32,301 nucleotides of DNA from Gammaproteobacteria bacterium (GTDB lineage: Bacteria > Pseudomonadota > Gammaproteobacteria > GCA-001735895), in the NCBI GenBank assembly GCA_014382695.1, contig JACNJF010000146.1, positions 1 through 32,301 on the forward strand. Reading direction: 5' to 3'. Each line of letters begins with the position of its first letter. Positions within the stretch are counted from its first letter, which is position 1. The notes under the pieces are model-generated. The model saw only the letters and a list, made by a program, of their open reading frames with translations. It was not told the origin of the DNA and did not search any database. Position numbers and translations under genes: made by a program. This document shows positions 1 through 32,301 of the stretch, in pieces.

Positions 1-548
1 TGATACATTTCATCGGACCAGTGAAATTCATCACTGGCAATATCCCATTCCCAGTTACCGAGGCGGGCAACCTGCTGAGCCTGTATCAGGCGCAGTTCAT
101 TCTGACGTAAAGCTTTGAACGCTTTTGCCGCGCGTAACAGATAGCGCACACGATGACTGAGTATGGTCCACACCACGGGCTTGGTGATAAAGTCTGTGGC
201 GCCAGCCTGATACGCTTTTTCGATGGAGTCACCATCTTCCAGACCAGTAATCATGATGATCGGTGTTTCACTGCCGGTGTTAAACTGGCGAATCCGGTTA
301 CACACTTCATAACCATCCATTTTTGGCATTTTTACATCCAGTAACATCAGGTCTGGCTGATGCTGCTCGAAAAGTTCCACGGCTTCGCTACCATTGCTGG
401 CATCGATGATAGTAAGCCCGGCCTGCTGCAATACTTCACGCATCAGCAGACGGATGGCAGAATCATCATCTACAACCAGTATTAGTTCCCGCTCTTTCAT
501 CCGGTGATGGCTTGACATGTTTTTCTCAATGGGTGAATTTTTATCCAT
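1..548 (-). CDS. Response regulator with PAS domain, 3' end outside window
   Basis: This gene is cut by the left edge; its first 182 codons are visible. Residues about 22-140 form a canonical receiver: acidic pocket in LVVDDDS, phospho-acceptor Asp71 in LLDVKMP, Thr in IMITG and Lys123 in ITKP. A helical linker (RVRYLLRAAKAFKALRQ) leads into the start of a PAS domain (ARLGNWEWDI near residue 165). In known proteins this receiver-PAS start is often followed by GGDEF and EAL domains, so a c-di-GMP output beyond the edge is plausible but not seen. The start is uncertain. ATG at 548 has no clear ribosome-binding site; ATG at 518 has a GAG about 8 nt upstream; ATG at 500 is also possible. All three are in frame and upstream of the receiver. 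Confidence 0.85.
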   Translation of the reverse strand, partial: MDKNSPIEKNMSSHHRMKERELILVVDDDSAIRLLMREVLQQAGLTIIDASNGSEAVELFEQHQPDLMLLDVKMPKMDGYEVCNRIRQFNTGSETPIIMITGLEDGDSIEKAYQAGATDFITKPVVWTILSHRVRYLLRAAKAFKALRQNELRLIQAQQVARLGNWEWDIASDEFHWSDEMY

Positions 549-838
549 AACGCAGAATGCTGTCATAATCCGTCATCCGGCTTAAGCCATCCTACGCCTG
601 AGGTTTGAATGCCTGTAACTAGCAGGGGATGGGATCTAAACCGAAAAATACAAGTCAAGATCTGCTTCTCGTTGATCTATTAAGTGTAGTTTAGCGATCA
701 GTTTTTACCAGATACCTTTATCTATTTTGATCGACTGTGGGTGCCTTTTTAGTCGCAAACAGGTGATTTAAGGTAAATATTGATTTTTTTTACAACTTAA
801 CTACGGACATCAGTTCAGTCTGCAACAGGCTTCCGGCA
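549..838. other. Non-coding gap of about 290 bp upstream of the partial response regulator
   Basis: I find no convincing gene here. The half next to the pseudogene (about 650-838) is AT-rich and should contain the promoter of the leftward response regulator. A TTGACT on the minus strand (653-658) could be a -35 box, but no -10 box lies at proper spacing, so no promoter is called. No terminator hairpin with a T-run was seen. Confidence 0.5.
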
Positions 839-1710
839 TCAGATTGGCAAGTCAGCAGTCAGCAACAGCTCCTTGTCTAACGCGCTGCAGGCGCGTTCAA
901 ACTCGGTATAGAGCTGATCCAGTAACAGGCTGGCCTGATCGATATCAGCCTTATTGCCAAGCACTTCCAGTTCACGACTTAACTCCGAAAGCGGCATCGC
1001 ACCCAGATTGGCACTGGAAGACTTAAGGCTATGTGCGGCTTCCAGCAGGGTATTTGCATCCCTGTCGAGGATTGCCTGATGTATCGCATCGACCAGCCCA
1101 GGAGACTCTTGCAGATAAATATGGATAACCCGATGCAGAATACTCGGAGCCCCCGGCATTTGCATGGCACGAATATTATCCAGTGGTTTCTGCGTCAGCA
1201 CCCCGGTTGCAGTAGCCGGCTCGGGCTCTGATTTTAGTTCCTGCCGGGATGGCGTGTGCATCGATGACTTCAACCAGCGTTTCAGGGTGGTATGTAACTG
1301 CAGCTGATTGAACGGCTCACTCATGTAGCCATCCATCCCGACCTCAACACAGTCGTCCTGAATACCTTTCTGAACATTCGCCGTGAGTGCAATGATCGGA
1401 ACATGCTCCCCTTTACCTGCATTATTTTCGAGTTGGCGAATCTCCCTCGTTGCGCCAAAGCCATCCTTTAGCGGCATATGACAATCCATCAGCGTGCGAT
1501 GTCCATAACGCTGGATGTCATCCGCCGTCACGATACTGATCCGGGCAGGTGCTTCGGTGACCTTTTGCTCATATTTGGAGGCACTAAATACCGAAGGGAT
1601 ATCCGCAAATAGAATATCTTCCTCAGCCGGGTCGGCGTCTGGCTCGCTAAAGTTTAATTGCGCCAGTAATGGCGGGCTTAGACTTAACGCAAAAAAAATG
1701 CCTGTAACAT
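839..1710 (-). pseudogene. Chimeric pseudogene: TonB-receptor N-terminus joined to receiver-Hpt C-terminus of a hybrid kinase
   Basis: The open frame 839-1738 has two unrelated parts. The upstream part reads like the start of a TonB-dependent receptor: a hydrophobic stretch (FFALSLSPPLLAQ), a spacer, then the classic plug opening (VTEAPARISIVTADDIQRYG). At HRTL it passes directly into LMDCHMP, the phospho-acceptor region of a receiver whose first half is missing. The rest of the receiver follows, with SEP where SKP is normal, so the conserved Lys is Glu. An Hpt domain comes last (HSLKSSSANLGA). No ATG opens this frame. ATG at 1710 lies one frame off, upstream of a run of eight T (1691-1698 on the complement). 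With nine T it would give a textbook signal peptide, MLQAFFFALSLSPPLLA. The only in-frame starts are weak, such as GTG at 1531. I infer a deletion scar plus a homopolymer frameshift. Expression of the receiver-Hpt remnant from the GTG cannot be excluded. Confidence 0.75.
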
Positions 1711-1780
1711 TATGTATATCTAAATCATGCAGCCGACACTACTGAAGCGGAAGGCTGTTGAGGACGATGAAAAGGTCTGT

Positions 1781-1800
1781 CGCAAAAAGCCTTTTTTGCG
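1781..1800. terminator. Hairpin downstream of the response regulator gene
   Basis: CGCAAAAA and TTTTTGCG form an 8-bp stem around a 4-nt loop, about 80 nt past the stop codon of the leftward response regulator. Neither strand has a separate T-run after the stem, so it may be a weak terminator or only an RNA structure. Confidence 0.3.
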
Positions 1801-1879
1801 CGCTGATTAACAGCGTGGTTACAGTCCGTAGGGTGGACAGGCCGTCGAATCTGTTAGCCTGAAATGTTGTGCTTTTGAG

Positions 1880-3022
1880 TCAACGGATAGATTTCCGCTC
1901 CAGCATCGCGGCCACTTTTTCCAGTAACAGGCGGCTTTCGGCAGGTTTCACGATATAATCGCGTGCCCCGCCCTGGATCGCTTCCAGCACGGTAGTTTTT
2001 TGACTGTTCCCGGTCAGCATGATTATCGGCACTCCCTTCAGGTATTCATGGCTGCGGGCTATTTTCATCACCTCGATGCCATCCATTTCCGGCATGTTCA
2101 GATCAAGCAGCACCAGATCCGGCTTACGTCTGTTCATCTGTTCCAGCGCCTGCCTGCCGCTCATGGCCTGAATCACCTGATACCCCGCTGACTGTAAAAT
2201 ACTCTGTAAGATGGTGAGATACATTTCATCATCATCCACTACCAGAATGTACCTGTCGGCTTCTGCATGGAGACGGTCTGACGCGGAGCCTGTGAGCGAT
2301 TTTTCTGCAGTCGCGTTGCTCGTTTCCGTAACGGAGGTACCCGCTCGCTCAGGGGTAAATCTGGCCAGTGACTTTTTCAGTTCAGCAGAAATCGTCTCCT
2401 GTTTGAAACGGGTAAACTGCTGTTTAAGCTGGCCTGGATCGAGCTGACTAGCGCTGGATTGCAGATCGCCGGAAGCCATGCGATTTAAAAACCGGTCCAG
2501 CTGAGCGCCCAGTGCAGTCTCAAGGTCTGCATAGGTCTGTATCGCATCATCCATTGACAACTTTTGTAGACCATCGTACTGCCGGGTTGACGCCGCAGAG
2601 GATTTAAACTCGGCAAGCTGTAGCCTGAGATTTATCTTTTCAATGGCCTGCTGGGTAGAAAGCTTTAATCGGTGGACATCATAAGGTGAATTAAACACCA
2701 CATAATCATCAAACACCCCACGCACACAAATTTCATAGGCGGCGTTTGACTCTGTCGTCTTGCACAATAGTATGGACTGATGAGGGCTGTGCTTAATTTT
2801 TTCACTGGCCCGGTACAGACCAAGATAAAAGCGCTGGGAATGCTCAATGTCCTGCAAACAGACCAGTATGATTTCAGGCAGGAATTTATCAAACAGCTGT
2901 ATACCCTTCGCATCGTCCGCTGCGACATGATATTGAGTAAAGCTACTCGCGACCTGACGCACAATAGTGTCCAGATCATCTTTTTGATCTGAAACTATTA
3001 ATAGCTGATTGCCTTTTTCCAT
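1880..3022 (-). CDS. Response regulator with degenerate N-terminal and canonical C-terminal receiver
   Basis: A 380-residue protein with no recognisable enzyme or DNA-binding output. Residues about 5-120 fold like a receiver by pattern (LLIVSDQKDD, then IILVCLQD where the acceptor Asp should be), but the phosphorylation site is lost. Residues 125-255 are a helical, Ser/Thr-rich linker. Residues 257-376 are a complete receiver: VVDDDE, acceptor Asp307 in LLDLNMP, Thr in IMLTG and Lys359 in IVKPA. It starts 3 nt after the Hpt gene stops and so probably shares its mRNA. The likely role is final phosphate acceptor of the upstream membrane hybrid kinase through that Hpt protein, acting by protein contact. 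The receiver calls are firm; the pathway is inferred from gene order. Confidence 0.88.
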   Translation of the reverse strand: MEKGNQLLIVSDQKDDLDTIVRQVASSFTQYHVAADDAKGIQLFDKFLPEIILVCLQDIEHSQRFYLGLYRASEKIKHSPHQSILLCKTTESNAAYEICVRGVFDDYVVFNSPYDVHRLKLSTQQAIEKINLRLQLAEFKSSAASTRQYDGLQKLSMDDAIQTYADLETALGAQLDRFLNRMASGDLQSSASQLDPGQLKQQFTRFKQETISAELKKSLARFTPERAGTSVTETSNATAEKSLTGSASDRLHAEADRYILVVDDDEMYLTILQSILQSAGYQVIQAMSGRQALEQMNRRKPDLVLLDLNMPEMDGIEVMKIARSHEYLKGVPIIMLTGNSQKTTVLEAIQGGARDYIVKPAESRLLLEKVAAMLERKSIR

Positions 3023-3025
3023 CGA

Positions 3026-3394
3026 TCACTTCTCCGGAAGGGAGTTTACATAGTCCATGATGGCAGCCATCAACGGGTCCAGGCGCAACTCCAGCTGTGC
3101 GATCTGCGGCCAGTTTTGTGAGCCCCCCATTATTTCGAGCTGCTGACACACCTCGGCGAGCTCATTCGCACCCATCGCTCGGGCCGAGGATTTCAAGGTA
3201 TGTCCATACTGGGTTACAGCCTCGGCCTGCTGTTGCGAACAGGCTTGATGAATTTGTTGAATCGTTGCGGGCGTCAGAGAAATAAATTTTGCCAGTAAAT
3301 GGCGATGGATGTCGCTATTGTCACCCACCATTCGAGTCAGTACCGCATGATCGATCGGGGGTTGAGCAGAAGTGGCATAGTTATCAGTCGTCAT
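3026..3394 (-). CDS. Stand-alone histidine phosphotransfer (Hpt) protein
   Basis: A 122-residue all-helical Hpt protein. The phospho-His is His65 in HTLKSSARAMGA, the hallmark of the family, and length matches single-domain Hpt proteins. It should carry phosphate from the receiver of a hybrid kinase to a response regulator. It lies between a membrane hybrid kinase (upstream, 82-nt gap) and a receiver protein (downstream, 3-nt gap), so the three genes read as kinase, Hpt, regulator. GGGAG about 10 nt before the ATG is a reasonable ribosome-binding site. A terminator-like hairpin in the gap before it suggests it is made at a lower level than the kinase. Confidence 0.93.
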   Translation of the reverse strand: MTTDNYATSAQPPIDHAVLTRMVGDNSDIHRHLLAKFISLTPATIQQIHQACSQQQAEAVTQYGHTLKSSARAMGANELAEVCQQLEIMGGSQNWPQIAQLELRLDPLMAAIMDYVNSLPEK

Positions 3395-3433
3395 GATGAG
3401 ATTACTCCCGGTTTAAATAATCCATTGAGGGAT

Positions 3434-3472
3434 AAAAAAATGCGATAGCCTCGATGAACACTTTGGCCTATC
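3434..3472 (-). terminator. Probable intra-operon Rho-independent terminator after the hybrid kinase
   Basis: Read on the minus strand, a GATAG(G)CC / GGCTATC stem with one bulged G closes a roughly 14-nt loop. GCA and seven T follow (3434-3440 on the complement). It begins 5 nt after the kinase stop codon and lies before the Hpt gene, so it may terminate part of the transcripts. An alternative ATAGCC/GGCTAT pairing overlaps it and reaches into the kinase stop codon. Confidence 0.5.
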
Positions 3473-3476
3473 AGGG

Positions 3477-6400
3477 CTATGGCTTCCATTTGCGGATTAC
3501 ACTCGATAATGATTCCAGATCCAGTGGCTTGCTTACATAATCGTCAAACCAGGATTGATCTCCGTTTCCATCGTGATCCATCAGCACATCGGCTGACACC
3601 GCAATCACCGGAAAGCGTTGCCCGCTACCCGACTCTAAACGGCGGATCTCCTGCGCCAGTTGAAAGCCATCCATTTCCGGCATATGACAATCGGTTAATA
3701 ACATCGAATAGGTACCCGATATCCACTCTTCTAGAGCTTCACGCCCGTTACTGACAATGGTTGCATCATAGCCGAGTAAGTCGAGTTGCAGGCGAAATAA
3801 ATCCTGATTGACCGGATTATCTTCGGCCACCAGTATCTTCAGCTGTTGATCCTGACCTGCCTGGATAGAATTGACAGCATGCTGGCTCAGCCTGGACCCG
3901 GAACCATCGGCCAGATTTTTAGGCTGCTCGAATGACTGGATGGTATCCAGCAGATCATTAAGATACAGAGGATTGGTCACCAATGTCGCAATTTCCGGTT
4001 GATTGCTGGTATACAGATGAGGCACCAGTAACACTACTCTCAATTGAGGACACTGTGCGATCGTTACCGCCAGATCGGTTTCGAGCTGAGCCGGATCATT
4101 CTCGCGTACGGCTATCACCAGTACGGGCTTTTCCTCAACCAGGGTTCCCAGTGTGCTATCCAGCTCATCGAGCCGAGCGATTAAACTCAGTTTGGCCCTA
4201 GCCTGCAGGCAAAGTTTTTGTAGTCTCTGGTGCAGGAATGCTGAATCATCCAGCAAGATGATATGCGTATTATGTAGATCCACTGGATTGACATTATTCG
4301 GTATTATCTGGAAACGCAGATGGACCGTAAATTGACTGCCCTGTTCAGGCTCACTCTCTACCCGGATAGATCCGTCCATTAATTCCACCAGCAGTGTCAC
4401 TATAGATAAACCGAGCCCGGTTCCACCAAAACGTCGCGTTATAGATCCATCGACCTGAGAAAAAGGCTGGAATAATTTTTTCTGATCGTTGGTAGAGATG
4501 CCAATGCCGTTATCTTCGACTCGAAAATCAAGATCGATATTATCCTTTGTGCTGGAGTTGCGGTTAACAAACAGGGAAACACAACCACCCGCCGGGGTAA
4601 ATTTGATGGAATTACCCAGCAGGTTAAACAGTATCTGACGAATCCTGACCGCATCCGCTGAAATATCCGGCAGCAGGAGTTCACTCGCAATGACTACACT
4701 TAATGCCTTTTCTTTTGCCATCGGATCGAGTAAGTCACCCACTTCGCGTAGCAGTGAACGGATGCAAACGGGCGCGAGTTTAAGCTCAAGTTTGCCGGCT
4801 TCCATCTTGGTGAAATCGAGTATGTCGTCGATGATCGTGCGTAACTGAATCGAAGAGCTCTGAATCACATTCAACATACGATACTGCTCATTCTCCAATG
4901 TGGTTTTTTTGAGCAGCTCGGTCATACCCATTACGCCATTAATCGGGGTACGAATTTCGTGACTCATGGTGGCCAGGAAATTGGCTTTGGCGGTTGCCGC
5001 TTCATCCGCTTTCTGCAGTGCTTCACTTAATTCATGCGTGCGCTCTGCCACCTTTGTTTCAAGTGTAGTCTTCGCTTTGAGCAACTTTTCCTGTAACACC
5101 TTATGCGTGGTGATATCGATGGCAATCATCACATAGTGCTCTAGACCCTGCTCGCCCAGCACCGGTTTGAAATTAAACGTGAGCCAGAACTGCGTTCCAT
5201 CCCGGTAGAAGCTTACGTTATCGATACTGACCGCCTGCTCGTTATTGAACGCCTGCGTGACGCGATCGATCGCGTCACGCTGGTGCAGTTGATCAAACAG
5301 CAACGGTAGTAAGGCTTTACCCCGAACACTTTCCATTTTCTGACCAAGCACCGCTTCAAACGCTGTATTGACCCATTCGATCTGGCCCGACTTATCACAG
5401 ATAGCAATCAGGTTACTGGTGCTTTCGGCAACGGTTGCCAGCTTTCTTAAATCTTCCTGATACTGAGTCTCTTTCGTTATATCGTGAATGGTCGCGACAA
5501 ATCGCTTGCCTGCGCTAGTCTGGGCTGGAGCCAGCGCAACATTGATACGAAACTCGCTACCATCTTTTTTTAACCCGGTCAGCTTGCGGTCTTCAGCCAT
5601 GCTGCGATGTTGAGGATTTGTCACATATGCCTGTCGTCTGGCGACATGATCGTGATAGCGTCCAGGCACCAGTATTTCAATCGGAGATCCAATCAGCTCA
5701 CCCTCTGCATAAGCAAACAGTGCATAAGCCGCTGTATTTACTTTTTGAATAATTCCTTTCATATCAACCATAATGATGCCATCTGCAGCGCCCATTAATA
5801 AATCCTCAGCTTCACCTTGCAGGGCGATCAGCTGATGATATTGCTGCAGATGCTGTTCAACCAGAGTCTCGTGCTGACGCTGATATTCACTAAAACCTTC
5901 AAAGGTTCGCGCCAGATCACCGATTTCATCCTGCCGATCAAGACCCGTAATATGCGCTGGTAGTTTCCGGTTGCGGAAGTCATCCATAATTGCGATGAGC
6001 GATCGCAAGGGTGTAGACACTCTTTTGCCAAACCAGAGGCCGATGATGACGATCAACAGCAGATTAAAAACCGCCACCATCAGCAAATGAAGGTATTGCT
6101 CATTGATCAGGCGATATGCTTTATCCAAAGTTTGATTGATCACTACAATCCACCTTAGATCATGCTCTGCATAGCGACTGCTCTCGAGGAAATAATTGAT
6201 CAACTGAGTATCATGTGAAGGATACGAATGAACCATCCAGCCACTCACCCTGGCTGTCGGCTGATCACCCAGACGTGCCCTGATGGTGGACAGAATATTC
6301 GTGACACCGAGGTTTTTTTCAGTATCAAAAATACCCTCTTTGCCTGTAGCGGCAGTATGCCGGGTCGTGACAACAGGGTTCCCGTTCAGATCTAGCAATG

Positions 6401-7109
6401 TAAAACCTACCCCGCCTTCCCCTCTGCTACCAATCGCTTCAACACCATGCTCAACCATCGCTGTTATCGCCTGCAGATTCATATAAATCAGTAGATGAGC
6501 AATGCTTTTTGCCGAATAATCGGTTACGGGTAAGTAGAGTGGAAGCAGCCATTCGCTGCCCGGCGTTGATTCGTCAAACAGCTTATTCTGTGCCCGCCCC
6601 GCCAGCACATCCGTTGAATCAACAGAATGGCGCTTTAACACATCGTCAATCTGTGACTTCAACTGCAGGCTATACTTTATCGCGCTCTGCTCAATCGAAT
6701 TCACTTCCCCTTGCGGGCTTGCACCGAATGCGGCTAGCGGATTGAACTGAGAATCCAGTAAAAAAACATAGCGGAAGCCGGATGACTGGTGTAAAAACTG
6801 TTGGAGCGTTTGTCTGATTAATAGCGCTGGGTCATTGTTTTGCGGGCTCATAGCGGACAGCCCTGTTGGGTCCAATCTAGACAAGTCCTTGCGCAGCTGG
6901 AGCGAGAGATTATTTAGCGTCATTAACACCTCGCTCTGATAATCCTGCACCTTGTCATTGATGAGATGGGCGACATCCAGAAAATCGACCGCAATTTCGT
7001 TTTTAAGTTGCTGTGCAAGCGAATAGTGAACATACACCATCATCAAAAATGGTAATAACACAATCAACAGGATGGCAATAATAATTTTGCTTTGTAAACT
7101 TTTCATCAC
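3477..7109 (-). CDS. Membrane hybrid histidine kinase (Cache-like sensor, HAMP, two PAS, HisKA, two receivers)
   Basis: A 1210-residue inner-membrane hybrid kinase. TM1 spans residues 8-32. A periplasmic region (33-340) has the size and layout of a double Cache ligand-binding domain, and TM2 lies at 342-362. HAMP (363-415), PAS (430-548) and PAS (555-670) follow, then a short coiled coil. HisKA carries His717 in MSHEIRTPING. The ATPase has N833 (NLLGNS), DNGIGI and GGTGLGLS. A first receiver-like segment (948-1060) keeps LLDDS but has no clear acceptor Asp. The second (1091-1208) is complete: AEDNPVNQ, Asp1140 in LLTDCHMP and Lys1194 in VSKP. Expected phosphate path: His717 to Asp1140, then to the Hpt protein encoded next. 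The ligand is unknown. Two adjacent ATGs begin the frame, neither with a strong ribosome-binding site. Confidence 0.93.
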   Translation of the reverse strand: MMKSLQSKIIIAILLIVLLPFLMMVYVHYSLAQQLKNEIAVDFLDVAHLINDKVQDYQSEVLMTLNNLSLQLRKDLSRLDPTGLSAMSPQNNDPALLIRQTLQQFLHQSSGFRYVFLLDSQFNPLAAFGASPQGEVNSIEQSAIKYSLQLKSQIDDVLKRHSVDSTDVLAGRAQNKLFDESTPGSEWLLPLYLPVTDYSAKSIAHLLIYMNLQAITAMVEHGVEAIGSRGEGGVGFTLLDLNGNPVVTTRHTAATGKEGIFDTEKNLGVTNILSTIRARLGDQPTARVSGWMVHSYPSHDTQLINYFLESSRYAEHDLRWIVVINQTLDKAYRLINEQYLHLLMVAVFNLLLIVIIGLWFGKRVSTPLRSLIAIMDDFRNRKLPAHITGLDRQDEIGDLARTFEGFSEYQRQHETLVEQHLQQYHQLIALQGEAEDLLMGAADGIIMVDMKGIIQKVNTAAYALFAYAEGELIGSPIEILVPGRYHDHVARRQAYVTNPQHRSMAEDRKLTGLKKDGSEFRINVALAPAQTSAGKRFVATIHDITKETQYQEDLRKLATVAESTSNLIAICDKSGQIEWVNTAFEAVLGQKMESVRGKALLPLLFDQLHQRDAIDRVTQAFNNEQAVSIDNVSFYRDGTQFWLTFNFKPVLGEQGLEHYVMIAIDITTHKVLQEKLLKAKTTLETKVAERTHELSEALQKADEAATAKANFLATMSHEIRTPINGVMGMTELLKKTTLENEQYRMLNVIQSSSIQLRTIIDDILDFTKMEAGKLELKLAPVCIRSLLREVGDLLDPMAKEKALSVVIASELLLPDISADAVRIRQILFNLLGNSIKFTPAGGCVSLFVNRNSSTKDNIDLDFRVEDNGIGISTNDQKKLFQPFSQVDGSITRRFGGTGLGLSIVTLLVELMDGSIRVESEPEQGSQFTVHLRFQIIPNNVNPVDLHNTHIILLDDSAFLHQRLQKLCLQARAKLSLIARLDELDSTLGTLVEEKPVLVIAVRENDPAQLETDLAVTIAQCPQLRVVLLVPHLYTSNQPEIATLVTNPLYLNDLLDTIQSFEQPKNLADGSGSRLSQHAVNSIQAGQDQQLKILVAEDNPVNQDLFRLQLDLLGYDATIVSNGREALEEWISGTYSMLLTDCHMPEMDGFQLAQEIRRLESGSGQRFPVIAVSADVLMDHDGNGDQSWFDDYVSKPLDLESLSSVIRKWKP

Positions 7110-7529
7110 GGATTAAACGACTCATCTTAGACAAAATATTGTTTAAAAATAGCTGAGCGTTTTTAGCTCAAATCCTTGCAGGGAATGGCTTGATATTATT
7201 ATTGAGTGACAGCCAGGTATGGTTCTTTACCCCGCACTGGAAAATTTGAATACCGCGGTGCAAAAACCTTATTTTTTTGTCAAGTTTAGTCGGGTATCCG
7301 CGAAGCGCAAGTTTATTATTAAAAATAACTGCAGTTGTGCGTTTAAAATCGACCGTTTTATTAGCTATGAATGATCGAGTCAATGCAAAAAACTCGAGCT
7401 AAAACTTCGCTATCGAATGTTGCGCTATGCAATAATTAATATTTATTTAAGCTGAACAGCAATCCATGACAGTCAGAAGCCTTTCCCAAACCCGATGCCA
7501 TTTAGGTTCGCACCCGTCACAACATAAAC
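7110..7529. other. 420-bp divergent intergenic region between two kinase operons
   Basis: This AT-rich gap should hold promoters for both flanking kinases. I see no promoter pair good enough to call. Minor structures are a 5-bp TGAGC/GCTCA hairpin (7154-7170), a perfect ACCGCGGT palindrome (7252-7259) and TCGAGT/ACTCGA arms 11 nt apart (7375-7397). A 71-codon open frame on the minus strand (7168-7383) has no ribosome-binding site or recognisable domain and is not called. Confidence 0.45.
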
Positions 7530-10154
7530 GTGGATAAAAAATCGCTACAGAAAGCTATTCAGTTAGCACCCTGTTCCGCCAGAATACTGTTTTGCCATAA
7601 TCATGAGCTACCATCAGAGATTGCAAAAAGCTTCAATTTTGAGGTGCGTGAAGCGGGCTACAAACTGCAGTATCACCAGTACTATAAGCTTGAGCAGATC
7701 GACTTTCAGTCAGAGCAGTGTTCAGCATCGCTGATTTTTTTCTTTATAACCCGCGCTAATAGCACCGCTATCATCGATTTTCTAAACCAGCATACCCAGC
7801 AGCAGGACTGCCCGAAAATTGTACTGATTGGTGAAAAGCCGGGAGAAGAACAGGTAGCCGATGCGATCCGGGCGGGGGCAGCCAATTATCTGGACATCCA
7901 CAACCTGGATCGGTTTAAAACACTGTTATCCGGATTACCACACTCGCCAACAGAAACTGGGGCCCTGGCTGCGAGTATTGATACTTATCCGGTCGACATC
8001 GATATTCTACTCAATAGCCTGTTGAATACTGTCACGGATGGCATTCTGATAACCGATCAACGCGGCAATATCCGTTACCTGAATCCGGTCATTGAGGCGC
8101 TCTACCAGGAAAAGGCTGCCACACTGAGCGGCCGCAAACTAATCCAGATTTTCAGTAACCCTGGCCAACTGAGATTCAAACAATTTATCGATAAATATAC
8201 CAAACCCTCCCCCGAATCTTTTAATGACGCCGAAGCAACCGGCTTACGCCAGGATGGTTCAAGCATTCCTGTCAGAATTTTTGTGCATGAAATCCGCATG
8301 CAGCATCAGCGCTTTCATATCATTATCATGCTCGATTTAACCCAGCAAAAACAGATCGAAGAAAAACTGGTGGACTCCCATCGCTTATGGAACTACGCGA
8401 TGAATTTTTCTGAGGATGCGATCTACCTGCTTGATCTTGAGCGCAGAATCATTCAGGCCAATAACGGTTTTTACCGCCTGATCAATGCTCCTGGCAAGAA
8501 TTATATCGGCCGTCTGATTACCGATATCATTCATCCTGACGGCGAAAAGTCACCCTGCCCGATCTGTAAGGCACAGAAAGAATTACGTGATATGAACATC
8601 ACCATGGAGGCCAGTAATCCCGCAAACCCCTACTCCAGACCCATCCAGGTCATCTGTAAAATAATTCATGACGAGACCAATCGCCCGAGTAGTATTTTGA
8701 TGACTATCCGGGATCTATCCCGGATCCGCGAGCTGGACCAAAAAATCTGTATTAGCGAAGCCAATCTGGCAGAAGCACAGCGTATTTCAAATACCGGAAA
8801 CTGGGTTTGGGACATCCAGGGAAATCAACTCGACTGGTCTAATCAAGTGTTCCGTTTATTCGATCTGTCGCAGTCCTTTTATACCCCAACGTATGCAAGT
8901 TTTATAACATTTGTACATCCGGATGATCGGCAGAAAGTACAGGAAGCGGTGAATGACGCGCTCTATCTGATGAAACCTTATTCTATCGATCACCGTATCG
9001 TATTACCGGATGGCTCCATACGTTTTGTACACGAACAGGCTGAAGTGCGCTTTGACGATGAAGCCAATCCACTGCGCATGAGCGGTACTATTCAGGACAT
9101 AACCGAGCGAATTCTCGCCGAAAAGGCGCTCAGAAAAAATGAAACCCTGTTCCGTGCGACCTTTGAACAGGCTGCGGTGGGACTTGCCCATGTCTCGTTA
9201 CAGGGCAATTTTTTGCGCGTCAATCAACGTCTGTGTGACATTCTCGGATTTAGCCGACAGGAGCTTCTGCAGCTAAACTTTAAGGATATTACCCATCCGG
9301 ATGATATCAGGGATAACCTCGAACATGCCCGCCATTTAGTCGAACAACGGATAAAATCCTACAGCAAGGAAAAACGTTATCTGACCAAAGACAACTCGAT
9401 ACTGTGGGTTAACCTGACGGTCTCGGTGGCGCATAAAAATAATCATCAGCCCGATTTTTTTATCAGTGTGATGGAAGACATCACCGAGCGTAAGTCTGCG
9501 CAACTGAAAGTCATTGAAACCCTGCATGAAAAAGAGGCATTACTGCGCGAACTACATCACCGGGTTAAGAATAATATGCAAATCATCTCCAGTATGATCA
9601 GCCTGCAGCTACGTCAGATCAGTGATCACAGCGTACGTGACAACCTGAATGACACCCGTCAGCGTATCCGCACCATGGCGCTGGTACATGATCACCTGTA
9701 CTCCTCGGGAAATCTTGCTAGTATTAACTTTCAGGATTACCTGAAACAGCTATGCAAACGGATTACCAGCCTGTATGAACATGGAGAGCGCAAAGTCATT
9801 ATTGATCTGAGCGGTGAAGCCGTGCAATTACCCATCGATCAGGCCTTACCCATCGCATTAATCAGCAATGAACTCATCGTTAATAGCATTAAACATGCTT
9901 ACTACAAACATATGCCACACCATATCGAGATTAGCTTAATGCAGGATCAACATAGTATAGCGCTGGTCGTGCGTGACTTTGGCAAAGGCTTTAATTATAA
10001 AGTCATGAATCAGACCGACTCTCTCGGATTAACCATTATCAATGCATTAACCCAGCAGATTGCCGGTAAAATCGACTACGATAGTAGTCAGCAGGGCACC
10101 ACGGTCACATTACGAATAAAGGCCACTACCGTAGGCAATAAACGACTTAATTAA
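7530..10154 (+). CDS. Multi-PAS sensor kinase of the HisKA_2/HWE-like class
   Basis: An 874-residue soluble kinase. Residues 15-135 resemble a receiver fold (ARILFCHN at the first strand, KIVLIG and a Lys-poor end) but lack the acceptor Asp. Four PAS domains follow: about 155-278, 283-402 (with a CPIC pair at 343-346), 420-528 (GNWVWDIQ to GTIQDITER) and 530-655. The transmitter is HisKA_2: LLRELHHRVKNNMQ, with His676/677 the phosphorylation region, then an ATPase with NELIVNSIKHA (Asn785), DFGKGF and SLGLTII. This class differs from HisKA and often phosphorylates atypical regulators. The start is GTG at 7530: a stop lies in frame at 7503 and no ATG follows for a long way. The next gene, a receiver-kinase 10 nt downstream, is the obvious partner. 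The CPIC cysteines could be redox or metal sensing, but that is a guess. Confidence 0.92.
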   Translation: MDKKSLQKAIQLAPCSARILFCHNHELPSEIAKSFNFEVREAGYKLQYHQYYKLEQIDFQSEQCSASLIFFFITRANSTAIIDFLNQHTQQQDCPKIVLIGEKPGEEQVADAIRAGAANYLDIHNLDRFKTLLSGLPHSPTETGALAASIDTYPVDIDILLNSLLNTVTDGILITDQRGNIRYLNPVIEALYQEKAATLSGRKLIQIFSNPGQLRFKQFIDKYTKPSPESFNDAEATGLRQDGSSIPVRIFVHEIRMQHQRFHIIIMLDLTQQKQIEEKLVDSHRLWNYAMNFSEDAIYLLDLERRIIQANNGFYRLINAPGKNYIGRLITDIIHPDGEKSPCPICKAQKELRDMNITMEASNPANPYSRPIQVICKIIHDETNRPSSILMTIRDLSRIRELDQKICISEANLAEAQRISNTGNWVWDIQGNQLDWSNQVFRLFDLSQSFYTPTYASFITFVHPDDRQKVQEAVNDALYLMKPYSIDHRIVLPDGSIRFVHEQAEVRFDDEANPLRMSGTIQDITERILAEKALRKNETLFRATFEQAAVGLAHVSLQGNFLRVNQRLCDILGFSRQELLQLNFKDITHPDDIRDNLEHARHLVEQRIKSYSKEKRYLTKDNSILWVNLTVSVAHKNNHQPDFFISVMEDITERKSAQLKVIETLHEKEALLRELHHRVKNNMQIISSMISLQLRQISDHSVRDNLNDTRQRIRTMALVHDHLYSSGNLASINFQDYLKQLCKRITSLYEHGERKVIIDLSGEAVQLPIDQALPIALISNELIVNSIKHAYYKHMPHHIEISLMQDQHSIALVVRDFGKGFNYKVMNQTDSLGLTIINALTQQIAGKIDYDSSQQGTTVTLRIKATTVGNKRLN

Positions 10155-10164
10155 GGCGGCAGTT

Positions 10165-11727
10165 ATGGGAAAAAAACATATTTTAATTGTAGAAGATGAA
10201 GGCCTGGTAGCCGAAGACATCAAGGCTCATCTGGAAGATTTCGGCTATCACGTGGTCGGTATTACCGCTACCGGTGAAGACGCACTGCAGATCCTGCAGG
10301 GAACCGAGGTCGATCTGGTCATCATGGACATCGTGCTGGCCGGTAAAGTCGACGGCATCAGCACTGCCGAAAAAATAAAAACCGAGTTTCAGATACCGGT
10401 GATTTATTTAACCTCTTACACCGACCGCGAAAAGATTGAACGTGCGAGCGCCACCGACCCCTACGGCTATCTGGTCAAGCCCTTCGATGAGCGTGAACTA
10501 AAAACAACGGTGGCGATGGCTCTTTCCAAATCCGTGAATGATCGAGCCATACGTGACGGTAAGCGCTGGGTCACCGCGGTGCTTAACTCGATTGAAGACG
10601 GTGTCATCACCATCGATCATCTGGCTCGCGTGCGTGACATGAATCCGCAATCAGAGGCCCTGTTAAACTGCAGCTTCTCAGATAGCCGGGATAAACAGAT
10701 CATGGATATTTTCCACTTTGCTGAGCCTGAGATTCAAAGCAACTTCGCTAATACTATCCATTTCATGCTGCAATTAAAGAATCGCGGAGAACACCGCTAT
10801 TCTGGTGTTATCGAGCGTCATAAACAGGATGATATACACATAGAACTGAATTTGACCCGGATTTTTTTCGGCGAAGATAATATCGTCGGCATCGTTTTAA
10901 CCTTCAGAGATATTACCCTGCAACAACAGGCCAAAAGCAGACTCGAAAACTATAGTAAAGAGCTTGAGAATGAGGTTAATCAGCGCACTGCAGAGCTATT
11001 GCAGGCAAAGCACAGAGCAGAAGCCGCGAATGTGGCCAAAAGCCAGTTTCTGTCCAGAATATCCCATGAACTAATCACCCCGTTAAACCCGGCAATGGGT
11101 TATGCGCAAATTCTGATGATGGATAAATCGATCAATCAGGTCCAGCGCCAGTATGCTCAGGAAATACATACGGCCTGTGGGCATTTACTGAGCATGATGA
11201 AAGGCCTGATCGAGTTATCAAGAATCGAAACCAACAGTGTCAAACTTAATCTGGAAGCGTTCAACCCGGCAGAAGTCGTCCACAGCACCCTACAGGCTTT
11301 CAAACATAAAGCAGCAGAAAAAAAGCTTGCGCTAGAATCTCACATAGATGCCGATCTGCCGATGGTCATTGGCGATGCGAAACTGATTAATACCACACTG
11401 AATTTATTGACCGATAATGCGATTAAATTTACCAGTTCAGGAGGGGTCAATATCCGCGTGAGCCAATCCTCCGCTAGCGATGAACAGATCTGCCTATGTT
11501 TTTCAGTGGAAGATAGCGGCCCCGGCATCAGCCCGGATCTGGAAAAGTCGATCTTTGAATCTTTTAATCAGCTGGATGAAAGCAGTACGCGAAAACATCA
11601 GGGCATGGGAATCGGGCTGACCCTGAGCAAGCGCCTGATAGAATATATGAATGGAAAGATTGGCATCGATGCGGTTCAACCACAGGGCGCGCGTTTCTGG
11701 TTTGAACTGACCCTGCCTAAAGCCTGA
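10165..11727 (+). CDS. Receiver-PAS-HisKA histidine kinase
   Basis: A 520-residue soluble kinase controlled by its own N-terminal receiver. The receiver (4-120) has VEDEG, Asp55 in IMDIVLAGKVDG and Lys105 in LVKPF; this DIVLAG subtype is typical of partners of HisKA_2 kinases. PAS spans about 135-252 and a coiled coil 255-290. HisKA has His301 in ISHELITPLNP. The ATPase has Asn418 (TDNAIKF), DSGPGI and GMGIGLTLS. The H-box is unusual: the Arg of HELRTP is Ile. AAGGCGG stands just before the ATG, a good ribosome-binding site. It is 10 nt after the HisKA_2 kinase, so one mRNA is likely. I infer that the first kinase phosphorylates Asp55 and thereby sets the activity of this one. Its own downstream target is not evident, though the convergent GGDEF protein next door has suitable receivers. 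Confidence 0.92.
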   Translation: MGKKHILIVEDEGLVAEDIKAHLEDFGYHVVGITATGEDALQILQGTEVDLVIMDIVLAGKVDGISTAEKIKTEFQIPVIYLTSYTDREKIERASATDPYGYLVKPFDERELKTTVAMALSKSVNDRAIRDGKRWVTAVLNSIEDGVITIDHLARVRDMNPQSEALLNCSFSDSRDKQIMDIFHFAEPEIQSNFANTIHFMLQLKNRGEHRYSGVIERHKQDDIHIELNLTRIFFGEDNIVGIVLTFRDITLQQQAKSRLENYSKELENEVNQRTAELLQAKHRAEAANVAKSQFLSRISHELITPLNPAMGYAQILMMDKSINQVQRQYAQEIHTACGHLLSMMKGLIELSRIETNSVKLNLEAFNPAEVVHSTLQAFKHKAAEKKLALESHIDADLPMVIGDAKLINTTLNLLTDNAIKFTSSGGVNIRVSQSSASDEQICLCFSVEDSGPGISPDLEKSIFESFNQLDESSTRKHQGMGIGLTLSKRLIEYMNGKIGIDAVQPQGARFWFELTLPKA

Positions 11728-11747
11728 AATCGGCCTGGGTAAAGCAG

Positions 11748-11792
11748 GATAGCCAGTCGTTGTACGCACTGCTAATGAGCAGGCTGGCTATC
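11748..11792. terminator. Nested inverted repeat between convergent genes
   Basis: GATAGCCAG (11748-11756) and CTGGCTATC (11784-11792) form a perfect 9-bp stem. Inside it CTGCT and AGCAG form a second stem around AATG. The structure sits between two convergent genes and overlaps the last codons of the minus-strand gene. No T-run follows on either strand, so it may act as a weak two-way terminator or an mRNA 3'-end barrier. Confidence 0.4.
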
Positions 11793-13442
11793 ACTGACTA
11801 CGCAGTTTCTACCCTGTGCTTTGGCCTGATACAGGCCGTTATCGGCGGCATGTACGATGTCTTCCAGGGTGTGATAAGTGGTGCTATAGGCGATGCCCGC
11901 ACTGAAACTGACGTTAAAAGAGCCAGTTTCATGAAAATGCTCCAGCGCAGAAAATTCCTGGCGAATTTTTTCAATCAATTTAATCGCTTCAAATGCGGGT
12001 GAAGATGGCAGGATAATCCCGAACTCTTCGCCTCCATATCGGGCAATAATATCCGATTTTCGTAAGCGTTGCTTTAACACACGAGCCAGCGTCTTGAGTA
12101 CTTTATCCCCGATCTGATGACCGTATTGATCATTCACGTTCTTGAAATGATCCAGATCCAGCATCACAAAAGCCATTTCGGTTTTCTCCCGCAGCGCCCG
12201 TGCTAACTCCCGCTCCAGTTCATGATTTAAAGCGATATGGTTAATCAGGCCGGTCAGGCTGTCCCGCACCATCAGGGTTCTCAGGTTACGAAATCGTTTT
12301 GCCCGAATCTCCACGGCCGCAACCAGATGATCATCGCGTATCGGTTTATGTAAAAACTCATCTCCACCGATTTTCATCGCCTTTAACTGTTCGCCCACTT
12401 CACTTTCGGTTGACAGGAACACGATCGGGACATCCACATATTCATCAATCTGTCTGATCATTTTTGCTGCTTCAATACCGGAACAGTCCGGCATGTGCAG
12501 GTCCATCAGGATTAATTCGGCTTTTTCATTGGTCAGTGTATTAAATAAAAACCGTACCCTGGTCACGATGGAGACTTTATGCCCAGCACTTCTTAACACC
12601 AGCGCATAGTGTTGTGCCAGCACCTCTACGTCTTCAACAATCAGAATTCGGTAACAATCTTCGTTACTCTGAGTTCTGAGCTGATCCAGTTTATCGATCA
12701 ACTTGTTAATATCGACAGGCTTGGTGAAGTATTCTTTGCTGCCCGCTCTGACACAGGCCAGGCGCGCTTCCCAGTCATTGCGCACCGACATAAAATATAA
12801 GGGAACAGAGTACGTCTTTAAGGCGGCTAATTTTGCCACCAGATCAGGGCCAGCGGTATCACCTTCCGGTAAAATCACATCGATCAGCATCGCAAACGGT
12901 ATCCGCCGGTTAACGGCACGAGCAGCTTCGGTGGCCGAATAATAGCACTCCACCGCATACCCGTATTGGGTTAAACGGGTGGCCAGATCATGGGCGAAAA
13001 ACTGATCATCATCGACGATATACAGCAGATTTTCCGCTTCTGCCCTGGCATATTCAGGATCAAAAACAAGCGGGATTTTGGTCGTTTCCGATTCCAGTTC
13101 CGGTTCTGCCAGCGACAATGTAACAAGTTTATGCAGCTTCTGTTTAATCACTTCCAGATCCTTTTTATCCGCAGAGTCTGGCGCCGATATCAACTTACTG
13201 AGACAGTGTTCGAGGATGCGCGCCTGATCACTTAACTGATGGTAGCCAAACGAACCGCCGGCACCGGCCAGACTGTGTGCGGCCTTGTGCAACTCAACCA
13301 GTACTCCGGGGTTATCCGGTTGAGTCACTAAATGCTGATAAAGTGTTTGCAGTTTATCCATCCGCTCCGGCAGCTGGGCCCGAAATTCCTGTTTCAACTG
13401 CTGTAGCTTTTCAACAAGACCGCTGTCCTGGCGTCCATTCAT
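11772..13442 (-). CDS. Diguanylate cyclase with Hpt and two receivers (Hpt-REC-REC-GGDEF)
   Basis: A 556-residue cytoplasmic c-di-GMP synthase. An N-terminal Hpt domain has His56 in AAHSLAGAGGSFG. Receiver 1 (137-255) has IVDDDQ, Asp188 in MLIDVILP and Lys241. Receiver 2 (264-380) has IVEDVE, Asp314 in LMDLHMP and Lys366. The GGDEF domain (390-548) has DSLTGL, the active site GGEEF at 470-474 and the allosteric inhibitory RKSD (RxxD) at 461-464, exactly five residues upstream. The active site is intact, so synthesis of c-di-GMP from two GTP with product inhibition is expected. Paired receivers before GGDEF recall PleD; the added Hpt lets the protein both hand on and accept phosphate. It overlaps the upstream receiver gene by 4 nt (ATGA), implying coupled translation. 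Confidence 0.94.
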   Translation of the reverse strand: MNGRQDSGLVEKLQQLKQEFRAQLPERMDKLQTLYQHLVTQPDNPGVLVELHKAAHSLAGAGGSFGYHQLSDQARILEHCLSKLISAPDSADKKDLEVIKQKLHKLVTLSLAEPELESETTKIPLVFDPEYARAEAENLLYIVDDDQFFAHDLATRLTQYGYAVECYYSATEAARAVNRRIPFAMLIDVILPEGDTAGPDLVAKLAALKTYSVPLYFMSVRNDWEARLACVRAGSKEYFTKPVDINKLIDKLDQLRTQSNEDCYRILIVEDVEVLAQHYALVLRSAGHKVSIVTRVRFLFNTLTNEKAELILMDLHMPDCSGIEAAKMIRQIDEYVDVPIVFLSTESEVGEQLKAMKIGGDEFLHKPIRDDHLVAAVEIRAKRFRNLRTLMVRDSLTGLINHIALNHELERELARALREKTEMAFVMLDLDHFKNVNDQYGHQIGDKVLKTLARVLKQRLRKSDIIARYGGEEFGIILPSSPAFEAIKLIEKIRQEFSALEHFHETGSFNVSFSAGIAYSTTYHTLEDIVHAADNGLYQAKAQGRNCVVSDSQPAH

Positions 13443-13819
13443 TGCTGATTCCAGATCTTCTCGATAAGGGTTGACAGTTGCATCGGATCGAACGGTTTTG
13501 CAATTACATCCAGTACCCTCAGTGATAATAACTGTTTCACTTCATCGGGCTGAACTTTTGCCGTCATAAAGGCGACAGGAACCTGGCTGATTTGCGGGAG
13601 TTCGCGTAGTTTCGCTAAGGTCGTCGGGCCATCCATACCCGGCATCATCACATCCAGCAGGATCATATCAGGCTCGAAAGCCACGGCCTGCTCCAGCGCC
13701 TGTTGTCCCGACTCACAGAGCAGCACCTCAAACCCTCCGATGGCTTCGAGTGCCAGTTGCGCAATCTGACGAATATCGGCCTCATCTTCAACATACATAA
13801 TTTTCTTTAACGGTTTCAT
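13439..13819 (-). CDS. Single-domain response regulator (CheY/DivK type)
   Basis: A 126-residue protein that is only a receiver: YVEDEAD at the first strand, acceptor Asp56 in ILLDVMMPGMDG, Thr in AFMTA and Lys108 in IAKPF. There is no output domain, so it works by protein binding or as a phosphate shuttle. It is joined by 4-nt ATGA overlaps on both sides, to a 1355-residue hybrid kinase upstream and to the Hpt-REC-REC-GGDEF cyclase downstream. That tight packing argues for a kinase, receiver, Hpt-cyclase relay made in fixed ratio. The relay is inferred; the domain is certain. Confidence 0.94.
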   Translation of the reverse strand: MKPLKKIMYVEDEADIRQIAQLALEAIGGFEVLLCESGQQALEQAVAFEPDMILLDVMMPGMDGPTTLAKLRELPQISQVPVAFMTAKVQPDEVKQLLSLRVLDVIAKPFDPMQLSTLIEKIWNQQ

Positions 13820-16800
13820 GCCTTGTCCCTGCTACTAAATATTAGCTTTCTTATCGTCGTCAGTAACTGCTCGTTACTGGTGGTCGATTTGGTTAATACG
13901 GCCGCCAGATCACTCTTAAACTGTTTATCCACTTCCTGTCCGGAGAATACCATGACTGGACAGTCGTAGCGGATACTGTCAAGAAGCTCGAGTCCTGATC
14001 CATCCGGCAGAGCGATGTCCAGTATCAATAGATCGATTCTATGATCCTGTAAAAATGCGCGCGCCGTTGCGAGAGAGGTTGCATAATGATATTCAGCCAT
14101 GTCCCCTATAATTTCAGCGGTGACCTGCACTATATCCAGCGAATCCTCTACATGTAAAATTTGCGGTTTCTCAGTGCCTGAAAAGGTATCATTCAAAGCA
14201 TTGATCAGGCGTGTCTTATCCACCGGTTTTTGAATCCAGTCAACCACGGTGATCACGTCACCTCTGAAAACGGCTCTGGATTCTTCCGCCAGCGCAGAAA
14301 CGACAATGATCGGTAAATCCCGGGTTTGTTCGTCCTGTTTCAACTCGGTGATCAGCTCAAGTCCATTCTGATCCGGTAACCCGAGATCCAGCAGCATGAC
14401 CTGATAGTGCCGGGTCTTTAACAGCGCTTTCGCACCCGCAGCACTGGAGGCGATATCGCAGTTCATACCTTCGTTCTTTAACATCGCACTTAACACCTGG
14501 GATACATCCGGATTATCTTCACAGATCAGTATCCGCAGCTTGCCGCTGGACGTGCTGTCGGACGCCGCCACTCTATCCACTTGCGCCAGCTCAAAATAGA
14601 AGGTAGAACCTTTTCCAGCGGTGGACTCAAAACCAATCTGACCATCCAGATGCTCGATGATCGCCTTACTGATACTGAGCCCTAAACCACTACCGCCTTT
14701 CTGGCGAGTATCCGAACTATCGGCCTGGGCGAAGCGTTGAAAGATGCGTGACCTGAATTCATCTGGAATACCCAGCCCATGATCGCACACCGAAACTCGA
14801 ACCCAACCCTCATTTTTGGAGAGTTCGATCTCTACCGTCTGCTGCTTTGCAGAGAACTTGACTGCATTCGATATAAAGTTGGCAAACACCTGTAACAGGC
14901 GGTTTTCATCGGCATTGACCATCACGGATGAAGTTTCACCGGTAAAGCTGAGTTTGACCCCGTGCTCCAGTGCATAACCGTTATTGGCTTCCAGTGCGAC
15001 TCTGGTGAGTGCGGCCAGATCCAGTAATTTCAGGTTGAAATCCATTCGACCCGACTCAATTTTTTCCAGATCCAGAATATCATTGATCAACAGCGTCAGG
15101 CGTTCGCTATTACGATTCGCCATCTGTAACATATTTTTTGCCTTTTCAGGGATCTCGCCAACCGCCCCACCTAATACCAGACCCAGCGCACCCCGTATCG
15201 AGGTCAGCGGCGTTCTCAGTTCGTGGCTCACCGTTGAGATGAACTCTTTTTTCATTTGATCCATGCGTTTACGCTCGGTGATATCGCGCACGATACCGGT
15301 AAACATGCGTTGACCGTGGATATGCATTTCACTCACCGCCAGATCCATCGGGAAGGTCGACCCATCGCTGCGCCGTCCTTCGACTTCGCGTCCAATACCG
15401 ATGACACGGGCCTGACTGGTTTGAATATAGTGACTTAGATAGCCATCGTGTTCAGTACTGTACGGCGCTGGCATCAGCATGTTGACGTTTTTCCCGACCA
15501 CCAGATCTGCTGAATAGTCAAAAATACGCTCTGCTGCGGGATTCATGGTCTGTACGATGCCCGCCGAATTAATCGTAATGATCCCGTCAACCACGGTATC
15601 AACGATGGCATGGATGCGAGATTCGCTATCTTTCAATGCAATTTCTGCCTGCTTACGCTCGGTGATATCGCTAGCCACGCCTAGAAAGCCGGTAATGTTA
15701 CCCTGTGCATCCTTCAGTGCGGTTACCGATAACAGCACCGGAAAGCGACGGCCATCCTTACATCTATAGGTCCATTCATTTTCATCGGCAGAGCCCAGAC
15801 GAGCTTTTGCCACAAAAACCTCAAACCCCGGCTCAATCGTGGTCTCTAACTCTGCCGATAGTTGTGCCGCACGCGCGACCACTTCATCCAGCTCATGTAG
15901 CAGAGCGGGGGATTGTTTATTGACCAGCTCTTCCGCGCTATAGCCCAGCAGCGTTTCAGCATGCCGGTTAAAACTTTGAATCACCCCGACTGTATCGGTG
16001 GAAATGATGGAGAAATTAGCACTATCGAGTATCGCCTGGCGAATGGCCACCACATCCTGTAATGCTTCTTCCGTCTGTTTACGTTCGGTAATATCCCGCA
16101 CGATAGCAATAAATCGTGCAGTATTTTCGTTTTCATGCACCAGCTGCAGGAAAATCTCTACCGGAAAATCACGCCCATCCCGGGTACGGTGGACCGTTTC
16201 AAAATTCAGTGTCTTCTGCCGGCCGGCGCTTAAAGGCGCTATCAGCTGGCGGAACTCATGCTCGGTCAGGTGTGGCTTGATGTCGTAGGGGTGGAGCCCC
16301 AGCAACTCCTGCTCCGAGTAACCCATACTCTCCACCGCACCTTTATTCAGGTAGACAAATTGCAGACTGTCGGCATCAAACATAAAGATCATATCCAGTG
16401 TACTATCCAGGATATGTTTAAAGCCTGCCAGCTCATCACTGACTTTAGCCCGTTGTTGTTCGTTTCTGATCGCCTCTACCAGGGTTCCCATCGTACTGAT
16501 GAAAGGTGCCAGAAAATTCACCAGGGCCTGATCGTAGCCATGCACACGATTGGCCAGTCCCACCATCCCGATCATCTGTGAGTTACGATAGAATGGAATG
16601 CCTAAAAAGGCGTTTAGAGGTGGATGCCCGGCGGGTATTCCACCGCTACGCGGATCATGCGCCGGATCATTCGAAATCACTACTTCACCCGAAGTAATGG
16701 CGGCACCGAACAGGGTATCCAGATTGCTAAACTCCATACCCTCAGCAGCCTGTTGCTGATATAAAAGGCGTGTATCGTCATCCCAGGCAATATCGGTCAG

Positions 16801-17883
16801 GGCATAGGTTTTTAAATACGGGGTATCATCTTCACGCCTTAATATTTCCCCGATAAAGCCATACTCACTGTCGGTAATGGATAACAGATCAGACAAGATT
16901 TCATCAAACGCGAGCCGAATATTGCTACTTTGAATGAATCGTGATTGCGCGCGACTGATCGTATCCAGTAATCGATTCTGTTCCTGGATACGTTTTTCAT
17001 GCTGCTTGCGTTCGGTGATGTCAGACCATAAACCGACGATTTCATCCGCCTGGCCGTGACTATCTCTGATCAGATGGCGCTGGTCATGTACCCAGTGATA
17101 GTCGCCATCGGCATGCAGAAATCGATACTCAAAAGCCAGGTCTTCGAGTTGCAGCAACTGCTGTAAATGCTGACGCACCTGCTGTCGATCATCCGCATGC
17201 ACATGATCGATCCAGAAACTTAAATCGGTCATGAATGGCTGGGGCGGGTATCCGAAAACCTGGCCCGAGCTGGAACTGATGAACTGCAGCGGGCAATCTG
17301 CGCTGACCTGACAACTTACGATGATACCCAGCGTCGCCTGCACCAGATGGGTCAGGCGATCTTCACTGCGTTGCAGAGACTGACTCAACTCAAGTAATCG
17401 GCTGCGTTCCAGCTCGGCCTCCACCGTATCCGCCAGATCACGTAGTACGCTTAAAGCCTGTGCTGAAAACTCGCGCGGTTTATCATCGATGATACATAAG
17501 GTGCCAATGCGAGAGCCATCCGGTGTATGTAACGGCGCACCCGCATAGAAACGAATATTCGGAGCGCCTGTCACCAACGGATTATCCGCGAACCGCACAT
17601 CCTCCAGGGTATTTCTGATATAGAAAATATCATCGCTCAAAATGGCGTGACCACAGAAGGATATATCGCGCGGTGTTTCAGTAGCGTCCAGACCCTGACG
17701 CGATTTAAACCACTGACGATCCCTGTCCACCAGGCTCACCAGCGCGATACTCACCTGAAAATGCTGTTTTACGATGCGGGTTAGACGGTCAAAACGATTT
17801 TCCGGCAAAGTATCCAGCAGTTCCAGATGCTGCAATGCAGCCAGTCGTTCTGTTTCATTTTCTGGAATGCAGGGGATTTCCAT
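13816..17883 (-). CDS. Large soluble GAF/PAS hybrid histidine kinase with two receivers
   Basis: A 1355-residue kinase without membrane segments. In order: GAF (12-165), PAS_3 type (175-295), a second GAF of the GAF_2 kind (305-475, with SNDPAHDPR and FLGIP), and three PAS domains (485-602, 612-747, 755-873). HisKA has His887 in VSHELRTPLTS. The ATPase has Asn1006 (NFISNAVKF), DHGLGIP and GSGLGLS. Receiver 1 (1117-1230) has Asp1166 in LLDLGLP and Lys1219; receiver 2 (1241-1352) has Asp1289 in ILDIALP and Lys1332 in LTKS. The second GAF is strikingly like one in the 1919-residue kinase of this locus, a sign of module duplication. GAGG about 8 nt before the ATG is a good ribosome-binding site. 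The 3' end overlaps the next receiver gene by 4 nt. The signal is unknown, probably a small cytoplasmic ligand. Confidence 0.93.
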   Translation of the reverse strand: MEIPCIPENETERLAALQHLELLDTLPENRFDRLTRIVKQHFQVSIALVSLVDRDRQWFKSRQGLDATETPRDISFCGHAILSDDIFYIRNTLEDVRFADNPLVTGAPNIRFYAGAPLHTPDGSRIGTLCIIDDKPREFSAQALSVLRDLADTVEAELERSRLLELSQSLQRSEDRLTHLVQATLGIIVSCQVSADCPLQFISSSSGQVFGYPPQPFMTDLSFWIDHVHADDRQQVRQHLQQLLQLEDLAFEYRFLHADGDYHWVHDQRHLIRDSHGQADEIVGLWSDITERKQHEKRIQEQNRLLDTISRAQSRFIQSSNIRLAFDEILSDLLSITDSEYGFIGEILRREDDTPYLKTYALTDIAWDDDTRLLYQQQAAEGMEFSNLDTLFGAAITSGEVVISNDPAHDPRSGGIPAGHPPLNAFLGIPFYRNSQMIGMVGLANRVHGYDQALVNFLAPFISTMGTLVEAIRNEQQRAKVSDELAGFKHILDSTLDMIFMFDADSLQFVYLNKGAVESMGYSEQELLGLHPYDIKPHLTEHEFRQLIAPLSAGRQKTLNFETVHRTRDGRDFPVEIFLQLVHENENTARFIAIVRDITERKQTEEALQDVVAIRQAILDSANFSIISTDTVGVIQSFNRHAETLLGYSAEELVNKQSPALLHELDEVVARAAQLSAELETTIEPGFEVFVAKARLGSADENEWTYRCKDGRRFPVLLSVTALKDAQGNITGFLGVASDITERKQAEIALKDSESRIHAIVDTVVDGIITINSAGIVQTMNPAAERIFDYSADLVVGKNVNMLMPAPYSTEHDGYLSHYIQTSQARVIGIGREVEGRRSDGSTFPMDLAVSEMHIHGQRMFTGIVRDITERKRMDQMKKEFISTVSHELRTPLTSIRGALGLVLGGAVGEIPEKAKNMLQMANRNSERLTLLINDILDLEKIESGRMDFNLKLLDLAALTRVALEANNGYALEHGVKLSFTGETSSVMVNADENRLLQVFANFISNAVKFSAKQQTVEIELSKNEGWVRVSVCDHGLGIPDEFRSRIFQRFAQADSSDTRQKGGSGLGLSISKAIIEHLDGQIGFESTAGKGSTFYFELAQVDRVAASDSTSSGKLRILICEDNPDVSQVLSAMLKNEGMNCDIASSAAGAKALLKTRHYQVMLLDLGLPDQNGLELITELKQDEQTRDLPIIVVSALAEESRAVFRGDVITVVDWIQKPVDKTRLINALNDTFSGTEKPQILHVEDSLDIVQVTAEIIGDMAEYHYATSLATARAFLQDHRIDLLILDIALPDGSGLELLDSIRYDCPVMVFSGQEVDKQFKSDLAAVLTKSTTSNEQLLTTIRKLIFSSRDKA

Positions 17884-17926
17884 TACCGGCCTCTTGTAAT
17901 CTTTAAAGGTTTAGTTACTGAATGAT

Positions 17927-18991
17927 TCAGCCATTTACCACGATTGGGAGTACGTCGATATGCTCTTCACGAATTTTTAACACATCGGCCAGCACCGCTA
18001 AAAAGGCGACGACCAGCTCTGGCTGGAAGTGGCTGCCGCTGAGCTTTTTAATTTCACTCACGGCTTCATCGATAGGCCAGGCTTTTTTATAGGGCCGTTC
18101 ACTGGTTAAAGCATCGAACACATCGGCCAGCGCTACGATACGTGCCTCCAGCGGTATCGCTTCACCGGCAAGCCCGTTTGGGTAGCCGCTGCCATCCCAC
18201 TTCTCATGATGTCCAATAGCGATTCTAGAGGCCATTTTAGACAGTTCACTGGGCCGTTGGGCCTGTAATATCTCAGCACCGATGGCCGCATGGGTTTGCA
18301 TGACCTGCCATTCTTCAGCGGTCAGCTTGCCGGGCTTCAGCAGGATATGATCCGGTATGCCAACCTTCCCTATATCATGCATCGGACTGGCATTCAGAAG
18401 TAATTCCGCCCACTGTTCACTTTCGCCACTGGCAAGTGCCAGCGCCTGACTAAATTTACTCATACGGATAATGTGCATACCGGTTTCGTTATCCCGGTAT
18501 TCGGCAGCCCGCCCCAGGCTGCGCACTATATCTAGTCGGGTTTCCCACAGTTCCTGGGTACGAACTCTAACCTGCTGGTCGAGCAGTTCATTATGATGCA
18601 GTAAAAAATCCTGATACTCCTTAACCTTCAGCAGATTACGAATCCGTACCCGTAACTCGAGCTGATCGAAAGGCTTATTTAAAAAATCGTCGGCACCGGC
18701 ATCCAGCCCATTGATGCGGGATTCCCGGTCACACAGGGCTGTCAGCATGATAATCGGCACATGCTGGGTCGATTGATTCTTTCTAATTTCTCGCGCCACC
18801 TCAAAACCATCCATGCCCGGCATCATGATATCCAGTAACACCAGATCAGGTTTAAAGTGCGGCATCATGGAAAGTGCCATATCACCACTTTGCGCGGTAT
18901 CGCAACGATACTGTTCAGCCGTTAAAAATGTGGTTAACAACTTACAGTTGCTCGGATTATCATCAACAATAAGGATACGACCTGTATTCAT
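17927..18991 (-). CDS. Receiver-HD-GYP cyclic-di-GMP phosphodiesterase (RpfG-like)
   Basis: A 354-residue response regulator. The receiver (4-122) has IVDDNPSN, Asp54 in LLDIMMPGMDG and Lys106 in LNKPF. A coiled linker (125-155) joins it to an HD-GYP domain (155-340). Metal and catalytic motifs are intact: HDIGK with His205 and Asp206, two further His in HHEKWDGSGYP (261-271), and ALADVFDALTS. The family cleaves c-di-GMP to pGpG and GMP. A strong GAGAGG ribosome-binding site precedes the ATG. It lies between the MHYT kinase (60-nt gap) and the 1355-residue kinase (43-nt gap) in the same direction, so either could drive it. It opposes the GGDEF cyclase encoded further along the same train. The name RpfG-like describes architecture, not proven orthology. 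Confidence 0.95.
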   Translation of the reverse strand: MNTGRILIVDDNPSNCKLLTTFLTAEQYRCDTAQSGDMALSMMPHFKPDLVLLDIMMPGMDGFEVAREIRKNQSTQHVPIIMLTALCDRESRINGLDAGADDFLNKPFDQLELRVRIRNLLKVKEYQDFLLHHNELLDQQVRVRTQELWETRLDIVRSLGRAAEYRDNETGMHIIRMSKFSQALALASGESEQWAELLLNASPMHDIGKVGIPDHILLKPGKLTAEEWQVMQTHAAIGAEILQAQRPSELSKMASRIAIGHHEKWDGSGYPNGLAGEAIPLEARIVALADVFDALTSERPYKKAWPIDEAVSEIKKLSGSHFQPELVVAFLAVLADVLKIREEHIDVLPIVVNG

Positions 18992-19051
18992 TTACAACCT
19001 CTCTAATAAGCTGTCATCTCGACCGGTTAAAGTTTAATTTAGTTGCATGTA

Positions 19052-21241
19052 TCAATCAGCAACAACCGCGTGCTGGCAATCTGGTAGCTTAAACTCAAAC
19101 CGGCTACCCTTACCCAACTCACTATGCATACTCAGTGAGCCTCCATGGAGTTCCACCAGGCGCTTGACCAGTGCCAGACCCAGCCCGGTGCCCGCATGTT
19201 CACGTGTGATGGAAGCATCCACCTGCACGAAAGGCTGAAATAACCGGGCCTGATTCTGCGGGCTAATGCCGATTCCCGTATCCTCGACAGCGATAATCAG
19301 CTCTGCATCCTGTTGACGCGCGGATAGCACTACCCTGCCACCGTCCGGGGTGAACTTAACCGCATTCGATAACAGGTTAAAAACCATCTGTTTGATACTA
19401 CGCTCATCGGCCAGCAAGGTCCCAATACCTGGATCAATTTCAGTATCAATAGTTATTAGATGCTCTGAAGCCCGCTGTTTAATCACCGACAGACTTCTAT
19501 TTAACAGGCTCTGAATATCAATCGGTTGTAGATTGAGCTTCATTTTACCCGCTTCTATTTTTGACAGGTCCAGAATATCGTTGATCAGCGACAGTAAATG
19601 CGCGGAACTGTCGTAGATCTCGCGCATATAATCCAGTTGTTTGGGATTTAAATCTCCGACCAGTTGATCTTTTAATACCTCAGAGAATCCCATAATCGCA
19701 TTCAACGGTGTGCGGAGCTCATGCGACATATTGGCGAGGAATTCAGACTTCATATTATTCGCCTTTTCAGCCAGATCCCTGGCCTGCGTTAAGGCAGACT
19801 CCGTTTCCTTGCGCAGGGTTATATCTCGAATAAAAATATTAAACACCACCCCATCGCCTAATTTTAACGGTGATATTCCAGCCTCGACCAGGAACATGCT
19901 CTTATTTTGATGCGTTGCGCTACATTCAACCGTCAAATGGCTGTTAACGGCCGGATCTGAGTGCATTAACTCTTTCACCGAACGTGAAACGTTAGCAGAG
20001 GCTTGTGGAAATAGCTGTTCTTCGATCTGACGTCCGATCACTTCAGAGCGTTCCCAGCCAAACATGGATTGAGCAGCCAGATTCCAGTCGATGATACGCC
20101 CCTTGCTATTGATCGCGACAAAGGCATCGTACGCGGTATCCAGCACCGAGCGTACCCGTTGCTCGCTTTCGCGTAATTCGATGGTCCGTTCCTGTACCGT
20201 CGCCTCCAGAGTGGATTGTGCTAACACCAACTCGGCTGTCATCTTACGTGCCAGCCAGAACAGGCGCTGGGCAAAGATGGCAAAACCCAGTGCCGTCACC
20301 AGGATGACCGAGCGCATCCAGATTTCATTCGGATCAAACTCGGTAAGGGCTTCAAAAAATTCCTCATCACCTAAAATATAGGCATCCATGGCGACATCCA
20401 GCAACCAGTAGCCCAGACCATAAACCAGCCCACCAATCACAAAGAAGTTTCTGATCAGGATATGATTACTTTTGAGTAGCCGCAACGTAACCCCGTGATT
20501 GAACACCAGTGCAAAAAACATGGTCACCAGCAGCAACAGGGTAAAAAAAGTAATCACCAGTGACAACCAGAGTGGATCTATGACCTGTATCCCACTCATG
20601 GCGGGTTGAAGCTGATCAAGCGGCTGCTTAGGAATCGAATAACGGACTGCGGACATGCCGGTATAATGCATACCCGCTATACCCAATCCCATGATCACCA
20701 TACTTGAAATTCTGGCCAGACTGACAACCCGGGCAAAGCGCTCGCGAAAATAAAAAGCCAGCTTGATCGCCAGATAAGAGACCACCAAAGCCACGACGAT
20801 AGACAGCGTCACTAGAGCGGCTTGATAGCTCATGCTGGCGACCGAAACCATCGACATCATGCCGGTGTAATGCATACTGGAAATCCCCAGTCCCATGAAA
20901 ACACTCGCCAGCAGCAGGCTGTACTTTAACTGTCTGGCGCGTGTGGCTATGGTCAGTGCAAAGTACGAGGAGACCGATGCAATGAGCAGTGATAACAGAG
21001 ATTTCCAGCCATCATAGGCCACCGTCACGGGTAGCTCGAAAGCCAGCATGCCGACAAAATGCATCGACCAGATACCGTAACCCAGGGTGAAGGAACCGCT
21101 CAACAGCCAGTAAACCCGATATTGCTTTTCACAGTCGAATATTTTGCGCGCCAGGCTTAATGCGGTGGCTGACGACAGAATGGCAATAATGACTGAAACC
21201 AATACCAGCGCGGGGTTGTAAACGCCTTCAATGGTCATCAT
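19052..21241 (-). CDS. MHYT-domain membrane sensor histidine kinase
   Basis: A 729-residue inner-membrane kinase. Residues 8-245 form a seven-helix MHYT sensor with its three motifs: MHFVGM (60-65), MHYTGM (123-128) and MHYTGM (191-196). MHYT domains are thought to bind copper and sense diatomic gases or redox state. Two further hydrophobic helices (about 262-284 and 308-328) follow, which the usual MHYT protein lacks. Then come a coil, PAS (360-475), HisKA with His507 in MSHELRTPLNA, and an ATPase with Asn626 (NLLSNAVKF), DTGIGI and GTGLGLA. There is no receiver, so phosphate must go to a separate protein. The receiver gene 93 nt upstream and the receiver-HD-GYP gene 60 nt downstream are candidates. 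The start is the first of two adjacent ATGs; no strong ribosome-binding site is visible. Confidence 0.93.
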   Translation of the reverse strand: MMTIEGVYNPALVLVSVIIAILSSATALSLARKIFDCEKQYRVYWLLSGSFTLGYGIWSMHFVGMLAFELPVTVAYDGWKSLLSLLIASVSSYFALTIATRARQLKYSLLLASVFMGLGISSMHYTGMMSMVSVASMSYQAALVTLSIVVALVVSYLAIKLAFYFRERFARVVSLARISSMVIMGLGIAGMHYTGMSAVRYSIPKQPLDQLQPAMSGIQVIDPLWLSLVITFFTLLLLVTMFFALVFNHGVTLRLLKSNHILIRNFFVIGGLVYGLGYWLLDVAMDAYILGDEEFFEALTEFDPNEIWMRSVILVTALGFAIFAQRLFWLARKMTAELVLAQSTLEATVQERTIELRESEQRVRSVLDTAYDAFVAINSKGRIIDWNLAAQSMFGWERSEVIGRQIEEQLFPQASANVSRSVKELMHSDPAVNSHLTVECSATHQNKSMFLVEAGISPLKLGDGVVFNIFIRDITLRKETESALTQARDLAEKANNMKSEFLANMSHELRTPLNAIMGFSEVLKDQLVGDLNPKQLDYMREIYDSSAHLLSLINDILDLSKIEAGKMKLNLQPIDIQSLLNRSLSVIKQRASEHLITIDTEIDPGIGTLLADERSIKQMVFNLLSNAVKFTPDGGRVVLSARQQDAELIIAVEDTGIGISPQNQARLFQPFVQVDASITREHAGTGLGLALVKRLVELHGGSLSMHSELGKGSRFEFKLPDCQHAVVAD

Positions 21242-21334
21242 GGTTTATCATCATCCGTGATCTGTAAGCCAGACAAGGTGCGGCACCCGATAATCCTTGC
21301 TGTGCACTTTTTAATTCCTGAAGTTCGCATTTCG

Positions 21335-21700
21335 TTAGCGCTCCAGCTGTTGCCGGATCAGTTCCAGCACTTCTTTATAACGAATCGGTTTAGCCGCATA
21401 GCCATCACAACCAGCACGCAGAATAGTCTCCCGGTCACCATCCATCGCCCGCGCGGTCAAGGCGATCACCGGGATATGGCTAGTCAGCTTATCCGCCTTC
21501 AGAAGACGCGTAGCCGCCATCCCGTCGATACCCGGCATATGTATATCCATCAGCACCAGATCCGGTAACATCTGCCGGATCAGTGGTAAACCTTCCTCGG
21601 CATTTCCGGCTTTAATCACGGTATAGCCGGCATGCGCCAGCACTCCACAGATGAGTTTCATGTTGGAGAGATTATCTTCAACCACTGCAATCACTGCCAT
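21335..21700 (-). CDS. Single-domain response regulator (DivK-like)
   Basis: A 121-residue receiver with no output: VVEDNLSNMKL at the first strand, acceptor Asp52 in LMDIHMPGIDG, Thr in ALTA and Lys104 in AAKPI. The DNxxNxKL start and short length match DivK-type shuttles often encoded next to hybrid kinases. Its ATG overlaps the stop of the large upstream kinase by one base (TGATG), so translation is probably coupled. I infer it takes phosphate from that kinase or from the MHYT kinase downstream. Confidence 0.94.
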   Translation of the reverse strand: MAVIAVVEDNLSNMKLICGVLAHAGYTVIKAGNAEEGLPLIRQMLPDLVLMDIHMPGIDGMAATRLLKADKLTSHIPVIALTARAMDGDRETILRAGCDGYAAKPIRYKEVLELIRQQLER

Positions 21701-24700
21701 CAGCTAACACCCCTGGAAATATTCACAAAATCATCCACCACTTTTAACAGCCTGGATTGCTTTACCGGTTTTATGATCACCGCGTCACCCCATAATGCAG
21801 CACTATCCATTTCCTCCCTGGTCACAAGTGCGACCACTGGAATAGCGTCATACTCAATATGCTTTGCCTTTTCCTGCAGAAACAGGTTCCCGTTTTCGAC
21901 CATCGAAGCACTGTCCAGCGTGATCAACACAGGCCGCTCTATTGTTAAAAAACTCAGCGCTTCGTGACTGTTCATGGCCTGCTTGACGGAATAGCCTGCA
22001 TCACCCAGATAGAGTTGCAGCAGATTTGCCTGTTGCTGATCCTCGCCCACCACCAACACCCGTTTACGAGCCTTCTCGGCCTCCGGTTTCCACAGTGGAT
22101 CAGATGCTATTGCGGTTGAGTTCAGCAGATGTTGAATGTCACGCAAGAAGGACTGCGCATCAAACTGACTCTTTTCTACAATCTTTAATACCCGGTTATT
22201 AAGCAGTGCCCGATCTTCTTTTGTGAGTATCCTGTCGGTCAGAATCACGACCGGAATATCACGTGTTTGCTCTTCACTATGCAGGCTGTTGATGACCTCA
22301 ATGCCGGTTACTCCTGGCATCATTAAATCCAGCAGAATAAGCTCAGGCTTATGGCGTAGGGCACTAAGCAGTGCGTCTTCACCGCATCCCGCATTCAGCA
22401 CCTGATAACCATTTTCCTGTAGCTCAATGGTTAAACTATTAACAGCGTTCAGATCATCGTCTACCACCAGTATCGTTTTACCGGCATCAGGGCTGTACTG
22501 ATGAATGACGCGCTGAACCGTTTGCAGTAACTGCATTTTATTAACCGGCTTTTCCAGCACATCGACCGCTCCCAGTTCCATACCCCTGTTTCTGTCCGCC
22601 ACGATCGATACCACCATCACGGGGATGTGTGCTAACTGTTGATCCTGTTTCATCTGGCGCATCACTTCCCAGCCATCGATGTCGGGTAATAAAATATCCA
22701 GTATCATCAGATCAGGCTTATGCTGAGCCGCCAGCCTTAAGCCCTCACTGCCAGTTAAAGCATGCAGCACCTGACACTTGACAGAGGATAATTGCTGTGT
22801 CATCAAATCGGCGGCAGACTGATTATCTTCCACCATTAACACTATTTTTTTCTCGGCCAGGCTATCGCTAGTGCTTGCCCGCAGTTCATCGAAGCGCTGA
22901 TTGACGATGGCCATTTCCTGAGTAATGGATACACTCGATTCAGCCTGTTCGTCTAGCAACGTCTCCGTCACCGGCAGCGTGAAACAAAATTGACTACCAA
23001 CGCCAGCACAACTTTCAACGCTGACCTTACCTTGATGCAGCTCGACCAGACGCTTGACCATCACCAGCCCTAGACCGGTTCCTTCATACTTACGCGAGAT
23101 GGAGCCATCTACCTGCTGAAAGGGTGTAAACAATTCCGCCTGCTGCTGTTTGCTGATACCAATTCCAGTATCGCTCACACACACTTTTAGCTGTTGATTA
23201 TGCTGCGTGACATCAATCAAAACCTGCCCACCCGTTTCGCTGAACTTGACCGCATTCGAGAGCAGGTTATAGATCACCTGTTTCAATTTTCGTCCATCGG
23301 CCTGTATCGTTTGAGTCACTTCGGCTGCAATATTGAGTTTGATTTCAATGCTATTGGCATACGCCTTTTCTTTCACAATAGACAGGGCATTGCTGATCAG
23401 TTCATGGATATTCACCGGCTCCAGATAGAGATCCATTTTTCCGGCTTCGATCTTGGAAAGATCCAGGATGTCGTTAATCAACGACAATAAGTGGTGGGCA
23501 CTATTGAAAACTTCCAGCGTATAATCCTGCTGCTGCGCATTCAGATCGCCTAACAGGCCATCCTTGAGAACTTCTGAAAAGCCAATAATGGCATTCAAGG
23601 GGGTCCGTAACTCATGCGACATATTAGCCAGAAACTCTGTTTTTAGCCGACTCGCTCGTTGCAACTGTTTATTTTTTTCGGTTATTTCCTGCCCCCGCTG
23701 ACGCAGTTGTTCGGATAGCATTTTCAGATTGTGATAATGCATACCATTATTCAACGACACCCCTATATGATCCGTTAAGCGCTCGACAAAAGAGATATCT
23801 CTACGCTTGAAGGAATGGGCGGAAGCGATCACGATGACGCCCAGCAGCATGTTGGCAAAAATAATCGGTGCTGCCAGTACGGCCGCCGGGGTGATCGAAA
23901 ATAATCCGCTATCGATCTTGAACGGCATATCGATGCTGGCTGTAATTTCGATCGTTTTGCGCTGTTCGGCCACCTGTCCAATCAAACCTTCACCCAGTCC
24001 AATTTTAGCCGTAAAGCTCTCTGGTACCCCGTAGCTGGTAACCGCCTTGAATGCGGTGCCAGTCTCATCCAGTAAATACACTGCCGACACCGTGAAGTCA
24101 TGATGTTCAGCCAGTATCGGCAGAATTTGCTTGATCACCTCATCCACTTTAAAGCTACTACTCAACAACGCCATGATCTGGCCCAGACTACGCTCATATA
24201 AGGCAGATGCTTTTATCTCGCTGTTTTTATCTGCCAGCGCCTGCTCCGCCATCCGGCGCTCACTGATGTCCTGTTTGATCGCAATAAAATGAGTGACCAT
24301 TCCCGCGCTATCTTTTACTGGAGTGATGGTCTGTTCTTCGGTGTACAGCGAACCATCTTTACGGCAGTTAATCAGTTCGCCCTGCCAGACACGACCGGAT
24401 CGAATAGTCTTCCACAGATCATCGTAGTATTCAGGGGACTGTCTACCTGACTTTAACAGCTTGGGATTTTTGCCAATGACCTCTTCAGCACCGTAACCCG
24501 TCATGCTTAAAAACGAGCTATTGACCCAGCTAATGATGCCTGATTTATCGGTAATCACTATCGCATTAGCCGCGGCTTCCAGTGCCGCTGACTGCAGATT
24601 GAGCTGAGTCATCGCGGCCCGATGCTCGGTGTCATCGCGTACGAAAGCGACAAATCGCCCGGAACCAGAGTCATCACGAATCAGCTGTAAAAAAATCTCC

Positions 24701-25362
24701 ACTGGAAACTCTGTGCCATTCTTTTTGCGATGCACGGTTTCGAAATGCAGCGTGTCCTGGCTTGCGTTTAACAGGGGTTTTATCAGCTCGCGAAACTCTT
24801 TTTCAGAAATATACGGTTTGATATCGTAGGGTGTCAGCTTGAGCATTTCTTCCCTGCTATAGCCCATGGTCTGTTCCGCGCCACGATTCAGATAGATAAA
24901 TTTCAGGGTTTCGGCATCGAACATAAAGATCATGTCCAGCGTATTATCCAGCGTGTACTTGAAGCGTTTAACCTCTTCCATCGCCAGATGGCGTTCGGTG
25001 ATATCCCGCACCACACCGTTGAACATCACTACCCCGTCGACCTCCATCTTGCTTACCGCCAGATCCATCGGAAAGGTCGAATGATCCTTGCGCCTGCCAA
25101 CCACCTCGCGCCCGGAACCTATAATCTGGGCATGCCCGGTATTGAGGTAGTTTTTCAAATACTGGTCGTGCCCGGATCGGTAGGGCTCCGGCATCAGCAT
25201 GTTGACATTATTACCGATCATTTCTTGCGCACTATAGCCAAACATTCTTTCGGCGGCCCGATTGACGCTGCAGATACTGCCTGCCGTATCAATGGTTATG
25301 ATGCCATCGATAACGGTATCCAGAATATTTTTTAGTTTTTGTTCAATGTTCAGATTTCGCAT
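21700..25362 (-). CDS. PAS/GAF hybrid histidine kinase with three receivers
   Basis: A soluble kinase of 1220 residues counted from ATG 25362. Order: PAS (5-126, FixL-like, GREVVGRRKD), PAS (132-250), PAS (257-374), GAF (392-542), HisKA with His583 in MSHELRTPLNA, and an ATPase with Asn703, DTGIGI and GTGLGL. Three receivers follow. The first has Asp889 (MILDILLP) and Lys938. The second has Asp1012 (LLDLMMPG) and Lys1064. The third (1100-1214) keeps Asp1150 and Lys1198 but has GED in place of the normal acidic start, so may be degenerate. The frame is open up to a TTG at 25416, adding 18 residues, but I prefer the ATG because PAS homology begins just after it and the extension spans a local duplication. 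It is the first gene of a long leftward train and overlaps the next receiver gene by one base. Confidence 0.92.
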   Translation of the reverse strand: MRNLNIEQKLKNILDTVIDGIITIDTAGSICSVNRAAERMFGYSAQEMIGNNVNMLMPEPYRSGHDQYLKNYLNTGHAQIIGSGREVVGRRKDHSTFPMDLAVSKMEVDGVVMFNGVVRDITERHLAMEEVKRFKYTLDNTLDMIFMFDAETLKFIYLNRGAEQTMGYSREEMLKLTPYDIKPYISEKEFRELIKPLLNASQDTLHFETVHRKKNGTEFPVEIFLQLIRDDSGSGRFVAFVRDDTEHRAAMTQLNLQSAALEAAANAIVITDKSGIISWVNSSFLSMTGYGAEEVIGKNPKLLKSGRQSPEYYDDLWKTIRSGRVWQGELINCRKDGSLYTEEQTITPVKDSAGMVTHFIAIKQDISERRMAEQALADKNSEIKASALYERSLGQIMALLSSSFKVDEVIKQILPILAEHHDFTVSAVYLLDETGTAFKAVTSYGVPESFTAKIGLGEGLIGQVAEQRKTIEITASIDMPFKIDSGLFSITPAAVLAAPIIFANMLLGVIVIASAHSFKRRDISFVERLTDHIGVSLNNGMHYHNLKMLSEQLRQRGQEITEKNKQLQRASRLKTEFLANMSHELRTPLNAIIGFSEVLKDGLLGDLNAQQQDYTLEVFNSAHHLLSLINDILDLSKIEAGKMDLYLEPVNIHELISNALSIVKEKAYANSIEIKLNIAAEVTQTIQADGRKLKQVIYNLLSNAVKFSETGGQVLIDVTQHNQQLKVCVSDTGIGISKQQQAELFTPFQQVDGSISRKYEGTGLGLVMVKRLVELHQGKVSVESCAGVGSQFCFTLPVTETLLDEQAESSVSITQEMAIVNQRFDELRASTSDSLAEKKIVLMVEDNQSAADLMTQQLSSVKCQVLHALTGSEGLRLAAQHKPDLMILDILLPDIDGWEVMRQMKQDQQLAHIPVMVVSIVADRNRGMELGAVDVLEKPVNKMQLLQTVQRVIHQYSPDAGKTILVVDDDLNAVNSLTIELQENGYQVLNAGCGEDALLSALRHKPELILLDLMMPGVTGIEVINSLHSEEQTRDIPVVILTDRILTKEDRALLNNRVLKIVEKSQFDAQSFLRDIQHLLNSTAIASDPLWKPEAEKARKRVLVVGEDQQQANLLQLYLGDAGYSVKQAMNSHEALSFLTIERPVLITLDSASMVENGNLFLQEKAKHIEYDAIPVVALVTREEMDSAALWGDAVIIKPVKQSRLLKVVDDFVNISRGVS

Positions 25363-25387
25363 AGTTGGTTCAGATTTCGCATAATTG
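25348..25387. repeat. 20-bp tandem duplication across the kinase start codon
   Basis: Two 20-bp units, 25348-25367 and 25368-25387, differ at one base (CATAGTTG versus CATAATTG). Each carries, on the minus strand, an ATG with the same five codons (MRNLN). The left copy holds the preferred kinase start (25362). The right copy starts an 11-codon frame including its stop (25382 down to 25350), in another frame, which ends 12 nt inside the kinase gene. The duplication therefore made an overlapping upstream mini-ORF. Confidence 0.8.
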
Positions 25388-25448
25388 TTTTTTTCCGAGC
25401 CTGTTGAAGCCGGCAACGGCTTATCCCAGTTATTTATTTCAAGGACTG

Positions 25449-25454
25449 ATTATA
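25449..25454 (-). promoter_or_regulatory. Candidate -10 box for the leftward kinase operon
   Basis: The minus strand reads GCGCTATAATC, a perfect TATAAT. It lies about 90 nt upstream of the kinase ATG. The -35 position falls inside the 9-bp repeat array (TATCAA or TCAAAA, both poor matches to TTGACA), so activation by a bound protein is plausible. Confidence 0.5.
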
Positions 25455-25462
25455 GCGCATAT

Positions 25463-25525
25463 TATGATAATTTTGATAAAAATGATAAATTTGATACATA
25501 TGATAGATTTGAAAGAAATGCTACT
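25463..25525. repeat. Array of seven 9-bp direct repeats in a divergent promoter region
   Basis: Seven consecutive 9-mers: TATGATAAT, TTTGATAAA, AATGATAAA, TTTGATACA, TATGATAGA, TTTGAAAGA, AATGCTACT. The TG at positions 3-4 is invariant and TGATA is present in five. The array abuts the -10 box of the leftward kinase operon and ends 48 bp before the rightward HTH-receiver gene. BldC-type proteins bind AT-rich direct repeats head to tail, and the adjacent gene encodes a BldC-like HTH. It is the likely binding site for that protein. Confidence 0.7.
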
Positions 25526-25573
25526 ATACGTGAAATTCCAGTACGTAAACTTTCAGCGCCCTAATGGACAAAA

Positions 25574-26182
25574 ATGTCAGACCCCGTTTCACAGTATGTA
25601 ACCAGTAAACAGGCCTCTGTAATGCTTGATGTCAGCCTGCGGACGATTCAGTTGTGGGTGGAAAATGGAGCACTTCGAGCGTGGAAAACCCCCGGTGGGC
25701 ATCGCCGAATCTTTCTGGACTCTATCAACGAACAGTTGAAACAACGAAAAACCGGTTATTCTCCACCACAAAAACCCAGGCCTTCGAGTCACTCCCTACT
25801 CAAGGTCATTGCGGTGGATGATGATCCCGTACAACTGGAACTGGTCAAGGTGCTGACATCAAGATCTGCCGTCGAGGTAAGCCTGATCACGGCATCTGAT
25901 GGTTATGAAGGACTGGTACTGATTGGGAAGAACAAACCGGATCTGGCCATTATTGACCTGTCGATGCCGAATATTAACGGCTTTGACATGATCCGCGCCC
26001 TGAGCCAGAACGAATCGACCAGCGCCATGAAGATGCTGGTTATCACGGGTCTCAACCAGCAGCAGATCAAAATGAACGGCGGGTTACCCGATTTTGTATC
26101 GGTGATTAGCAAACCGGTCAGTTTTGAGCAACTGGAAACAGTACTCAAGCAGACCGCCACTGCGGTTTTTAGCGGCCCCTGA
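25574..26182 (+). CDS. BldC/excisionase-like HTH protein fused to a receiver
   Basis: A 202-residue regulator. Residues 8-58 are a MerR-like winged helix of the BldC/excisionase type: TSKQASVMLDVSLRTIQLWV, then the wing TPGGHRRI. A short linker (59-74) leads to a receiver (76-193) with AVDDDP, Asp128 in AIIDLSMPNINGF, Thr158 (ITG) and Lys180 (ISKP). The HTH comes first, the reverse of classical response regulators. BldC-type domains lack the MerR dimerisation helix and bind direct repeats cooperatively. It faces the large kinase operon across a gap containing seven 9-bp direct repeats, so phosphorylation-dependent control of that operon and of itself is likely. The ATG lacks a good ribosome-binding site. 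It is the only protein in the window with a visible DNA-binding output. Confidence 0.9.
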   Translation: MSDPVSQYVTSKQASVMLDVSLRTIQLWVENGALRAWKTPGGHRRIFLDSINEQLKQRKTGYSPPQKPRPSSHSLLKVIAVDDDPVQLELVKVLTSRSAVEVSLITASDGYEGLVLIGKNKPDLAIIDLSMPNINGFDMIRALSQNESTSAMKMLVITGLNQQQIKMNGGLPDFVSVISKPVSFEQLETVLKQTATAVFSGP

Positions 26183-26259
26183 TCGGCATTCAACTCTGCG
26201 CTAACCCAAGCCTATACCCCGCTTTTAGCACAACAGGTATGCGCTTCCGGGGCAGCATT

Positions 26260-29200
26260 TCAGGTAGTCGATAGCGCAGGTCCTTTTTCGATCTGTTTAC
26301 GTTTCCATTCCTGATGCCACTCGATGAGCTCTGCTCCCGGCATAGGTCTGGCGATGAAATAACCCTGCGCGAAGGTACATCCCAGACTGGTGACCAGACT
26401 AAGATCCTGCTGGGTTTCAACACCTTCAGCAACGATCGACATATTGAGTTTTTTGGCCAGTTGTACGCTGGACTCTACAATCGCGCGCGCAGAACTATTA
26501 GCGCAAGCACCGTTTACGAAAGCACGATCTATTTTCAGTTCGGTAAATGGGATTCGTTGTAACTGTTCCATTGAAGAGTAGCCTGTCCCAAAATCATCGA
26601 TCGACAGGCCAATCCCTTTGAGACTGAGCCGGGTGAGTATATCGAGCGCAGCAGTAATATCCTGCATCAATCGACTTTCCGTAATTTCCAGCATTATTCT
26701 GGCGACATCCATGCCCGTGTTTTTGGCACATTTTACGATATATTCTGGCAGATCCAGGCGATCCAGCGAATCGACCGAAAGATTAATGCTCAGATTGACA
26801 TCCAGCCCGGCTGTGAGCCAGTGCTGACACTGCTGCATGGATTTCCTGATAATAATATCCGTCATTTCATTGATCAGATTCATCTCTTCAGCGGCGCCAA
26901 TAAAAGCATCTGGCGGTATCATGCCGCGTAGCGGATGCTGCCAGCGCACCAGCGCTTCAACGCCATATAACTGACCGCTCTGTAGATTAATCTGAGGCTG
27001 ATAAAACACCACCAGCTGATCTTTTTCCAGCGCCTCCCGAAACTCCTCCAGCGAGATGGAAAGCTGGCTACACTGTGGACGAGGCGTCTTTTTCTCGCCC
27101 ACCCGGAGCAATAAATCCGTCAGTGGCTGGATCGTGACCGGTTTTTCCAGTGCTCCAAGAATATTTAAGTTACGGTCACGTGCGATATTTTCTACCGAAC
27201 GGAGCAGGCGCGTGTCTTCACCGCTAATCAGAATGATATCGCCCTGATAATCCAGTGCAGCCAGATGTCGTAGCAACTCGACACCATCCATCTCAGGCAT
27301 ATTAAGATCCAGCAATAAGACCGAAGGTGGCTGTGGCAGATTTTTAATCATGGATAAAGCCTGTTCGCCGGAAACGGCTCTGATCAGGCGCGTGATACCC
27401 ACATTATTCAGCCGCGAGCTGATGAGATCGAGCACAAACGGATCATCATCCACAATCATCGCGTCATCGAAGCCAAACAAAATATCATTTTTATGCTGGC
27501 TAAGCTGTTGCAGGCTGACATAGCGTTCTACGTCCGCAAACGCCTGGCTAACTTTAGGGATGATCTGATCCATCAACTTCCAGTCCTGACTCGTCGAAGC
27601 CGTTTCCAGTTGCTGACAAAGTGTAGCCATACGGATTGCACCGATGGCACGTGATGATGACTTTAGTTTATGACAGGCATCCCTGACCTGATCGCAGGAA
27701 TGCATCTGTTGCGCCTGCTGCACAGATAAAATGATGCCCGGGGTCGTATCCACAAAAAGCTGGAAAAAGTGGCGCTGTTTTGCGGGATCGCTACCCACGT
27801 AATTTTCCAGCGCGGTGGTATCGATAACCCAGCCTGTTGCGTAGCCATCCCGGTCTGCCTCGACTGTCGGCTCTTTTTCGCGCGCGAGGGCATCATCTAC
27901 ACAGGCTAAACCTTTCGGATCAATGGCATCATTCACCAGCCATTTTTTCAGCGTCAACTGCAGCGAATTTAAATCGACTGGTTTTGACAGGTAATCATTC
28001 ATACCCATTTTGAGGCAACGCGTGGCCTCGGTTGCTGCGGCATTCGCGGTTATCGCAATGATAAGCAGTTCGTCTAAACGGCTATCGCTGGAATCTCTGA
28101 TCGCCTGGGTAAGCTGGTAACCATCCATTTCAGGCATATTGATATCCGTTAACAGGAGGTCATAATCGTGTTTCTGCAGAATCTCTAATGCCTGCTTTCC
28201 ATTCGCGACAATATCAGCGCTATAGCCCAGGGTACGCAATTGAATCTCTAACAGATCCTGATTGACCGGATTATCTTCGGCCACCAGAATGCGATAGTGT
28301 TTCTTTATCGCTGTGGTTTCCAGCTTCGCATTCTTAGCAGTGGTACTGTCTTTAACCGGTAAAACCGACTGCTCGGCAATCGGTAAGTCGATGTAGAAAG
28401 AGCTGCCCTTACCCGGCTCACTTTTTACACTGATAGAGCCGTGCATCAGTTGCACCAGTTTCTGTGTGATCACCAGCCCTATACCGGTACCCTCTATCTC
28501 ACTATTTTCTGCGCCCAGCCGATTGAACGGCTGGAACAGATTGGGCAGGTCGTGCTGCTGGATACCCGAACCCGAATCAGTGATGCAAATACGATGATAA
28601 CCCTGCGGTGCCGCTGAACAGCTGATTTCGACATGGCCTTCAGGCTTATTGTATTTAATGGCATTGTTGATGATATTCAGCAGCACCTGCTTCAGTCGGG
28701 TATAGTCGGCTAATACCCAGACATCGTTACACGCTCTGTCTTCGGAGGAGTGATTACGATAACTCAGAGCAATACTCTTTTTGCGCGCCTGTGGCTCGAT
28801 CAGCCGGCAGGTTTCCTTCAGTACCTGCTCCAGCCGGACGGGGTCGATCGCTATATCGATATGGCCGGCTTCAATCTTGCTGAAATCCAGTACGTCATTG
28901 ATTAATTCGAGCAACAGCTTACCTGCGTTATAAATCTCAACAGCCTGCTTATACTGAGCACCGGATAAAGTTTGATCCAGCTCCAGCAACTGAGCAAATC
29001 CCATAATCGCGTTCAATGGGGTTCGTAATTCGTGACTCATGCTGGAAAGAAATTCAGATTTGGCCCGACTGGCCTGTTCGGCTTCATCTCTGGCGGCAAT
29101 CAAAGCCTGTTCGTTCTGTTTGCGCTCACTGATATCCCTGACGATTCCGGTGAAACGACGATTTTCGTCTGCATGCATCACACTAATGGAAAGCTCCATT

Positions 29201-32019
29201 GGAAAGACAAAGCCATCCTGTCGCCGGCCTTCAACTTCCTGCACATTTCCAATCACGCCGATCTTCGTTGAGTCCTGGTGGTACTCAATAAAGCTATCAA
29301 ACGCAGCATGATAGGACTCTGGCATCAGTATTTTGATGTTTTCCCCGATCACTTCCTGTGCCTGATAAGAGAAGATTTTCTCAGCAGCCAGATTGAATGA
29401 CTCAATAATACCCTGACTATCAACAGTAATGATGCCTTCCGCCACTGTTGCCAGAATCGTACTGGCTTTATCTTCACTACTGCGAAAAGCCTGCTGCATT
29501 TCATCGCTCAGCAACTCGGTTCGTTCTGCTTCGATCAGGTTTGCACAGGTGGAGATCAAGGGTTGCAGGCGCTTCAGCACACTCTTACTGTAACCCTGCT
29601 TACGGTTGGCGAGTCCGATGATACCAGTCAGTTGCTGACCGAGCTTTAACGGTATACCCAGGAAAGAGTTCAGGGCTGGATGGCCTTCCGGCACACCTGC
29701 AGCCCTTGGGTCATGCGCGGGGTCGTTAGAAACCAGGGCTTCGCCTGAACTAATAACCGCACTTAGCAGGGTATTGGGTGCTTTAAACTCAAGCGTTTCC
29801 CCACTCTGCTGATAATACCTGAGCATATCTTCACTAAAACCCTCGGCTGAAATATGGCGGGTACGAATAAAGGGCGATTGATCCTCCGGATAGAGAACTT
29901 CGCCAATAAAGCCGTATTCACTTTCAGATATTTCGAGTACCGCCTTGAGTAAACGCTTAAACACCTGTTGCCGATTGACTCCAGAAATAAAGTCTTCCTG
30001 TAAGCTGTAGATATGCTCGAGTATCGTTTGCTGCAGAAGGTTTTCTTCCGCAGCCCGATTGCGCTCTGAAATATCGCGCAGAATGGCAACAAAACGCGCT
30101 GGTGCGCTCTCTGGAGTGATAAATTGCAGGCGAATTTCGACCGGTATCTGTTCGCCACCCTTATTCTGTAAAAGCGCCTCAAAACTGAAAGCCTCGTCAG
30201 GGCTGGCAATCACCTGTGACAGAATTCTGCGAATTTCATCCTCGCTCAGGCCGAGGTCTATATCCAGCAGGGTCAAACCTAATATTTCCTTTTCCGTGTA
30301 CCCAGTGCATTCCATTGCACTTTTATTCACATAGAAAAACCTGAGTGTTTCAGGTTCAAACATGAACAGCTTATCGGTTAATTCATTCAGGGTCAGTTTG
30401 AAACGGTGGAGGTCGGTCTGTATTTCTTTAAGATAAGTAATATCCGTGATCGATCCGGAAACCCGATAAGCATGGCCACTTTCATCACGTAGCGCTACAC
30501 CTCGACTGCGAAACCAGCGGTAATGACCAGCACGCGTAAACATCCTGAATTCACTATCATAGCGGGCTTCCGGATTATCAAGGTGATTTCTGAAAGCTTC
30601 CTGAACCCGTTGCTGATCATCAGGGTGAAGATCCTTGAATAGCATTTGAAAATCTTCCGTTGATTCTTTGTTTTCATAGCCCAACAGATTTTTAAACTGT
30701 GCCGAAAGATAAACTTTATTACTTTCGATATCCCAGTCCCACAAGCCGTCATTTGAGCCGGCTACGGCGAGATTATAACGTTGTTCAGACTCTTTAAGGC
30801 GTTGCTCAACCTTATTGCGCCGGCATTGACTCACGGATAGCGCTATATAATCGGCTATAGAACGGGCGAAGTTCTGATCTTCATAGCTCCATTCTCGATT
30901 AACCCCCCGGTGCTCGTTACAAACGACCCCCAGCAATTCACCATCCAGCTGAATCGACACATCTAGCCTGGACTGAATCGCATTCGGTTGCAGATAAGCC
31001 ACAAGCATTTCCCTTGTTCTCGGGTCCTGTCTCACATCAACGGCATCTATTATGCGACTGTGCTGCAATGCGGCAAAATAAACTGGAAAACCAGTCAGCT
31101 CCATCATTGGGGCATCTGGATGCAGACCCGAAGCACGATCGAATAGATCGGCACAGTAGAGCTGGGACAGCGAATCATTGAATAACCAGATACCCGCGCG
31201 ATCGACATTCAGGCCCGCGCAGGCAGCCTGAGTTATGCCCTCAAATGTCGACTGAAAGTCACAGGGATCGGGCTCTTCACGCTCTACCAGTGCAGACATA
31301 ATCTCATGCTGCTGGCGTAAATTCTCCGCTTTCACATCTTGTGACGCGTAAAATCGTTTGATCGAATATTGAAAGCTATAAGCTCCGGCAAATACCAGAA
31401 TAACGGCTACCGATGAGGTGATTAAAATCACCATTAGATAAGGTGACAATAACTCCGCAGTATTCACTTTTGCCACAATACCCAGTTTATATTCCGGCAT
31501 GTATTGATAGGCAGCCAGAACCTTTTCAGCATGATGATCCAGCCCCGTTACAACGCCAGATTTACCCGAAAGTGCCAGTCGCATAGCTTCTGCCAGGTTT
31601 GAATCGAGCCTCAGGCTGAAGTCTTCATGTGCCGGATCCATGGCGTGTTCATGATCATAATTCTCGCCCATTAACAGAAATACAATTCTGTCACCCTGCA
31701 ACTTTGCTACCACGAATTCACTACTGTTACCGATTAAGTTTGCTTCACGATTCATCTGACGCATATGTTTGATGGCATTCAGAATCAGTCTGCCTTCAGC
31801 ATTCTCATCTTTTTGTATTTCCTTTTCTTCCAGCAACTGCATGGTTTTCATCAGCGTGACCTGATTATGCACACTATCTGTCAATAGTTTCCCATGCTGT
31901 TGTAGAGCTAGAAAATAAAGCGCAATGATGGTCGAAGTGATCGCAACAATAGAAATTGAGGACGACACGGTAATCAGCCAGAGCAATTGCCTGGTCAGGA
32001 AAATTTTTGAAAGTTTCAT
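26260..32019 (-). CDS. Giant membrane hybrid kinase with full phosphorelay and C-terminal EAL phosphodiesterase
   Basis: A 1919-residue protein. TM1 (12-38), a periplasmic sensor of about 150 residues resembling a single Cache domain (YQYMPEYKLGIVAKV), and TM2 (193-215). Then GAF (240-400), PAS_3 (410-530), PAS (535-655), GAF_2 (665-835, SNDPAHDPR) and PAS (850-968). HisKA has His996 in MSHELRTPLNA; the ATPase has NIINNAIKY, DSGSGI and GTGIGL. Receiver 1 (1243-1360) has Asp1292 and Lys1346. An Hpt domain has His1450 in HKLKSSSRAIGA. Receiver 2 (1518-1642) has Asp1571 and Lys1626. The EAL domain (1655-1905) has EAL (1693-1695), NLSINLS, LEITES, IDDFGTGYSS, LKIDR and AEGVET, so cleavage of c-di-GMP is expected. 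Phosphate can run His996, Asp1292, His1450, Asp1571 within one chain and set EAL activity. It is monocistronic as far as seen. Confidence 0.95.
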   Translation of the reverse strand: MKLSKIFLTRQLLWLITVSSSISIVAITSTIIALYFLALQQHGKLLTDSVHNQVTLMKTMQLLEEKEIQKDENAEGRLILNAIKHMRQMNREANLIGNSSEFVVAKLQGDRIVFLLMGENYDHEHAMDPAHEDFSLRLDSNLAEAMRLALSGKSGVVTGLDHHAEKVLAAYQYMPEYKLGIVAKVNTAELLSPYLMVILITSSVAVILVFAGAYSFQYSIKRFYASQDVKAENLRQQHEIMSALVEREEPDPCDFQSTFEGITQAACAGLNVDRAGIWLFNDSLSQLYCADLFDRASGLHPDAPMMELTGFPVYFAALQHSRIIDAVDVRQDPRTREMLVAYLQPNAIQSRLDVSIQLDGELLGVVCNEHRGVNREWSYEDQNFARSIADYIALSVSQCRRNKVEQRLKESEQRYNLAVAGSNDGLWDWDIESNKVYLSAQFKNLLGYENKESTEDFQMLFKDLHPDDQQRVQEAFRNHLDNPEARYDSEFRMFTRAGHYRWFRSRGVALRDESGHAYRVSGSITDITYLKEIQTDLHRFKLTLNELTDKLFMFEPETLRFFYVNKSAMECTGYTEKEILGLTLLDIDLGLSEDEIRRILSQVIASPDEAFSFEALLQNKGGEQIPVEIRLQFITPESAPARFVAILRDISERNRAAEENLLQQTILEHIYSLQEDFISGVNRQQVFKRLLKAVLEISESEYGFIGEVLYPEDQSPFIRTRHISAEGFSEDMLRYYQQSGETLEFKAPNTLLSAVISSGEALVSNDPAHDPRAAGVPEGHPALNSFLGIPLKLGQQLTGIIGLANRKQGYSKSVLKRLQPLISTCANLIEAERTELLSDEMQQAFRSSEDKASTILATVAEGIITVDSQGIIESFNLAAEKIFSYQAQEVIGENIKILMPESYHAAFDSFIEYHQDSTKIGVIGNVQEVEGRRQDGFVFPMELSISVMHADENRRFTGIVRDISERKQNEQALIAARDEAEQASRAKSEFLSSMSHELRTPLNAIMGFAQLLELDQTLSGAQYKQAVEIYNAGKLLLELINDVLDFSKIEAGHIDIAIDPVRLEQVLKETCRLIEPQARKKSIALSYRNHSSEDRACNDVWVLADYTRLKQVLLNIINNAIKYNKPEGHVEISCSAAPQGYHRICITDSGSGIQQHDLPNLFQPFNRLGAENSEIEGTGIGLVITQKLVQLMHGSISVKSEPGKGSSFYIDLPIAEQSVLPVKDSTTAKNAKLETTAIKKHYRILVAEDNPVNQDLLEIQLRTLGYSADIVANGKQALEILQKHDYDLLLTDINMPEMDGYQLTQAIRDSSDSRLDELLIIAITANAAATEATRCLKMGMNDYLSKPVDLNSLQLTLKKWLVNDAIDPKGLACVDDALAREKEPTVEADRDGYATGWVIDTTALENYVGSDPAKQRHFFQLFVDTTPGIILSVQQAQQMHSCDQVRDACHKLKSSSRAIGAIRMATLCQQLETASTSQDWKLMDQIIPKVSQAFADVERYVSLQQLSQHKNDILFGFDDAMIVDDDPFVLDLISSRLNNVGITRLIRAVSGEQALSMIKNLPQPPSVLLLDLNMPEMDGVELLRHLAALDYQGDIILISGEDTRLLRSVENIARDRNLNILGALEKPVTIQPLTDLLLRVGEKKTPRPQCSQLSISLEEFREALEKDQLVVFYQPQINLQSGQLYGVEALVRWQHPLRGMIPPDAFIGAAEEMNLINEMTDIIIRKSMQQCQHWLTAGLDVNLSINLSVDSLDRLDLPEYIVKCAKNTGMDVARIMLEITESRLMQDITAALDILTRLSLKGIGLSIDDFGTGYSSMEQLQRIPFTELKIDRAFVNGACANSSARAIVESSVQLAKKLNMSIVAEGVETQQDLSLVTSLGCTFAQGYFIARPMPGAELIEWHQEWKRKQIEKGPALSTT

Positions 32020-32106
32020 ATCAACGAATGAAAATAAATTTTTATTATTAAATTTATTATTATTTAGCCATCACAGACCGACCCACAAGACCAGCAACAG
32101 TTATAT

Positions 32107-32126
32107 CTGTTGTATACAGCAGTATA
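32107..32126 (-). promoter_or_regulatory. Candidate promoter -10 box and overlapping palindrome upstream of the giant kinase
   Basis: On the minus strand TATACT (32121-32126) is a good -10 box; no convincing -35 box stands upstream of it. Next to it is an imperfect 16-bp palindrome, CTGTTGTATACAGCAG (32107-32122), with 7 of 8 matching half-site bases, placed over the expected transcription start about 95 nt before the ATG. It could be an operator. Confidence 0.35.
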
Positions 32127-32197
32127 GATTATGAATACAGCATTTTTTCAGATTCTACTTCTCACTATCAACTCTAGTATATCTGTTGAATTTCAGC

Positions 32198-32230
32198 CAA
32201 AAAAAAACCCTCAATGAGGGTTTCGTTTTT
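32198..32230 (-). terminator. Strong Rho-independent terminator downstream of a tRNA remnant
   Basis: AAACCCTC and GAGGGTTT form an 8-bp stem around a 3-nt loop. On the minus strand the stem continues into an uninterrupted T-run, the classical form. On the plus strand it is followed by CGTTTTT, so it may work both ways. It lies just after the 3' end of the tRNA fragment, as terminators of tRNA genes do. Confidence 0.85.
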
Positions 32231-32235
32231 AAATA

Positions 32236-32256
32236 TGGCGGAGAGAGAGGGATTCG
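32236..32256 (-). other. 3' end of a tRNA-Ser, candidate attachment site (att) of an integrated element
   Basis: These 21 nt, read on the minus strand, match tRNA positions 56-76: T-loop CGAAT, T-stem CCCTC, acceptor strand TCTCTCC, discriminator G and encoded CCA. The acceptor implies a GGAGAGA 5' strand, as in known gammaproteobacterial serine tRNAs. The rest of the tRNA is absent; upstream sequence is AT-rich and unrelated. Such 3' fragments arise when tyrosine-recombinase islands insert into tRNA genes. Because the terminator lies on the left, the element would extend to the right, beyond the window. Confidence 0.7.
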
Positions 32257-32301
32257 CTTTTAATTAATTTACCCTCATAAATCAATTTGTTAACCTTTAC
32301 T

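Follow-up and report, generated by a model that had tools for sequence, protein, structure and literature searches.

The window, i.e., the whole stretch of 32,301 nt analyzed here, is a contig of a gammaproteobacterial genome (JACNJF010000146.1, assembly GCA_014382695.1). Its positions 839-32019 are occupied almost exclusively by a two-component cluster of unusual density, which contains several very large PAS/GAF hybrid kinases as well as receivers, Hpt, MHYT, HD-GYP, GGDEF, and EAL proteins. Two members of this cluster are transcribed divergently. On the forward strand, a gene at 25574..26182 encodes a response regulator of 202 amino acids, in which an HTH_17 domain (PF12728, E 9e-9) is joined to a receiver (PF00072, E 1e-17). 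On the reverse strand, a gene at 21700..25362 encodes a hybrid histidine kinase for which domain searches identified three PAS domains, GAF, HisKA, and HATPase domains, and three receivers. Its in-frame ATG is located at 25362-25360, and the start of the gene overlaps a 20-bp tandem duplication (25348-25387; GTTCAGATTTCGCATAATTG, 95% alike) that adds an out-of-frame ATG (25382-25380) just upstream.

Between these genes, an array of seven 9-bp direct repeats (about 25463-25526, forward strand) reads 5' to 3' towards the HTH-receiver gene and is proposed to be an operator. Counted from 25463, its units are TATGATAAT TTTGATAAA AATGATAAA TTTGATACA TATGATAGA TTTGAAAGA AATGCTACT, and in the register 25464..25526 they read ATGATAATT TTGATAAAA ATGATAAAT TTGATACAT ATGATAGAT TTGAAAGAA ATGCTACTA. 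In agreement with the original prediction, the TG dinucleotide recurs seven times in an exact 9-bp step (25465, 25474, 25483, 25492, 25501, 25510, and 25519), and five of the seven units, namely the first five, carry TGATA. TRF reported periods of 9 and 18, and the self-identity of the array amounts to 0.62 at lag 9 and 0.65 at lag 18, compared to about 0.30 at most other lags. The array is far beyond chance expectation: among 5000 dinucleotide-shuffled versions of the intergenic region, TG chains with a spacing of 6 to 12 bp reached at most five members, in a single case, and no TGATA chain exceeded two. No other exact copy of TGATA-N4-TGATA-N4-TGATA was found in the 4.0-Mb genome outside the array.

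The array is flanked by possible promoter elements on both sides. A TATAAT at 25449..25454 of the reverse strand was identified by sequence reading as a candidate -10 element of the kinase gene, whose -35 position would lie inside the array; the hexamer found there, 17 bp upstream, is ATCAAA, and no good -35 element is present. On the forward strand, a possible extended -10 element of the HTH-receiver gene (TGCTACTAT, 25519..25527), likewise suggested by sequence reading, overlaps the last array unit. A sigma-70 promoter scan returned no convincing promoter for either gene, the TGCTACTAT element included.

The winged HTH (wHTH; residues 8-58, 25595..25747, forward strand) is of the BldC type by sequence and predicted fold, as domain search, profile, Foldseek, and structure comparison indicate, and the predicted fusion of such a domain to a receiver is thereby borne out. 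When a profile of 51 HTH domains of the family was compared with the PDB by hmmsearch, BldC (6ama/6amk) was matched with an E value of 8e-8 and a cobalamin-binding MerR relative with 1.5e-8. Foldseek searches with the predicted HTH placed BldC chains on all of ranks 1-7, and VIA yielded Z scores of 8.7 and 8.4 for BldC (rmsd 1.1-2.2) and of 9.2 for Pukovnik Xis. The predicted full-length model (mean pLDDT 91.7) includes a linker (residues 60-75) that is predicted to be flexible, at about residues 61-70. In the receiver (residues 78-191, 25805..26146, forward strand), the acidic pocket D82/D83, the phosphoacceptor D128, T158, and K180 are complete and, according to the alignment, conserved throughout the family. 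Over the receiver, the family profile matches PDB entry 3CNB (E 1.6e-17), a “DNA-binding response regulator, merR family” that comprises the receiver part only and whose name implies the same HTH-receiver architecture. This protein, which we take to be from Colwellia, has no operator or function described in the open-licence literature searched.

BldC, a pleiotropic developmental regulator of Streptomyces, assembles head to tail on 9-bp direct repeats, with one protomer per 9 bp (PMC5859096), which confirms the precedent on which the original prediction drew. The wHTH resembles BldC in sequence, fold, and the wing GGHRR (PDB 6AMA, 6AMK; PMC5859096), and its putative operator shares the 9-bp direct repeats and a unit register of TG, 4 bp, and an AT-rich remainder. 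The residues of the BldC head-to-tail interface (F21, V23, W31 / L11', I40', T42', L43', G44') correspond to L18, V20, W28, Y8, W37, T39, P40, and G41, so that the hydrophobic/Thr/Gly pattern is retained, whereas the R22-E16' bridge has no counterpart (D19 and Q13 at these positions). Furthermore, the YpG-reading Arg30 of BldC is replaced by Leu27, which is invariant in an alignment of 67 sequences, although the TG step of the DNA is retained. Since neither Arg30 nor the bridge is conserved, the contacts would differ in detail. BldC is also a stand-alone domain of 68 residues, whereas a receiver is fused here, and the operator is based on TGAT(A/G), unlike that of BldC. Judged from its sequence, the HTH-receiver protein is a BldC-type wHTH in a new architecture and not a BldC protein.

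The HTH-receiver gene was absent from all 35 genomes of the same genus or family that were searched. Of 369 genomes sampled across the class, 14 contain full-length relatives, and in a species-level genome collection such relatives occur in at least 531 stretches; the 80 kept from these stem mainly from beta- and gammaproteobacteria. Matches in viral contigs were mostly other HTH_17 proteins with short alignments. The genomes of the relatives are mostly MAGs with automatically assigned start codons. A histidine kinase or receiver gene is the same-strand downstream neighbor of the HTH-receiver gene in 31 of 65 cases. In the open-licence papers searched, no description of a MerR/BldC-type HTH-receiver protein or its operator was found, in line with the earlier statement that no example was known, and the receiver-coupled BldC-type family, comprising hundreds of beta- and gammaproteobacterial proteins, is apparently undescribed.

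The original prediction had proposed to look for such repeats at homologous genes, and they do recur. In the 150 bp upstream of 86 non-redundant relatives (window excluded), a pair of TGA(T/C) motifs exactly 9 bp apart occurs at 28 loci, compared to a mean of 1.4 and a maximum of 6 in 300 shuffles. A spacing of 18 bp was found at 15 of the 86 loci, and all other spacings, including 11 bp, were at or near background in these regions. A motif-free scan of all 4-mers and lags, measured against 466 control upstream regions (p down to 1e-15), ranked ATGA, TGAT, AAAT, ATAA, GATA, and AATG highest, all at lag 9. The window array scores highest of all 87 loci. About two thirds of the loci lack a pair by the strict criterion; some of them have degenerate units, and others perhaps carry the operator elsewhere. 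Among loci retrieved after the hypothesis had been formed, repeats were again present upstream of L221 (four units), L217 (three units; TGATAAATA TGAAAAATA TGATATCC), and L218, L232, L235, and L238 (two units each).

In 26 of 29 loci, the repeats are situated 28-73 bp upstream of the start codon. They occur in a single orientation, towards the HTH-receiver gene, and the reverse-strand motif (the inverted TATCA half) is not enriched upstream of the relatives. As this orientation holds whether the upstream gene is divergent (13 loci, window counted) or on the same strand (16 loci), the array appears to belong mainly to the HTH-receiver gene. The suggestion that the array fills the -35 space of the kinase operon beside its TATAAT is thus upheld for the local arrangement, while the conserved partner of the repeats is the HTH-receiver gene. 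From this comparison of sequences, the array is very probably in the main that gene's own putative operator, which the kinase shares here through divergence, and a BldC-like binding model for the array is well supported. The original prediction had also named free drift in repeat number as the mark of a neutral array; drift was judged on Arenicella orthologs, and those examined retain about two core units while their flanks have diverged, which is unlike the behavior of a neutral microsatellite.

The sequence of the unit covaries with residue 23 of the recognition helix (Arg23 in the window, codon 25640..25642, forward strand). At unit position 5, Arg goes with TGATA at 18 of 18 loci and Ser with TGATG or TGACG at 10 of 10, one further Ser-23 locus being tied between units. 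If all TGATN words within 120 bp are counted, TGATA outnumbers TGATG by 66:6 in the Arg group, whereas the ratio is 1:20 in the Ser group. The covariation is partly clade-bound and Fisher p-values therefore overstate its strength; the stronger arguments for a residue-base code are two origins of Ser and structural agreement with BldC. In the tree, Ser-23 is found both in one gammaproteobacterial group and within a betaproteobacterial group with Gly or Ser, i.e., with at least two origins, and the four betaproteobacterial Ser loci show four TGATG and no TGATA. Residue 23 aligns with BldC Lys26, which lies within reach of guanines at base pairs 7, 8, and 17 of the whiI duplex (PMC5859096). In our mapping of the register, which uses the printed sequence and takes the TG step recognized by Arg30 as its anchor, these base pairs correspond to positions 4 and 5 of TGATA. 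Because the unit sequence tracks a residue of the HTH-receiver protein, the repeats are very probably this protein's own site. In genomes of the Ser type, scan hits outside the own promoter fell mostly inside genes, and no regulon is claimed for them.

Three Arenicella-like genomes contain a potential second target. Exact TGATAAWWNTGATA pairs number two to six per genome, and the intergenic pairs cluster at the HTH-receiver promoter and at a second site at a distance of 10-12 kb, a divergent exopolysaccharide promoter that separates a WecG-type glycosyltransferase gene from a polysaccharide-export gene or operon. In these genomes (L170 in G290, L189 in G178, and L190 in G385), the HTH-receiver gene is the first of an operon that also includes an HNOB (H-NOX-type) gene and a gene for a hybrid kinase and is followed by polysaccharide genes; gene content was assigned by a Pfam run on G290 and matched by reading in G178 and G385. 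This arrangement suggests that exopolysaccharide synthesis may be under NO or redox control in the Arenicella relatives. At several Arenicella sites, a TTGACA is itself an in-phase unit and the two units that follow occupy the spacer between the -35 and -10 elements, which would favor repression by occlusion.

Two known systems offer further parallels. CarH and CarA, like the HTH-receiver protein, join a MerR-type wHTH to a sensory domain and have tandem direct repeats over a -35 element; their repeats are 11 bp long with TnnACA, and they sense cobalamin and light and tetramerize via the sensory domain (PMC9304148). In the HTH-receiver protein, by contrast, a receiver takes the C-terminal place of the cobalamin-binding domain, and the spacing is 9 bp instead of 11 bp. 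HnoC of Shewanella is reported to be a response regulator that sits over the promoter to repress its own network and is released upon phosphorylation (PMC12471899, PMC9814549), and its H-NOX linkage is reminiscent of the Arenicella operons. It is also reported to bind an inverted-repeat site as a tetramer, unlike the direct repeats found here (PMC12471899, PMC9814549). HnoC was considered as a possible founding member of the family, but such an inverted-repeat site argues against this.

Taken together, the array is probably the operator of the adjoining HTH-receiver protein, which would coat it with its wHTH protomers, control both promoters jointly, and be switched by phosphorylation. In this model, one wHTH would occupy each 9-bp unit with the recognition helix on TGAT(A) and the wing in the AT-rich remainder, neighboring protomers would touch head to tail, and several of them could coat up to seven units. 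Both the core promoter of the HTH-receiver gene and the -35 region in front of the kinase operon overlap with the array, so that binding would most likely repress the HTH-receiver gene and co-control the kinase. A cognate hybrid kinase, plausibly the one encoded divergently, would phosphorylate the receiver, alter cooperativity or affinity, and thereby switch both promoters. That this widespread family forms phospho-switched cooperative head-to-tail filaments on two to seven 9-bp units, with a one-residue code (Arg23 for TGATA, Ser23 for TGATG) predicting the operators, is a tentative generalization that we consider somewhat less likely than not.

The sign of regulation could differ from this model. 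The same protein on the same operator might activate one or both promoters by MerR-like realignment or polymerase recruitment; the kinase TATAAT lacks a -35 element at normal spacing, a TTATCA copy (25479-25474, sequence reading) stands at a MerR-like 19-bp spacing from it, and the pleiotropic role of BldC itself (PMC5859096) would be compatible with activation. We nevertheless regard activation as rather unlikely, given that, at the Arenicella exopolysaccharide promoters and several own promoters, a good TTGACA lies partly or wholly within the array, which also occupies the spacer between -35 and -10 as would suit occlusion, and that CarH, the nearest sensor-fused analog, represses from repeats over the -35 element (PMC9304148). 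It is unlikely, too, that the protein binds constitutively and uses its receiver for protein-protein contacts, as the flexible linker might allow, since D128, the acidic pocket, T158, and K180 are conserved across the family and kinase or receiver genes so often adjoin.

Direct repeats are also bound by PhoB-type regulators, and TGATAATGATAAT-like sequences resemble a Fur box, so that Fur, an OmpR/PhoB-type protein, or another local response regulator might bind the array with the HTH-receiver gene as a mere target. The reading as a Fur box was dropped, because there are no inverted halves and the spacing is 9 bp. A foreign regulator of any kind is very improbable, as the repeats accompany the HTH-receiver gene family across many bacterial families at 9 bp instead of 11 bp and follow residue 23 of its protein, while the inverted half shows no enrichment. 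Finally, the AT-richness of the array and the second tandem repeat nearby could point to a neutral minisatellite or to intrinsically bent DNA to which no protein binds. This is scarcely credible in view of the Arenicella core units and of relatives with dissimilar upstream sequences that share unit, spacing, orientation, and position.

BldC has established the coating of direct repeats by a MerR-like wHTH, with no known switch; in the HTH-receiver family, a domain of this type is combined with a standard phospho-receiver. The putative operator can be read from sequence, and the residue-base code can be tested by a single swap. The analysis yields a predicted binding site and a candidate regulon, i.e., exopolysaccharide synthesis beside a nitric-oxide-type sensor in the Arenicella relatives, and the family may offer a simple system for how phosphorylation governs cooperative DNA coating.

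Other units were also noted among the relatives. In a betaproteobacterial clade with Gly-23 (e.g., L110 and L137), no clear 9-bp TGAT operator was found upstream; some of its upstream regions contain AAAATT repeats with a spacing of about 10 bp, which may represent an altered operator. Three Legionella-like loci have upstream 9-bp repeats whose unit is another one, centered on CGGAAAT or CAGAAAAAT, as recognized by eye: four copies of ATCGGAAAT and one variant at L010, CCGGAAAAT/CCGGAATAA at L219, and CAGAAAAAT/CAGAATTAT at L220.
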